Shown here piece after piece: positions 1 through 64,000 of a stretch of 64,000 nucleotides of DNA; within the stretch, counting starts at the first letter, position 1, and each line of letters begins with the position of its first letter. Origin of the DNA: Chelatococcus sp. YT9 (GTDB taxonomy: Bacteria > Pseudomonadota > Alphaproteobacteria > Rhizobiales > Beijerinckiaceae). The position numbers and the translations under genes are program-made. The stretch is from contig NZ_JAHBRW010000001.1 of NCBI RefSeq assembly GCF_018398315.1, positions 4,162,501-4,226,500 on the forward strand. Direction: 5' to 3'. Below the pieces are notes generated by a model. It did not search any database. It was not told the origin of the DNA and saw only the letters and a list, made by a program, of their open reading frames with translations.

Positions 1-1225
1 GGCCGTCTGTCAGATTTTCGATCGCCGCGCCCGATCCGGAGAGCTTCATGCGCCAGAGTTGGTCGCCCTCAGCCGGCGTCAGACGACCCGCCAGCGTGAA
101 ACGCGAAGCTCCGGCGCGGAGGTCGGCCGATGTGATAACGAGCTCGCCGGCTTTCGCATCCCAGGTGGAGGAAACCGCGAAATTGTCCACGGTCACAGGC
201 GGCTGGTCAGGATCGTCCATGACAACAACGCCGCGCCCGCCACGCAAGGTCGCATCGAATGCCGCGAGCGTGTCATTCGCATCAACAGTCAGATCGAGTT
301 TGCCCGAGAGCGGCATGTCGGTCGTGACGAGCGGCGTGCGCACGCCGTTGAGCGCCAAGAGATCCGAGACCGGCATGTCGTCGACGGTCATCGACACGCG
401 CCGTTCAGTGCCCGCCGCTGTCCCCATCACCGTGCCGGAGACCTGCCATGGCCCGTTCCTGCCTGTTAGGCCGAAGCCGAAATGCAGTTCCCCCGGGCCC
501 GGGCGCGCCACATTGAAAGAAACGTCATCGAAGTTGATCCGTTGGCGTCGGGTGTCGTCGATCAGCGTCAGCTTGGCTCCTGACAATCTGACACGCTCGA
601 CACCCGCGACCGCCGAATCGCCTCCCGACACAAGGTCTATGAAGGAAACCGCTCCGACGGCGATGGGGAGCGGGGCCTTGTCGGGAACGGAGCCGGTTGT
701 GGCGGGAGTTTCGGGCCCGGCCTGCAGCGATGGATCTGCTGGCGCTGCTTCGGGAGGATCGGCCTCCCCCGCTGTCAGTGCGAGGCCGCCATCGCGCGCC
801 ACGAACAGGCGGAGATCAAGGCCGCTCAGCTCCACCGAACGCGGAACGATCTCTCCCCTGAGCAAGGCCCAGGAAGATACGGCGATCTCCGCCTCTTGCG
901 CCTTCAGCAGGCTGAGACCACGCGGATCGCGCACATCGATCCTGTCCACCCTCAACGTGGGACCGTGGCGCGTATAGGTAATGGCCGTGTCTGCGAGGTC
1001 CACCTTCCATCCAGGTCCCAACCGTTCCGCCAGATGCGAGGCGATCGGATTGGCGATATCCCCGATCAGGATGGGGCTGATCAAAATGCGAAGAGCAGCG
1101 ACGCACAAAAGAATGACGATCCCGCTCGCCACACAGAGCAAGGTGCTGCGAAGGACGCGCGACGGTCGCTTCCTGGTCACTTTCCGAATGCGCCGCCTGG
1201 GCCGCAATCTACGAAGAGCTGCCAT
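1..1225 (-). CDS. AsmA-like / DUF3971-type envelope protein, N-terminal part (runs off the window)
   Basis: The reverse strand is open from an ATG at 1225 to the window edge, giving 408 residues with no stop. An in-frame TGA lies just upstream of this ATG, so it is the only ATG available. The protein begins with an Arg-rich cytoplasmic tail, followed by one membrane span near residues 27-50 (LLCVASGIVILLCVAALRIL). A long extracytoplasmic beta-rich region comes next, with repeated patterns such as RVDRIDVRDPRGLSLL and VRLSGAKLTLIDDTRRQ that are typical of AsmA/YhdP/TamB-like bridge proteins. Relatives help move phospholipids between the inner and outer membranes. The gene is divergent from the peroxiredoxin gene. 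The family call rests on architecture and pattern. The C-terminal domain that would settle it lies outside the window. Confidence 0.7.
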   Translation of the reverse strand, partial: MAALRRLRPRRRIRKVTRKRPSRVLRSTLLCVASGIVILLCVAALRILISPILIGDIANPIASHLAERLGPGWKVDLADTAITYTRHGPTLRVDRIDVRDPRGLSLLKAQEAEIAVSSWALLRGEIVPRSVELSGLDLRLFVARDGGLALTAGEADPPEAAPADPSLQAGPETPATTGSVPDKAPLPIAVGAVSFIDLVSGGDSAVAGVERVRLSGAKLTLIDDTRRQRINFDDVSFNVARPGPGELHFGFGLTGRNGPWQVSGTVMGTAAGTERRVSMTVDDMPVSDLLALNGVRTPLVTTDMPLSGKLDLTVDANDTLAAFDATLRGGRGVVVMDDPDQPPVTVDNFAVSSTWDAKAGELVITSADLRAGASRFTLAGRLTPAEGDQLWRMKLSGSGAAIENLTDG

Positions 1226-1575
1226 ATCGAATCAGCAATGGCTCTCAATCAGGCCATGCAGTGATGGCAGGGATAAATCCTCGGTCCATCCATCTCCTGT
1301 GCCACGGCCTGGGGTCGAAGAGACGACGGACCAAAAGGCATTCCCGCTCCTTGCTGCATGAGAATCGCTCGGCATCACCTGTCGGCATACGGTAGCGACC
1401 GCGGATCGGCGGCCATAAATTCAGCTGCGCCAGACACCCGCAGATACTATAGCCGATCCTGCGCGAATGCCGATGGCAGATCGCGACAACGCGCTGGAAG
1501 TTTACCGGATTCGCGGGAGGCTATCGCCTTCCCGACGCACTCTAAACCGCCTCAATCTGACGAAAGGAAGGCACT
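1226..1575. other. Divergent intergenic region, no gene seen
   Basis: These 350 bases separate the AsmA-like gene (reverse) from the peroxiredoxin gene (forward) and should hold both promoters. Short open frames here lack a ribosome binding site and resemble no known protein. No clear hairpin or RNA gene was found. Confidence 0.5.
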
Positions 1576-2040
1576 ATGACCTTGACGAGCGGATCCGCCG
1601 CGCCGGATTTCGAATTAGCGGTCAGCGCCGGCAGGACGGTTTCCCTTGCCTCCCTGCGTGGTCGGAAAGTGGTTCTTTATTTCTATCCGAAGGACGACAC
1701 CAGCGGCTGCACCCGGGAAGCGATGGACTTCAACGCCTTGCGCGCCAAGTTCGCGGCAGCGGACACAGAGGTCATCGGCGTGTCGGCCGACGATCTCGCC
1801 AGCCACGACAAGTTCAAGGCCAAACATGGCCTCGCCCTGACGCTCGCCGCCGATCCCGACAAGGCAGCAATCGAGGCCTACGGCGTTTGGGGGGAGAAGA
1901 AGCTCTACGGCCGCACTTACATGGGTATAGAGCGTACGACTTTCCTCATCGATGCAACCGGCCATATCGCGCAGATATGGCACAAGGTGCGCGTGCCTGG
2001 TCATGCGGAAGCTGTGCTTTCCGCCGCTCGTGCGCTTTAG
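1576..2040 (+). CDS. bcp: Thioredoxin-dependent thiol peroxidase (BCP/PrxQ family)
   Basis: This 154-residue peroxiredoxin reduces hydrogen peroxide and organic hydroperoxides in the cytoplasm. The AhpC/TSA fold is clear: APDFEL near residue 9, then YFYPKDDTSGCTREAMDF, which carries the peroxidatic Cys45 and the conserved Thr42. It is the only cysteine in the protein. E. coli BCP has a resolving cysteine five residues later, and that position is Met50 here. The enzyme should therefore be of the 1-Cys type or use an external thiol. The start has a good AAGGAAG ribosome binding site. Length matches the family. It stands alone between the AsmA-like gene and the M23 peptidase gene. Confidence 0.93.
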   Translation: MTLTSGSAAPDFELAVSAGRTVSLASLRGRKVVLYFYPKDDTSGCTREAMDFNALRAKFAAADTEVIGVSADDLASHDKFKAKHGLALTLAADPDKAAIEAYGVWGEKKLYGRTYMGIERTTFLIDATGHIAQIWHKVRVPGHAEAVLSAARAL

Positions 2041-2220
2041 GCCGCGATGATCTGCGACGTCCGAATGCTGGCATGGTCGATCCGCTCGCTCAAAGCACCT
2101 GATATCAAAAGAAAATCTACCGAAGGTTGCGTATAATTCTCGTAACAACCTTTTACGGTGATTTAACCGCGGGATGCCATTAATTTCCCCCTATCTGTGA
2201 CAGACCGGGGGCGAATCGGC

Positions 2221-3495
2221 ATGGCGGAGGGGCAGGGCCTGCTCGGAAGGGACGAACCGTTCAGGAACCTCAGCTTCGCTGGGCAGGCCAAGCGCGACTA
2301 CATCTTCATCGGTCGTCCTGTCGCGCTTGCCTTCGCGATCGCCTTCGTTTTGGCGGTGGCGTGGGCGGCTACGGCAACCTGGGCTTTCGTCTTCAGAGAC
2401 GGACTCGTCAGCAAGATGGTCTCTCGCCAGGCCGCACTGCGCTACGAATACGAGGACCGCCTGCGTGACTTTCGCGGGCGGCTCGACGAAGTCACCGATA
2501 AGCAGGTGATCGATCAGGACATCTTTGACGAGCGTATTATGGAACTCCTCAAGCGTCAGGTTCAGCTTGAGGATCGCCAGGCGATGATCGATTCGCTGAT
2601 CAGGCAGGCCAATATGCCCGTAGGTGGTCCCATCGTCGCCGGCGATGCGGCGGGAGTCAGCGTCTTCACACCCCCCAGTACACCGCCCGCCAATGGGGTC
2701 AGCATTTCCAAGCCCCCTCCCCCTGCTCAGCCGAGCAACTTCGGTTCCCCGCGCCTTCCAGCCCATTTCTCATCGGATAAGTATTCGCTGGGCGAGCGCA
2801 TCCTGCGCGCAAAGCGCTTCGCGGACGCGATGGACCGACGCCACCTGGCGGCACTCAATGGTCTCAGCCAGCATGCGCAGCGCAACTCATCCCTGCTGAA
2901 GGGCGTGATTGCCGAGATCGGGCTTGATCCGGACACGATCATCGGTGTCGGTCAGCGGTCGGCACAAGGTGGGCCGCTCGTCGGGCTGGACAACGCGAAA
3001 ACAGATCTTTTCACGCGCTCTGCCGTGACAGCCCAGATCCACCTGAGCAGCTTGCACAAGCTGCGTCGTACAGTCGACAGCCTCCCACTGCGCCGACCGG
3101 GGTTCGATTCTACGATCACAAGCGGCTTCGGCGTCCGCACGGATCCGTTCACGCGGGGGCTCGCGCTCCATTCAGGCATCGATTTCGCCCAAGCGGAGGG
3201 GACGCCCGTGTTCCCGACAGGAATAGGGCGAGTGACCGTCGCGGATTATACGGGGGGCTACGGTAAGATGGTGGAAGTGGACCACGGCAATGGCGTGGTC
3301 ACGCGCTACGCCCATCTCGCGGAAATCGACGTGCGCCCGGGAACGCTCGTGACGATCGATACGCAGATCGGCAGGGTCGGCAGCACCGGGCGCTCGACCG
3401 GCCCACATCTGCATTACGAGACGCGGATTGGGGGGGAGGCGATCAACCCGACCCGCTTCCTGCGTGCAGCAGATCTCCTGGCCGAGATTCGCTAG
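2221..3495 (+). CDS. Membrane-anchored M23 (LytM) metallopeptidase
   Basis: The protein has 424 residues. An N-terminal cytoplasmic stretch is followed by one membrane span (ALAFAIAFVLAVAWAATATW), a charged coiled-coil region rich in Arg, Asp and Glu, a Pro-rich linker, and a C-terminal LytM domain. The zinc ligands are complete: His317 and Asp321 in LHSGIDFA, and the His396-x-His398 pair in GPHLHYE. Intact ligands suggest an active peptidoglycan endopeptidase rather than a degenerate EnvC/NlpD-type activator. The coiled coil still resembles division-linked LytM factors. A GTG at 2197 would add eight residues. The ATG at 2221 is preferred because GGGGG precedes it, while the GTG has no ribosome binding site. 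Confidence 0.87.
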   Translation: MAEGQGLLGRDEPFRNLSFAGQAKRDYIFIGRPVALAFAIAFVLAVAWAATATWAFVFRDGLVSKMVSRQAALRYEYEDRLRDFRGRLDEVTDKQVIDQDIFDERIMELLKRQVQLEDRQAMIDSLIRQANMPVGGPIVAGDAAGVSVFTPPSTPPANGVSISKPPPPAQPSNFGSPRLPAHFSSDKYSLGERILRAKRFADAMDRRHLAALNGLSQHAQRNSSLLKGVIAEIGLDPDTIIGVGQRSAQGGPLVGLDNAKTDLFTRSAVTAQIHLSSLHKLRRTVDSLPLRRPGFDSTITSGFGVRTDPFTRGLALHSGIDFAQAEGTPVFPTGIGRVTVADYTGGYGKMVEVDHGNGVVTRYAHLAEIDVRPGTLVTIDTQIGRVGSTGRSTGPHLHYETRIGGEAINPTRFLRAADLLAEIR

Positions 3496-3552
3496 GCGCG
3501 CCCGCCTCCCCTGCCCGACCGGCGATCGGATAGGCATAGGCGGAACGCCCGA

Positions 3553-4681
3553 TCAGTCGATGTCCTCGACCTTGTCCGCAGACCCGTAGATGCGCGCGGC
3601 GAGCGATGCCTCTATGAACGGATCAAGCTCCCCATCAAGGACGTCTTGAGGTGTCCCGGAGGTCACCCCCGTCCGCAGATCCTTGACGAGTTGATAGGGC
3701 TGCAGCACGTAGGAACGGATTTGATGCCCCCAGCCGATTTCGCTCTTCGAAGCGGCTTCTGCCGAAGCCGCCTCCTCACGCTTTTTCAGTTCGAGCTCGT
3801 AAAGACGCGCGCGAAGCATATTCCAAGCTGTCGCGCGATTCTTGTGCTGTGAGCGCTCGTTCTGACAGGCCGCGACAATGCCTGTGGGAATATGAGTGAT
3901 GCGAACCGCCGAGTCGGTGGTGTTGACGTGCTGGCCGCCGGCACCGGACGAACGATAGGTATCGATCCGGCAATCCGATTCCTTGATATCGATCTCGATA
4001 CGATCGTCGATCACCGGATAGACCCAGGCCGAGGCGAAGCTCGTGTGTCGCCGGGCGTTGGAGTCGAAAGGGGAAATCCGGACGAGCCGATGGACCCCAG
4101 ATTCCGTCTTCAGCCAGCCATAGGCATTGTGCCCCTTGAGCAGCAATGTGGCCGACTTGATCCCCGCTTCCTCGCCATCGGTCTCTTCGATGAGTTCGAC
4201 CTTGTAACCCTTGCGCTCGCCCCAGCGGGCATACATGCGCATGAGCATACGTGCCCAGTCCTGGCTCTCGGTGCCGCCGGCACCGGAGTGAATCTCGACA
4301 TACGTGTCGTTCTGGTCGGCCTCACCGGACAGCAATGTCTCGACCTGGCGCCTGGCGGCATCCGCCTGCAACGCCTTTATGGCCGCCTCCCCCTCGGCGA
4401 CGACGCTCGCGTCCTCTTCCATCTCCCCGAGTTCGATGAGAGTGATAGCGTCATCGAGCTCGCGCTCGATGCGAGCAATCGCCGACAAGCGGTCTTCGAG
4501 TTCCGTGCGCTCGCGCATCATCTTCTGCGCGGCTTCGCCGTCGTTCCAGAAATTCGGATCCTCAGAGAGAGCGTTCAGCTCTTCCAGGCGTTTTGTTGCA
4601 GCATCCCAGTCAAAGATGCCTCCTCAGCAGTCCCACGGACTGCTTGGTGGTTTCGACGAGAGCTTCGATCTCGGCTCGCAT
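3553..4681 (-). CDS. prfB: Peptide chain release factor 2, with programmed +1 frameshift
   Basis: RF2 terminates translation at UGA and UAA codons. The 5' frame runs from the ATG at 4681 through 23 residues (ending VGLLRRHL) to a TGA at 4612-4610. The remaining 352 residues are in the +1 frame and begin [13 protein letters not shown]. Joined, they give 375 residues, the normal RF2 length. The stop-codon recognition motif SPF is at residues 203-205 and the GGQ catalytic motif at 248-250. The junction is the classical RF2 autoregulatory site, so the in-frame TGA is not a mutation. No strong ribosome binding site precedes 4681, but this N-terminus matches alphaproteobacterial RF2. The gene follows amiC and mrcA on the same strand. 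Confidence 0.95.
4610..4624 (-). promoter_or_regulatory. prfB programmed +1 ribosomal frameshift site
   Basis: Read on the reverse strand the site is AGGAGG CAT CTT TGA C. An internal Shine-Dalgarno-like AGGAGG lies three bases before the slippery CTT codon, which is followed by UGA and then C. This reproduces the E. coli arrangement. When RF2 is scarce the ribosome pauses at UGA and slips forward by one base, making full-length RF2. Confidence 0.93.
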
Positions 4682-4874
4682 GGCTAGCAAATGTCTCTGT
4701 GAATGTTCAGTCGCACACGCGACCCTGTGCTCATAGAGCATCGGGCGACCGACTGTAAACCGGCACCGGGTGCGATGCTGTGAAGGGATTATGGGAAGGC
4801 GGCGGCGCCTCTTCAACCACGCCGGCGCGCAGCAACGGCTCTGGAGGGGCTATCCGAGACGGTGAGCGGCCCCC

Positions 4875-7352
4875 TTAGTAAAGGCCACCGGTACCGGCAC
4901 CGACACCGCCCCGCCCTCCGCTGTCGGCGTTCACAGCGCCTGTCGCGCCGCCGCCAGCTGCCATGGCAACCCCGTCAGGTGGCGCAGTGCCCGGCTTGAA
5001 GGCTTCGAGGATCGTTCCCTTCCCGCCGCCGGAGCTGCGCAGACCCGAATGGGCATCGACTTGAATGAGCTTGATGCCCGGCGGAACGCGGAACGGCGTT
5101 GCCGGCTTGTCCTTGAGGGCCATGCTCATGAAGTCGCGGAAGATCGGCGCAGCCAGCGCGCCAGCGGAAACCCGCCCGCCAAGCGAGCGCGGCTTATCGT
5201 AGCCGAGGAAAACGCCGACCGCGAGATCCGGTGAAAAGCCGACGAACCAGACATCCTTCGCGTCATTGCTCGTCCCGGTCTTGCCGGCGAGGGGCTTGCC
5301 GACGCTCTTTACGACAGTCGCTGTGCCGCGCTGCACGACGCCCTCAAGAATCGACACGATCTGGTAAGCCGTGAGCGGATCGAGAACCTGCTCACGCTTG
5401 TCGACCAGGGTCGGCTCGCGCTGGTCGGACCACGAATCGGCATTGCAATTCACGCATTGGCGCTCGTCATGCCGATAAACAGTCTTGCCCCAGCGGTCCT
5501 GAATGCGATCGATCAAGGTCGGTTTGATGCGGCGGCCGCCGTTCACGAACATCGAATAAGCTGTCGTCATCCGCAGCACGGTTGTCTCGCCAGCGCCAAG
5601 GGACATGGAGAGAAGCTGCGGCATGTCGTCATAGACGCCAAAACGCTTGGCGTACTCGGAGACAAGAGGCATGCCGACGTCATGCGCCAGGCGGACGGTC
5701 ATCAGGTTCTTCGACTGCTCGATACCGTAACGCAGCGTCCGCGGGCCAGCGAATTTCCTGTTGTAGTTCTCCGGGCGCCAGACGCCGAGGCCAGGCCCTT
5801 GATCGAGCTCAAACGCGCCATCCACGACGATGCTCGACGGCGTATAGCCGTTGTCGAGGGCGGTCGCGTAGACGAAGGGCTTGAAGGAAGAGCCGGGCTG
5901 GCGCCAAGCCTGCGTCGCGCGATTGAACTCGCTCTGGTCGAAGGAGAAGCCGCCCACCATCGCAAAGACACGGCCGGTATTGGGGTCCATCGCGACGAGC
6001 GAGCCACCGATTTCAGGAATCTGGCGCAGACGGAACTGGGCGCCCTTGCCGTCGATCGGCTCGGCGTAGATCACATCACCCGGCTGCAGCGCGGCGTTGA
6101 CGCGGCCTTTGCGCGTCCAGCGAATACCGTCAAGACCGATGGTGCCCGTCTGCCGTTCGGTATGTACCGCACCGGACGGCTCGCGGGCGGGCTGCAGGCC
6201 AATGGTCGCCTTCTGGGCATCCGAGGAGAGAACCACGGCGAGCTGCCACGGCTTCACGTCTCCATAAGCCTTGATCTGAGCGAGGGCCGCACCCCATTCA
6301 CCCTGCGAGAGATCGATCTTCTGTTGCGCTCCGCGCCAGCCATGGGATTCGTCATAACGGACGAGACCATCGACCAGGGCCTTGCGCGCCATAACCTGCA
6401 TAGTGGGGTCGAGCGTCGTGCGAACGGAAAGTCCGCCCTCGTATAGCTCCTTCTCGCCGTAACGCTCCGCGAGCTCGCGACGGACCTCTTCCGTGAAGAA
6501 GCCGGCAACCGCCGAGCTCTCCGGAAGCGAGCGTGGAGACACTCCGAGCGGAGACGCCTTGGCTTTGTCACCATCCGCGCGCGAGACGTAGCCGTTCTCG
6601 ACCATGCGGTCGATCACCCAGTTGCGACGCTCGATCGCTGCCTCCCGTTGCCGGAAGGGATGGTAATTTGTTGGAGCCTTGGGAAGCGCCGCGAGATAGG
6701 CCACCTCGGCGAGGGTGAGCTCATTGACGGACTTGCCGAAATAATTGAGCGCAGCGGCAGCCACGCCGTAGTTGCCTGGCCCACCGCCAGCCGTGCCGAG
6801 ATAGATCTCGTTGAGGTAGAGTTCGAGGATGCGGTCCTTGGAATAGACCGACTCCATACGGAGCGAGAGGATCAACTCCTTGATCTTACGCTCATAGGTC
6901 TGCTCGTTGGTGAGCAGGAAGTTCTTCGCCACCTGCTGGGTGATCGTCGATGCGCCTTGCTGACGGCGGCCGCTGCTGCGCAGGTTGTTGATCACGGCGC
7001 GGGCCACGCCTTCGGGATCGACGCCGCCGTGCTTATAGAAGTTCTTGTCTTCAGCAGACAGGAAGGCTGCGACGACCAGCGGAGGGATTGCCTGAATCGG
7101 CAAGAACAGCCGGCGCTCGCGCGAGTACTCGGCCAGAATGGCGCCATCGCCCGCGTGAACGCGGGTCGTCACCATGGGCTCATAGTCCGCAAGCTGCGTA
7201 TAATCCGGCAAATCCTGGGAATAATGGTGGAAGACGTAGCCAACCACGCCGGCACCAATCAGGAACAGGATAGCGCCCGCCGTGAACGCAAAGCCGATAA
7301 AGCGCAGAATCAGTCGCATACAATTGGTCCAAAGCCGACGCCGGGAAGGCAC
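4875..7352 (-). CDS. mrcA: Penicillin-binding protein 1A (class A, bifunctional)
   Basis: This 825-residue protein polymerises and cross-links peptidoglycan at the inner membrane. It has an N-terminal membrane span (FIGFAFTAGAILFLIGAGVVG) and a GT51 glycosyltransferase domain with the catalytic Glu in FLSAEDKNFYKHGGVD. An OB-like insert follows, then a transpeptidase domain with the SxxK box in PGSSFKPF, SKN in the SxN position, and KTG in AGKTGTSNDAKDVWFVGF. The tail is Gly-rich. The GTG start at 7352 has GGGAGGGG nine bases upstream. An ATG at 7319 (MRLILRF) matches the usual start of alphaproteobacterial homologues and cannot be excluded. It lies between amiC and prfB on the same strand. 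Confidence 0.94.
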   Translation of the reverse strand: MPSRRRLWTNCMRLILRFIGFAFTAGAILFLIGAGVVGYVFHHYSQDLPDYTQLADYEPMVTTRVHAGDGAILAEYSRERRLFLPIQAIPPLVVAAFLSAEDKNFYKHGGVDPEGVARAVINNLRSSGRRQQGASTITQQVAKNFLLTNEQTYERKIKELILSLRMESVYSKDRILELYLNEIYLGTAGGGPGNYGVAAAALNYFGKSVNELTLAEVAYLAALPKAPTNYHPFRQREAAIERRNWVIDRMVENGYVSRADGDKAKASPLGVSPRSLPESSAVAGFFTEEVRRELAERYGEKELYEGGLSVRTTLDPTMQVMARKALVDGLVRYDESHGWRGAQQKIDLSQGEWGAALAQIKAYGDVKPWQLAVVLSSDAQKATIGLQPAREPSGAVHTERQTGTIGLDGIRWTRKGRVNAALQPGDVIYAEPIDGKGAQFRLRQIPEIGGSLVAMDPNTGRVFAMVGGFSFDQSEFNRATQAWRQPGSSFKPFVYATALDNGYTPSSIVVDGAFELDQGPGLGVWRPENYNRKFAGPRTLRYGIEQSKNLMTVRLAHDVGMPLVSEYAKRFGVYDDMPQLLSMSLGAGETTVLRMTTAYSMFVNGGRRIKPTLIDRIQDRWGKTVYRHDERQCVNCNADSWSDQREPTLVDKREQVLDPLTAYQIVSILEGVVQRGTATVVKSVGKPLAGKTGTSNDAKDVWFVGFSPDLAVGVFLGYDKPRSLGGRVSAGALAAPIFRDFMSMALKDKPATPFRVPPGIKLIQVDAHSGLRSSGGGKGTILEAFKPGTAPPDGVAMAAGGGATGAVNADSGGRGGVGAGTGGLY

Positions 7353-7478
7353 GAAAACGAGCCCCTCCCAACACCCTGTCGATCGGTCATCCCGCCAGCC
7401 CCCAAACGATTACTTCTACCATAAGGTGAGGCAACAGTGCCAGCGCAGCCGGTCTGTACCCTGGTACATCACCGACAA

Positions 7479-8789
7479 CTATGGAGAAAAGGCGACACCG
7501 CCAGCTTTTTCGGTGGGCGAACGCTGGGAGAAATAGCGGCTGATGGCTTCGTTCAGCGCGCTGGCGGCACTTTTCTGCCACTCATCCGAAACAAGAAGCG
7601 CCGCGTCCTTAGCGCTTGAGAGATAACCAAGTTCCACCAGCACGGACGGCACGTCGGGAGCCTTCAGGACCCGGAATCCGGCCGACCGGTGGGGGTTCTT
7701 GTTCAGAAGCACCGTGCCCCTGAAGCTGTCGATCACATTTCCGGCAAATGAGTTCGAAAACGTCCGCGTTTCACGTTTGGTGAGATCGGCGAGGATACCG
7801 ACGATCTCATCGGGATCTTCCGCCGCCTCGACCCCGGCGATTTGGTCGGCCAGGTTTTCCTTGTCGGCGAGGCGAGCGGACTCGAGATCGGTGGCAAGAT
7901 CGGAGCCCGTGTAGATCGTTGCGCCGCGCACTCCTCCGCCGGACCCCAACGTATCGGCGTGGATGGAAATGAAGAGATCGGCACCGGCCTGCCGGGCCAC
8001 CCTGGTGCGGGCGCCCAAGGCAATGAAGGTGTCCGTCGTGCGCGTCATCATCACGCGATAACGGCCGGATGCTTCGAGTATGTCCCTCAGCCGCTGGGCG
8101 AATGCGAAGACGACGTCCTTCTCGAGTACGCCCTCGCTCGTCTGGGCACCAGGGTCAATACCCCCATGACCAGGATCGATCACCACCAGCGGCAGCGCCT
8201 CGTTCTTGGGGCCGTGGGTCACCGCTTTCGGAGGATCCGGTGGCTGTTGACCGGGCAAACCATCGCCTGAATCGACCATCGGCCGAAGCGCGGCCTTGCG
8301 ATACGCCGCGCGCGTCGCCTTGTTCAGTTCGATGACGAGTTCCGCTCCAGAGGCCGTGGGGACGGTTTCGACGCGGCCGACAAGTGCTGGCTCGCGCAGG
8401 TCGATGACCACACGCGAGCGCTCGGGCGCGAACAGACCGAATCGGAACGATCCGATGAAATGCCCCTTGCCCGAAGGTGGGCGCCCTGCATTCTTCGGTA
8501 ACTGGAAATTGACCTCTGGCAAGTCGATGATGACCCGGTCCGGCCGCTCCAGGAGGAACGCCTTTGCCTCAACGCCTGCCGAGAGCGTGAATGTCAGCCG
8601 TGCGGTGTCCTTGCGCGCATCGACGGCGACCGCCGTGGCCCTGACCATGTTGGCCTGGCGCGCGGCCGCATCCGCTGGCCGGCCGTCTGTGGCCCCGGCG
8701 CCAGCAGGAAAGCCCCACAATGGCAGCAGAAGCACCCCGGCTAGGGCAAAACGCACGAGGCGCTTTTGGATTTCAGTCGTCGTGTACAC
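7479..8789 (-). CDS. amiC: N-acetylmuramoyl-L-alanine amidase with AMIN domain
   Basis: This 436-residue periplasmic zinc amidase cuts the stem peptide from MurNAc during cell separation. It has a signal peptide (FALAGVLLLPLWGFPAGAGA), an AMIN targeting domain over about residues 45-150, a linker, and an Amidase_3 domain. Zinc ligands and catalytic residues are visible in VIDPGHGGIDPGA, the Glu of EGVLEKDV, the His of FISIHADT and the Glu of SVLVELGYLS. The start is GTG with a weak ribosome binding site. The gene leads the amiC-mrcA-prfB run and is divergent from rne, a grouping often seen in Rhizobiales. Amidases of this type are usually activated by LytM factors; the M23 protein at 2221-3495 is one possible partner by inference. 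Confidence 0.93.
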   Translation of the reverse strand: MYTTTEIQKRLVRFALAGVLLLPLWGFPAGAGATDGRPADAAARQANMVRATAVAVDARKDTARLTFTLSAGVEAKAFLLERPDRVIIDLPEVNFQLPKNAGRPPSGKGHFIGSFRFGLFAPERSRVVIDLREPALVGRVETVPTASGAELVIELNKATRAAYRKAALRPMVDSGDGLPGQQPPDPPKAVTHGPKNEALPLVVIDPGHGGIDPGAQTSEGVLEKDVVFAFAQRLRDILEASGRYRVMMTRTTDTFIALGARTRVARQAGADLFISIHADTLGSGGGVRGATIYTGSDLATDLESARLADKENLADQIAGVEAAEDPDEIVGILADLTKRETRTFSNSFAGNVIDSFRGTVLLNKNPHRSAGFRVLKAPDVPSVLVELGYLSSAKDAALLVSDEWQKSAASALNEAISRYFSQRSPTEKAGGVAFSP

Positions 8790-9548
8790 AAGGCATCCGT
8801 ATCATTCACGCTCCATCATCCGCGCTGGCCTCGATCGATCCCCCTCGATCGTTTCGCCGGCCGGCACGCGAAGCTTCTGATCCGCCCCACTATGTAAGGC
8901 ATACGTCACTGATGGTTAATCAATCATTCAGGCTCCTTGACGGTTTGGAAACAGCGTTGCGCGCATATCACCTTGTGGATGACGCTTGCCAAAGGCGGCT
9001 ATGCGTCTGTAATGAAATCATGTCTCCGTTTCGGTGTACGCGCGGCGCCTTCAAGGACCAGCGCGGCGGCAGCCAGACAAGCAAGACGGCTGGGCCCCCC
9101 ACGGCCTGCGCCTGCCAGTCGGGCACCTCGGTACGGAACTGAAATAATGGCTGCGGTGCATCCGTGGCCTCTCGCGGAAACCGGCCACGGCGTTCGCGGG
9201 CTTCATGAGTTAAAGGCTTGGAGGATATGGGCAGCTCACCGGATCGGGCACGCCTCGCAGCAACGCTGGCCGTCACAGACACGGCGGCGGAGTTTGCGCA
9301 TCCGTCCGTGTTTTCCGCCTGCCGTCCCCGCCCGGCCCGTTGTGCATCCCATCTTTCACTTCCATCTGGCGCCGGCCTCCCCCGGCGCGTCAGCGTGCTT
9401 TCGCGTGTCCCCGCCTCTCCGGCGGGTTGGACTGGCAGATTGTTCCCGATTGGCAGACCGTCGCTCCACAGCGGCGCCATGGCCTTCAGCATCAAGACGT
9501 CCAGGCCCATGACTCTCCGCGCGACAGCCGCCCATACGAGAGTTAACA
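8790..9548. other. Long divergent region and probable rne 5' leader
   Basis: About 760 bases separate amiC from rne. The open frames on both strands have no recognisable product, and none has a convincing ribosome binding site. The length suggests that rne has a long untranslated leader. In E. coli the rne leader lets RNase E limit its own mRNA. No perfect long hairpin was recognised by eye. Confidence 0.4.
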
Positions 9549-12485
9549 ATGGCCAACAAAATGCTTATCGATGCGGCCCACCCGGAAGAGACCCGGGTGG
9601 TCGTGGTTCGCGGAAACAAGGTTGAGGAGTTCGATTTCGAGTCTGCCAACCGTCGGCAACTGCGTGGGAACATCTATCTCGCCAAGGTCACGCGTGTGGA
9701 GCCTTCGCTCCAGGCGGCCTTCATCGAGTATGGCGGAAACCGGCACGGCTTTCTCGCATTCAGCGAGATCCACCCCGATTACTACCAGATACCGGTCGCC
9801 GACCGACAGGCCCTGATCGAGGAAGAAGCGCAAGCGGAGCGGGACGCGGAGCGGGACGAAGAGCGGGCCGCCAGCCGCCGCAATGGGCGCGGACGTGAGC
9901 GTCGCCGCAACGACGACGAAACAGTGAGTGGCGCCGCGACCGCCGCGGCGGAGAACAGCGAGGAAGCGACAGTCAGCGATGACGAAGCCGAGGCGCCCGC
10001 CACGTCGGCTGCCGATGCCGAGGCGAACGGCGACCAGCAGGAAGGCGAGCGCGCTGTTTCCGAAGCTGCGGAAGAAACCTCCGCCGTCACCTCCGATGAG
10101 GATGGCGACAATGACGGCGACGACGCCGCGCATGAGGATAACATCGTCGAACAGGTTGGCGGATCGGCGGATGCCTCCGAGGAACTGCCGGATCGTCGCC
10201 AGCGTCCGCTGCGCCGCCAGTACAAGATTCAGGAGGTGATCAAGCGTCGCCAGGTGCTGCTGGTCCAAGTGGTGAAGGAGGAGCGCGGTAACAAAGGCGC
10301 TGCGCTGACCACCTATCTGTCGCTCGCCGGCCGCTATTCCGTGCTCATGCCCAACACCGCCCGCGGCGGTGGCATTTCGCGCAAGATCACCAACGCTGCC
10401 GATCGCAAGCGTCTGAAGGAAATGGCGCAGGAACTCGAGGTTCCCGATGGAATGGGGATCATCCTGCGCACGGCCGGCGCCCTGCGCACCAAGGCCGAGA
10501 TCAAGCGCGACTTCGAGTATCTTCTGCGTCTATGGGAAAGCGTGCGCGAGCTGACGCTGAAGTCAACCGCCCCGGCCCTTGTCTATGAGGAAGGTTCGCT
10601 GATCAAGCGGGCCATCCGTGACCTCTACAACAAGGACATCGACGAAGTTCACGTGTCCGGCGAGGAGGGCTACCGGGAGGCGAAGGAGTTCATGCGCATG
10701 CTCATGCCGAGCCATGCGAGGGCGGTCCAGCCTTACCGTGAAAACCTTCCCATCTTCGTCCGTAACGGTGTCGAGTCCCAGCTCGATGCGATGTTCTCGA
10801 ATCAGGTGACGCTGAAGTCCGGCGGCTACATCGTTATCAACCCGACCGAAGCGCTCGTCTCGATTGACGTGAATTCCGGGCGCTCGACCCGCGAGCACAA
10901 TATCGAGGACACCGCGCTCAAGACCAATCTCGAGGCAGCCGAGGAAATTTCCCGCCAGCTGCGTCTGCGCGATCTGGCCGGGCTTATCGTCATCGACTTC
11001 ATCGACATGGAGGAAAAGCGCAACAATCGCGCGGTCGAGAAGAAGCTGAAGGATTGTCTGAAGGACGATCGCGCGCGCATCCAGGTCGGCCGCATTTCGG
11101 CCTTCGGCCTCATGGAAATGTCACGTCAGCGCATCCGCACGGGCGTGCTGGAGAGCTCCTCCGTCCCCTGCCCCCATTGTGCGGGATCCGGCTTCGTGCG
11201 TGCGACGCCCTCGATCGCGCTCCACATCCTCCGGTCGGTCGAGGAGACGTTGCTGAAGAGCGCCACGCATAACGTCACGATCAAGACACCTGCGACAGTC
11301 GCCCTCTATATCCTCAACCAGAAGCGCGGCCATCTGCGTGATCTGGAGATGCGCTTCGGCGTGACGATCACCGTCGTCGCCGACGAGAGCTTCGTCGGTG
11401 CCACGCATTTCGCGCTCGAGCGCGGCGAGCTCGCAGTCAAGCCCGAACCCTCCATGTTCCCGGCTCGCGTGCAGGTTGACACCATCATTCCCGAAGAGGA
11501 GGAGGACGAGCCGGTCTCCGAGACCGAGGAAGAGGGCGAAGCCTCCGAGGACGAGGACAAGCCGGTCACGGCGGTTCAGGGCGATTCCGCCGGCCGTCAC
11601 CACGACGGCCAGCGTCGCGAAGCTGAAGGCGGCAACGGCGACGAAGGCGGCCGCCGCCGCCGCCGCCGGCGCCGTCGGCGCGGTGGTCGCGGTGGGGACA
11701 ATCGCGGTGAGCTCGCCAACGGCTTCCAGGCTACAGCAGCCGGCCATGAATCGTCCGAAGATGACGACGACGCAGATGGCGTTTCCGAAATGGCCGCGGA
11801 TGAGGCCACGGACGTTCAGGGCGAAGTGCCGGCCGTCGCGCGCTCCGATGACGGCACGCCCGTCACTGACGATGTCCCGCCGCCTGCCGAACCCATGGTA
11901 GATGCTGCACCGGATGCGCCGGTGACCTCCGCAGGCGAAGAAGCAGAAGCCGTTGCGGAACCCCTGGCTCCCGAGCCTGCCGCCAAGCCAAAGCGTCGCC
12001 GCTCCACAAGGGCTGCGAAAGCCGAGACCACGGCTGCTCCGGCCGAAAGCGCGGCGGAAGAGGCAGCACCTACGGCCCCAGCCGAGACTACGGCGAAGCC
12101 GAAGCCCCGGCGCCGTAAGGCGTCAGCAACAAAGGAAACCTCCATGGCGCAGGAGGATGCCGCGCCCAGTCAGGCGGCCGCGTCTGGTGACGAGGTGGTT
12201 CCCGAGCTTCCTGCCGCCGAAGCGGATGCGGCTCCCGCGAAGAGGAAGGCAGCCCGCGCGCCTCGCAAGGCCGGAGCGACGGCCCGGGCAAAGACCTCGA
12301 AGGCCAAGGCCGAGGTGAGCGCCGATACCCCGGACGCTCCCGCCACCGAACCGCCCCCTCCGGCGGACGCAGCGGCCGCGCAAGCGCCCGAGGCTGAGCC
12401 GAGCCGGGCTTCCGAGCCTGCCCAGAATCGGCCCAAGCGGACGGGCTGGTGGTCGCGCGCGAAGGCCACCATCTCGGGCAATTAG
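9549..12485 (+). CDS. rne: Ribonuclease E
   Basis: This 978-residue endoribonuclease organises mRNA decay and rRNA processing. The N-terminal catalytic half starts MANKMLIDAAHPEETRVVVV. Its S1 domain is split by an acidic and Arg-rich insert over about residues 95-225, as is common in alphaproteobacteria. Catalytic Asp440 lies in LVSIDVNSGRST and a second acidic motif in LIVIDFIDM. The zinc-link CPHC is at 541-544. The C-terminal 340 residues are low-complexity: acidic blocks, an RRRRRRRRGG block, and Ala/Pro/Lys repeats. These form the disordered degradosome scaffold and RNA-binding tail. The protein ends in RTGWWSRAKATISGN, a conserved-looking short tail. A strong terminator follows. Confidence 0.96.
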   Translation: MANKMLIDAAHPEETRVVVVRGNKVEEFDFESANRRQLRGNIYLAKVTRVEPSLQAAFIEYGGNRHGFLAFSEIHPDYYQIPVADRQALIEEEAQAERDAERDEERAASRRNGRGRERRRNDDETVSGAATAAAENSEEATVSDDEAEAPATSAADAEANGDQQEGERAVSEAAEETSAVTSDEDGDNDGDDAAHEDNIVEQVGGSADASEELPDRRQRPLRRQYKIQEVIKRRQVLLVQVVKEERGNKGAALTTYLSLAGRYSVLMPNTARGGGISRKITNAADRKRLKEMAQELEVPDGMGIILRTAGALRTKAEIKRDFEYLLRLWESVRELTLKSTAPALVYEEGSLIKRAIRDLYNKDIDEVHVSGEEGYREAKEFMRMLMPSHARAVQPYRENLPIFVRNGVESQLDAMFSNQVTLKSGGYIVINPTEALVSIDVNSGRSTREHNIEDTALKTNLEAAEEISRQLRLRDLAGLIVIDFIDMEEKRNNRAVEKKLKDCLKDDRARIQVGRISAFGLMEMSRQRIRTGVLESSSVPCPHCAGSGFVRATPSIALHILRSVEETLLKSATHNVTIKTPATVALYILNQKRGHLRDLEMRFGVTITVVADESFVGATHFALERGELAVKPEPSMFPARVQVDTIIPEEEEDEPVSETEEEGEASEDEDKPVTAVQGDSAGRHHDGQRREAEGGNGDEGGRRRRRRRRRRGGRGGDNRGELANGFQATAAGHESSEDDDDADGVSEMAADEATDVQGEVPAVARSDDGTPVTDDVPPPAEPMVDAAPDAPVTSAGEEAEAVAEPLAPEPAAKPKRRRSTRAAKAETTAAPAESAAEEAAPTAPAETTAKPKPRRRKASATKETSMAQEDAAPSQAAASGDEVVPELPAAEADAAPAKRKAARAPRKAGATARAKTSKAKAEVSADTPDAPATEPPPPADAAAAQAPEAEPSRASEPAQNRPKRTGWWSRAKATISGN

Positions 12486-12550
12486 GCCGCTTCGGCAGAC
12501 CCACGCGAAGTCATTCGGCAACGCGTCCGGTTCAGCAAAACATAATAAAA

Positions 12551-12577
12551 AGGGCGGTTTGACCGCCCTTTTTTTAT
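12551..12577. terminator. Bidirectional intrinsic terminator between rne and the MFS gene
   Basis: AGGGCGGT and ACCGCCCT form a perfect 8-bp stem with a 3-base loop, followed by seven or more T on the + strand and preceded by AATAAAAA. It can stop both convergent transcripts. Confidence 0.92.
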
Positions 12578-12600
12578 TTCCCGCTTGATACTTCGGGGCG

Positions 12601-14091
12601 CTACTCCATGGCCGCGGGTGGCGCCTCGCCGATCGTGCTGCGCAACGGGCGCTCCTCCATGCGGATCAGGGCGTACAGGGCGATGCCGAACCAGATCGCG
12701 GCCGCGATGAAAACCCACCGGAATGTCGGCGCGAAATCCATCGTGCTCGCGGAGAAGGCGGCAGAGAGGTTTTCGTGGCTTAAGCCTTCTCCGCTGTGTG
12801 ACAACAGGCCGAGCACAATGGCACCGAAGATGGCGACGGCTACAGCGCCGCCCAACTGCCGCGCAAAATTCATCAGCGCCATTGTCATGCCGAGCTGGTG
12901 CAGGGGCACCGCATTCTGGATGGATATCGTAGTCACCGGCAGTGATGTGCCCAAAGACATGCTGATGACGATGAAGATCACTTCCAGCACCAGAAGAGGC
13001 AAGGGCTGCGGGTGGATTGCGAGGATGATCAGGCCCAGCGTCGAGATGGACAAGCCCACCATCGGCAGTCGCTTGTAGTGCCGGACCTTCGGCATCAGTA
13101 TGCCCGAGATGAAGGCGCCGCACACTGTTCCTGCCATCAACGGTATCAGCGCCACGCCGCTCGCCCCGGCGCTGAAATGATAGACCGTCTGCAGATAGAT
13201 CGGCAGATAGATCGACAGGCCGATGAAAGCGCCCATAGAGAAGCCAGTCGAGACATTGCCCGTACGAACGACCTGATTCTTGAGCAGCGATAACGGCAGG
13301 AAAGGCTCGGGCGCGGCATGCAGGCGGGCGACGAAGGCGATCCAGGCGAGAAGCGACACCACCGCGAGCCCGATGATTTCCATAGAGAACCAAGGGTAAG
13401 CGATGCCGCCCCAATTCAGCAGCAGCATCAAGGAAACGGTCGCAGCGAGCAGGATCACCCCACCCAGCACATCGATGCGATGTCTGCGCTCATGCCGTGG
13501 CAGCTTGCGCAATTGCCGATAGGTCATCAGGAAGGCCAGAAAACCGAGCGGCAGATTGATCCAGAAAATCAAGGACCAGTGCAGCTTGTCGGCGAAAAAG
13601 CCGCCCAGCAGCGGTCCCAACACGCTCGCGGACAGAAATACCGATGCGATGAAAGACTGATAACGGGAGCGTTCCTTCGGCGAGGTAATATCACCGATGA
13701 TCGTCTGTGCGAGCGCAATCAGCCCGCCGCCGCCGAGCCCCTGAATGAACCGGCCGACGATCAGCGTGAGCATTGTCGGCGCCAGTGCGCAGAGCACGGA
13801 CCCTATGATGAAAATGCCGATGCCCACCAGCAGCGTAATACGTCGACCATAGACATCGCTGAATTTGCCATAAAGGGGCGTCACTGCGGTTGCAGCGAGC
13901 AGATAGGCGGTCACGATCCATGGCAGGTGGGCGACGTCACCAAGGGCGCGGCCGATGGTCGGCAGGGCTGTCGCGACGATCGTCTGGTCGAGCGCGGCCA
14001 GGAACATCGCCAGCATCACGCCCAGGATGATCGACACCACCTCGGCATGGGTGAGTGTGCCGTGTTGGGGCGGGGGCGGAGCGATATTCAT
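12601..14091 (-). CDS. DHA2-family (14-span) MFS drug/H+ antiporter
   Basis: This 496-residue inner-membrane exporter resembles EmrB/QacA-type proteins. Visible features are motif D1-like LAALDQTIVATALPTI in span 1, motif A GKFSDVYGRR after span 2, QGLGGGGLIAL in span 4, and GPLLGGFFADKLHWSLIFWI around motif C. About 14 hydrophobic segments are present. The ATG at 14091 is preferred over an upstream start at 14133 because AGGGA lies six bases ahead of it and the extra 14 residues look untranslated. Substrate cannot be told from sequence. No adjacent regulator or membrane-fusion partner is present, so a solitary single-component exporter is likely. Confidence 0.88.
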   Translation of the reverse strand: MNIAPPPPQHGTLTHAEVVSIILGVMLAMFLAALDQTIVATALPTIGRALGDVAHLPWIVTAYLLAATAVTPLYGKFSDVYGRRITLLVGIGIFIIGSVLCALAPTMLTLIVGRFIQGLGGGGLIALAQTIIGDITSPKERSRYQSFIASVFLSASVLGPLLGGFFADKLHWSLIFWINLPLGFLAFLMTYRQLRKLPRHERRHRIDVLGGVILLAATVSLMLLLNWGGIAYPWFSMEIIGLAVVSLLAWIAFVARLHAAPEPFLPLSLLKNQVVRTGNVSTGFSMGAFIGLSIYLPIYLQTVYHFSAGASGVALIPLMAGTVCGAFISGILMPKVRHYKRLPMVGLSISTLGLIILAIHPQPLPLLVLEVIFIVISMSLGTSLPVTTISIQNAVPLHQLGMTMALMNFARQLGGAVAVAIFGAIVLGLLSHSGEGLSHENLSAAFSASTMDFAPTFRWVFIAAAIWFGIALYALIRMEERPLRSTIGEAPPAAME

Positions 14092-14218
14092 GGTGATCCC
14101 TGGCTTCTTCCCTCTGCCGCCGAGGGCTGGCAATCAGCGTCCAGGAAGCGAGACGGGAGCAAGCCAAGCGGCCTGCTGTCTATAACAGATTGAAAGAGAT
14201 ATGCGATCTGCGGTGAGT

Positions 14219-14248
14219 GGGAGGCTGCCATGTGATGGGCAGCCTCCC
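14219..14248. terminator. Perfect hairpin downstream of the autotransporter-like gene
   Basis: GGGAGGCTGCC and GGCAGCCTCCC form an 11-bp perfect stem around an 8-base loop. No T-run follows on either strand. It could be a factor-dependent terminator, an mRNA 3'-end stabiliser, or a binding palindrome. Confidence 0.45.
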
Positions 14249-14306
14249 CGCGCAATCGTATCAGGCGTCGAGAAAGCAGGATACGATCAGGAAGTCCGGA
14301 ACACGA

Positions 14307-15740
14307 TCACCAGTTGACGCGCAAGCCCGCGAGCACCGTGTGACTTGCCTCCGCGCGCCGCAGTTCGGTTACGTAGCTTGCGGAGAGAGTCGTGGCCTTG
14401 CCGAGACGGCCTTCGATCGCGGCCCCGAGGATTGCGGCATCAGGTGAGCGTCTACGCGAATTTGGAGCCGGCTGGTTGAGGGCCGGCTGGTCGTAAACGA
14501 CAGGAATAGGGAGCGCAGTTGAGAGCCGCTCGGCGGCAAGATCTCTCGCCCAATATGCCGTCAGCTTGAGGTCCAAGTCGTCGGTACCCTTGCGAGCCAT
14601 GGGCATTTCCAGGCGTCCACCGACAAGCCCCCGGAGATTGTCGGCCGTCATGGTGCGAGCGAGTTCGGCACGAGCGGCCTCGGCTGCAGCTCCTGACCCC
14701 GCCAACACGATCCGGTCGAATTCCAGGCCGATTTCCGGAACGACCCGCATCCCCCACATCTTCACGACATAGCCGGCGAAGGCACTTCCCGACAGTCCGT
14801 AACCCGTCGCGCCGAGACGTTGCGTTGTATCAGTGGCAAAGACCCTCGGCCTAAGACCGTAGGAACTGAGCGATACGCCGAAATCGCCGCGTAGGATAAA
14901 CGATCCGAGATCCGCGCGGCCGTAGATGGCCGCCTGGATGCCGTGGTGATCGACTGTGCCATTCGGGCTTCGACCGGAGGTAGAAAGATGGCCGATCATG
15001 CCGCCGACGAGCAGATTGCCGTAGTTTCGGTCAATCCCGGCGAAAACGCCCTTGCTGTCGTAGCGCAGCGCCCCGCCGCCAGTCGCGGTGGTATGCCCCA
15101 ATCCGAGCACCGGTGACATCCAGAGCGTTCCGTCCGGGCGGCCGGGGGCCTTCGTGTCATTGGACGCTTGAGTTCCGCCTGCGTTCAGTTGATGCTGCGT
15201 CACGAGCGCTCGTCTGAAGCGTTGCGCCGAGAGCGCCATCTGCGCCACATCGATCCGCGAGGGGCCATGCCGCACATCGTTGCGCGCGGTCATGTCATCG
15301 GTATCGGCGGAAGGCGTTTGGGCACTGCTCTCGGCCTTCTGGCCTTCGCTCTGAGCGTTTGGCTCGTTACCCTTGTGATCGCCCTTATCGGCTTCTTTCG
15401 GCTGCTGCGTCCCAGTAACCGTGCTCCCGTTGTTGCCATTGCTGCCAGCTATAGCCGTCGTTCCAGTTGCGCCAGAATTCGCCGTCGGGCACGACGAAGG
15501 CGAAGGTTGGCGTGTATGCGAGCCGTCGCTGACCCATCCGGGATTGAGTTTGCCATTGCAATCGATCGGTCCAGACGGAGTGCCGGTTGGCCCCTGGGTT
15601 GCAACATCGCCTGTCACTTGCTCAAGCGTATACGCCCCCTGAAACGGCGGTGGAGCAAAGGGTAAGAAGGCCGCGCCCATAGGCATGTGAGTGTAGGTCG
15701 CGAGAAGAAGTCCACCGACCGAAGAAATAATATCCGTCAT
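14307..15740 (-). CDS. Autotransporter beta-domain protein with a short low-complexity N-terminal region
   Basis: The protein has 477 residues. The last 270 or so show alternating beta-strand patterns ending in VLAGLRVNW, whose terminal aromatic residue is the usual signature for outer-membrane barrel assembly. Phrases such as LWMSPVLGLGHTTATGG, GVFAGIDRNYGNLLVGG and AFAGYVVKMWGMRVVPEIGL fit the autotransporter barrel family. The N-terminal 160 residues are rich in Gly, Thr, Ser, Asn and Gln with no recognisable passenger fold. The first 30 residues (MTDIISSVGGLLLATYTHM) are only mildly hydrophobic and are not a canonical Sec signal. The gene sits beside an unusually AT-rich 200-base upstream region, a hint of acquired DNA. 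Function is unknown. Confidence 0.7.
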   Translation of the reverse strand: MTDIISSVGGLLLATYTHMPMGAAFLPFAPPPFQGAYTLEQVTGDVATQGPTGTPSGPIDCNGKLNPGWVSDGSHTRQPSPSSCPTANSGATGTTAIAGSNGNNGSTVTGTQQPKEADKGDHKGNEPNAQSEGQKAESSAQTPSADTDDMTARNDVRHGPSRIDVAQMALSAQRFRRALVTQHQLNAGGTQASNDTKAPGRPDGTLWMSPVLGLGHTTATGGGALRYDSKGVFAGIDRNYGNLLVGGMIGHLSTSGRSPNGTVDHHGIQAAIYGRADLGSFILRGDFGVSLSSYGLRPRVFATDTTQRLGATGYGLSGSAFAGYVVKMWGMRVVPEIGLEFDRIVLAGSGAAAEAARAELARTMTADNLRGLVGGRLEMPMARKGTDDLDLKLTAYWARDLAAERLSTALPIPVVYDQPALNQPAPNSRRRSPDAAILGAAIEGRLGKATTLSASYVTELRRAEASHTVLAGLRVNW

Positions 15741-15947
15741 GAAAAACTCTTAAAAAAAGCAAAATAATCCACCTCAAATTGCATAAATATCTGCGGACAA
15801 TAACGTTATCTGCGCCGGAATTAATGCATGATGCGCGAATATAAATATTTAATAGAAACTTCAGCGATTTATCAGATCGACATCAATTGTATAGTGATGC
15901 ATGCTCACCCAGCCTCAGTCTCCACTCCAGAACATCACGGGTATGCT
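15741..15947. other. AT-rich intergenic region upstream of the autotransporter-like gene
   Basis: This stretch is much richer in A and T than its surroundings, with runs such as AAAAAAAGCAAAATAAT and ATAAATATTTAATAG. It contains the promoter region of the reverse-strand gene ending at 14307. AT-rich promoters of this kind are typical targets of H-NS-like silencers (MucR/Ros type in alphaproteobacteria); that link is inference. Confidence 0.5.
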
Positions 15948-17147
15948 TCAGATATGCGGCAACCAATTGCGGAGCCGCTCGACAGTTCCCCGGCAATCTT
16001 CTTCTGAACCCGCAAATGAAAGCCTGAGATAGCGATGACCTTCGTCCTGATTGAAATCGAGCCCGGGCGTCGCTGCCACGCCCGTATCCGCCAGCAGGCG
16101 TTGGCAGAAGTCCATTGAATCGTTCGTGAAACGTGAGATGTCGGCATAGACGTAAAATGCGCCGTCTGCCGGCGCGAGGCGGCCGAGGCCGATCCCTGGC
16201 AGCTCGTTGAGGAGCAACGCGCGGTTGGCAGCATAGCCTGCCTTGATCGCCTCCAGCTCCTCCTCCGCGCCAAAGGCCGCTTCAGCAGCGATCTGGCTGA
16301 GGTACGGCGCGGAAATGAAGAGATTCTGCGCGAGCCTTTCGACAGGACGCACGATCCGCTCCGGCATGACGAGCCAGCCGATACGCCAGCCCGTCATGCA
16401 GAAGTATTTGGAGAATGAATTGACGATAATGGCATCATCATCGAAGGCAAGTGCTGTTTCAGCAGGCGCCTCATAGGTGAGGCCGTGATAAATTTCGTCG
16501 GAGATGAACCAGAGACCAAGCTCCCGGCAGAGCCGCCCCACCGCTTCGAGAGCCTCGCGGCCCATGAGGGTGCCGGTGGGATTTCCAGGGCTCATGGTCA
16601 GGACGCCCGAGAGCGGCGCCTCGGCATGGAGGCTGCGCAGCATCTCTGCCTGCATGACCCAGCCGGATGAGGCACTGGCTGGGACGGGCACCGGCTCAAG
16701 ACCAAGCGCGAGCAGGATGTTGCGGTAGGCCGGATAGCCGGGCGAGGCGATCGCGACCCTTGCGCCCGGCTCGAAGAGCGCCAGGAACGCCAGCACGAAT
16801 CCCCCCGAGGAGCCCGTCGTCACCGCTATGCGCTCAGGTGCCAGGCTGAGCCCGTAAAGCCGACGATAGTGACTGGCGATCGCCTCGCGCAGGCTCGGCA
16901 GGCCCAGTGCCTCGGTGTAACCGATGCGGCCGAGGGAGAGTGCGGCCTGAGCGGCCTCCCGGGCAAGACGGGGGGCAGCTGCGGTCGGCTCACCGATCTC
17001 CATGTGGATCACGCTGTCCCCCGCGCGCTCCTTGGTCTTGGCCGCGGACAGGACATCCATGGCCAAGAACGGGGCGACATGCGCCATCCGCGCGGCAAGA
17101 CGAGGGCCGACCGGGTCTTGGGAAGCGGACGACAGCGGCTTGATCAT
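15948..17147 (-). CDS. Class I/II PLP-dependent aminotransferase
   Basis: This 399-residue enzyme is of the AspC/ArAT fold-type I family. Key features are the GEPTAAAP substrate loop near the N-terminus, TTGSSGGFVLAF (phosphate-binding region), SPGNPTGTL, the Asp/Tyr pair in ISDEIYHGLTYE, the Schiff-base Lys in NSFSKYFCMTGWRIGW, and the Arg of HRYLRLSFAGS that binds the substrate carboxylate. A longer frame starts at 17261, but its first 38 residues are basic and overlap the promoter of the divergent M48 gene. The ATG at 17147 has AAGGA upstream. The substrate, perhaps an aromatic or branched amino acid, cannot be assigned. Confidence 0.88.
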   Translation of the reverse strand: MIKPLSSASQDPVGPRLAARMAHVAPFLAMDVLSAAKTKERAGDSVIHMEIGEPTAAAPRLAREAAQAALSLGRIGYTEALGLPSLREAIASHYRRLYGLSLAPERIAVTTGSSGGFVLAFLALFEPGARVAIASPGYPAYRNILLALGLEPVPVPASASSGWVMQAEMLRSLHAEAPLSGVLTMSPGNPTGTLMGREALEAVGRLCRELGLWFISDEIYHGLTYEAPAETALAFDDDAIIVNSFSKYFCMTGWRIGWLVMPERIVRPVERLAQNLFISAPYLSQIAAEAAFGAEEELEAIKAGYAANRALLLNELPGIGLGRLAPADGAFYVYADISRFTNDSMDFCQRLLADTGVAATPGLDFNQDEGHRYLRLSFAGSEEDCRGTVERLRNWLPHI

Positions 17148-17284
17148 GATAGACAAGGTCCTTGCAACAAGCAGGCGTCCGTTGTGATGACGCCTTTCTG
17201 ATTTGACTGAATTTCGGCAATTTGTCCCGATAGCATGTCGTCGCGTGGGTCTGACGTGCAATCCTGGTCCTGATCTAAGAAAGA

Positions 17285-18739
17285 GTGCGTTTTATCAGCA
17301 TGCGTTTCTCCCGATCTTTTCGCTTTCTCCGGCCGTCGCTGGCTCCGCTGAGGACGGCAACCACCATCACGCGGGGCCTGATTGCGGGCGTCAGTTGCGC
17401 AGCCATGATCGCGGTACCCGTCGCGGTCCGAGCCCAAAGTGGCGAACGGAACCAGATGATCGTACGGGACGCGGAGATCGAGAAGCTCCTCATGGACTAT
17501 GCCACGCCGGTTCTGAAAGCGGCGGGCATTCGCGTCAGTGCTGTCAAGGTCATTCTGATTCAGAACCCCACTTTCAATGCCTTCGTCGCCAATGGGCAGA
17601 AGATCTTCGTCAATACCGGCGCGTTGATCGATTCGCGCACCCCCAACGAAATCATCGGCGTGCTCGCCCATGAAAGCGGCCATATCGCCGGCGGGCATCT
17701 CGCGCGCTTGCACCAGCAAATTGCCAATGCGAAAATCCTGTCGGTAGTCGGCATGCTGGCCGGTGCGGGTGCCCTGGTCGGCTCCGCCGGCGGGCGTGTG
17801 GGCCAGGGTGGCGTCGGTGCGGGCGGCGTGCTGGCCGGATCACAGGAACTCGTTCGGCGTAATCTCCTATCCTACCAGCGCTCGGAGGAACAAGCCGCGG
17901 ATCAGGCGGCCGTTCGCTATCTGACCGCGACCGGGCAATCGGCCAAGGGCCTGCTCGACACAATGAAGCGCATGGGGGACAACGCGCTGTTCCGCACGTC
18001 CGGCCTCGACCCTTATGTGCTCAGCCATCCTCTGCCCCAGGAGCGGATGTCGGCCCTTGAGCTGCTGGCCACCAAGAGCCCTGCTTACAACGCGAAAGAT
18101 TCCGCATCCCTCGTCGCCAGGCATGAGCTGATGCGCGCCAAGTTGTCGGGCTTCACAGAGCGGCCCGAGACGGTGATGCGCCGCTATCCCCCCAGCGACC
18201 GTTCGGTGGCGGCGCGCTATGCCCGCGCGATCCTCGCCTACAGGACAGCCCGATCCAGCCAGGCCGTGACCTTGATGGACGAACTTTTGCGGGAACAGCC
18301 CAAAAATCCCTATTTCTGGGAAATGAAGGGCCAGGCTCTGCTAGAGAGCGGCCGGGCACGCGAGGCAATCGCGCCCTTGCGTCAGGCCGTCGCCCTCGCC
18401 CCGTCCTCTTCGCTGATTCGTGCCATGCTCGGTCGCGCTATGGTCGCCTCCGGCGATCCAAGCACCACCGACCAAGCCATACGGGAGCTGTCGAACGCGA
18501 CCCAACGTGAGCCGGAGCTCGCCGGCGCATTCCGCGATCTGTCGACGGCCTACGCCCGGAAGGGAGATATCGGCATGGCCGAGCTTGCGGCGAGCCAGTA
18601 CTATTTCGCCCGAGGCGAATGGGACCAAGCCGCCACGCAGGCGACCCGCGCGAAAGCGAAGCTCAAGCCGAATTCGCCAGCCTGGCTGCGCGCCGATGAC
18701 ATTTTAGCCTATCAACCGGAGCGGCCGCCGGGTAAGTGA
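17285..18739 (+). CDS. Periplasmic M48 zinc metalloprotease with TPR repeats (BepA-like)
   Basis: The 484-residue protein has an N-terminal signal peptide (LIAGVSCAAMIAVPVAVRAQ), then an M48 peptidase domain with the HExxH zinc site in LAHESGHIAGGH (His129 and His133 from the GTG start). EEQAADQAAVRYL supplies the third ligand. The C-terminal half consists of TPR repeats with PYFWEMKGQALLESGR-type helices. BepA-type proteases oversee outer-membrane protein and LPS-transporter assembly. The start is uncertain: GTG at 17285 or ATG at 17300 (MRFSRSFRFL), both with weak ribosome binding sites. A DsbA-like gene follows 52 bases later on the same strand, suggesting a shared envelope-folding role. 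Confidence 0.88.
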   Translation: MRFISMRFSRSFRFLRPSLAPLRTATTITRGLIAGVSCAAMIAVPVAVRAQSGERNQMIVRDAEIEKLLMDYATPVLKAAGIRVSAVKVILIQNPTFNAFVANGQKIFVNTGALIDSRTPNEIIGVLAHESGHIAGGHLARLHQQIANAKILSVVGMLAGAGALVGSAGGRVGQGGVGAGGVLAGSQELVRRNLLSYQRSEEQAADQAAVRYLTATGQSAKGLLDTMKRMGDNALFRTSGLDPYVLSHPLPQERMSALELLATKSPAYNAKDSASLVARHELMRAKLSGFTERPETVMRRYPPSDRSVAARYARAILAYRTARSSQAVTLMDELLREQPKNPYFWEMKGQALLESGRAREAIAPLRQAVALAPSSSLIRAMLGRAMVASGDPSTTDQAIRELSNATQREPELAGAFRDLSTAYARKGDIGMAELAASQYYFARGEWDQAATQATRAKAKLKPNSPAWLRADDILAYQPERPPGK

Positions 18740-18791
18740 CACAATCCGGGCGCACAGGGTGTGAACGCTTTTGACAGATTGGATATCGTGC

Positions 18792-19574
18792 ATGCGCTTT
18801 TCGTTCCTTTCGCGCGCCGCAACCATCGCCGCGGTGCTCATCGCGACACCGCCACTTTTCTCTGTGCCAGCCGCGGCCGCGGAACTGTCGGCCACGGAAA
18901 AGACGGCGATCGAGCAGGTCGTGCGGGAGTATCTCCTTCGCAATCCCGAGGTGCTTCAGGAAGCTATGGTCGAGCTGGAGAAGCGCCAGCAGGAGAGCCA
19001 GCGCAAGGCGCAGGAAGATGCCGTGGCGGGGGAGATGGCCGCCCTCTACGAGGCCGAGGGCAATATCGTCGTCGGCAATCCGAAGGGCGACGTCACCCTT
19101 GTCGAGTTCTTCGACTATAACTGCGGCTACTGCAAGCGCGCTCTTGACGATGTCACCATGCTCGTGAAGCAGGACCCCAAGCTGCGCGTCATCCTGAAGG
19201 ATTTCCCAATTCTCCGCCCTGAATCGCTGGATGCTGCGCTCTACGCGCGGGCTGCCCAGCATCAGCTCCCAGGAGAGAAGTTCTTCGACTATCACAGCCG
19301 CCTGATGAGCTCGAAGGGTCTCGTCGGCAAAGAGCGGGCGGTCGCCGTCGCGAAGGAAATGGGGCTCGATATGGCCCGCCTCGAGAAGGACGCGACCTCA
19401 GAAGCGCTCAAGGCGGAAGTAAGGGACACGCTCGCGCTGGGAGACCGGCTTTCCCTGACTGGAACTCCGGCCTTCGTGCTCGGCAAGGATGTGGTCTTCG
19501 GCGCGGTTGGGCATGATCCGCTGAAACAGGCCATTGCCGCTGTCCGTCAATGCGGGCGTACCACCTGTTCCTAA
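18792..19574 (+). CDS. DsbA-family periplasmic thiol-disulfide oxidoreductase
   Basis: The protein has 260 residues. A signal peptide (AATIAAVLIATPPLFSVPAAAA) is followed by a helical, Glu- and Gln-rich N-terminal segment. The thioredoxin fold then carries the active site NCGYC (Cys111 and Cys114) and the cis-proline loop TGTPAFVLG. A helical domain is inserted between the two, as in DsbA. Two extra cysteines occur at the C-terminus (RQCGRTTCS). It probably forms or shuffles disulfides in exported proteins. The ATG at 18792 is preferred to a TTG at 18771 because the signal peptide then begins normally. It is probably co-transcribed with the M48 protease gene. Confidence 0.88.
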   Translation: MRFSFLSRAATIAAVLIATPPLFSVPAAAAELSATEKTAIEQVVREYLLRNPEVLQEAMVELEKRQQESQRKAQEDAVAGEMAALYEAEGNIVVGNPKGDVTLVEFFDYNCGYCKRALDDVTMLVKQDPKLRVILKDFPILRPESLDAALYARAAQHQLPGEKFFDYHSRLMSSKGLVGKERAVAVAKEMGLDMARLEKDATSEALKAEVRDTLALGDRLSLTGTPAFVLGKDVVFGAVGHDPLKQAIAAVRQCGRTTCS

Positions 19575-19836
19575 CCCGATAGCGAGCCCTGCGCCGGTCG
19601 TTTGGGAGACGAGGTCGTCGCGCGACGATCGGTGCGGACCGCCTGCTCTTCCCCTCGCTCGCGGTTCGCGCTAATACGCGCCCTTGCGATGGAGCGGCAG
19701 GGCACCGTCGTGGCTCGGGAATTCTGTTGGCAGTTTGATCGCAGCCACCAAGTTCTCTTGCCATTGGGTCAATCTTGCCACTGAACTCAATCAGCCAAGA
19801 CCCCCGTTTTCGTTTTGGCGTAACCTTCGAGCGGAT

Positions 19837-20331
19837 ATGGTCGCGATTCACGTCATCAACGGCCCCAATCTCAACCTGCTGGGACGGCGCGAGCCTGAAA
19901 CCTATGGCAGCTTGACCCTGGCCGATATCGAGCAGCGCCTGCGCGATCGTGCGGCCGCTCAGGGTGACGTCGCATTGACCTTCCGCCAGAGCAACAGCGA
20001 AGGCGATTTGGTCACCTTCATCCAGGAAGCGGGGTTGGCCGGCGCCGGCATCATCCTGAACGCGGCCGCCTATACCCATACCTCCATCGCTTTGCGCGAC
20101 GCGATCAAGAGCGTCGATGCCCTCGCCATCGAAGTGCATCTCTCGAATGTGCATGCGCGTGAGGAATTTCGCCACCACTCCACAATCGCTGCAGTCGCGA
20201 TCGGGGTCATCTGCGGCTTCGGCGCAGCGAGCTACGATCTGGCCTTTGACGCGCTCGTGCCAATCCTTGAAAAGCGCGATCGTACCAAAGCTCACAAGAC
20301 TGCCGCCAAGGCTACCGGAACCTCTCAATGA
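19837..20331 (+). CDS. aroQ: Type II 3-dehydroquinate dehydratase
   Basis: This 164-residue enzyme carries out the third step of the shikimate pathway, dehydrating 3-dehydroquinate. All family signatures are present: [17 protein letters not shown] with the catalytic Arg and Tyr, [27 protein letters not shown], and [17 protein letters not shown] with the catalytic His. Type II enzymes form dodecamers. The ATG at 19837 is right because homologues begin with the IHVINGPNL strand. An upstream start at 19684 would add 51 unrelated residues. The stop overlaps the start of accB (ATGA), implying translational coupling. Confidence 0.95.
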
Positions 20332-20804
20332 CGAAACTGCCAACAGCCAAGCAAAGCCCGATCGATCCTGAACTCGTCCACGAACTGGCCCGCCTGATTT
20401 CCGAGACAGATCTCACCGAGATCGAAGTCGAGAAGGGGGACTTGCGCATTCGTGTGGCGCGCAACGTGACGACGGCGGTGCATGTGCCTGTTGCAGCTGC
20501 CCCCGTCCCGGTAGCGCCGGCCCCGATCCCGGCTGCGGTTTCCGCGCCGGCCAAACCCGACGCGCATCATCCCGGCAATGTGACGTCACCGATGGTTGGC
20601 ACCGCCTACCTCCGCCCCTCCCCCGACGCCAAACCGTTTATTGATATCGGGACGCGTGTCGAAAAGGGCGACAAGCTTTTGCTCGTTGAGGCGATGAAGA
20701 CCTTCAACGACATCGTGGCACCACGTGCAGGCGTCGTGACCGCCATTCTGGTCGAAGACGGGCAGCCGGTAGAATACGGCGAGCCGCTTCTCGTGATCGA
20801 ATGA
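20328..20804 (+). CDS. accB: Biotin carboxyl carrier protein of acetyl-CoA carboxylase
   Basis: This 158-residue subunit carries biotin between the carboxylase and carboxyltransferase halves of acetyl-CoA carboxylase, the first step of fatty acid synthesis. The biotin-accepting Lys124 lies in [10 protein letters not shown]. An N-terminal helical region is joined by an Ala/Pro linker (about residues 48-75) to the C-terminal biotinyl domain starting [20 protein letters not shown]. The gene overlaps aroQ by ATGA at its start and accC by ATGA at its end, so all three should be translated as one unit. Confidence 0.96.
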
Positions 20805-22180
20805 CGATGCCGATGTTCGACAAGATCCTCATCGCCAATCGCGGGGAAATCGCCCTGCGAATTTTGCGCGCGTGCAAGGAACTCGGCATCGCGACGGTTG
20901 CGGTGCACTCCACGGCGGATGCGGATGCCATGCATGTGCGGCTCGCCGACGAAAGCGTATGCATCGGCCCGCCTGCTGCGCGCGAGAGCTACCTGAATAT
21001 CCCCTCCCTGATCGCAGCCTGCGAGATCACGGGCGCCGATGCCATTCATCCCGGCTATGGCTTTCTCTCGGAGAACGCCCATTTCGCCGAGGTCCTCAAC
21101 GATCACGGCATCACCTTCATCGGTCCGAAAGCTGAGCACATTCGGCTGATGGGCGACAAGATCGAAGCCAAGCGCACAGCACGCAGCCTTGGCATCCCTT
21201 GCGTGCCGGGGTCGGATGGTGGCATCACCGACGCCGAGGAGGCTGCACGGGTTGCGGCTGATATCGGCTATCCCGTGCTCATCAAGGCGGCGGCCGGCGG
21301 CGGCGGTCGCGGCATGAAAGTGGCACGCTCGGCCGGCGAATTGGAGCACGCCCTCGCAACCGCCCGTGCGGAAGCGCAAGCTGCCTTCGGCGATGACGCG
21401 GTCTATATCGAGAAATATCTCGAGAAGCCCCGTCACATTGAAATTCAGGTGCTCGGGGACGGCAAGGGCAACGCCATCCACCTCGGCGAGCGCGATTGCT
21501 CGTTGCAGCGCCGCCACCAGAAGGTGTGGGAGGAAGGGCCCTCGCCCGCGCTCAACCATTCCGAGCGCGAGCGCATCGGCGATACAGTCGCCAAGGCGAT
21601 GCAGAAGCTCGGCTATCTCGGCGCGGGCACGGTCGAGTTCCTCTACGAGAACGGCGAGTTCTATTTCATCGAGATGAACACGCGCATCCAGGTGGAGCAT
21701 CCGGTCACCGAGATGATCACCGGGATTGATCTGGTCAACGAGCAGATCCGGATAGCGGCCGGCAACCCGCTCTCGATCTCCCAGAAGGACGTCCAGATCG
21801 AGGGTCACGCCGTCGAATGCCGGATCAACGCCGAGCATCCCGCCACCTTCCGCCCTTCGCCGGGCACGATCACCTATTTTCACCCGCCGGGCGGTCTCGG
21901 TGTGCGTGTCGATTCGGCCGTCTATCAAGGCTACCGTATTCCCCCGCATTACGATTCGCTCGTCGGCAAGCTGATCGTCCACGGGCGCACACGTACAGAA
22001 TGCCTGATGCGGTTGCGACGTGCGCTGGATGAATTCGTGGTGGATGGCATCGAGACAACCCTGCCACTTTTCCGGACCCTGGTCCGCAACCAGGATATCC
22101 AGAACGGGATCTATGATATCCACTGGCTGGAGCATTTCCTGAATGATGGCGGGGTCGACGAGATCATGGCCTCCGCCTAA
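20801..22180 (+). CDS. accC: Biotin carboxylase subunit of acetyl-CoA carboxylase
   Basis: This 459-residue ATP-grasp enzyme carboxylates biotin on AccB using bicarbonate and ATP. Signatures include [19 protein letters not shown], the [10 protein letters not shown] loop, the Gly-rich ATP loop [33 protein letters not shown], and the metal and active-site motif [20 protein letters not shown]. The ATG at 20801 overlaps accB. The internal ATGs at 20810 and 20816 are possible true starts, because homologues begin MFDKIL. The length is normal. Confidence 0.96.
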
Positions 22181-22299
22181 GAGAAAAGCTAAAGCTATCT
22201 GACCAGATCAGCATAACGCTGTATCTATTTGATTTTCATTATGTTCTCTGGATATGGATCACCACTGATCCCTATCCTCCGTCTCGGCATAGGGCGGTG

Positions 22300-22959
22300 A
22301 TGAATCGGTCGTCGGTCGAAATCACGCCGGAGATCCTGCTCAGGGCTTATGCGAGCGGGCTTTTTCCAATGGCTGAGAACGCCGACGATCCCAGCCTGTT
22401 CTGGGTCGAGCCGAAAGAGCGCGGAATCATTCCTCTCGACGGCTTCCACATCCCGCAGCGCCTGGCGCGCACCGTCGCGCTGGACCGTTTCGAGGTCACC
22501 GTCGACCAGGACTTCGATGCGGTGATTGCGGGTTGCGCCGCGCCGGACGATGGCCGCGAAGAAACCTGGATCAACGGCCGCATCCGCGAGCTTTATGGTG
22601 AGCTGTTCGACCTAGGCTATTGCCACACCGTCGAAGTCCGTGATGCAGGCCGCCTCGTCGGGGGTCTCTACGGCGTCTCGCTAGGCGCTGCCTTTTTCGG
22701 CGAGAGCATGTTTCACCGCGAGCGGGACACCTCGAAGATTGCCCTGGTGCATCTAGTCGCACGCCTCAGGCGCGGCGGCTACACCTTGCTCGACACCCAG
22801 TTCGTCACGGATCACCTGGCTCGTTTCGGCGCGCTCGCCGTGCCCCGCAAGGCCTATATGGCGGAGCTCGAGGCCGCGCTTGAGCTCCGAGGTGATTGGT
22901 GGAGCTGGCCCGCCGGACTGCGCGTCAGCGGAGCCGAAGCGCTGGCGGAGCTCGCCTGA
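22300..22959 (+). CDS. aat: Leucyl/phenylalanyl-tRNA--protein transferase
   Basis: This 219-residue cytosolic enzyme attaches Leu or Phe to proteins with N-terminal Lys or Arg, marking them for ClpS/ClpAP degradation (N-degron pathway). Conserved blocks are [91 protein letters not shown] and [16 protein letters not shown]. The ATG at 22300 has AGGG five bases ahead. The GTG three bases earlier is less likely. It follows accC and converges with the DUF2155 gene 12 bases downstream. Confidence 0.95.
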
Positions 22960-22971
22960 TAACCCATGACC

Positions 22972-23448
22972 TCAGCGGCGTGCTGACGGGGGACGCTGCG
23001 CAGCGGGCGCCTCTGGGGGGGCGGCATCGCCGCTTCCCTCTTTGGGTTCAACGATGACCTCGGTCCCCCCTTTGCAATCCGTCAGCCAGATATCGTAGAC
23101 GGCATGTTCGATGCCGTGCAGACCGGGGCTCGCCGCGTACATCCAGCCTGAAAACAAGCGGCGGCGCTCGTTGCTGGCCGTCGTCACCTCATCCACGATC
23201 ACGAAAGCGGTGGTGTTGGGGGTCTCGGTTGCCGGCCGGGTGTAGCAAGCGCGGGGCGTGAGCTGCAGGGCACCGAACTGAACGGTCTCATCGACAGCTG
23301 CTTCGAAAGAGACGATCCGACCCGTGATTTTGTCCAGGCCTGAGAAAACCGCGATGGGGTTTTTGATTCGGTCCGCCATGGCGGCATGGCTGGTGCCCAC
23401 GAGACAGGCCATCGCCAGGGTAAGGACAGGCAAGAGCTTGGAATTCAT
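22972..23448 (-). CDS. DUF2155 domain secreted protein
   Basis: This 158-residue protein has a signal peptide (LLPVLTLAMACLVGTSHAAMA). Its conserved core includes FSGLDKITGRIVSFEAAVDE, a pair of cysteines (RACYTRP and LTDCKGG) that could form a disulfide, and the signature FSGWMYAASPGLHGIEHAVYD. The C-terminus is Pro- and Ala-rich. In alphaproteobacteria DUF2155 genes often lie near aat and the complex I assembly subunit NDUFA12, as here. The molecular function is unknown; a periplasmic location follows from the signal peptide. Confidence 0.85.
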   Translation of the reverse strand: MNSKLLPVLTLAMACLVGTSHAAMADRIKNPIAVFSGLDKITGRIVSFEAAVDETVQFGALQLTPRACYTRPATETPNTTAFVIVDEVTTASNERRRLFSGWMYAASPGLHGIEHAVYDIWLTDCKGGTEVIVEPKEGSGDAAPPEAPAAQRPPSARR

Positions 23449-23557
23449 CGTTCAATCTTACCGCAGCTCGATCAGGAGGGAAGCCGACGTGCCTGCATAC
23501 ACCTTCCGGCATCCCTTGCGACAGCCCTGCAGCGCGATTCGGGCGATGCCACTGATC

Positions 23558-24085
23558 TTAAATGGCCATATAGCCACAGGTGCTCGCATAAGCGGCGATG
23601 CGCCAGCGGCCATTCACTCTTCGCCACGCGCTGGTCGATTCTAGGTCGAGCTCCATGACATGGCCATCGCGCAAGAAGCCGAGCCGTTCATAGAATCCCC
23701 GGCTTTCGGGCGAACTCCTCAGCTTCAATCGGCGCATGCCTGGAATCGCGTTCACCGCGTGTTCGATCAGCGTTGAGCCCGCACCTTGCTGCCCCGGGTG
23801 GGTCATCAAGATCTCGACGGTGCCGATATCATCCGACACGGTGATCGATATAAGGCCGATAGCGCCCTGGCCGAAGAAGTAGCCGAAGTGAAACTCACCT
23901 CGGTCGAAATGTGTCAGCATGCGTGTCGACCCGATCCGGAAATTCCAGGCTTTGGCCGCTGGATCGTTTGTCTCCCCCCGGCAGCGCCAGAGATCAAGCT
24001 CGTGGCGGAAAGCGACACGGACCCGATCGAATTCATGATCGTCGATGGCGCGGATCGGCGGTTGCGGCAGCCATCTTAGGTCCAT
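23558..24085 (-). CDS. GNAT-family N-acetyltransferase, copy 1 of a tandem pair
   Basis: The protein has 175 residues. A GNAT acetyl-CoA-binding loop is visible as THPGQQGAGSTLIEHAV, followed by the typical SRGFYERLGFL strand-helix. The ATG at 24085 has an AAGGGGG ribosome binding site six bases upstream; a longer frame to 24127 has no support. It is clearly related to the neighbour at 24158-24733, sharing the acetyl-CoA loop, the FYxRLGFL motif and a GRWR-x-x-AYA-type tail. The acceptor substrate is unknown. The two copies separate DUF2155 from NDUFA12. Confidence 0.75.
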   Translation of the reverse strand: MDLRWLPQPPIRAIDDHEFDRVRVAFRHELDLWRCRGETNDPAAKAWNFRIGSTRMLTHFDRGEFHFGYFFGQGAIGLISITVSDDIGTVEILMTHPGQQGAGSTLIEHAVNAIPGMRRLKLRSSPESRGFYERLGFLRDGHVMELDLESTSAWRRVNGRWRIAAYASTCGYMAI

Positions 24086-24157
24086 CAAGTACCCCCTTCT
24101 TGCCTGCCGCTGGTGGCTCCGTGCCATCTCTCGAGCGGGATAGCCACCGCTGCTCGC

Positions 24158-24733
24158 CTATTGCAGCCTCGCCTTCGGGGGCAACGGAGACGCCTCCTCA
24201 CTCCAGGTCGCGAAACGTGGCAGATTGGCATAGGCTTTCAAGCGCCATCGCCCCTCAGCCCATTCCCACTGTGGGCTCCTGGCGAGGTCAAGGCACATCT
24301 GATTTCGCTCGAGCGACAGGAAGCCGAGACGCATATAGAAGGCCCTTGCCTCATCCAGCGTCGTGAGGCGAACCTCGGCGACCGGCGCCGGCCAGTCGTT
24401 GACGATATGCTCGATCAGAAGCGATCCGGCACCCTGCTGGCCAGGGTGTGTGGACAATGCCTTCAAGCGGATAACGTTCGCCGTCCCGTTGTCAGCGACC
24501 GCAAGGCCCGTCACAGACGCGCCCAGCATGCATACGAAATGTGCCGAACCCCTGAAGCGACCAATCATCGCCCTGACCATGCGAATCCGGTAATTCCAGA
24601 CACTTGCATCATGATCCCGCGAGGACGGGAGCAGCCATGCCTCGACATCGGCCGCGAAGGCCCTCTCCAGACGGGCGAATTCCGTCGGATCGACGCGCCG
24701 CACAGGATTCCGACCGCTCCACACTACTGACAT
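24158..24733 (-). CDS. GNAT-family N-acetyltransferase, copy 2 of a tandem pair
   Basis: The protein has 191 residues. The acetyl-CoA loop is STHPGQQGAGSLLIEHIV and the later GNAT motif is ARAFYMRLGFLSLERN. The N-terminal half (FARLERAFAADVEAW, then VWNYRIRMVRAMIGRF) lines up with copy 1 (FDRVRVAFRHELDLW, then AWNFRIGSTRMLTHF). The ATG at 24733 has GGGAGG eight bases upstream. A longer frame starting at 24877 reads into the upstream region and is rejected. Copy 2 lies 72 bases ahead of copy 1 on the same strand, so the pair is probably co-transcribed. Confidence 0.75.
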   Translation of the reverse strand: MSVVWSGRNPVRRVDPTEFARLERAFAADVEAWLLPSSRDHDASVWNYRIRMVRAMIGRFRGSAHFVCMLGASVTGLAVADNGTANVIRLKALSTHPGQQGAGSLLIEHIVNDWPAPVAEVRLTTLDEARAFYMRLGFLSLERNQMCLDLARSPQWEWAEGRWRLKAYANLPRFATWSEEASPLPPKARLQ

Positions 24734-25013
24734 TCCGCTAACCTCCCGTCTGGGCACGATGGCGACGACGGTGGGCAGCAGCCTCAAACAGGAACGGCGA
24801 GGTACAGCTCTAACTCCGCGCCGCAACCGCGCGCGATAAGCTAACCTGATATCTTCGGAGTATAACAGGCAATCCAAGAAGAGCGGGTTGCCATCGCTGC
24901 CGGTCCCGCCGATGCATCGCGTTCATCAGCAGGGACGGCACCGGCGGCTTCCATGGCGGACGGCGCGGATTGCCGAGATTTAGGGATCTTGATCGGCGAG
25001 ACTGTGTTTTCGG

Positions 25014-25418
25014 TCAGGGCGTCCAGGCGCTGTAGTCACCTGTTGCCTGTGGGCGGCGCCCTTCGGCGAGCGTCGAACCGGCCGGGCGATACGCCTCGGG
25101 CGTGCCCGTCATGTTCTCGCGATGCGGTCGCTGCCATTCCTTCGCCTGGTAGCCGTCCTGCGTGGGCGGCACGTCGGTCGTGTGGTGTATCCACCCATGC
25201 CAGCCCGGCGGGATGGCCGATGCTTCGGCATAGCCGGCGTAGACGACCCAGCGACGCTCGAAACCGAGCGCGGGATCCTTTGCCCCGCCCTTTGTCCGAT
25301 AATAGGTGTTGCCGAACTCGTCCTGACCGACCCGTTCGCCAAACCGCCACGTCCAGAACTGCGTTCCGAACGTCTGCTTGTTCCACCAGGTGAACATGCG
25401 CAGGAGAAAGTCTTTCAT
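25014..25418 (-). CDS. NADH:ubiquinone oxidoreductase subunit NDUFA12 family protein
   Basis: This 134-residue protein is the bacterial form of the complex I accessory subunit B17.2/NDUFA12, found in alphaproteobacteria and mitochondria. Signatures are FTWWNKQTFGTQFWTWRFGE, VGQDEFGNTYYRTKGG, RRWVVYAGYAEASAIPPGWH and WIHHTTDVPPTQ. It helps assemble or stabilise respiratory complex I at the inner membrane. The ATG at 25418 is favoured by GGGAT eight bases upstream; a TTG at 25433 would add five residues. Confidence 0.9.
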   Translation of the reverse strand: MKDFLLRMFTWWNKQTFGTQFWTWRFGERVGQDEFGNTYYRTKGGAKDPALGFERRWVVYAGYAEASAIPPGWHGWIHHTTDVPPTQDGYQAKEWQRPHRENMTGTPEAYRPAGSTLAEGRRPQATGDYSAWTP

Positions 25419-25730
25419 CACCACATATCCCAAAAGCCGGGCCCGAGCCGACGATCGTCGCCGAGGTTATGGCCCCGTCGGTGTTGCTTGTCCAGTACGG
25501 CAGCTTGTCTCCCCTAGGGCTGCGAGCCGCGCCGGCACGTTGCTGACGGCATAATCTCTCAACCCTTTGACCTGAGATCGCCCGTCGCGGTGATGCCCAG
25601 CGACATGCCGTGACGTCTTGCTGCGATTCGCGCCAGACGCGCTGCCACAGGTACCCGCCGCGGTCGAGCGAGAATCACGAAAAGGCGCGCAAATACGACG
25701 CCGCAGCTGCATCCTATGGGGATGGAGGTG

Positions 25731-25746
25731 GAAAAATATATTGTGG
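25731..25746. promoter_or_regulatory. Possible degenerate NrdR box, distal
   Basis: GAAAAATATATTGTGG resembles the right half of the NrdR consensus (ACAC-A-ATATAT-T-GTGT). The left half is poor. It lies about 490 bases upstream of nrdJ. Weak evidence. Confidence 0.2.
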
Positions 25747-25905
25747 TGAACAAATGGTGACACTGTGGCCCCTTTCCCCAGGAATGGGGAAAAGCCTTGT
25801 TTCCCATTACCATCAGCCGCGTTTATTCTAGTGGTGATGAAACGACGGTAAGGCAGGACAACGGCTCTAGAGATTGCGCGTCAAAAAACTTGAACCCCCT
25901 AGATA

Positions 25906-25934
25906 TTGACGCACGGGGCAGGATCGCTCTAACT
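25906..25934 (+). promoter_or_regulatory. Possible sigma-70-type promoter for nrdJ
   Basis: TTGACG at 25906-25911 is separated by 17 bases from CTAACT at 25929-25934. The -35 match is good and the -10 moderate. It would imply a leader of about 290 bases before nrdJ. Confidence 0.3.
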
Positions 25935-26185
25935 TCCAGCCATATTGCGTCAGGCGCGTTTTTGCTGATGCATCTCCGAATAAGTTTCACAAATGTGTCC
26001 AGCGGCAGGCGGTGTTGCAAAACAGCGTGGGCTGTTGCGTGTCTAAAATGTCCCCCGGGCCTGTCGGTACCGAGGCTTAAACGCGGCCTTTCATCGCGGC
26101 TCATCCCGCTGAGGAAGGACGCGGATGGAGCGCCACCCCCGGCGCCTCTATCCGTAGCGTTCAAGCTTGGTTCATGGCGAGCCAC

Positions 26186-26201
26186 CCCCCATATATAGCG
26201 A
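26186..26201. promoter_or_regulatory. Possible degenerate NrdR box, proximal to nrdJ
   Basis: The sequence CCCCCATATATAGCGA matches 11 of 16 positions of the NrdR consensus by eye, including the central ATATAT and the flanking C and G. It lies about 30 bases before the nrdJ start. A paired second box at the usual helical spacing was not found. Confidence 0.25.
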
Positions 26202-26231
26202 TGGCGGGCGACCGCCAAAGGGATCACATCA

Positions 26232-30002
<3,771 letters not shown>

Positions 30003-30037
30003 GCCTCACGCGCGTCTTCGCATTCGACACCGTCTCC

Positions 30038-30060
30038 ATGGCCGGGCTCGTCCCGGCCAT
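30038..30060. repeat. REP-like palindrome after nrdJ
   Basis: ATGGCCGGG and CCCGGCCAT form a perfect 9-bp stem around CTCGT. Palindromes of the form ATGGCCGGG-C-T-CCCGGCCAT are dispersed between genes in many Hyphomicrobiales genomes (from memory, not searched). TTTC follows, so it could also act as a weak terminator for nrdJ. Confidence 0.55.
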
Positions 30061-30228
30061 TTTCATGGGGCGTGATGGCGCCGCCGGTCGTTGCATCGCC
30101 GTCCCTCTTGCGCGGCATACCGCCTACGCTACAAGCAAAAGGATTGAAGGTTGCTGTCGTGGGTGCTGAGGGCAGCCTCGATGAGACAGCCTTGCCGGTA
30201 GGCCGAGGGAGTGAAGGTTGGCCGCCTC

Positions 30229-31488
30229 ATGATGCTCGATGTACGGACCCTGTTCGTCGTGGTGGTTTTCATCACCATCGTTGCTGGCGCGTGGCTCAGC
30301 TTCTCGGCGCTGCAACACCGCGACCGGCGCCCGCTCGCCCTGTGGGGAGGCTGCTACTTTCTGGTCGGCTTCGGCGTCGCTGTCCTCGCGACCCATGAAC
30401 TCATGCCCGATGCCGTGCGAATCATCATCGGAAACAGCCTTATCCTCTTAGGTTATGGCGCAGCCTGGCAGGGCGCGCGCGCCTTCGATGGGCGCCCGAT
30501 GCAATGGACCGGCTTTTCCCTGGGCACCGTCATCTGGCTTGGCGCCTGCCTGATACCGACATTCCTGGAAACCCTCGCACTCAGGGTCATGCTCGTCTCG
30601 GGCGTCGTCGCCGCCTATTCCTTCGCGACCGCCATGGAGCTGTGGCGGGGGCGCGGTGAACTGGCGTCTCGCGTGCCGGGTGTCGTTTTGCTCTGCGTCC
30701 ATGCGGCGATTTTCATCATCCGAGCCATCGACGCGCCGAACCTGCCTCTTCCCGACAGCGGTTTCCTGACCGCCTGGAATTGGAACATGGTTCTTGCCTT
30801 CGAGACCCTCATCTTCATGCTCGGCATGGCTTTCATCGCCACCGCCATCATGAAGGAGAAGCTCAGCTTCGAACATCGGCGCGAGGCATTGGTCGATCCG
30901 TTGACGGAAGCTCTCAACCGGCGCGGCTTCGAGCTGCGTGGCCTGCAGGTCTTGCGCCGGCATGCGGCGGCGCATGAGCCGATCGCGGTCATCGCTTTCG
31001 ACCTCGATCACTTCAAGTCCGTCAACGACACATTCGGCCACGCCATGGGCGATGCGGTCCTCGTGCAATTCAGTCAGATCGCGTCCCGCCATCTCAGGTC
31101 AAGCGACATGCTGTTTCGCATGGGTGGCGAGGAATTCACCGCCTTGCTCCCTGGAGCAAGCGCCGATGATGCGCGTCTGGTCGCTGACCGGATCAGGAAG
31201 TCCTTCGTCGAAGCCGTGAGGCACTCCTGCGACGGTCGTGTGGTCACAGTCAGCGCCGGGATCGCCTCGTCCGGAACCCACGGTTACGACGCGCGGGAGC
31301 TTCTGTCGGCGGCCGACAAGGCGCTCTATCGCTCCAAGAACGAGGGCCGTAACCGCGTGACACAAGACGGCGATCCGCTACCGCCTCCCCCTCCGAGTGG
31401 AAGCAATATTGCGATCTTCCCCAATCGCGGTCGTAACGGCGCCCTGCCCCGCTCGGCCAATGGCAGCTCGTCCGAACCAGGGCGATAG
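30229..31488 (+). CDS. Membrane diguanylate cyclase (GGDEF)
   Basis: The protein has about 419 residues. The N-terminal 210 residues contain about six or seven hydrophobic spans (TLFVVVVFITIVAGAWLSF, CYFLVGFGVAVLATHEL, VMLVSGVVAAYSFATAMEL and others) forming an integral membrane sensor domain with no named motif. The GGDEF domain starts at DPLTEALNRRGFE and carries the active-site variant GGEEF. An inhibitory RxxD site (RSSD) sits exactly five residues before it, so product inhibition by c-di-GMP is expected. The tail of about 55 residues is Pro- and Ser-rich. No EAL domain is present. The start could instead be GTG at 30211 (six residues longer) or ATG at 30232. It converges with ggt. Confidence 0.88.
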   Translation: MMLDVRTLFVVVVFITIVAGAWLSFSALQHRDRRPLALWGGCYFLVGFGVAVLATHELMPDAVRIIIGNSLILLGYGAAWQGARAFDGRPMQWTGFSLGTVIWLGACLIPTFLETLALRVMLVSGVVAAYSFATAMELWRGRGELASRVPGVVLLCVHAAIFIIRAIDAPNLPLPDSGFLTAWNWNMVLAFETLIFMLGMAFIATAIMKEKLSFEHRREALVDPLTEALNRRGFELRGLQVLRRHAAAHEPIAVIAFDLDHFKSVNDTFGHAMGDAVLVQFSQIASRHLRSSDMLFRMGGEEFTALLPGASADDARLVADRIRKSFVEAVRHSCDGRVVTVSAGIASSGTHGYDARELLSAADKALYRSKNEGRNRVTQDGDPLPPPPPSGSNIAIFPNRGRNGALPRSANGSSSEPGR

Positions 31489-31579
31489 ATCGACCACGCC
31501 TCTCGCGCCGTCTCCAAACAAACGCAGACGAGTCGGCGCGACGCCGCGAATTGGTCCGGCGCGATTACGGTCGCGTGGC

Positions 31580-33382
31580 TCAATCGCCGATAGCAACGCC
31601 CTCCCGCCGGCTATCGGCCCCGCCCAGAAAACCGGACGGCGTCAGGACGATCGCCTGGGTGCCTGAGGTCATCTGCATGACGGAGACCTGATGGCCGAGC
31701 GCCTCGAGGGGAGCCTTCCAGGCCTCCGCTTCCGTCCCCGCCTCCAGCTCCGTCGGCCCATTGCGGCTTCCAACATTCGGCCAATCCACTGCGACCTGCG
31801 GATCGAGCTTCCAGTCGAGAATGGCGACGAGCGTCTTCGCGACAAAATTGATGATCTGGCTCCCGCCGGGGGATCCAGTGACCACGTAGAGCCGATCGAA
31901 CGCATCAAAGACGATGGTCGGCGCCATTGAGCTGCGCGGCCGCTTGCCGGGTTCGACTCTGTTGGCGACCGGCTTGCCTCCTTCGTTCGGCGCAAAGTTG
32001 AAATCGGTGAGCTCGTTGTTCAGGAGGAACCCGCTCGCCGTCATGATACGCGCGCCGAAACCGCTCTCGATCGTCGTCGTCATCGACACGGCATTGCCGT
32101 TACCATCGACAATCGAAATATGGCTGGTGCCGTTCTCTATACCCTCGGAGGGCGCGAACAATTGCGATCGGCGGGCAAAGGGCGGTTCGCCCGCGGTGGC
32201 GCGGCCGATGGACCGGTCTGGCCGCATCAGTGCTCCACGACCCCGCAGATAGTCCGCATCGATGAGCCCCCGCACCGGCACAGACAGAAAATCCGGATCC
32301 CCGAGATACTGAGCCCGATCGGCATAGGCCAGGCGTCCCGCTTCGGCGATCCAATGAACAGCCTCCGCGCCCTGCCCCATACGAGGAAGATTCTGCTTCT
32401 CAAGCATCGCCAGCATCTGCGCGATCGCAATGCCGCCGGAGCTGGGCGGCCCCATGCCGCAGACTGTGTAGACCCGATAGGGGTGGCATATCGCCGGGCG
32501 CTCGGCGACCGCATAAGCCTTCAGATCCGCCAGTGTCATCCCGCCTGGGTTTTTCGGGTGGCCGGCAACGCTGGCAACGATGTCCTCCGCGATGGGCCCA
32601 TTATAGAAAGCATCCATGCCATCCCGCGCCAGCATTCGCAGAGTCCCGGCCAAAGCCGGGCTCTTCAACAGGGTCCCCACCGCTTTCGGCTGACCATCCT
32701 CGCCATAGAAATAGGCGCTTGCGCGCGCATCCGCCCGCAGCGCCTGCTCCTGGCCAAGAAGCCCGTTCAGCCGCGGCGAAATCGCGAAGCCCTCTTCCGC
32801 CAACCGGATCGCCGGCTCGAACAAGCGCGCCCATGGCAACCTTCCCCAGCGCTTGTGGGCTGCCTCGAGCAGGCGCGGCGTGCCTGGAATACCCACGGAG
32901 CGTCCGCCAACGACGGCCTCCATAAAGGGCATCGGCTTGCCATCCCTTGTCAGGAAAAGGTCCGGCGTCGCGGCTGCGGGCGCGGTCTCACGCCCGTCGA
33001 GGGTCACAAGCGCACGCTTTGCCGCGTCCCAATGGAGCATGAAGGCACCGCCGCCGAGGCCGGAACTCTGCGGCTCTACGAGATTGAGGACGAGCTGCAC
33101 CGCAATGGCGGCGTCCACTGCGCTGCCGCCCGCGCGCAAAATCTCGCGCCCGGCCTCGGCAGCCAGCGGATTGGCGGCGGCGACCATGAACTGGCGCGCC
33201 TCACCAAGAACACGGCTCGCGTGCTTGGTCGCGCCTTCCGGCGCGGGCGCGAGAGCCTGTGCCTCGACCGGGGATGATCCCATTGTCGCTGCCAGGGACA
33301 TTCCAAGCACTGCTGCGCTGCACGCCCGGAAGAAAGACGCGTGCCAAGAGAAAAACGCGTGCCAAGAGGAAAACTGGCTCAT
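31580..33382 (-). CDS. ggt: Gamma-glutamyltransferase
   Basis: This 600-residue periplasmic enzyme hydrolyses glutathione and transfers its gamma-glutamyl group. A long, atypical N-terminal signal (FFRACSAAVLGMSLAATM, ending SPVEAQA) precedes the large subunit. Autocleavage should occur before Thr419 in ENGTSHISIVDGNGNAV, giving the small subunit. Other signatures are SGLGGGAFMLHWD, GRETAPAAATPDLF, GPPSSGGIAIAQML, the Gly pair in TGSPGGSQIINFV and RPRSSMAPTIVFD. The ATG at 33382 has AGGGG eight bases upstream. Immediately after the start there is a six-residue tandem repeat encoded by an 18-base DNA repeat. Confidence 0.93.
   Translation of the reverse strand: MSQFSSWHAFFSWHASFFRACSAAVLGMSLAATMGSSPVEAQALAPAPEGATKHASRVLGEARQFMVAAANPLAAEAGREILRAGGSAVDAAIAVQLVLNLVEPQSSGLGGGAFMLHWDAAKRALVTLDGRETAPAAATPDLFLTRDGKPMPFMEAVVGGRSVGIPGTPRLLEAAHKRWGRLPWARLFEPAIRLAEEGFAISPRLNGLLGQEQALRADARASAYFYGEDGQPKAVGTLLKSPALAGTLRMLARDGMDAFYNGPIAEDIVASVAGHPKNPGGMTLADLKAYAVAERPAICHPYRVYTVCGMGPPSSGGIAIAQMLAMLEKQNLPRMGQGAEAVHWIAEAGRLAYADRAQYLGDPDFLSVPVRGLIDADYLRGRGALMRPDRSIGRATAGEPPFARRSQLFAPSEGIENGTSHISIVDGNGNAVSMTTTIESGFGARIMTASGFLLNNELTDFNFAPNEGGKPVANRVEPGKRPRSSMAPTIVFDAFDRLYVVTGSPGGSQIINFVAKTLVAILDWKLDPQVAVDWPNVGSRNGPTELEAGTEAEAWKAPLEALGHQVSVMQMTSGTQAIVLTPSGFLGGADSRREGVAIGD
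33337..33368. repeat. 18-base tandem duplication inside the ggt signal sequence
   Basis: ACGCGTGCCAAGAG occurs at 33337-33350 and again at 33355-33368, an 18-base period followed by A-rich spacers. It encodes the repeated SWHAFF / SWHASF at the N-terminus of Ggt and looks like a slippage product. Confidence 0.85.
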
Positions 33383-33673
33383 TGTCGAGGCCCCTGTGCC
33401 ATCAAGCGAACGGCATTATGGCCCGAGGAAAGGCGACTGCAAATTCTCCTCAACTCTCGCCTTTTCCTCAGTGGCGGAAGCCGGATCATCTGGAAGGCGT
33501 CGGTACGCCCCCTGCCTGCGGTGCCAAGCCTAGCATCCCCCCTGGAAGCGTAACTGTTCATTATCATGATGTGTTGGGAGCTGCGGCTTGTGGCGCGAGG
33601 ACCGAACCGCAACTCTCCTCCGCATTTCTGGCGCCCATCTCCGACTTCAGACGTGGCGAAGATCAGATCGGGA

Positions 33674-33775
33674 TCAGGCGGGCAGGCCCAAGGCGCTTGC
33701 CCAGACGCCGATCATGCTGACGAAAAGACCGAGAGAGGCGAGTTCGATCACGCGACCGAAGAACCATTGAACCAT
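33674..33775 (-). CDS. 33-residue single-span membrane protein behind LexA-like boxes (SidA-like candidate)
   Basis: ATG at 33775 to TGA at 33676-33674 encodes a 33-residue protein. It starts MVQWFFGRVIELASLGLF and continues VSMIGVWASALGLPA. It has a short amphipathic start with one Arg and one Glu, then a single hydrophobic span. The ribosome binding site is strong: AGGAG seven bases before the ATG. Just upstream are two tandem boxes of the GAAC-N7-GAAC type, the LexA operator of alphaproteobacteria, and a third lies about 60 bases further. In Caulobacter, SidA is an SOS-induced membrane protein of 29 residues that blocks division through FtsW/FtsN. Size, topology and operators match that plan; sequence homology has not been tested. 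The gene is too short for routine ORF calling. Confidence 0.65.
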   Translation of the reverse strand: MVQWFFGRVIELASLGLFVSMIGVWASALGLPA

Positions 33776-33791
33776 CGTCCTGCTCCTCTAT

Positions 33792-33827
33792 GTTTTCTGT
33801 TTGTTCTCAATAATTCACTGTTTGTTC
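33792..33827 (-). promoter_or_regulatory. Tandem LexA-like operators
   Basis: On the reverse strand the sequence reads GAAC-aaacagt-GAAT, six bases, then GAAC-aaacaga-AAAC. Each is one base from GAAC-N7-GAAC, and the two copies are 21 bp apart, two helical turns. The first ten bases of the two copies are identical. They end 17 bases before the ATG at 33775. Confidence 0.65.
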
Positions 33828-33886
33828 CTTCGCAATCCAAAGGGGCGCTTATGGATAATGGGGAATGAATCGCCCAATTCGCACAT

Positions 33887-33901
33887 GTTTACTTTTTGTT
33901 C
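33887..33901 (-). promoter_or_regulatory. Third LexA-like operator
   Basis: On the reverse strand this reads GAAC-aaaaagt-AAAC, one mismatch from GAAC-N7-GAAC. Its A-rich spacer matches that of the tandem boxes 60 bases downstream. Confidence 0.45.
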
Positions 33902-34243
33902 CGACCTGGCCACAGCCTCCGCCCGCGATCGCTCGTGCGCTGAGCGAACTCATGGCGAGCCCCGCCGACGACTGTCCGAAACCGCAGGCTTAATAAAAGG
34001 TAAATTGCCGGCTAAACGAAAAGCGTTTGGGCCTCGGGGCACCGGTGTCCCGACGTCCGCCGTCACCGTCCGCTCTCGGGAAAATGCCCGTCTTCTCAAG
34101 TTCTTGCTACGGCAACACATAGCCGACGTGAAAGTACGGCATAGAGGTGCCTTGGCGTTCGTGCGCAGAGAAATCAGTTAACCGGCTAATTGTTGGCACA
34201 CAGGCTTGAACTTCGGATACCGCCTGCCATTTAGCTGCGGTCG
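33902..34243. other. Intergenic region, no gene seen
   Basis: Open frames here lack ribosome binding sites and known motifs. No RNA gene or conserved element was recognised. Confidence 0.4.
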
Positions 34244-34270
34244 ACCGTCGCTGGCGATGCCAGCGACGGT
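34244..34270. terminator. Perfect 12-bp hairpin downstream of the lytic transglycosylase gene
   Basis: ACCGTCGCTGGC and GCCAGCGACGGT pair fully around the three bases GAT. It lies 31 bases past the stop of the reverse-strand gene. No T-run follows, so it may stabilise a 3' end or need a factor to terminate. Confidence 0.5.
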
Positions 34271-34301
34271 GCACGCAAATCATTGCTTTGTCGCTTCTGC
34301 C

Positions 34302-35477
34302 CTATCTGCCGCCAAGCGCGCGGTAGATTTTGCTCCCGGCCCGACCTGTCGGCGGCATGCCTAGCGCCTGCTCGGCCGCGGCAATCGCCGCGCGGGACTG
34401 GGCGCCGATCTTGCCGTCTGGCTCTCCGACATCATAACCGCGCGCGGCCAGGAGCTTCTGCAACTGGAGACGCTGCGCCCGCGACAACCCCGGATCATCG
34501 GTCGGCCAAGGCGTCCGCAACGCGGGATAGCCGGCCATCCGATCGGCGAGATGCGAGATCGCGAGGGCGTAGGATTCCGCCTGGTTGTAGGCATAGATGG
34601 CGTTGAAATTTGGATAGACGAGGAAGCCTGGCCCGTTGGGGCCGGCCGGCAGCAGGAGCCCCGCCTCCCCCCCGCCCGATAGTGGACGGCCATCGGCCCG
34701 CGTCACTCCGCGACCGGACCACGTGGCGAGCGAAGCGCGATTGTTGCGGCCGGTCGGTCCCTTGTAACCCGACGGCACCGCCACCTCGATCATCCACGGC
34801 TGACCGGTGCGCCAGCCAGCCCGTTTGAGGTAATTAGCCGTCGAACCCAGCGCGTCCGGAACCGACTTCACCAGGTCGCGCCGGCCGTCCCCATCGAAAT
34901 CCACCGCCAGCCGCTGATACGTGGTCGGAATGAACTGGGTCTGGCCGAAGGCCCCCGCCCAGGAGCCATAAAGCTCATCGAGCGTGAGATCCCCCTGGTC
35001 CACGAGCTTCAGCGCCGCCATGAGCTCGCCCCGCCAGAAGGCCTGCCGCCGCCCACCTTCGCACACGAGCGTCGCGAGCGCATGCGGAAGGAAGTTGTCG
35101 CCGGCCTCCGTCCCGAAATTGGTTTCGACGCCCCAGACCGCGGCAATGACGTGGCGATCAACCCCGAAGCGCTGTTCGGCGGCACGCAAGACGCGATCAT
35201 ATTTACGCATCATTGCCTGGCCATCCCGCACACGCTCCTCATCGACGAGGAAGCCTATGTAATCCCAGATCGGGGTCTTGAACTCCGGCTGGACCTTGGA
35301 AAGCCGCAGGACCTTGTCGTCGGGCTGGTTGATCGCCAACGCTTGGGAGATGACATTCTGGCTGATGCCGGAGCGCGCCGCATCAGCCCGGAGCTGGCTG
35401 ATGCATTGCGTGAAATTCGCCGCCGCAGCGCCCGTTCCCATCATCCAGGCTGTCGCGATCAGGACCATGTGCCGCAT
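34302..35477 (-). CDS. Lytic murein transglycosylase (MltB family) with C-terminal peptidoglycan-binding domain
   Basis: This 391-residue enzyme cleaves the glycan strand of peptidoglycan to 1,6-anhydro ends. It has a signal peptide (HMVLIATAWMMGTGAAAA). The SLT_2 catalytic domain has its Glu118 in AVWGVETNFGTEAGDN, followed by SWAGAFGQTQFIPTTYQ and AVDFDGDGRRDL. A C-terminal PG_binding_1 domain starts at LSRAQRLQLQKLLAARGY and includes EPDGKIGAQSRAAI. Periplasmic location is expected; there is no lipobox. The ATG at 35477 has AGGA five bases upstream. Another ATG at 35492 would add five residues. Confidence 0.92.
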   Translation of the reverse strand: MRHMVLIATAWMMGTGAAAANFTQCISQLRADAARSGISQNVISQALAINQPDDKVLRLSKVQPEFKTPIWDYIGFLVDEERVRDGQAMMRKYDRVLRAAEQRFGVDRHVIAAVWGVETNFGTEAGDNFLPHALATLVCEGGRRQAFWRGELMAALKLVDQGDLTLDELYGSWAGAFGQTQFIPTTYQRLAVDFDGDGRRDLVKSVPDALGSTANYLKRAGWRTGQPWMIEVAVPSGYKGPTGRNNRASLATWSGRGVTRADGRPLSGGGEAGLLLPAGPNGPGFLVYPNFNAIYAYNQAESYALAISHLADRMAGYPALRTPWPTDDPGLSRAQRLQLQKLLAARGYDVGEPDGKIGAQSRAAIAAAEQALGMPPTGRAGSKIYRALGGR

Positions 35478-35778
35478 ATAAATCCTACCCATGCTATCGA
35501 GGGTTCACCATGACTTGGATCAGGCTATCATGGTTAATCCTTTTAAAATGTTACCACCGCCCGTAGTTGCGTAAGCGGACCTGATGCAAGATCCGGATTA
35601 AGGGTCTGGTCGACCACAACTCCCTGCAACCGGGAAGGTTGCTCCACCATCATCGATTGCCAGCACAGGCGCGCGCGATGCGCGAGGATGGCGGCGAGGC
35701 CAGATACTGCAACGGGCCGGCGCCTCCCTTCCACCTCCGGCTTGACACCCTCGGTGGCTTTTCCCATAGAGTGCTCTT
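35478..35778. other. Intergenic region before the TPP riboswitch, no gene seen
   Basis: This stretch of about 300 bases separates the divergent transglycosylase gene and the thiamine transport operon. No plausible coding frame was found. It should contain the promoter of the riboswitch transcript. Confidence 0.4.
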
Positions 35779-35866
35779 ATTCCGAGGGGCGTGCCGTACG
35801 GCACTGAGATAGCGATGAGCTGGACCCTTGAACCTGATCCGGGTGATGCCGGCGTAGGAACGGAAT
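35779..35866 (+). promoter_or_regulatory. TPP riboswitch (THI element)
   Basis: The outer stem pairs ATTCCG (35779-35784) with CGGAAT (35861-35866). The core contains GAGGGGCGTGCC, CACTGAGAT, ACCCTTGAACCTGAT, CCGGGTGATGCCGG and CGTAGGAA, which match the conserved TPP-binding segments. It binds thiamine pyrophosphate and should switch off the two transport genes that start 143 bases later. No clear U-tract terminator was seen, so control by hiding the ribosome binding site is more likely. Confidence 0.95.
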
Positions 35867-36009
35867 TGGGGACTTCCCGACACCCCTCTCTCCTCTTCGC
35901 ATCGCCCTGGTCCTGGCCATTCGCTAAGGTTCACGCCATGCGTCTTGCAAGACCACATCGAGCCGCCGTCGAGCTACCCCACTTTAGCTTGTCCTGAAGG
36001 CAGGGCCGC

Positions 36010-36753
36010 ATGCGCGTCACCATGGCCGCTCTTCGGATCACTGCAACGCTTCTCTTGGCTTGGCAGGCGCTGATCTGGATCGGCCGCCCCCCGGCCTATA
36101 TCGTGCCGCCGCCGCTGGACGTGGCGGCCGTCTTCCTGCGCCAGCCCTCCTTCCTGCTGGCGAACAGCCTCATCACGCTTTCGGAGATCATGGCCGGATT
36201 CGCGCTGGGCGCCGTTCTTGGCATGGGCACCGCCATTGCCATTGCCGCCCTACCCCGCTTCGGCCGGCTGGTGTGGCCGCTGATGCTGGTACTGCAGGCT
36301 TTCCCCGTCTTCGTGCTTGCTCCGGTCCTGGTGCTGTGGTTCGGCTTCGGGCTCGCTTCCAAAGTGGTGATGACGACGATCATCATCTTCTTTCCCGTAG
36401 CTTCGGCTTTTGCCGATGGCCTCCGGCGCACCGATCCCGACCTGCTCGATGCCACAGCCCTGACCACCGCCACCCATTGGCAGACGCTCATTCATGTGCG
36501 CCTGCCTCTGGCACTGCCTTTCCTTGCGTCGGGCCTGAAGGTCGCCGCACCGCTCGCACCGCTTGGCGCAGTCGTTGGCGAATGGGTTGGTGCTTCAGCG
36601 GGCCTTGGCTTCGTCATGGTACAGGCCAACGCCCGCATGCAGACCGAGACGATGTTTGCCGCGATGCTCATCCTGGCTGCGGTGACGCTCGCGCTGCGCG
36701 CCATCGTCGATCACCTCACCCCCTATCTCACCCCTTGGACGCAGAACACCTGA
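36010..36753 (+). CDS. thiX: ABC transporter permease for a thiamine precursor
   Basis: This 247-residue inner-membrane permease has six or so hydrophobic spans. Its cytoplasmic EAA loop is visible as ALTTATHWQTLIHVRLPLAL. It belongs to the SsuC/TauC/ThiX group. The gene follows a TPP riboswitch and precedes a ThiY-like binding protein, so the likely cargo is a thiamine pyrimidine such as HMP or formylaminopyrimidine. ATG at 36010 has AAGGCAGGG upstream; ATG at 36022 is an alternative start. No ATPase gene (ThiZ) is adjacent on either side. Confidence 0.85.
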   Translation: MRVTMAALRITATLLLAWQALIWIGRPPAYIVPPPLDVAAVFLRQPSFLLANSLITLSEIMAGFALGAVLGMGTAIAIAALPRFGRLVWPLMLVLQAFPVFVLAPVLVLWFGFGLASKVVMTTIIIFFPVASAFADGLRRTDPDLLDATALTTATHWQTLIHVRLPLALPFLASGLKVAAPLAPLGAVVGEWVGASAGLGFVMVQANARMQTETMFAAMLILAAVTLALRAIVDHLTPYLTPWTQNT

Positions 36754-36778
36754 ACCGAGCCGCGCAGAGGAACCCACG

Positions 36779-37741
36779 ATGATCCGCAGAACCCTCCTTG
36801 CAATAGCCGTCGGCCTCGCAACGACCGCAGGCGCCCTCGCGCAGGCGACGCCTCAGCCTCCACCTTCCGAGAAGGTGAAGGTTCTGCTTGAATGGTTCGT
36901 CAATCCGGACCACGCGCCGATGGTTGTGGCCAAAGAGCTTGGTCTTTTCACCAAGGCAGGTCTCGAGGTCGAGCTGCTGCCGCCGTCGGATCCGTCGATC
37001 GTGCCGCGCGCTGTCGCGTCCGGCCAGGCCGACATCGGCGTTCACTACCAGCCAAGCCTTTATCTCGACCACGCGGCGGGCATTCCCCTCGTGCGCTTCG
37101 GCACCCTTGTGGAAACGCCGCTCAACACCGTGACGGTGCTGGCGAATGGCCCGATCAAGTCATTGGCGGATCTCAAGGGCAAGAAGGTCGGCTTCTCCGT
37201 CTCGGGCTTCGAGGATGCCCTTCTGCAACGCATGCTGGCCTCGGCCGGCGTCGACAGGGCCGATGTCGAACTCGTCAATGTCAATTTTGCGTTGTCGCCC
37301 TCGCTGATCAGCGGTCAGGTCGACGCCACGATCGGCGGCTTTCGCAATTTCGAGCTCACGCAGATGCGCCTCAAGGGGCATGAAGGGCGCGCCTTCCTGC
37401 CGGAGGACAGCGGTGTGCCGGCTTATGACGAACTGATCTTCGTGACGCGGCCCGATCTCCTCAAGGACAGCCGCCTGACGCGTTTCCTCGACGCGGTGGA
37501 ACAAGGTGCGATTTATCTCACCAACCATCCGGAGGAAGGCTGGAGACTGTTCACGAAGGCCTACCCAGATCTCGACGATGCCCTGAACCGACAGGCCTGG
37601 ATCGACACATTGCCTCGCTTCGCCAAGCGCCCGTCGGCGCTCGACCGGCGCCGTTACGAACGCTTCGGTCAGTTCATGCTAGAGGCCGGTCTGATCAAGG
37701 CTGCGCCTCGCGTCGACGACATCGCTGTCGCGTTGCAGTAG
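36779..37741 (+). CDS. thiY: ThiY/NMT1-family periplasmic binding protein for a thiamine pyrimidine precursor
   Basis: The protein has 320 residues with a signal peptide (TLLAIAVGLATTAGALAQA). The hallmark LLEWFVNPDHAPMVVAKE of ThiY proteins follows, then GLFTKAGLEVELLPPSDPS, GVHYQPSLYLDHAAGIPLV and the second-lobe motif GKKVGFSVSGFEDALL. ThiY binds formylaminopyrimidine in Bacillus; related NMT1 proteins make HMP in fungi, but this exported form should be a transporter subunit. It lies 25 bases after thiX in the same riboswitch-controlled transcript. Confidence 0.9.
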   Translation: MIRRTLLAIAVGLATTAGALAQATPQPPPSEKVKVLLEWFVNPDHAPMVVAKELGLFTKAGLEVELLPPSDPSIVPRAVASGQADIGVHYQPSLYLDHAAGIPLVRFGTLVETPLNTVTVLANGPIKSLADLKGKKVGFSVSGFEDALLQRMLASAGVDRADVELVNVNFALSPSLISGQVDATIGGFRNFELTQMRLKGHEGRAFLPEDSGVPAYDELIFVTRPDLLKDSRLTRFLDAVEQGAIYLTNHPEEGWRLFTKAYPDLDDALNRQAWIDTLPRFAKRPSALDRRRYERFGQFMLEAGLIKAAPRVDDIAVALQ

Positions 37742-37943
37742 CAGGCACGAGTATCCATGCGGGGAACGCGGCATCAGGGCAGCGGGAGGCCGCGCTGTTT
37801 CTTCCAAGGAGAGCAACTCCTATCACCTTGCGATAAAGGGAGCTTCTCTCCGTGGCCGCTCAAAGCGACGGTGTAAATCGCAGGTCGTATCGCTTGAGAT
37901 CTGCTGCGAGACGGGCTTGTGCTGCTCCAGACAGGACTCGGGA

Positions 37944-40418
37944 TCACTCGTAGAAATCCGGGTTTCGCGATACGCCGGCTGGGGCGATATCATCATAGGT
38001 ATATTGCTCTTCTAACCCGAAATTCTGGCTATTGAAGATGATGCTCTTCGAAATTTCCATTTCGAGCAGTGCATTGTCTTCCCCCTCAAACGGACCGGCC
38101 TTCTGTGTGTAGACGCGTTCGCCGTTCAAAACCCAGCTATGCTCGCCCTTGCCGAAATGGAACTGCAACGTCACCCAGCCATTATCTTCGAAAGGTAGAT
38201 AATAGTCCCAGCCGCCATCGGAATTCCCGAAACGGAAGCCCGTGAAGGTCTCTCCCTCGTCAAGTCCGGCAGCGGTACGCTCCGTCTGAGGCAATCCCAG
38301 CGAGGCCTCGGCATCAATATATTCGGCAATGACATATCGTCGGCCATTCGAGAGCGCCCCGCCGAGGTTCTGCAACTGGATCCAGACGCCGCTGAACTGC
38401 GCCTGACCATCGGCGAGCCAGTCCGCATCAATATAGAACTTGTACTCTGCGGTGCTAGCATCGGTGATATCGATGGGACCCGTCGCGAGGTCACGGACCA
38501 GCGTGCCTCGATACCTATTAGTCCCCGTCTTATCACCATCCGGGCTGATGACGAAATCGATCGCTTGGCCCGGATCATCGGCGTTGCCGGTGCGAATCTG
38601 CTGAAGCGCAGCGCAGTCCTTGATCCATTGGTCAACAACGCTGTTGCCTGCAGGGCTGTCGGGCCTACCGGGGCTCCCAAGCGATAGCCCATCGTTCATA
38701 GCGTCGAGATCGGCAACGATACGCACCAAATCAGGCCGATAGACATCGTGGTCGGCATCCCATTGATCGGCCTCCGAAAATTCCAGCGGCGGATAACCAT
38801 CCTCATAGGGCCGGATACCGAACACCTTCGCGGCCTCAGAGCGCGGGTCGGGCTGCCCGGGGAAGCGGCCTTCTATCGCTGCATCCATCACGTTGGCCAG
38901 GAGATTGTCGTGCAGGGACTGCTGGCGCGCGCTGAAATCCGGCACGCCCCCCACTTTCGTCCGCACGATATCAGTGATCGCCGGCCCGCCCCTCTTAAGA
39001 TACTCAACATAGAACTCAGACAGTATAAAAGATGATGCACTAGTATTCATTTTATATTCATTCCCACCGAGCGCTCCATCGTAGTGCTGTGCGTCTTCGT
39101 TAGCCCAAAACAGGATGAATTTCTCAGCGAGCTCGCCGCTTGTCGTACTCACGACATTCCATACAGCTGCTAGGCTGTTGTCGCCTGCAACGCGGACCGC
39201 CGAAAGATTCAACGCCTGATGCGATTGATGGCTTGCCGTAAGTGCAGGATAGGAGATATCGACAATCAGTTGTGCATCAACATCGACATCAATCTGCCGT
39301 GCTGATGTAAAAATCGCCTCGCTTCCGGCAACCGTAACCCTAGCTCCGTCAGTGATTGCTATTACCAGAAGGCTAGCTAACGGCACCTCCAGTGAAGCTC
39401 GTCCGGCGGCGCTCACGATGGCCGTCGTTCCATCGGCACTCAAGGCAACCGTCGCGTCGACCGCAGCGATTTCCAACCGACTTCTCTCCGAATTGAGAAC
39501 AGCGACAGGTGTCAAACTTGTGTCCTCAACCGTCACCATGGCCTGAGTACTACCCGACACGCTCAGCGATAGCGTCTCACGGCCCTCGGTCAGCCCATCA
39601 GCGTGAAAATGGACCGTGATGTCGGCAAGCCCGCTCTCGCAGACGGTGAAGCTCGCAGGAAGCGAGCCGTCGATATCGCCCGGACCGACAGTTCCACCCC
39701 AATCAAGTTCCACCACGCTACCCGCAGCGACATGGGCAGTCGCGAGGGTAAAAGTGACACTTCCACCTTCATCAGCTGTTGAGGTGGAAGCCGCCGCTGC
39801 ATAAGTCGGTGCTGGTTCTGGCCCCGGATCTGGTTCGGGTGGTCCTATCAGTGCACTATGGTTGTCGCCGATCACACCGTCCGCGAGATCTTCCAGAAGA
39901 GCCCTGAGGTTGTTGCCGGCAAGCTTTTGAAATTCCGCGCTTGTGAGGAAGGCCGCAGAAAGCTGATTGCCTGTGATTTGCCCGCTGTTGATGAGCTTGA
40001 CCCAGAAATCAAAGCCCGCCGGATCGGGTTCGCGCTTAAGAATGTTTTTGTAGAACATACCGACGAGATCACACGCTGAGATACCGCCACCGTGGCTCGG
40101 ATGGAGTTCTCGAAACTCCTCGGAACGCGCGAAAGAATGCAGGACATCAGAAAATGATGCCGCTCCACTGCGAAATTGTTCGGCCCACGACGCCAGCCCT
40201 GCCGCATCAGGCGCGCGTCGCAGCACTCCCAGAAAGAGAGCGATAACCGGAAACTTAACCTCATGAAGATAAATGTATTCGGCAGATCCACGAAACGTGG
40301 ATTCAAAACCCTCGAAGGAAGTTCCGTTCGCGAGAGCACCTTCCCAAAAGGCAACCTCATTCGCACCTGGCGTGCGCAGCAGCAGTCTTTTATAAAGACC
40401 AACAATATATTCGTTCAT
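37944..40418 (-). CDS. DUF4214 / Calx-beta / lectin-like multidomain protein
   Basis: The protein has 824 residues. The first 175 or so hold three DUF4214 repeats, each with the pattern YKRLLLRTPGANEVAFWE, GVLRRAPDAAGLASWAEQ or YKNILKREPDPAGFDFWV. A Pro-rich linker (PPEPDPGPEPAPT) leads to a Calx-beta-like domain (ADEGGSVTFTLATA to DGLTEGRETLSLSVSG). A middle region of about 300 residues is unassigned. The C-terminal 180 residues resemble a concanavalin/LamG-type beta-sandwich (VWIQLQNLGGALSNGRRY, WVTLQFHFGKGEHSWVLNG). No signal peptide is present. DUF4214 and Calx-beta proteins are often exported by type I systems, but no such transporter is nearby. The ATG at 40418 has AGGGAAG upstream; a frame extending to 40685 is rejected. 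Confidence 0.78.
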   Translation of the reverse strand: MNEYIVGLYKRLLLRTPGANEVAFWEGALANGTSFEGFESTFRGSAEYIYLHEVKFPVIALFLGVLRRAPDAAGLASWAEQFRSGAASFSDVLHSFARSEEFRELHPSHGGGISACDLVGMFYKNILKREPDPAGFDFWVKLINSGQITGNQLSAAFLTSAEFQKLAGNNLRALLEDLADGVIGDNHSALIGPPEPDPGPEPAPTYAAAASTSTADEGGSVTFTLATAHVAAGSVVELDWGGTVGPGDIDGSLPASFTVCESGLADITVHFHADGLTEGRETLSLSVSGSTQAMVTVEDTSLTPVAVLNSERSRLEIAAVDATVALSADGTTAIVSAAGRASLEVPLASLLVIAITDGARVTVAGSEAIFTSARQIDVDVDAQLIVDISYPALTASHQSHQALNLSAVRVAGDNSLAAVWNVVSTTSGELAEKFILFWANEDAQHYDGALGGNEYKMNTSASSFILSEFYVEYLKRGGPAITDIVRTKVGGVPDFSARQQSLHDNLLANVMDAAIEGRFPGQPDPRSEAAKVFGIRPYEDGYPPLEFSEADQWDADHDVYRPDLVRIVADLDAMNDGLSLGSPGRPDSPAGNSVVDQWIKDCAALQQIRTGNADDPGQAIDFVISPDGDKTGTNRYRGTLVRDLATGPIDITDASTAEYKFYIDADWLADGQAQFSGVWIQLQNLGGALSNGRRYVIAEYIDAEASLGLPQTERTAAGLDEGETFTGFRFGNSDGGWDYYLPFEDNGWVTLQFHFGKGEHSWVLNGERVYTQKAGPFEGEDNALLEMEISKSIIFNSQNFGLEEQYTYDDIAPAGVSRNPDFYE

Positions 40419-40863
40419 GTCTTCCCTAAACTCGTAACGCGGACATCCGCGATGTATGCCGCGCTTCCTGAATCTACCCCTTATAAATAATATGTGTTCT
40501 CGGCAATAGATCCTATACTCCAGAGTACCGATAAAACTGATGTGCGCTCGCCTTGGACCGCGTTGCAGCTGGTGAAATCGCGAGAGCGCCTGCAAAACTG
40601 CAGAGCAGCCTCGACCGCCCCTCGCCAGCCCGTGACACGTTTCCAGTACTTCAGGCGGGGCATGCCATTCTTTGTACCGGCTCACCGAAATGGCCGCCTA
40701 CCCGGGAACAGAATAGCAAATGCGGGCGCACAGCCTTGCTGTGCGCCGTCCAATGCACTGCGCAGCACTGCAGCAGACGATTTTTAGACGTATCGCACAG
40801 GAGACCTGTCACAAGAAGAGCGCTATAGTCACGCAGTCTCACAAGAATGCTCGAGGGCCTTCC
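40419..40863. other. Divergent intergenic region between the DUF4214 gene and the HD hydrolase gene
   Basis: No convincing gene was found. In-frame extensions of both neighbours enter this region but lack ribosome binding sites. It is expected to hold both promoters. Confidence 0.4.
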
Positions 40864-41709
40864 ATGATGACGATGCCGGCCATGATGGCTTTGGAGCTTG
40901 GCAGGGAGATTGCCGAAGATTTCCGACGCCTGTACGGCTCGTCGGCCAACGACGAGGCCGAGCGGCTGGGTTGCGCCGCGCAGATCGCCTTGGAATGCAT
41001 AGGCCGCAGCGATGCCCTCTACCACAATGTCGAGCACACATTTCTCGTCACGTTGGTAGGACGGGACATCCTTCACGGTCGCATGTTGAGCGAGCGCGTC
41101 GATGCGCAGGATTACGCGCATATCATCGTCGCTTGTCTCCTTCACGACATCGGATATGTCCGCGGTATTCTGAAAGGCGACACCCGTGATCGCTTCATCG
41201 TCGATGCGGATGGCGCGACGATCACACTCCCGCGCGGGGCCTCCGACGCGGCGCTTGCCCTTCACCATGTAGACCGTTCCAAGCTCTACGCGCGGGAGCG
41301 TATCGGGCAGTGGTACAACCTTGATGCTGAACGCGTCGCCCATGCGATCGAATACACCCGCTTTCCAAGCGGGCCGATCGATCATGATGGGTACAACTCA
41401 CGCGAGGGGCGGCTTGTGCAGGCGGCCGATCTGATCGGCCAGCTCGGCGACCCGCTCTATCTGAAAAAGGCCAACGCCTTATTTCACGAGTTTCAGGAAT
41501 GTGGCCTCGATAGCCAGCTTGGCTATGCGACGCCGGCCGATATGGTTGAGCAATATCCAGACTTCTACTGGTCTAGCGTCTCGCCGCACCTTGAAGAGGC
41601 GATCTCATATCTGAATGTTACTGCCGCCGGCCGGCAATGGATCGCAAATCTGCACAGTCATGTTTTTTGTGCTGAACACGCTTTCACCCTGATGGGCCCG
41701 CAACGGTAG
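40864..41709 (+). CDS. HD-domain metal-dependent phosphohydrolase
   Basis: This 281-residue protein has the HD metal site: the first His in LYHNVEHTFLVTLVGRDIL, the HD pair in ACLLHDIGYVRGIL, and a later Asp in LVQAADLIGQLGDPLYL. It is predicted to be cytoplasmic, with no signal peptide or membrane span. HD enzymes cleave nucleotides, cyclic nucleotides or phosphate esters; there is no GYP motif of a c-di-GMP phosphodiesterase, and the substrate is unknown. ATG at 40864 has GAGGG six bases upstream. A start at 40720 would add 48 basic residues and is unlikely. The gene is divergent from the DUF4214 gene. Confidence 0.82.
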   Translation: MMTMPAMMALELGREIAEDFRRLYGSSANDEAERLGCAAQIALECIGRSDALYHNVEHTFLVTLVGRDILHGRMLSERVDAQDYAHIIVACLLHDIGYVRGILKGDTRDRFIVDADGATITLPRGASDAALALHHVDRSKLYARERIGQWYNLDAERVAHAIEYTRFPSGPIDHDGYNSREGRLVQAADLIGQLGDPLYLKKANALFHEFQECGLDSQLGYATPADMVEQYPDFYWSSVSPHLEEAISYLNVTAAGRQWIANLHSHVFCAEHAFTLMGPQR

Positions 41710-41824
41710 CTGGTAGGCCTCGCGCGTCGAATGGGATGGGCCGGACATCAGGCGTTCGCCATTCCCGCACGGCGCTCCTCAAGGGCGAGCGTCGACGCTC
41801 GCGAGGTATTGCAAGGCTTGCTAT

Positions 41825-42082
41825 TCAGCGCAGGCAGACCTGGACCCGGCGCACAACCCAGCGCCCCCTGTGGTCCCTCATGCGACGATTTTCCCACCAG
41901 CAGCGTCTGGGGGCCGGCCGCACATGCCTTGGCGGCGGCGGGCGTCCCCATTGGGCCAATTCCACACCCGTCTGCGGAACGATCAACTCCGACGGCGCCA
42001 CGGGACCAGCGACAGCGCCGCCTGAGTAGGCTATCGACATGAAACAACCGGCGATTATCATCGCCCCGAACTTGTAGGCCAA
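41825..42082 (-). CDS. Small secreted protein with TTG start
   Basis: This 85-residue protein starts at a TTG (42082-42080) that has a near-perfect AAGGAGG ribosome binding site. The N-terminus KFGAMIIAGCFMSIAYSGG, ending in AVAG, is a good signal peptide. The mature part is short, Pro- and Arg-rich (WGRPPPPRHVRPAPRR), and has two cysteines (RRCWWENRRM and VQVCLR) that could form a disulfide. Similar small exported proteins with a CWW motif are common and uncharacterised in Rhizobiales (from memory). A longer frame to 42343 exists, but its upstream part lacks support. Confidence 0.6.
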   Translation of the reverse strand: MAYKFGAMIIAGCFMSIAYSGGAVAGPVAPSELIVPQTGVELAQWGRPPPPRHVRPAPRRCWWENRRMRDHRGRWVVRRVQVCLR

Positions 42083-42489
42083 TTCTTCCTCCTTCGAGTA
42101 ACCCGGCGATCCGTGTCGCGTCATTTCTGCGGGGATCAGCAAGCGACGGGCGCCGATTTGAGCGTCTTCCTGCTTTGCATCCTCTCCGCCGATATCGGCC
42201 TCACTGAGCATGTACTCACCATAACGCATTTTATAGGAATAGGCTTCTCGCCAGGTCTCTCCAAGCCGAGAAAATTGAACAGTGTCTCGCTCGGATATGA
42301 CTTCGTCGCTTCGAAAGGCTTTACAAGTTTCGATCATCAGCACCTGAGTTCCCTGTCCCGCATTTTATCGGTATGGTGCGAACCGTTCGATCCTTCGGGA
42401 GTGACGAAGCCAGATCTCGCCCGGACAGCACGGGCCCGGACCCTTGCCCCCCTTGACCTGCGATGTTCATGTTCCGGAGCCTATGAATA
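42083..42489. other. Divergent intergenic region, no further gene seen
   Basis: These 400 bases lie between the small secreted protein gene and the lipoprotein hydrolase gene. A reverse frame continues through part of it but has no ribosome binding site or recognisable product. Confidence 0.35.
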
Positions 42490-43638
42490 ATGTCAGCCGG
42501 CTTCTTGAGGTGGCGCAACGGGTTGTTTCTCCTGGCTCTTGCACTTGGCCTCGGCGCCTGCGCCTCCATTCCCCGGGGCATGCTGCAGCCGGTCACACCG
42601 GTCCCGGGCGCAGATCGGGTGGATATGCTTACCGCGACGACAAGAGCGCCATCGAGCGATCCTGGCGTTCTCTTCAGCGGTGATCGCGGGGAAACGGTAT
42701 CCTTCGCGAATATCGTCGTGTCTATTCCCCGCGACCGCCAGGTCGGAACCATCCAGTTTCCCCGCTCCTTGCCTGGCAACCCCGTGACAGACTTCACGGT
42801 GACCTCTGCAACGCCGATATCGAGGGCTCATCTTGCGGATTGGTTCAGATCCAAGAACGGCCGGAAAAGGCGCGTCTTCGTCTTCGTGCACGGCTTCAAC
42901 ACGCCGTTCGACCGCGCGGTCTTCCGTTTTGCCCAGCTAACGCACGATGCGGACGCCGACGCAGCTCCCGTCCTCTTTTCATGGCCCTCACGCGGGCGCC
43001 TTCTTGACTACAGCCGGGATTTTGACAACGCGTCCTACTCCCGGTCAGATCTCGCCCATCTCTTGAGGGTCGCAGCGAACAGTCCGTCTGTGGGCGAAAT
43101 CACAATTCTCGCGCATTCCATGGGCAGCTGGCCCGCCGTCGAGGCGCTACGCCAGCTCGCTCTGGAGAAGGGTGGCGTGCCCAGCAAAATCGACAATCTC
43201 ATACTCGCGTCGCCCGACCTCGACATCGGCGTCTTCAGACGTCAAATTGAGGATATGGGGCCGAGGCGCCCACGCGTGACCCTGTTTGTCGCGCAGCATG
43301 ACAGGGCCTTGCAGCTTTCCCGGTTTATTTCGAGAGGGGCCACACGCCTGGGGGGAATAGATCTCACACGTGGCGAGTATCAACAGCAGCTGGCAGGCCT
43401 GTCGGGGATTACTGTCCTTGACCTCAGTGCCCTCAATGCCGGCGATCGCATCAATCATGATCTCTATGCCGCGAGCCCCGAAGCCGTCCGCCTCATCGGC
43501 GACAGGCTATTGCAAGGCCAGGTGATTACCGACTCCGATATCTCGTCCCCGCTCGCTGCCGCAGATGCGCTTGGCTCCGCCGCGAGCCTTCTCATCACCG
43601 CCCCCATCCGCATCTTCGATACGGCGACCCCCAACTAG
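42490..43638 (+). CDS. DUF900-type alpha/beta hydrolase lipoprotein
   Basis: The protein has 382 residues. A lipoprotein signal (LFLLALALGLGACAS) gives a lipidated Cys24. The alpha/beta-hydrolase core has VFVFVHGFNTPFDRAVFRFA, the oxyanion HG motif, the nucleophile Ser210 in ILAHSMGSWPAVEAL, an Asp in LILASPDLDIGVF, and a late His in DRINHDLYAASP. This arrangement matches the DUF900 hydrolases, whose substrates are unknown. Attachment to the periplasmic face of a membrane is expected. The ATG at 42490 has GGAG about ten bases upstream. Confidence 0.82.
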   Translation: MSAGFLRWRNGLFLLALALGLGACASIPRGMLQPVTPVPGADRVDMLTATTRAPSSDPGVLFSGDRGETVSFANIVVSIPRDRQVGTIQFPRSLPGNPVTDFTVTSATPISRAHLADWFRSKNGRKRRVFVFVHGFNTPFDRAVFRFAQLTHDADADAAPVLFSWPSRGRLLDYSRDFDNASYSRSDLAHLLRVAANSPSVGEITILAHSMGSWPAVEALRQLALEKGGVPSKIDNLILASPDLDIGVFRRQIEDMGPRRPRVTLFVAQHDRALQLSRFISRGATRLGGIDLTRGEYQQQLAGLSGITVLDLSALNAGDRINHDLYAASPEAVRLIGDRLLQGQVITDSDISSPLAAADALGSAASLLITAPIRIFDTATPN

Positions 43639-44001
43639 CGTCCTCTCGCACCATTATCTGCGGCGGTAAAAGGGTCTTTGATGGACTTGCCTAGGACCTC
43701 AACCGGGCCATTTGCCATGTCAAAAGTACTGTTCGCGACAAACCGGTCTGCAAGAGCTCGCAGAAGCGCGGTCGATTTCGACGGTAGGGTTCATAGCAGA
43801 TTTCAGACGGCGCCTAGGGCGAAGCGCTTGTCGCGAAGGTATGAGGAGGGTTCCCACGGCGCGCGGCGACGTTCCGGTTTGTTTCCACTTTCACACTTGC
43901 CAATATAAACGCATGGCGGCACATTTTTGCTGTCGATGAGTTCCGCTCTAACGCCATGTCTGGTGCTTCAGTTGACACAATAGAGCTGGAAGGAAGCTGT
44001 C
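43639..44001. other. Intergenic region upstream of the AraC regulator
   Basis: No supported gene. A 75-codon forward frame from 43681 has AAAGGG before its ATG, but its product is strongly basic and of irregular composition. It is not called. Promoter of the AraC-type gene is expected near the 3' end. Confidence 0.35.
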
Positions 44002-45138
44002 GTGCCGCCCCCGTCTCACCCCAGTTCGCGCAGTTCGGCCGGAGGCGTTTTCGTTGAGCACTTCTCCACCAGGACATTGCCGCCCCGGGAGCAGTTCGAT
44101 GCATGGCGATCGATGCTGTCGGAAACAATCGATCTCGTGCCGACAACGGGGTCGTCAGAGATATTCGAGGCCGATTTTTCATCCTGGGCCTTCGGCGATC
44201 TCGTCCTGACAAGGACGCTCTACGGGAATGCGCCCGCGCGCCATTGGCGGCACAGGCCCAAGTCTTTCCTGGATCACTGGTGTGTGGTGCTCGCCTATGA
44301 AGGCGCAGACAGTGCTTCTTCGCCACAAGTCCGCCAGCCCGGATCCCTGAGTTTCCGCTCGCTCTCCCAGCCGTTTGAGGGAAGGGCCAAAGATGCGGAA
44401 GTATTGACACTATATCTGCCGCGAAGCTTCCATCGGGACGAGCGCGAAAACCTCGATCGCCAGCACGACCTCAAGATCAATCCCGAACTCGGCGCTCTGC
44501 TCGCCGGCCATATTGAGAATCTCGCCCGGCACCTTCCGCATATTCCGACAGACCAGGCAAATGGTCTGGCCGAAGCAACGCGTTCGTTGGTGGCGGCCTG
44601 CATCGCACCCCGAAGGGACCATGCAAAGGCAGCTGAGGTACCGCTTAGCGCCCTTCTGATTGATCGCGTTCGCCTCATTGTCCGCCAGAACATGGCTTCC
44701 CCGGACTTCGACCCGGAGCAGCTCGCCCGCCTTGTGGCGATGTCCCGCTCGAAGCTCTATCGGCTTTTCGAACATGTCGGCGGCGTTGCGCATTTCATCA
44801 ACCGCGAGCGATTGAGGGAAGCGCATCGCCACCTCACTTCATCGGCGGGCTCATTGCCGATCCACGTGGTTGGCGCTGAGGTCGGCTTCACCGATCACTC
44901 CACTTTCAGCCGGGCCTTCCGTCGCGAGTTCGGTTACAGCCCCAGCGAAGTGCGTGAGCGCAGCTTGGCAGAGCACGCCCTGACACCGTTTGGATGCCCG
45001 CCAGACGATGAAAGTCCCGCGTACACAAGCAGGTGGGCCCCTCCCCTGGAGAGTACGAATGTAAGCGATGAAACCTCGCCCCCGGACGTGGCGCCTCAAG
45101 GCGCAATAATCCGCTCCTTATCCCGGCCCGCTGCCTAG
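44002..45138 (+). CDS. AraC-family transcriptional regulator
   Basis: The regulator has 378 residues. The N-terminal part resembles the AraC_binding_2 domain (LPPREQFDAWRSMLSETIDL near the start, FRSLSQPFEGRAKDAEVLTL). The C-terminal AraC domain has two helix-turn-helices, FDPEQLARLVAMSRSKLYRL and IHVVGAEVGFTDHSTFSRAF, followed by the family motif FRREFGYSPSEVRE. A tail of about 60 residues is unusual in being Pro- and Ser-rich. The GTG start at 44002 has AAGGAAG upstream. The RND efflux operon begins 375 bases downstream in the same direction, so this gene is a candidate regulator of it by position only. Confidence 0.87.
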   Translation: MPPPSHPSSRSSAGGVFVEHFSTRTLPPREQFDAWRSMLSETIDLVPTTGSSEIFEADFSSWAFGDLVLTRTLYGNAPARHWRHRPKSFLDHWCVVLAYEGADSASSPQVRQPGSLSFRSLSQPFEGRAKDAEVLTLYLPRSFHRDERENLDRQHDLKINPELGALLAGHIENLARHLPHIPTDQANGLAEATRSLVAACIAPRRDHAKAAEVPLSALLIDRVRLIVRQNMASPDFDPEQLARLVAMSRSKLYRLFEHVGGVAHFINRERLREAHRHLTSSAGSLPIHVVGAEVGFTDHSTFSRAFRREFGYSPSEVRERSLAEHALTPFGCPPDDESPAYTSRWAPPLESTNVSDETSPPDVAPQGAIIRSLSRPAA

Positions 45139-45512
45139 CCGACGGCTGGGGCAAGTTTCGCATTGCCGGCCGCGCGGCCTATGACTGCTTTGAGCCAGCT
45201 TGCTGACCGTTCCCGTCAGCTCAGGGGTGAACATATCGACGGCTGATTGAACCGGCTCCGCCACCCGAATTCTACTGCAGCCTCATTTGCTTCCGCCTCA
45301 GACCCGGAGTTCCGTTGCCACGCGGCGTCACAGGCTAATCCGGGTTCACCAAATTGGGATGAGCAGCGAAGGACTGGGATTCTGAGCTCATCTCACCGTG
45401 CATAACTATTGCTAGCTTTCCTTGCTGCTTCAAAAAAAGCGGCGCGATGGCGTTTGCCTAGCATCTGCGTTTTGCGGACCATGCCCGCCGGCCTGTCAGG
45501 GGAAGTGAAGTG
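45139..45512. other. Intergenic region upstream of the RND operon
   Basis: No gene was recognised. The region should contain the promoter of the efflux operon and any AraC-type operator. An A-rich CAAAAAAAGC run lies near 45432. Confidence 0.35.
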
Positions 45513-45611
45513 ATGTATCCGAACGGTTCTCCGGGACAAGGCCTTCCGACCAGCGGATGGATGGGAACGGCGACGCAGGATGCCACCGTCGCCGCACAGG
45601 CTAAGTCTTAG
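45513..45611 (+). CDS. Putative 32-residue leader ORF coupled to the RND operon
   Basis: ATG at 45513 to TAG at 45611 encodes MYPNGSPGQGLPTSGWMG followed by TATQDATVAAQAKS. AGGGG lies about ten bases before the ATG. The stop is two bases before the ATG of the first adaptor gene, which itself has only a poor ribosome binding site, so translation of the leader could feed the adaptor start. The peptide is Gly-, Ser- and Pro-rich with no signal peptide. It could also be a fortuitous frame. Confidence 0.35.
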   Translation: MYPNGSPGQGLPTSGWMGTATQDATVAAQAKS

Positions 45612-45613
45612 GC

Positions 45614-46708
45614 ATGACGGTGCGTGCTAAACATTATCTTTCAGCCACCGTTATTGGGATCATCCTGCCTGGATTAGCCGCCTGCCAGCAAGAGAAAGCG
45701 GGGCCTCCTCCCCCGGTCCGGATCGTCCGCACGATCACGGTGGAAAAGCAGCCCCAGTTACCAAATGCGAGTTTCACCGGCTATGTCGAGGCCCAGGATA
45801 GAGCAGCCCTCTCATTCCGCATCGGCGGGCGAATGGCGGAACGGACCGTCGGGGTCGGCTCGACGGTTCGTCAGGGAGAGCTGGTGGCTCGCCTCGATCC
45901 GGAGAATGAGCTCAACGATCTGCGCTCCGCGCGCGCCGCGCTCACGGCCGCCCAAGGCTTCCTGCGCAAGGCGGAGAACCACCTTCAACGTCAGAGCCAT
46001 CTCCTTGCACGCAATGTCACGACCCGTGCCGATTTCGAGCTCGCGGAGCAGGCACGCACAGCGGCGCGCGCACAAGTCGATGCCGCACAAGCGCGCGTCA
46101 CTTCGGCCGAGGATATCGTCGGCTTCACGACCTTGAAGGCTGACGCGCCGGGACTTGTCACAGGGGTCGGTGCCGAACCGGGCGAGGTTGTCTCGCCCGG
46201 CCACATGATCGTGCAGCTCGCCCGGCGCGAGGGTCGCGATGCCGTGTTCGAAGTGCCCGCAGACGTCGTTCGCTCCCTCACCCCCAACACGCCTGTCCGC
46301 GTGGCGCTTTCAAGCGATCCCAGCGTCACGGCCTCTGGCCGCGTACGCGAGATAGCCCCCCAGGCGGACCCGGTGACGAGAACCTTCCAGATCAGGGTGG
46401 GGCTATCCGACCCACCACAGGCGTTCCGGCTTGGTTCGACGGTTTCAGGTACGATTACCGGCAGCGACCAATCCGTCATCGCCATCCCCTCAACAGCGCT
46501 GAGCCAACATGGACAGGAACTCGGCGTCTGGATCGTTGATCCCGAGAAACTCACCGTCTCGCTGCGGAACATCGAGGTGATGAGCGCTGATCCGGCGACG
46601 GCCGTGGTCGGGAATGGGCTCTCACCCGGCGACATCGTCGTCACGGCCGGCGTCAGCCAGTTACGTGATGGTCAGCAGGTGCGGCTGACGGGAACGGAAA
46701 TGCGATGA
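45614..46708 (+). CDS. RND efflux periplasmic adaptor lipoprotein, first copy
   Basis: This 364-residue membrane-fusion protein links an RND pump to the outer-membrane channel. The lipobox LAAC gives lipidated Cys24. The MFP core begins GYVEAQDRAALSFRIGGRMA, with a lipoyl half-domain, then an alpha-helical hairpin (LRSARAALTAAQGFLRKAEN to VTSAEDIVGF). The beta-barrel domain contains EIAPQADPVTRTFQIRVGL, and a membrane-proximal domain ends the protein. Its stop overlaps the pump start (ATGA). It is paralogous to the second adaptor at 49791-50969. Confidence 0.9.
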   Translation: MTVRAKHYLSATVIGIILPGLAACQQEKAGPPPPVRIVRTITVEKQPQLPNASFTGYVEAQDRAALSFRIGGRMAERTVGVGSTVRQGELVARLDPENELNDLRSARAALTAAQGFLRKAENHLQRQSHLLARNVTTRADFELAEQARTAARAQVDAAQARVTSAEDIVGFTTLKADAPGLVTGVGAEPGEVVSPGHMIVQLARREGRDAVFEVPADVVRSLTPNTPVRVALSSDPSVTASGRVREIAPQADPVTRTFQIRVGLSDPPQAFRLGSTVSGTITGSDQSVIAIPSTALSQHGQELGVWIVDPEKLTVSLRNIEVMSADPATAVVGNGLSPGDIVVTAGVSQLRDGQQVRLTGTEMR

Positions 46709-49700
46709 CTTTCAATCTTTCCGAATGGGCGCTCAAAAACCGTTCCGTCGTCATCTATCTCATGATCGTCGCTGTCGCTGCCGGCGTGTTCGCCTTCCAG
46801 CGCCTTGGCCGCAACGAGGATCCCTCGTTCGTCATCAAGTCGATGGTGGTGTCCGCGGCATGGCCGGGCGCGACGATGGAAGACACGCTGACTCAGGTCA
46901 CCGAGCGTCTTGAGCGTCAGCTGGAAGAGACGCCCGGCCTCAACACCGTGCGCAGCTTCACCACGCCTGGTGTGACAACCATCTTTGTCGAGCTGAAGCA
47001 GTCGGTCCCGGCGCGGGATGTGCAGGACACCTGGTACCGGGTCCGCAATCTCGTTGCCGATATGCGCCACACACTGCCCTCCGGTACTCTCGGGCCCTTC
47101 TTCAACGACCGTTTCGGGGATACCTTCGGCATCATCTATGGCTTCACCGCGGACGGCTTTTCCGGCCGCGAGCTGCGTGACTACGTCGAGGCGGCCCGTT
47201 CACGTCTCCTGCTTGTGCCGGATGTCTCCAAGATCGAGATCATCGGCGCTCAGGACGAGCGCATCTTCGTGGAGTTTTCAGTCCGGGAACTGGCCAATCT
47301 CGGCATTGACCGGAACACGTTGCTCGCTGCCCTGCAGAGTCAGAACGTGGTACGTCCGGCCGGCGTCATTCAGACCGAGGACGAAAAGCTTTCGCTGCGC
47401 GTCTCCGGCGCATTCCAGTCGGAAGCTGACCTCATGAACGTCAACTTCCCCGTTGGCGACCGCATGGTGCGCCTCGCGGATATCGCCACCGTGCGACGCG
47501 GCCATGCCGACCCACCCCAGCCAATGTTCCGCGTCAATGGTGAGGAGGCGATCGGCCTCGGCATCGCGATGCGCGATGGGGGCGACATTCTGGCTCTTGG
47601 AAGAAACATCAAGAGCGCGATGGCCGACATCACGGGCAGTCTGCCGCTCGGGATCGAGCCCCGGCTGGTCGCTGACCAGGCCGTGACGGTAGACCATGCG
47701 ATCGCTGATTTCATGACCTCACTCTGGCAGTCGATCGCCATTATCATGGCCGTGAGCTTCATCAGTCTCGGCGTGCGTCCGGGTCTTGTGGTTGCGCTGT
47801 CGATTCCGCTGACCCTCGCCGTCGTATTTGCTGTGATGCTGGTCAGCGGCATCGACATGCAACGCATCTCGCTGGGCGCGCTCATCATCGCTCTGGCGCT
47901 CCTCGTCGATGACGCCATGACGACGACTGACGCGATGGTCACGCGCCTTGCGGCGGGTGAGGAAAAGACAGAGGCGGCAACCTATGCGTTCAAAAAATAC
48001 GCCATAGCGATGCTTGCCGGTACTTTGGTCACGATCGCGGGCTTTGTGCCCATCGGATTTGCGGCGAGTTCCGCCGGCGAATACACATTCACCCTCTTCG
48101 CTGTGGTCAGCATCGCGCTCGTTATTTCCTGGTTTGTCGCGATCATCTTCGCGCCGGTGCTCGGTGTCGCCATGCTGAAGCCCCCCGACCGCAAGGCGGC
48201 GACAGCTGAGCCAGGACGTATGGAGCGCACCTTCCGGCAGTTGTTGTCCGGTGCCATCAAGCTGCGCTGGGTCACGATCGCCGTCACGCTAGCGCTGTTT
48301 GCCCTGTCCATATTGGCACTTCCCCTGGTTCCACGCCAATTCTTCCCGGCGTCCGACCGGCCTGAGCTGCTCGTCGACCTGACGCTCCCGCAGAACGCGT
48401 CGATCTACGCCAGCGAGGATCTCGTCTCCCGGTTCGATGCGGCCTTGAAAGACAATCCGGACATCGAGCGCTGGAGCAGCTACATCGGGCGCGGCGCGAT
48501 CCGTTTCTACCTGCCCTTGAACGCACGGCTTCCCAACGATTTCTTCAGCCAGGCCGTCATCGTCGCAAAGGACGTGCAGGCCCGTGAGCGGCTGCAGGTC
48601 AGGCTGGAGGAGATGCTGGCGAATGACTTCCCGAATGTCGTCGCGCGTGTCTATCCGCTCGAACTGGGACCGCCGGTGGGCTGGCCGGTTCAGTACCGTG
48701 TCAGCGGGCCTGACATTACCGAAGTCCGCTCGATCGCCATGAAGGTGGCGCAGGTGATTGCCGCCAATCCGCAGGCGGAGCAGGTCAATTTCGATTGGAT
48801 CGAGCCTGCACGGGAATTGCGCCTCCGCGTCGACCAGGACGAAGCGCGCCGTCTCGGCCTGAGCTCCCAGGCCCTGGCCTCTCACCTGAACGCAGTGGTG
48901 TCCGGTACGGTTGTGACGCAGGTGCGAGACAACATCTATCTCGTCGACGTGGTAGTACGCGCGCAGGATGCCGACCGCGTTTCCCTGGAGACGTTGCGGA
49001 CGATGCAGGTCGCCCTGCCCGGAGGCCGCTCCGCGCCACTCTCGCAGTTTGTCACCTTCGATTACGGACTAGACGCTCCCTTGATCTGGAGGCGCGATCG
49101 CATCCCCAATCTGACCGTGGCGGCGGACGTCAAACAGAACGTTCTGCCCGAAACGGTCGTGTCCGCGCTGAAACCATCGATCGAGGCTTTGAACAAGACA
49201 CTTCCGCCCGGATACGCGATCACCGTCGGCGGTACCGTCGAGGAGAGCGCCACGTCGCAAGCCTCGGTCATGGCGGTCGTACCGGTCATGCTCCTGATTA
49301 TGTTCACGGTCCTGATGGCCCAGCTCCGGAGCTTCAGGCTGCTCGCCATCGTGCTGAGCATCGCGCCGCTCGGTCTCATCGGCGTGGTGGGTGCACTGCT
49401 CCTGGCCGGCAAGCCTCTCGGTTTCGTCGCGCTTCTCGGGATTCTCGCCCTGATCGGGATCATCACCAAGAATGCGGTGATCCTGATCGGGCAGATCGAA
49501 GCGGAGCGCGAAAGCGGCAAGACCGTCGTGGCGGCCGCGCTGGATGCCAGCAGCACCCGGTTCCGGCCGATCATGCTGACGGCGATCTCCACCGTCCTCG
49601 GCATGATCCCCATCGCTCCCACGGTGTTCTGGGGCCCGATGGCTTTCGCCATCATGGGTGGACTGCTGGTTGCGACCGTGCTCACACTGATCCTGCTGCC

Positions 49701-49794
49701 GGTGCTGTATGTCGCCGTGTTCGACAGGAGGATCGCCTCGAAGGACAGGCTGACCGCGGGAAGAACACCCGCCGCTGGAGTATCGGCGCCATGA
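46705..49794 (+). CDS. RND-family efflux pump, inner-membrane permease (TriC-like)
   Basis: This 1029-residue proton-driven pump has the standard 12-span RND layout: a first span after NLSEWALKNRSVVIYLMIVA, a large periplasmic loop, spans 2-6 from QSIAIIMAVSFISLGV, a second large loop, and spans 8-12 from ASVMAVVPVMLLIMF. The proton-relay Asp pair is present in span 4 (ALLVDDAMTTTDAMVTRL), and the relay Lys in span 10 (IGIITKNAVILIGQIEAE). The N-terminal GRNEDPSF motif recalls the TriC group, which needs two adaptors. It overlaps both adaptor genes by ATGA. Substrate is unknown; drugs or metabolites are likely. Confidence 0.92.
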   Translation: MTFNLSEWALKNRSVVIYLMIVAVAAGVFAFQRLGRNEDPSFVIKSMVVSAAWPGATMEDTLTQVTERLERQLEETPGLNTVRSFTTPGVTTIFVELKQSVPARDVQDTWYRVRNLVADMRHTLPSGTLGPFFNDRFGDTFGIIYGFTADGFSGRELRDYVEAARSRLLLVPDVSKIEIIGAQDERIFVEFSVRELANLGIDRNTLLAALQSQNVVRPAGVIQTEDEKLSLRVSGAFQSEADLMNVNFPVGDRMVRLADIATVRRGHADPPQPMFRVNGEEAIGLGIAMRDGGDILALGRNIKSAMADITGSLPLGIEPRLVADQAVTVDHAIADFMTSLWQSIAIIMAVSFISLGVRPGLVVALSIPLTLAVVFAVMLVSGIDMQRISLGALIIALALLVDDAMTTTDAMVTRLAAGEEKTEAATYAFKKYAIAMLAGTLVTIAGFVPIGFAASSAGEYTFTLFAVVSIALVISWFVAIIFAPVLGVAMLKPPDRKAATAEPGRMERTFRQLLSGAIKLRWVTIAVTLALFALSILALPLVPRQFFPASDRPELLVDLTLPQNASIYASEDLVSRFDAALKDNPDIERWSSYIGRGAIRFYLPLNARLPNDFFSQAVIVAKDVQARERLQVRLEEMLANDFPNVVARVYPLELGPPVGWPVQYRVSGPDITEVRSIAMKVAQVIAANPQAEQVNFDWIEPARELRLRVDQDEARRLGLSSQALASHLNAVVSGTVVTQVRDNIYLVDVVVRAQDADRVSLETLRTMQVALPGGRSAPLSQFVTFDYGLDAPLIWRRDRIPNLTVAADVKQNVLPETVVSALKPSIEALNKTLPPGYAITVGGTVEESATSQASVMAVVPVMLLIMFTVLMAQLRSFRLLAIVLSIAPLGLIGVVGALLLAGKPLGFVALLGILALIGIITKNAVILIGQIEAERESGKTVVAAALDASSTRFRPIMLTAISTVLGMIPIAPTVFWGPMAFAIMGGLLVATVLTLILLPVLYVAVFDRRIASKDRLTAGRTPAAGVSAP

Positions 49795-50969
49795 TTCCGA
49801 TGTTCAATCATCAGGTCAGCGGCCATCGTCGCATCGGTGGTTTGTTCGTCGGAATGGCCTGCGCGCTCGTGCTGCCGTCACTCGGCGCATGCCAGCAGGA
49901 GACGGCCGCGCCTGCCGAAGGTCGCCCCGTCAGCGTGGTCAAGGTGGAGGCGGGCAAGCTGTCCAGCGATCTCAAGCTCAGTGGCGAGATCCAGGCTGAA
50001 AAAAATGTGGGGCTGGCGTTCCGGATCGCGGGACGCGTGACCGAGCGGCTAGTCAATGTGGGGGATCGCGTCTCCGCCGGACAGGTCCTGGCGCGGCTCG
50101 ACCCCTCTCTTGAGCGCAATCAGCTCGCCGCCGCGAAAGCGGCAATGGAAGCGGCAAGAGGCGAAGTCAACACCACGCGCAACACCTTCGAGCGCCAGGA
50201 ACGGCTGATGGCACAGGGCTTCACCACGCGCCCGCGCTTCGACCAGGCGCTCAAAGCGCAGGAGGCCGCCCAGGCACAGCTCGAAAACGCCGAGGCGCAG
50301 CTCGATCTCGCACAGGACAGGCTTGGCTTTACAGAGCTGCGGTCCGGCATCGAGGGGGTTGTCACCGCACGGACGATCGAGCCAGGTGAGGTCGTGCAGC
50401 CCGGGCAAGTTGTCCTCCAGGTGGCGCGGGAGGATGGTCGCGACGCGGTCTTCAACGTTCCCGCGCGGCTGCTTGAGACACAAACCGAAGACGGCACGGT
50501 TCTCGTCGCCTTGGCGGATGCTCCGACCGTAACGGCCACGGGCCATGTCCGCGAAGTCTCTCCGCAGGCGGACCCCGTGACACGCACCTTCACAGTGAGG
50601 GTCGGCCTGCACAATCCGCCAGAGGCGATGCAACTCGGAGCGACGGTCGTGGGGAGGCTGGAGATCTCGACGGCAGCAATCATCGCAATCCCGGCCAGTT
50701 CCTTGACGCAGCAAGGCCAATCACCAGCCGTATGGATCGTCGACCCCGCCACATCGACGGTTTCAATGCGAAATATCGATATCCTGCGCTTCGATCCGGG
50801 GCAGGTCATCGTTTCGCAGGGCCTCGAACCGGGAGAGATCATCGTCTCGGGCGGCATTCAAGCTCTGCACCCCGGGCAGCGGGTACGTCAACTGACGACA
50901 GCGCCCGCAGCCGATCGCGCGGCCGCAGCTGACCCACAAACGCTGAAGCGCGCGGTCCCTCCGGCATAG
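49791..50969 (+). CDS. RND efflux periplasmic adaptor lipoprotein, second copy
   Basis: This 392-residue membrane-fusion protein has a lipobox (LPSLGAC, Cys34). Its body lines up with the first adaptor throughout: LAFRIAGRVTERLVNVGDRV, a helical hairpin (LAAAKAAMEAARGEV to AQLDLAQDRL), EVSPQADPVTRTFTVRVGL, and IAIPASSLTQQGQSPAVWIV. The ATG at 49791 overlaps the pump stop. A second ATG at 49800 would drop three residues. A longer frame starting at 48795 lies inside the pump gene and is an artefact. No outer-membrane channel gene is in the window, so a distant TolC homologue must complete the system. Confidence 0.9.
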   Translation: MIPMFNHQVSGHRRIGGLFVGMACALVLPSLGACQQETAAPAEGRPVSVVKVEAGKLSSDLKLSGEIQAEKNVGLAFRIAGRVTERLVNVGDRVSAGQVLARLDPSLERNQLAAAKAAMEAARGEVNTTRNTFERQERLMAQGFTTRPRFDQALKAQEAAQAQLENAEAQLDLAQDRLGFTELRSGIEGVVTARTIEPGEVVQPGQVVLQVAREDGRDAVFNVPARLLETQTEDGTVLVALADAPTVTATGHVREVSPQADPVTRTFTVRVGLHNPPEAMQLGATVVGRLEISTAAIIAIPASSLTQQGQSPAVWIVDPATSTVSMRNIDILRFDPGQVIVSQGLEPGEIIVSGGIQALHPGQRVRQLTTAPAADRAAAADPQTLKRAVPPA

Positions 50970-51008
50970 GGGAGGAATTGCACACGCCGCCCTTGGTGGT
51001 GGTGAGAG

Positions 51009-52127
51009 GTGGGCCGTGCGGCTAACATCGACACCTCCGCTCGACAGCCGGATGAGAACGACGTGACCCAAACTGCCTCACCGGCCCCCGCGGCCCACCA
51101 TGACGGCGGCACGCGAAGGCCGCTGACGATCGATCTCGCCCTTCAGGGCGGTGGAGCCCACGGTGCGTTCACCTGGGGTGTCCTCGGCAGAATTCTCGAG
51201 GAGGAATGGCTCGACATCAGCGCCATCTCCGGAACTTCTGCAGGCGCCATGAACGCTGCGGTGCTGGCATCGGGCTACGTAGCCGGTGGGCGCCGGGGCG
51301 CTCGGGACGCGCTCGATCTATTCTGGCGAAGGGTGTCCGAAGCAGCCCGCTTCAGCCCCTTCCAGCGCAGCCCGCTCGACGTCCTGCTCGGCCGCTGGAC
51401 GCTCGACAACTCCCCGCTCTTCGTCGCGATGGATATGATGTCGCGCGTGGTTTCCCCCTACCGCCTCAACCCCGCCGGCACCAATCCGCTGACGGACATC
51501 TTGTCCGAAGTCATTGATTTCGACAGCCTCGCACGGTGCCCGATCAAGCTTTTCATCACGGCAACCAATGTCCGCACCGGCCGGGGGCGCGTGTTCCGCA
51601 ATGCCGAGATCACGCCGCAGGTGCTCCTGGCCTCCGCCTGCTTGCCTACCTTGTTCCAGGCCGTGGACATCGATGGCGAGAGCTACTGGGACGGTGGCTA
51701 TTCCGGCAACCCAACCATGACGCCATTGATCAAGGAGAGCGACGCGCTGGACACCATACTCGTTCAGATCAATCCGGTGGAGCGCCCCGGCACGCCGCGT
51801 ACGGCACGCGACATCCTGAACCGCCTCAATGAGGTATCCTTCAATGCAGTCCTCCTCAAGGAACTAAGGATGATGGCGTTGCTGCGCCAAAAGGCCAATC
51901 CGGAAAGCGGCGAAGGGGCGCGTTGGGCCCGCATGCGATTGCACCGCATCACCAGTGATGCCATGGCCGATCTGGGATATTCCTCGAAGCTGAACGCCGA
52001 GTGGGAATTTCTGACCATGCTGCACGATGAGGGGCGTCGCGCCGCTGAAACCTTTTATCGCACGCATCGGGACGCCATCGGCAAGACATCGACATTGAAC
52101 CTCGATGAACTGACCGAAGGGATCTGA
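51009..52127 (+). CDS. Patatin-like phospholipase
   Basis: This 372-residue serine hydrolase has the patatin fold: the oxyanion loop LALQGGGAHGAFTWGVL, the nucleophile Ser77 in ISGTSAGAMNAAV, and the catalytic Asp228 in YWDGGYSGNPTMTPL. It probably cleaves acyl chains from phospholipids or related esters. There is no signal peptide; it may be cytosolic or exported by another route, as bacterial patatins vary. The GTG at 51009 is the called start. A GTG at 51063 is possible. It follows the RND operon by about 40 bases on the same strand. Confidence 0.87.
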   Translation: MGRAANIDTSARQPDENDVTQTASPAPAAHHDGGTRRPLTIDLALQGGGAHGAFTWGVLGRILEEEWLDISAISGTSAGAMNAAVLASGYVAGGRRGARDALDLFWRRVSEAARFSPFQRSPLDVLLGRWTLDNSPLFVAMDMMSRVVSPYRLNPAGTNPLTDILSEVIDFDSLARCPIKLFITATNVRTGRGRVFRNAEITPQVLLASACLPTLFQAVDIDGESYWDGGYSGNPTMTPLIKESDALDTILVQINPVERPGTPRTARDILNRLNEVSFNAVLLKELRMMALLRQKANPESGEGARWARMRLHRITSDAMADLGYSSKLNAEWEFLTMLHDEGRRAAETFYRTHRDAIGKTSTLNLDELTEGI

Positions 52128-52183
52128 TAGTAGCGATAGACGGTGACCGCGGCCGCCTCAATCAACGCTCAGCAGGAACGCAG

Positions 52184-53245
52184 ATGACCACCGGTAAAAT
52201 CTTCCAGAGCGCCCAGGTCCTGATTGCGGTTGTCCTGGTTGTCGCCGCGCTATCCATTGCAAGTTCGGTCTTTGCACCGGTCGCGTTCGCACTTTTCATC
52301 ATCGCCCTCGTATGGCCGATGCAGAAGGGCCTGCAAACCTTCCTGCCGAAGATGCTGGCTTTAGCCATCAGCGTCATCGTTATGGTCGCCGTCTTTCTAG
52401 CCTTCGGCTCGTTGATACTCTGGGCCTTTGGCCGCGTCGGCCGTTGGATCGTCAGTGACGCTGCCCGCTTTCAGGCGTTCTATGACCAAGTCACGATCTG
52501 GCTGGAAGGCCACGGCGTGGCCGTTGCCGGAATGTGGTCCGAGACGTTCAATGTCGGTTGGATCCTGCGCACGGCCCAGACAATCACCGGGCGCCTCAAC
52601 AGCACGATGAGCTTCTGGTTGGTTGTGCTCGTCTACGTGATCCTCGGCCTGCTTGAGGTCGACGACTTCGGGCGGAAATTGCGTGGCATGCGCAACCGCG
52701 AAATCAGCAGGGTTCTCCTCCTCGGCAGCACGGAAACCGCGCGCAAGATCGGCCGCTACATGCTTGTCAGAACATGGATGAGCCTGATTACGGGCCTGCT
52801 GGTCTTCGCCTTTGCCAAGCTCGTCGGCCTGCAGCTCGCCGAGGAATGGGGGTTCATCGCGTTCTCGCTGAACTATATCCCCTTCATCGGCCCGTTGGTC
52901 GCGACAGTCTTCCCGACGCTCTTTGCCATGGCGCATTTCGAATCTTGGCAGGCGGTCTTCGCGGTCTTCGCCTGCCTCAACCTGATCCAGTTCATAGTCG
53001 GCAGCTACATCGAACCTCGCGTTGCTGGCAACGCGCTCTCGGTCTCACCGGCAGTCGTCTTGTTCTCCGTATTCTTCTGGAGCTATCTGTGGGGCATCTT
53101 CGGCGCGTTCATCGGAGTGCCGATCACGATCGCCCTCATCACCTTCTGCGCCCAGCATCCTTCAAGCTTGTGGATCGCCGAACTGTTCGGCTCTGCTGAA
53201 AGAACGGAACAGCCGCCCATTGAAAGCGCTATCGGCGATTCATGA
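52184..53245 (+). CDS. AI-2E family transporter
   Basis: The 353-residue inner-membrane protein has the paired N-terminal spans VLVVAALSIASSVFAPVAFA and LALAISVIVMVAVFLAFGSL, a soluble middle segment (residues about 75-135), then spans including LVVLVYVILGLLEV. The signature loop AEEWGFIAFSLNYIPFIGP and the last spans with SPAVVLFSVFFWSYLWGIFG identify the AI-2E (YdiK/PerM) family. Members have been linked to autoinducer-2 export or Na+/H+ antiport; substrate here is unknown. ATG at 52184 has AGGAA five bases upstream. Its stop overlaps the stop of the convergent metallophosphoesterase gene by six bases. Confidence 0.87.
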   Translation: MTTGKIFQSAQVLIAVVLVVAALSIASSVFAPVAFALFIIALVWPMQKGLQTFLPKMLALAISVIVMVAVFLAFGSLILWAFGRVGRWIVSDAARFQAFYDQVTIWLEGHGVAVAGMWSETFNVGWILRTAQTITGRLNSTMSFWLVVLVYVILGLLEVDDFGRKLRGMRNREISRVLLLGSTETARKIGRYMLVRTWMSLITGLLVFAFAKLVGLQLAEEWGFIAFSLNYIPFIGPLVATVFPTLFAMAHFESWQAVFAVFACLNLIQFIVGSYIEPRVAGNALSVSPAVVLFSVFFWSYLWGIFGAFIGVPITIALITFCAQHPSSLWIAELFGSAERTEQPPIESAIGDS

Positions 53246-55006
53246 GCCGGCCAGGTTCAGGCTCAAAGTTGTGGTCGTCTCAGGTGCCATGTCGATCCGT
53301 TCCGGCTCGAGGAGGGCAAGACCGCCATCCGGAGCCGCGGCGAGCGTATGAATGTAGAAACGGGTAGGCTCGTTATCGGTCGCTTCCATGACCGGCGATG
53401 GCGCGGAGATGATCTTCAGCGGACCGCACCGCCCGATCCAATCTATGTGCCGGTGGCCATGCATCGCGACGATCCGATGGCCGTTGGGCTTGAGCTGTCG
53501 CACGAAGAGACTGCCGTTGATGAGCGCGGTGCCGACACGTTCGGAGAATGCCTTGGCCGGCATCGGATATTCGACTGGGTGGTGATGCAGCGCCACAATC
53601 CAGCGGGCGTTAGGAAATTGCCCGAGCACCGAGACCATGGCCCGCATGTCCTCTTCACCAACCATCCCGAGCGCATTGGTGAAGGAGAAATGCGTTTCCG
53701 CGTTCGAATTCAGGATCACCACGCCGAGCCCATCAGCCTCCGTCGGCGGCAAGACCATGGGGAAAGCCCTCGCCCAGAGGTCGCCGAGCCCCACCGACAG
53801 GCGCAAGCCTCCGGTATCCGCGAAAGCCGCGATCTGTGCCCGGTGAGGCTCGAGAACATCGGCCAGACTTTTACCGAGACCCGAACCAGCGGGGTCGACG
53901 ACATGCACGCGGTTGCCTTGCATGCTCACGATGGCCGACAATGCCCGCATCTGCCGCAATGTTTTGCCGGGGGTGCCGGGAATTTCCAGGCGGGCGGGAT
54001 TAGCCCGGTCGACAATGTTCACGTCATGATTTCCTGGCAGGATAACGCTGCGGGCGGCCAGCCCTGGATAACGCGCCATAACGTCGAAGAACTCCGCCCA
54101 TTCCGCTGAGCGGCCCGCGTCGGTCATGTCCCCCGTAATCAGGAGGAGATCCAGCGGGGCGCGGGCATGGATGGCAGCGAGCCGCGCGAAAACCTGGTGA
54201 AGCCGCTCGTTGCCGCGCGGACCGGCGCGGCCGCTCTCGATCCGAAAGCCATAGCGCTCCCCGACGACGTGAATGTCCGAGAGATGAGCCACGCGCCACC
54301 TGCGGGCATTCGCCGGCACCTCGTCGAAACTCAGCAGATTGCGCGGCTGGTCCATTAGCCCGTCAGCCAACCCCCAGGCCAGCGACGCGGCCGCCAGATA
54401 GGCCGCCATCACCGTAACCGTGTTCGCGAGTGCGGGAACGATCAAACGTAACGGATCGACGAGATCAGCCACCCCGCCGGACCAGCGGGTTTGCGGCCAT
54501 GCGGTCAGCGCAATGGCGGATGCGACGCCGCAAGCGAGCACACCTGCACCGATCGCAGTCGCTGCCCTCAGATCAGCGCGGCTAGCCTCATTGGCATGCG
54601 GCGGCAGAAAACGCTCGGCAAGATGGCGAAGCCCCTCTCGGCATAACGCGTAACCCGGTTGCACCACCAGCGAGTTCAATGACCAGAAGCTTCGCTCGGC
54701 GGCGCGAAAGAGTGGGCGGAAGCCATACCAGCCGATGACCGCCACGAGAACCAGAAGCAGCAACGATCCGATGCCTGCGACCGCCTGCACGCGGCCCGAT
54801 ACGGTCGAGAACCATGCTGTGGCGACCAGGGGCACAAGTCCAAGCAGGACACCGGGAAGCAGCGCCAGGATGACCCACGCCAGCGCCAGCTTGGGGAGAT
54901 TGATTTCGCCGAGCAGACTTCCCGCAATCGCAAACAACGACCGCTTCTTGGAACTGCACGCGTCATCTTCCACGTCGCCTGCGCGCGGATCGATGATCGG
55001 GCTCAT
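53240..55006 (-). CDS. Membrane-associated calcineurin-like metallophosphoesterase
   Basis: The protein has 588 residues. The N-terminal 220 residues carry about four or five hydrophobic spans (LALAWVILALLPGVLLGLV, AGIGSLLLLVLVAVIGWYGF and others). The C-terminal phosphoesterase domain contains all family motifs: LSDIHVVG, LLITGDMTDAG, ILPGNHDVNI, VALHHHPVEY and AMHGHRHIDW, so the dinuclear metal site is complete. Substrate is unknown. The membrane half suggests action on a lipid-linked or envelope-proximal phosphate ester. Its last codons overlap the AI-2E gene. Confidence 0.85.
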   Translation of the reverse strand: MSPIIDPRAGDVEDDACSSKKRSLFAIAGSLLGEINLPKLALAWVILALLPGVLLGLVPLVATAWFSTVSGRVQAVAGIGSLLLLVLVAVIGWYGFRPLFRAAERSFWSLNSLVVQPGYALCREGLRHLAERFLPPHANEASRADLRAATAIGAGVLACGVASAIALTAWPQTRWSGGVADLVDPLRLIVPALANTVTVMAAYLAAASLAWGLADGLMDQPRNLLSFDEVPANARRWRVAHLSDIHVVGERYGFRIESGRAGPRGNERLHQVFARLAAIHARAPLDLLLITGDMTDAGRSAEWAEFFDVMARYPGLAARSVILPGNHDVNIVDRANPARLEIPGTPGKTLRQMRALSAIVSMQGNRVHVVDPAGSGLGKSLADVLEPHRAQIAAFADTGGLRLSVGLGDLWARAFPMVLPPTEADGLGVVILNSNAETHFSFTNALGMVGEEDMRAMVSVLGQFPNARWIVALHHHPVEYPMPAKAFSERVGTALINGSLFVRQLKPNGHRIVAMHGHRHIDWIGRCGPLKIISAPSPVMEATDNEPTRFYIHTLAAAPDGGLALLEPERIDMAPETTTTLSLNLAGS

Positions 55007-55689
55007 TGGTCAACGGCCATTACGATTGCACCCATCCCTTCGGCGACGTCCTCTCGCCGTTATCCCAACGGGCATACTGTTGTCCGCGTATTTTGCCCAG
55101 AGTTTCGATCATCCCGGCGTAGGAAAGCTCGAGAATGGGACGCCTTGCACAGCGGTGAGATCCTCGATCAGCCTCAGCTTCTTCATGTACTTCCTCGCTG
55201 TGGCCCGGCGTGCGATGGCGACGCCGCTGGGTTGCTCCGCTTTGCCGAGCCGCTTAGTCGGGGTTGATCCTGACGAGCCTGTTGCAGCCTGACGCTCTGT
55301 GAAAAATCCTCTGACCGATGCTGATCGGGGGCATTGCGATGCTGATGGTGAGGCGCCTGACGCGCCTTCCGGGACCAATCCCGGAGGGGGACATCGTCGT
55401 CCTCGCGGAAAGTGGCAAGTCCATCGTTCACCGATTGGTCAGCGGAATTGCGCGGGGTGACAGGGTCCTGCGCCGCGGGTCGACGGCCGGGATCTCGCTG
55501 ACCGGCCTCGTTATCCTGATCGGCGACCGCCTGATGTTTCGGGCTGGTTAGGCACCAAGCGGCGCGCCCGCCGCGCCCCATCAAACTCGAGAGTGCATGC
55601 AGCCTCAGGCCTGCTGCGCTGATCCATCAGAGTGTTGGATCGGGGCTGGCGCCAACACGAGCAGGCACCGCCGCTCCGGCCCTATCGCG
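55007..55689. other. Intergenic region with one doubtful small ORF
   Basis: About 680 bases between two reverse-strand genes. Apart from the ORF listed at 55339-55551, reading frames here look fortuitous. The 5' part should hold the promoter of the metallophosphoesterase gene. Confidence 0.35.
55339..55551 (+). CDS. Possible small orphan ORF or gene fragment
   Basis: ATG at 55339 has GGGGG seven bases upstream and encodes 70 residues (77 if ATG at 55318 is used). The segment PEGDIVVLAESGKSIVHRLV faintly resembles the second conserved region of S24/S26 signal peptidase-like proteins, and the tail GISLTGLVILIGDRLMFR is hydrophobic. The catalytic Ser region is absent and no upstream in-frame extension exists. 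It could be a decayed fragment or not a gene. Confidence 0.25.
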   Translation: MLMVRRLTRLPGPIPEGDIVVLAESGKSIVHRLVSGIARGDRVLRRGSTAGISLTGLVILIGDRLMFRAG

Positions 55690-57162
55690 TCATGGCCCCC
55701 GCCCCCGCGACGGCTCCTGAAGCACCTGGTCGACCCTGTCGATCAGATAGGGAAAGAAGGGATTCGAGGACATCCGCAAGAGGCTGTCGAGATCCATGAT
55801 CAGCGTCCCGCGCTCGCCATGTGCAGCTATCGCGCCGAGCCTTATGCCGAAATCTTCAGTCAGGTCAGGCTGTAGCCCATAGAGCGGATCGGTGACCGGA
55901 AACGGCAGCGCGATATGAGACAGCGAGAAGACGTCAGGGGGATAGGACAGGCCGAGCTCGCGCACTGTCTCATCGGTGGAGCCTGCTTCGGTCATCCGTG
56001 CGGCGACCTCACGGGAATCTTCGTTCACATTCGAAATCACCGAGACGCTGAAATTACGGGGAGGCGGCGGCAGAAGTCGCGCGAGCACCGTTTCTGACGC
56101 CGGTCTCAGTAGAGGCCCGAGCTTCGTCGCGCGATTGAGATCGAACAGGACGAGCTCGCTGCCGTTCGCAGGCAGAAACGCGTAGAGCGAGGAGACGATC
56201 GCGCGCGTGCTCACGGTGAAGTCCACCACCGACTGGAACGTGATGATGGGGGCGAGATCCGCCAGCCGCTTCTCGCGCGCGAGCCGCTGCACCGTGCGCT
56301 GAACGGCCGTGCTCAGCAGATGTGACTGGCGCGCGCCGTTCACCGGGAACGAATTATATTTGAAGGGGTTGAATTCCGGCAGCACGCTCAGCCAAGCCGC
56401 CTTGGCGAAGGCTGGCAGGATCGCCGGAAGCCCCGCCAATCCGGCGAAACGCGCGAAAGCCGTCACGCCGATCATCGGAGATAGCAGGATGACCCGGTCG
56501 GGCCGGGCCAGATCCTTATCCTCAAGGGCCTCGAGCGCATACATCACGGCCAGCGCCCCGCCATTCGAATAGCCGACGAGATGAAGCGGCGCGGGGGCCT
56601 CGACCCGCGCCCTCGCCTCTCTCACGGCAAGACGCGTCGCGGCGAGCCAGTCTTCCCACTCAATATCCGTCAGCCCGGCGGGAACCGTGCCATGGCCAGG
56701 CAGGCGTATGGCGATGGCGAGGAAACCGCGGTCGCGGTAGTGGCGCGCGAGTTGGAGCAAACTGTAGGGCGAATCCGTCAAGCCGTGGAGAAAGACCGCG
56801 GCGCCGACCGGCTTGCCCCGCGGCTCCAGGATGAAAGAGCGGTTCCAGTCCTGCTTGAAATGCGCGGGATGGATGGCACTGCCCTCAAAATAGCGATTGA
56901 CCGGGACTCGATCGCGGGGCGGCAGCTTTTCCGTCACGTCGGTGCGTACCTGCGCAAAGACATCGTCCTCCGCCTTCAGATATCCCCTCCAGTCGGCATG
57001 ATCGAGCTCGTTGATCGACAGCTCATCGGGAACGAAGGTATGCCAGGGCTCAAGCGGTGGTCCCCGCTGACTGTCGTAGACGCGCAGGCCGAAGAGCGAG
57101 ACAGCCACGATGGCAAGCACGACCGCCCCGCGCTTCAGCGTCCTGCTGATAAAACCGAGCAT
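55690..57162 (-). CDS. Membrane-anchored alpha/beta hydrolase
   Basis: The protein has 490 residues. One N-terminal membrane span (RGAVVLAIVAVSLFGLRVY) precedes a large alpha/beta-hydrolase domain facing the periplasm. The oxyanion region is AAVFLHGLTDSPYSLLQLA, followed by AIRLPGHGTVPAGLTDIEWE. The nucleophile Ser is in HLVGYSNGGALAVMYALE, and SPMIGVTAFARF follows in the place of the Asp-bearing strand. It resembles lysophospholipase or monoacylglycerol-lipase-like enzymes. ATG at 57162 has GAGGG eight bases upstream; a start at 57183 would add seven residues. Confidence 0.82.
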   Translation of the reverse strand: MLGFISRTLKRGAVVLAIVAVSLFGLRVYDSQRGPPLEPWHTFVPDELSINELDHADWRGYLKAEDDVFAQVRTDVTEKLPPRDRVPVNRYFEGSAIHPAHFKQDWNRSFILEPRGKPVGAAVFLHGLTDSPYSLLQLARHYRDRGFLAIAIRLPGHGTVPAGLTDIEWEDWLAATRLAVREARARVEAPAPLHLVGYSNGGALAVMYALEALEDKDLARPDRVILLSPMIGVTAFARFAGLAGLPAILPAFAKAAWLSVLPEFNPFKYNSFPVNGARQSHLLSTAVQRTVQRLAREKRLADLAPIITFQSVVDFTVSTRAIVSSLYAFLPANGSELVLFDLNRATKLGPLLRPASETVLARLLPPPPRNFSVSVISNVNEDSREVAARMTEAGSTDETVRELGLSYPPDVFSLSHIALPFPVTDPLYGLQPDLTEDFGIRLGAIAAHGERGTLIMDLDSLLRMSSNPFFPYLIDRVDQVLQEPSRGRGP

Positions 57163-57524
57163 GCAAAATGCCCTCAGAAACAATCCGAAATCGATCTTTG
57201 GTGGAAAATTGGTGCCATGCCTCCCGATTGCCTATGTTATGGCCGCGCCAGCGACAAGGCTAGTTGTCCCACGCCAGACCGAACAAGCCCGAATCATGAG
57301 GATGCCCCCTGCCCCACCATTTCCAAGCTTCGCCCTGCACAAGTGCAAAATGCCACCGCCCTATACCAAGAGACTCGCGAGGCCGTTCATATAAACGCAA
57401 ATAAAAGCCCTCGTTAGCCGCGACTTTAACTATTAAGGTCAGCCGGACATGGAAAATACGGCATTTCCACTGCCATAAAATCATGATAATTCGTGCTCAT
57501 ATCGCGTTAGCTCGGAGATATGAC
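57163..57524. other. Divergent intergenic region, no gene seen
   Basis: This region separates the hydrolase gene and the glycine-zipper lipoprotein gene. It is relatively AT-rich in its last 120 bases (57420-57500), where the lipoprotein promoter should lie. Confidence 0.35.
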
Positions 57525-57785
57525 ATGAAGCGTTTTATCGCCCTCGGCCTTCTCGCCGTCGGACTGGCTGCCTGCAACCCGAATGATCGGACCGACCGGA
57601 CCATCGGCGGCGCGGCCATCGGTGCCGGCGCTGGCGCGCTTGTCGGTGGCCTCGCGTCAGGCACGGCAGGCGGCGCACTTGCCGGTGCCGCGATTGGCGG
57701 TGTTGGCGGCGCCATTGTCGGCAACGCGACGACACCTACCTGCCGCACCTATATCTATCGCGGCCGCCGCTACCAGGAATGCTGA
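57525..57785 (+). CDS. Glycine-zipper outer-membrane lipoprotein
   Basis: This 86-residue protein has a lipobox (LAVGLAACNPND, lipidated Cys17). A Gly/Ala zipper follows (GGAAIGAGAGALVGGLASG and AGAAIGGVGGAIVGNA), typical of the YMGG/SlyB-like 2TM family, and a short tail with a likely disulfide pair (PTCRTYIYRGRRYQEC). Such proteins stabilise the outer membrane in many proteobacteria. ATG at 57525 has GGAG seven bases upstream; a start at 57483 is rejected because it masks the lipoprotein signal. A terminator follows 45 bases after the stop. Confidence 0.85.
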   Translation: MKRFIALGLLAVGLAACNPNDRTDRTIGGAAIGAGAGALVGGLASGTAGGALAGAAIGGVGGAIVGNATTPTCRTYIYRGRRYQEC

Positions 57786-57829
57786 CAGGCAATCCGTCCG
57801 CGGGAGCCCTGCTCTAGCAAGAATCGAAG

Positions 57830-57864
57830 GAAACTCCGGCGCATAGTAATGCGGCCGGAGTTTT
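57830..57864 (+). terminator. Intrinsic terminator of the glycine-zipper lipoprotein gene
   Basis: AAACTCCGG and CCGGAGTTT form a 9-bp stem around a 15-base loop, ending in TTTTCGTT. The opposite strand has a matching AAAACTCCGG start. Confidence 0.75.
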
Positions 57865-58031
57865 CGTTCTTGCGCATGCCGGCTTGCTAGTGGCGCCTCG
57901 CTTGGCGACATCTGCGTGCTCTCGTAGGGACCAGCTGATCCTGTCGCCTCGGGGTCAGGTATGTCGTCGGCCTCTGCGCTTTTTCCGCGGGATGTTTTAT
58001 GCTCCTTTCTCGGAAGAACGGAGATGAGCCC

Positions 58032-58169
58032 GTGCGCCATATACCCAACGACGACTACGAGTACCCCGAACGGACGTGGATGGGGATCGCCGGAAAGATC
58101 CTGCTGTCGAAAGTCACGATTGCCGTCCTCGTCGGCCTCGCGCTCTTCGCCGCCTACGAGTTTCTCTAG
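58032..58169 (+). CDS. Small single-span membrane protein
   Basis: GTG at 58032 encodes 45 residues: a charged N-terminus (RHIPNDDYEYPERTWMGIAG) and one hydrophobic span (VTIAVLVGLALFAAYEFL). GGAG lies eight bases upstream. An in-frame ATG at 57999 with GGGA ahead would give 56 residues. Function is unknown. The acidic/aromatic start and single span near the C-terminus look protein-like, not random. Confidence 0.5.
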   Translation: MRHIPNDDYEYPERTWMGIAGKILLSKVTIAVLVGLALFAAYEFL

Positions 58170-58452
58170 AAGAGCCTTCTGAACAGCCGCGGTGCAGTCT
58201 TCGTGCCCTGAGCGGCCAGCGATGTGCTGATTTGAGCGCCCCGCATTTGCGGGCCAGCTTGCGTTTCATAGATCAGTTCGTTGCCGAGCCCGGCTATCGA
58301 TTGAGCGTCGTCCCGATGCCGGAAATGACCATTCTCCCCAAGACACCCATCCGCGCTGGTGCCGAGCGGTTCGGCGTCAGAGATTGCTGAGAAACAAGAA
58401 GTTTGATCGGCTACGGCTGACCCGAGATTGGGGTACGCGCGGAATTCTTAGG

Positions 58453-58887
58453 CTAATCCCTCTGAATACTGGCCATCGCCGCGCGCGTCGCCTCCGGGAT
58501 CGGGCAGGGACGATGGTTTTTCGCATCGACATAGACATGAACGAAGAAGCCTTCCGCTGAAGCTTCATCGTTGTCATCGGCAAACAGCGCGAGTTCGTAG
58601 CGCACCGATGAGCGGCCGATCTGCGCCACACGCAAGCCAGCTGAAATGACCGATGGATAGCTCATTTCACGAAGATAGCGGCAACCGGTCTCCGCCACGA
58701 AGCCTATGGCCGAGCTTTCCTGAGGCGAGAGAAGCCCCTGGGAGATCAGCCACTGGTTCACCGTGGTGTCGAATAGCATGTAGTGGATGACATTGTTCAG
58801 ATGGCCATAAGCGTCGTTGTCGGCCCAACGGGTCGTATGGCGCTGGAAGTGGGGATAATCGGCGCGACGAGACGGCGGAGCGCGCAT
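58453..58887 (-). CDS. Acyl-CoA thioesterase (4HBT hot-dog family)
   Basis: This 144-residue hot-dog protein has the 4HBT active-site segment TTRWADNDAYGHLNNVIHYM, with the catalytic Asp in the DNDAYGH loop, followed by the FDTTVNQWLI helix. It should hydrolyse an acyl-CoA, but the acyl group is unknown. The start codon directly abuts the stop of the upstream iron-type dehydrogenase gene (TGA ATG), implying translational coupling and a shared metabolic role. Confidence 0.87.
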   Translation of the reverse strand: MRAPPSRRADYPHFQRHTTRWADNDAYGHLNNVIHYMLFDTTVNQWLISQGLLSPQESSAIGFVAETGCRYLREMSYPSVISAGLRVAQIGRSSVRYELALFADDNDEASAEGFFVHVYVDAKNHRPCPIPEATRAAMASIQRD

Positions 58888-60060
58888 TCACCAGGCCTCC
58901 GCATAGATCGCCAGCGCATCTGCCTCGGTCACAGGACGGGGGTTGTTGACGAGCAGCCGCTGCTGCTTCATCGCATCGGCTGCGAGTTGGGGAAGCGCGT
59001 CCCTTGGAATGTGCACGTCACGCAAACGCCGGGGCATCTCGAGGCGGGCAATGAGATCGTCTAACGCCGCAATGAACGCGCCGGCGAGACCTTCCGCCGG
59101 CTGTTCCGCCAAATGCGGGAACGCGTCCGCCGCGATTTTCGCATAGGTCGCGGCCGCTACAGGAAGGTTGAAGCGCAGCACGGCCGTTAGAACGAGCGCG
59201 TTTGACAGGCCGTGCGGGATGTGGAACGTCCCGCCGATCGGATAAGCCAGCGCATGGACGGCCGCGACCGGCGAGTTAGCGAAGGCCTGCCCTGCCAGCA
59301 TTGAGCCAAGTAGCATCGCTTCGCGCGCCGGCCTGTCCGCCCCGCTCCTCACCGCCCTTTCGATATGGCTGCCGAGTAGCCGCAGGGCCTCACGCGCCAG
59401 CATTCGCGATAGAGGGTTATTGTTGGGATTGGCCGATGCGTAGGCCTCGATTGCGTGCACCATGGCATCCACGCCGGTGGCGGCCGTGATCGCCGGCGGC
59501 AAGCCGAACGTCAGCGCCGCATCGAGCACCGCGATATCCGGCAGCAGTACCGGACTGGAAACACCCCGCTTCTCGTCAGCGCCCACCGTGATGATGGCGA
59601 CGGGGGTGACCTCCGATCCCGTCCCAGCGGTTGTCGGCACCAGGACCAGCGGCAGACGCGGCCCCCGTGCGTTGCGCACGCCCCAGACCTCGTCCAATGG
59701 CTGCCCCGAGCCCAAAAGCAGCGCCACCATCTTGGCAACATCCAGCGATGAGCCGCCACCGAAGCCGATCACTCCGGTGGAACCCATTCGTCGTCCCATT
59801 TCGCAGGCGGCCATCACAGTCGCCTGAGACGGGTCCGCCTCGACGCGATCGAAGATCTCGACGTCGATCCCGTCTCTGCGCAGCGAAGCAACGGCAGGGT
59901 CGCATAGTCCCAGTTTATGGATGCCATCATCCGTCAGGAGCAACACCCGTTGGCCCAGACGACCAGCCGCAATTTCGGCGAGCCTTGAGGTGCTGCCTGT
60001 CTCGACAATGATCGAGGCCGTGGACTGGAAGGAGAAGGCGGCGATCCCGGTAGGTGGCAT
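58888..60060 (-). CDS. Iron-containing alcohol dehydrogenase family protein
   Basis: The 390-residue enzyme is of the Fe-ADH/maleylacetate-reductase superfamily. The NAD(P) loop is GVIGFGGGSSLDVAKMVALL and PTTAGTGSEVTPVAII. Metal ligands sit in TGVDAMVHAIEAY (Asp and His), VHALAYPIGGTFHIPHG (two His). A full set of ligands indicates an active enzyme. It could reduce an aldehyde or a maleylacetate-like compound. ATG at 60060 has GGAG eight bases upstream. It is the first gene of a two-gene operon with the 4HBT thioesterase. Confidence 0.9.
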   Translation of the reverse strand: MPPTGIAAFSFQSTASIIVETGSTSRLAEIAAGRLGQRVLLLTDDGIHKLGLCDPAVASLRRDGIDVEIFDRVEADPSQATVMAACEMGRRMGSTGVIGFGGGSSLDVAKMVALLLGSGQPLDEVWGVRNARGPRLPLVLVPTTAGTGSEVTPVAIITVGADEKRGVSSPVLLPDIAVLDAALTFGLPPAITAATGVDAMVHAIEAYASANPNNNPLSRMLAREALRLLGSHIERAVRSGADRPAREAMLLGSMLAGQAFANSPVAAVHALAYPIGGTFHIPHGLSNALVLTAVLRFNLPVAAATYAKIAADAFPHLAEQPAEGLAGAFIAALDDLIARLEMPRRLRDVHIPRDALPQLAADAMKQQRLLVNNPRPVTEADALAIYAEAW

Positions 60061-60378
60061 GTAACAAGCTCCGGTGCTGATAGCCGAGCGGGATTACAGG
60101 GGCCGATTAACTTGGTCGGGCCGTGCCTTATCGTTGTGCCTCAAACCGCTCATTTGGCAAAGACCTCATTGGCTAACCTGAGCCATAAGCACCCGCTGAA
60201 AAGCGGTCCAGACGGCGCCGCCCGCAGCCTCGGCGCCCGCAAGGCATGGCTGAACCGAATGCTTAAGCAGAAGCTCCCTCGAAGATATTCCTTTCTTCTA
60301 TCGGGGAGTGGCCGACTCGGTGACAGTGCTCCGAATGAATTGGCGTGGACTGTGTGGCCGGGCCGGGGGAGCAAAAGA
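60061..60378. other. Divergent intergenic region, no gene seen
   Basis: This region lies between the dehydrogenase operon (reverse) and the MFS gene (forward). A forward frame from 60112 reads into the MFS gene but its extra 89 residues look untranslated. Confidence 0.35.
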
Positions 60379-61713
60379 ATGAAATCGCAAACGGGATTTG
60401 GCCTGCTCCTCTGGTCATCCTGTCTGGCAATGTTGGCCGTCGGCGCCAACAGCACGGCGATCATGGCCGCGTTGCCGCTCATGAAGGGCGAACTGTCTCT
60501 CACCTCCGCCGGCCTGGAATGGGCCGTGAATGCCTATCTCGTCATGTCCGCCGCCTGCGTCGTGCTGGGCGGAAAGGCCGCGGATCGATTGACCGCTCGG
60601 GTGAGCTCGACCGTCGGACTGGCGGTATTCGGTCTCGCGTCCTGCGTAATCGCCTCCGCCGAGACGCAGGCCGCACTTCTGGTCGGGCGCGGGCTTCAGG
60701 GTTTGGGGGCGGCTTTCGCCGTTCCAGGCACGCTCGCTGCGATCAACGGAGGCGCAGTGCCAGAACGTCGGGATAGCGCTATAGGGGCCTGGACGGGATT
60801 TCTGATGCTCGGCTTCAGCATCGGCCCCCTCGTTGGTGGCAGTCTGACTCATATCGCGGGTTGGCGTGTGGTCTTCTGGTTCAATGTTCCGTTGGTCGTG
60901 GCCGCCCTCGCCGGGTTCATCATGGCCGGGCAGCCAGCGCAAGGAAGAAAGGCATCGTCTGAAGGTATCGATGCGACCGGCTTCGTCCTGCTTGCCACGT
61001 TTATGATATCTATTATCTTCGGACTTCACGCCCTGCCGCATGCCAAGACAACTCCACTTTCCCTCATCCTTCCGTCCGTCCTGGCGATCGGCGCCTTCAC
61101 GCTGCTGCTGATTGTGGAGAGACGCGTGAAGGCGCCTATGGTGGACCTCAGTTTCTTCACCCAGCGGGGCTTCGTTGTCGGAACGATGATGGGAGCGCTG
61201 TCGATGTTATGCATCATGGCCCTGCTGCTATACTTCAATCTTTATGCGCAAAGTCAGGATGGGCTCGACCTCACCGCGCTTGAGGCCGGAGCGTTGTTGC
61301 TTCCGCTTGGAGCGGCGTTGCTCGGATTGGCGCTTTCGGCTTCCGCCATTTCAGCGCGAACGGGGCTTCGCAATGCGATGACGGGCGGAATGGCGCTCGT
61401 CGTACTCGCCAGCCTCCTTACCAGTGCGGCAGTCGCAGCAGCCGACATGAGCCTTCTCGCCGTCGGCTTCTTTGTGATGGGCAGCGGTTTGGCAGTTCCC
61501 TACGCGTTGGCCCCGCGCCTGGCACTCTCGGCGCTGCCGCCGTCCCAAGCTGGACAGGGCGCCGGCGTTGTCAACGCCAGCACTTTTCTGGGCGGGAGCA
61601 TCGGCGTGGCAGCCGGCGCGATCGCTTTCGCGATAGCTGGCTTTACCGGTGTTCTCACAATGATCGCGCTCGCGGGCGCAGCCGGTGCCGCGCTCAGCCG
61701 CAGGATCCCTTAG
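60379..61713 (+). CDS. MFS transporter (DHA2-like)
   Basis: This 444-residue inner-membrane exporter has 12 to 14 hydrophobic spans. Visible motifs are MLAVGANSTAIMAALPLMKG in span 1, LGGKAADRLTARVSS (motif A-like), GRGLQGLGAAFAVPGTLAAI in span 4, and GFSIGPLVGGSLTHIAGWR around motif C. ATG at 60379 has GGGGGAG seven bases upstream and gives a normal start. Substrate unknown; drug-efflux relatives are the closest match by pattern. Confidence 0.85.
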   Translation: MKSQTGFGLLLWSSCLAMLAVGANSTAIMAALPLMKGELSLTSAGLEWAVNAYLVMSAACVVLGGKAADRLTARVSSTVGLAVFGLASCVIASAETQAALLVGRGLQGLGAAFAVPGTLAAINGGAVPERRDSAIGAWTGFLMLGFSIGPLVGGSLTHIAGWRVVFWFNVPLVVAALAGFIMAGQPAQGRKASSEGIDATGFVLLATFMISIIFGLHALPHAKTTPLSLILPSVLAIGAFTLLLIVERRVKAPMVDLSFFTQRGFVVGTMMGALSMLCIMALLLYFNLYAQSQDGLDLTALEAGALLLPLGAALLGLALSASAISARTGLRNAMTGGMALVVLASLLTSAAVAAADMSLLAVGFFVMGSGLAVPYALAPRLALSALPPSQAGQGAGVVNASTFLGGSIGVAAGAIAFAIAGFTGVLTMIALAGAAGAALSRRIP

Positions 61714-62151
61714 ACCCTCGTGAAGCCGATCGGGTGAGAGGTCGAGATCCGCAACCGGTAGCCAGCATCCGGGAATCCAGCTCTTGCCGGCATGTCACCT
61801 GGAAACAATATAAGGATTTATAACATAAAGATAATTCTGCATTTGCGACAGTATTGCAACATGATGTCTTTCAGGGCAAAGCTTCAGCTAGTCGTTATTG
61901 ACGAGCTTCGAACAGAGATCGTCTATTCTCGTGGGTTGGTGTCGATTCCGCGCCCCGAGGGGTGAGGTGACTGTGCCTTGCACCGCCTCCGCGTTCCACG
62001 GCGTGAGCGACGCTTTCTTCGGAGGAAGCAAGCGGTCCCGGGAAACTTTTCTCCGATTGACAGTTTAACTTGCCAGGTCCTGCTGATGTAGCTGACATTG
62101 CGGCTCGTTGTTCGTGCTCGGCTTTCCGAGCCGAAGTGAGTGGAGGACGCC
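61714..62151. other. Intergenic region upstream of the sulfatase gene
   Basis: About 440 bases with an AT-rich block (61800-61870, for example ATATAAGGATTTATAACATA) that probably marks the sulfatase promoter. No gene or RNA was recognised. Confidence 0.4.
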
Positions 62152-63780
62152 GTGAGACTAAAACTGTTGGCATCGGTTGTATTCGCCAGCGTGAGTATGG
62201 GAGCCTCGGCTATGCCCGCGCAGGCGCAACAACCAAGCCCTCCCCAAGCCCAGCCGCAGCCTCAACGCGCCGCGCCGTCCCAACCCAATATTCTCGTCAT
62301 CTTCGGGGACGACGTCGGGCAAACCAACCTCAGCGCCTATGGCTTCGGTGTTGTCGGCTATCAGACGCCGAACATCGATCGTATCGCGCGGGAAGGCATG
62401 AAATTCACGGACTATTACGCGGAGAACAGCTGCACGGCCGGGCGCTCGTCCTTCATCACAGGACAGACGCCGAAGCGCACGGGGCTGTCGAAAGTCGGCG
62501 TTCCCGGCGCCACGGTGGGTCTCCAGGATCGGGACGTCACGATGGCGCAGGTCCTGAAATCGATGGGCTATGCCACCGGCCAGTTCGGCAAGAATCATCT
62601 GGGCGATCGCGACGAATACCTTCCGACCAACCACGGTTTCGACGAGTTCTTCGGAAACCTCTATCATCTCAATGCAGAAGAGGAGCCCGAGCGGCCTTAC
62701 TGGCCCAAGGATGACCCCGAGTTCGTGCGGATGAACTCACCGCGCGGTGTCCTCAGAGCCTCCGCCGATGGCAAGATCGAAGACACCGGTCCTCTCGACA
62801 AGAAGCGGATGGAGACGATCGACGACGAGACGACGAATGCCGCGGCAGACTTCATGGAGCGGCAGGTCCGGGCGGGAAAGCCGTTCTTCACCTGGATGAA
62901 CACGACGCGCATGCATCTGTTCACGCATGTTCGCCCGTCGATGCAAGGCCAGAGTGGGATGCCGGGTAATGACTACGCGGATGGCATGATCGAGCATGAC
63001 GGCCATGTCGGCCAGTTGCTGAAGAAGCTGGACGATCTAGGCATCGCGGACAATACCATCGTCCTTTACACCACCGACAACGGCCCGAACCAGTTCTCCT
63101 GGCCGGACGCGGCAACGACCCCGTTCCGCAGCGAGAAGGACTCAAACTGGGAGGGCGCATTCCGCGTTCCGGCCATGATCCGCTGGCCCGGCAAGATCAA
63201 GCCCGGCACAGTGTCGACGGAGATCTTCTCCGGCCTCGACTGGTTCCCGACGTTGATTGCAGCGGCAGGCGATTCCGACATCAAGGCGAAGCTCCTGCGC
63301 GGTACGGCGATCGGCGCCCAAGGCAAGCAGTTCAAGGTCCACCTCGATGGCTATAACCAGCTGCCTTATCTCACAGGCGAGCAGCCCAAAGGGGCCCGGA
63401 ACGAGTTCGCCTACTTCAACGACGATGGCGTGCTCGTTGCCTATCGGCGCGGAGATTGGAAGGGCGTTTTCTGCGAAATGACGCACCCCGGCGGTTTTGC
63501 GGTGTGGCAGCAGCCCTTCACTTGCTTGCGGATCCCGAAGCTGTTCAACCTGCGGATGGACCCGTATGAGCGCGCTGACGTGGTATCCGATCAGTACAAC
63601 GATTGGCTCGTGAAGAACGACTATTTGCTGGCACAGCTGACGTTCCACGCGGCTCAGTTCCTCGAGACCTTCGTCGAGTTCCCGCCGAGTCAGGAGCCTG
63701 CGAGCTTCTCGATTGATCAGATTGCGCGGGACGTGGAAGCCAAGATCAAGGCGAATGCCGCTAAGGCGCCCTCGCCCTGA
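62152..63780 (+). CDS. Periplasmic arylsulfatase-family enzyme
   Basis: The protein has 542 residues. It has a signal peptide (LLASVVFASVSMGASAMPAQA) and a Pro/Gln-rich linker. The sulfatase domain opens NILVIFGDDVGQTNLSAYG, which holds the metal Asp pair. The formylglycine site is SCTAGRSSFITGQ (Cys94), a C-x-A-x-R form rather than the usual C-x-P-x-R. TGQFGKNHLGDRDEYLPTNH, VLYTTDNGPNQFSWPD (the second metal Asp-Asn) and FRSEKDSNWEGAFRVP complete the active site. It should hydrolyse sulfate esters in the periplasm. No formylglycine-generating enzyme is in the window. GTG at 62152 has GGAGG five bases upstream. Confidence 0.9.
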   Translation: MRLKLLASVVFASVSMGASAMPAQAQQPSPPQAQPQPQRAAPSQPNILVIFGDDVGQTNLSAYGFGVVGYQTPNIDRIAREGMKFTDYYAENSCTAGRSSFITGQTPKRTGLSKVGVPGATVGLQDRDVTMAQVLKSMGYATGQFGKNHLGDRDEYLPTNHGFDEFFGNLYHLNAEEEPERPYWPKDDPEFVRMNSPRGVLRASADGKIEDTGPLDKKRMETIDDETTNAAADFMERQVRAGKPFFTWMNTTRMHLFTHVRPSMQGQSGMPGNDYADGMIEHDGHVGQLLKKLDDLGIADNTIVLYTTDNGPNQFSWPDAATTPFRSEKDSNWEGAFRVPAMIRWPGKIKPGTVSTEIFSGLDWFPTLIAAAGDSDIKAKLLRGTAIGAQGKQFKVHLDGYNQLPYLTGEQPKGARNEFAYFNDDGVLVAYRRGDWKGVFCEMTHPGGFAVWQQPFTCLRIPKLFNLRMDPYERADVVSDQYNDWLVKNDYLLAQLTFHAAQFLETFVEFPPSQEPASFSIDQIARDVEAKIKANAAKAPSP

Positions 63781-63800
63781 TCTGAGGCGCTCTCGCACCG

Positions 63801-63840
63801 GGGCCGCCCCTTCCCTTGGGATGGGCGGCCCTTTTCTTTT
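63801..63840 (+). terminator. Intrinsic terminator of the sulfatase gene
   Basis: GGGCCGCCC and GGGCGGCCC form a perfect 9-bp stem around a 13-base loop, followed by TTTTCTTTT. Confidence 0.9.
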
Positions 63841-64000
63841 AAGGCCAAAGCTTCACGCGTCATTTGCCGTTATGCCCGGGCCGTGAAAGCAGCCTTCGAT
63901 CGAGACGCTCACCGTGGGTGCCGCGGAGGTGAGCAGGCCACAGCTCGATCCTTAGTCGTGGTGCTCGCTGGACTGAAATCGGTCGTCGCTCATTCGGCGG
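63841..64000. other. Window end, possible 3' end of a reverse-strand gene
   Basis: A reverse frame is open from the edge to a TAA at 63954-63952 and would encode a tail ending RMSDDRFQSSEHHD. Sixteen codons are too few to call a gene. Nothing else was recognised. Confidence 0.25.

Follow-up and report, generated by a model that had tools for sequence, protein, structure and literature searches.

In Caulobacter, DNA damage induces the SOS-controlled division inhibitor SidA via RecA and LexA, and SidA blocks division via FtsW and FtsN, a block that hyperactive ftsW and ftsI alleles overcome. A 2026 paper (PMC13396833) presents AlphaFold 3 models, of low confidence, in which the helix of SidA lies on TM7 of FtsW, and names FtsW as the proposed target of YneA, SosA and ChiZ, membrane proteins from other phyla that inhibit division after damage. 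These are work-alikes of SidA in being small, membrane-bound and active against a late division step, but they are regarded as unrelated, some carry LysM domains, and the likeness is drawn here by description only. DidA, from Caulobacter itself, likewise has one helix, is induced by damage and inhibits division, in its case through FtsN, but comprises 71 residues and is induced independently of SOS by DriD. To our knowledge, SidA has been regarded as Caulobacter-specific, and we know of no account of how Hyphomicrobiales halt division after DNA damage; a literature search found no report of SidA outside Caulobacter, which is not proof of absence.

The window, the whole 64,000-nt stretch of Chelatococcus sp. 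YT9 DNA analyzed here, contains a candidate counterpart. As the original prediction had it, a 33-codon open reading frame (ORF; MVQWFFGRVIELASLGLFVSMIGVWASALGLPA, 33674..33775, minus strand) with an ATG start follows the ribosome binding site AGGAG (33783..33787, minus), which is identical in four of four species of the genus. Both its 33-residue product and the 29-residue SidA of Caulobacter crescentus (CCNA_02004) comprise one hydrophobic helix, and LexA-type boxes and an aligned core are common to both, but the core residues of the window protein have diverged and its gene has different neighbors, lying between genes for a gamma-glutamyltransferase (31580-33382, minus) and, upstream, a lytic murein transglycosylase of MltB type (34302-35492, minus), an enzyme of the cell wall.

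The ORF is a real gene under purifying selection. It is kept in four species of the genus with dN far below dS (0.014-0.041 versus 0.36-1.23 over six pairs), matching the anticipated conservation in close relatives, and the protein shares 94-97% identity with its counterparts in the three other species. In the four-species alignment, a block of near-identical DNA extends from about 45 bases above the first LexA-type box (box 1, below) to the stop codon. A chance ORF next to chance boxes might be argued from the equal frequency of one-mismatch boxes in the window and in shuffled DNA, and from the lack of any Pfam match at E 1 or any NCBIfam match for the window protein; purifying selection across the genus, the conserved block up to the stop codon and exact boxes before the relatives lead us to regard this reading as refuted. 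Pfam also matched none of five family members and all NCBIfam models stayed below their cut-offs, which means that the family could well be overlooked by annotation pipelines. AlphaFold2 predicts a single helix over residues 2-28 (mean pLDDT 94.9), and hydropathy peaks at 1.77 over 19 residues. Both values are compatible with one membrane span, as originally proposed, with insertion only predicted.

LexA boxes of alphaproteobacteria follow the pattern GAAC-N7-GAAC. For Caulobacter, PMC12700426 gives GTTC-N7-GTTC, the same site on the opposite strand. Two LexA-type boxes lie proximal to the ORF on the minus strand, box 1 (GAACAAACAGTGAAT, 33813..33827) and box 2 (GAACAAACAGAAAAC, 33792..33806), 21 bp apart and each one mismatch from the consensus. 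Box 1 has at most one mismatch in all four species of the genus, and box 2 in three, with two mismatches in the fourth. A third one-mismatch box (GAACAAAAAGTAAAC, 33887..33901, minus) is present in the window alone and absent from the three other species; it is therefore probably a chance occurrence, and we rejected it as an operator. The tandem and the more distant box were thus correctly placed by the original prediction, but its assignment of the third box to the control of the gene did not hold. Its caution that one mismatch per box leaves regulation uncertain was justified, because shuffled DNA contains such boxes about as often (47 in the window versus 45.2 expected, with 43 of 100 shuffles reaching 47).

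A possible -35 element (TTGCGA, 33830..33835) and a possible -10 element (TATTGA, 33807-33812), read by eye on the minus strand, are separated by a 17-bp spacer that is occupied by box 1. Elsewhere, too, the first box of a tandem can end in GAAT as box 1 does (for example at loci L031, L107 and L119), and boxes of this GAAC-N7-GAAT form are found in box pairs of relatives. In the same genome, lexA is itself preceded by GAACACATAGAGAAC, 150 nt upstream of the start. Just above the LexA-type boxes, within the four-species conserved block, lies a DnaA-box-like sequence (TTATCCATAA, 33849-33858, minus). We rejected it as a general feature, since such 9-mers occur upstream in 2 of 134 family loci, a set that does not include the window's genus.

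With a 13-row profile, relatives of the small protein were found both in the taxonomic family (119 of 199 genomes at E 0.05) and in the order (69 of 397 genomes at E 0.001). A 44-row profile at E up to 0.05 reached 181 of 397 genomes and 67 of 142 genera of the order, an upper-range count that includes weak matches, and a plasmid search gave no match. A separate search covered 27 of 28 named records, from which 13 match loci, chosen for short frames or for belonging to Rhizobiaceae, were read. Forty order-wide loci were hand-picked for spread among the matches listed, with their upstream DNA unseen; for these and for some other relatives the start codon nearest to the profile start was taken, with ATG preferred. 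A Shine-Dalgarno-like motif precedes 126 of 134 family members. Alignment A1 excluded one near copy (L003), one locus with boxes (L014), two possible paralogues without boxes (L009 and L020) and six matches considered spurious (L011, L016, L017, L021, L022 and L023). L009 and L020 are second, longer relatives in genomes G026 and G020, respectively, which also carry a boxed copy, and are possibly paralogues under different control.

The exact box GAAC-N7-GAAC, searched 15-85 nt before the start codon and, as a control, in an interval 250 nt further upstream, is present at 23 of the 30 top loci of the window's family (control 0/28), at 59 of 69 further loci of the family and order (0/67), at 11 of 13 named relatives (0/13), at 15 of 25 Caulobacterales loci (0/24) and at 30 of the 40 order-wide loci (1/40). 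Pooled over these five sets, which include close relatives and hence non-independent trials, the box precedes 138 of 177 loci compared with 1 of 172 controls. Twenty-six of the 40 order-wide loci belong to families that are not represented in the profile, and 21 of them have the exact box. At many loci two boxes are spaced by 11 or 21 bp, one or two helical turns. Of 104 loci with an exact box, 62 have a TTGAC-like -35 element no more than 14 nt above it (control 3/104), which places the operator over the promoter, as expected for a repressor site. SOS control of this small gene family via LexA-type operators is thus strongly supported at the sequence level, in line with the SOS-controlled small membrane protein originally proposed. 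Control of this kind is not universal in the family: no exact box occurs within 300 nt in any of nine loci of genus g111 of f44 (L085, L092-L095, L100 and L399-L401), where it may have been lost or altered. The g111 members are 27 to 31 residues long, read MIIRD(V/I)LALGSL-TF... and occur in two copies in some genomes.

A likely SidA was located in the genome of Caulobacter sp. HMWF025, which contains 101 boxes (47 for a control pattern). A set of 30 loci and a set of 20 sites, the latter selected visually for AT-rich spacers, together covered 44 of these box sites in the search for small hydrophobic ORFs. The most conspicuous ORF had 29 residues and a GTG start and lay under GAACATCTTGTGAAC, immediately upstream of dnaE; the other frame found at these boxes, L286, has 34 residues. 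The two Caulobacter gene numberings differ, presumably by 77 at lon. At recN, published as CC1983 and as CCNA_02062, the difference is 79. With these offsets dnaE, given as CC1926 in PMC1839093, falls at CCNA_02003-02005, in agreement with sidA as CCNA_02004 (PMC10769358). Assigned by length, box and gene numbering, the 29-residue ORF is likely SidA. In a search at E 1 that took 29 of 80 loci, 25 of the 29 Caulobacterales-type genomes yielded relatives, the four misses being named Robiginitomaculum; 19 of the 25 proteins form alignment A3. Beyond the exact boxes counted above, all 25 loci have a box within one mismatch.

Compared by hhalign, the Hyphomicrobiales and Caulobacterales profiles match at 92-93% probability (E 7e-7 and 3e-7) in ungapped alignments over 28 and 26 columns. 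The match scored 27.2, above all of 400 column-permuted profiles (best 20.5), and a reversed profile failed. Provided that the HMWF025 ORF, found among 44 of 101 box sites, is indeed SidA, on which the result depends, this comparison supports homology between the 33-residue peptide and Caulobacter SidA. A point against the orthology reading is the low identity of rhizobial and Caulobacter members to the window protein (14-31%).

Gene order points in the same direction. A dnaE N-terminal motif lies downstream on the same strand at 18 of the 30 top loci of the window's family, at 14 of 29 loci in f20/f36, at 11 of 13 named relatives (including Rhizobium, Shinella, Allorhizobium, Bosea and Microvirga), at 29 of the 40 order-wide loci and at all 25 Caulobacterales loci, as well as at 11 of 20 and 8 of 20 loci in regions with less flanking DNA covered. 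The distance from the small gene is mostly 150-450 nt (142-383 nt in the Caulobacterales). Across 134 loci the motif is downstream in 87, upstream in none and on the opposite strand in one. The occurrence of dnaE after the small gene in both orders favors orthology over convergence. That the peptide, though SOS-controlled, is unrelated to SidA and has come to resemble it by convergence is, in our estimate, highly improbable: very short helices easily look alike, and a comparison of a single sequence with a profile gave just 60.9% probability, but no composition-keeping column shuffle matched the profile score, and dnaE is the downstream neighbor in both orders. The original prediction had left a choice between an independent and a diverged SidA counterpart; the profile match (E 3e-7) and the shared dnaE position speak for a diverged orthologue and against an independent one.

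The window gene is an exception to this arrangement. Many relatives resemble SidA in lying directly upstream of dnaE, but in the window's genome dnaE occupies 4036526-4039600 and the small gene is at 4196177, about 157 kb away. Only one copy of the gene was found in this genome, and the DNA upstream of dnaE showed no exact box; the separation indicates that either the small gene or dnaE was relocated. Since the dnaE position was found here for Caulobacterales and is not a published criterion, its absence from the window gene does not exclude SidA membership.

We therefore favor, at a probability of roughly 80%, the reading that the gene is a sidA orthologue encoding an SOS-induced single-helix inhibitor of FtsW/FtsI/FtsN; induction, LexA binding, membrane insertion and target are the parts that we infer, the FtsW/FtsN target from the published Caulobacter work. 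LexA bound to the tandem boxes within the promoter would silence the gene. DNA damage would activate RecA, leading to cleavage of LexA and production of the 33-residue peptide, which would insert into the inner membrane as a single helix and keep the FtsW/FtsI/FtsN complex inactive, so that septum synthesis would be delayed until repair.

A descendant of SidA could also have stayed under SOS control while its target changed, for instance to membrane potential, which DinQ- or TisB-type peptides lower, or from the septum to the machinery of polar growth. The variability of the helix speaks for such a change. Apart from a few positions, its sequence varies highly over 44 rows; F18, present in 43 of 43 rows of alignment A2, is the sole position conserved in at least 90% of the 44. 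In addition, members of the window's family have an acidic residue at position 11 that is absent in Caulobacter and Rhizobium members. We nevertheless consider a changed target unlikely: the core aligns without gaps from Caulobacter to the window, and operators and gene position are also kept, as expected for a single function.

More broadly, SidA is probably an ancestral SOS division brake of at least Caulobacterales and Hyphomicrobiales, which would have been born beside dnaE, would occur in up to about half of the order's sampled genomes and would have moved away from dnaE together with its LexA operators in some lineages. If so, ancestral SidA would provide the damage checkpoint that polar-growing rhizobia and related bacteria have so far lacked. 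Because the candidate has only some 30 residues, comes with its operators and is found in many genomes, often next to dnaE, the damage-checkpoint question can be put to a direct test; the family's variation provides a map of the requirements for a one-helix FtsW inhibitor, and F18 is a good first residue for mutation. What is new here is the reach of the family, its dnaE linkage and its operators, not the mechanism.

A class-wide search yielded 27/385 matches at E 0.05, three of them from the order. Many of 20 remaining matches lie inside long frames, and the four others outside the order (L324, L326, L327 and L329) all have an exact box and dnaE downstream. In L329, from family f61, the exact box is located at -80 and dnaE follows after 309 nt; the SidA-type family may thus extend to a further order.
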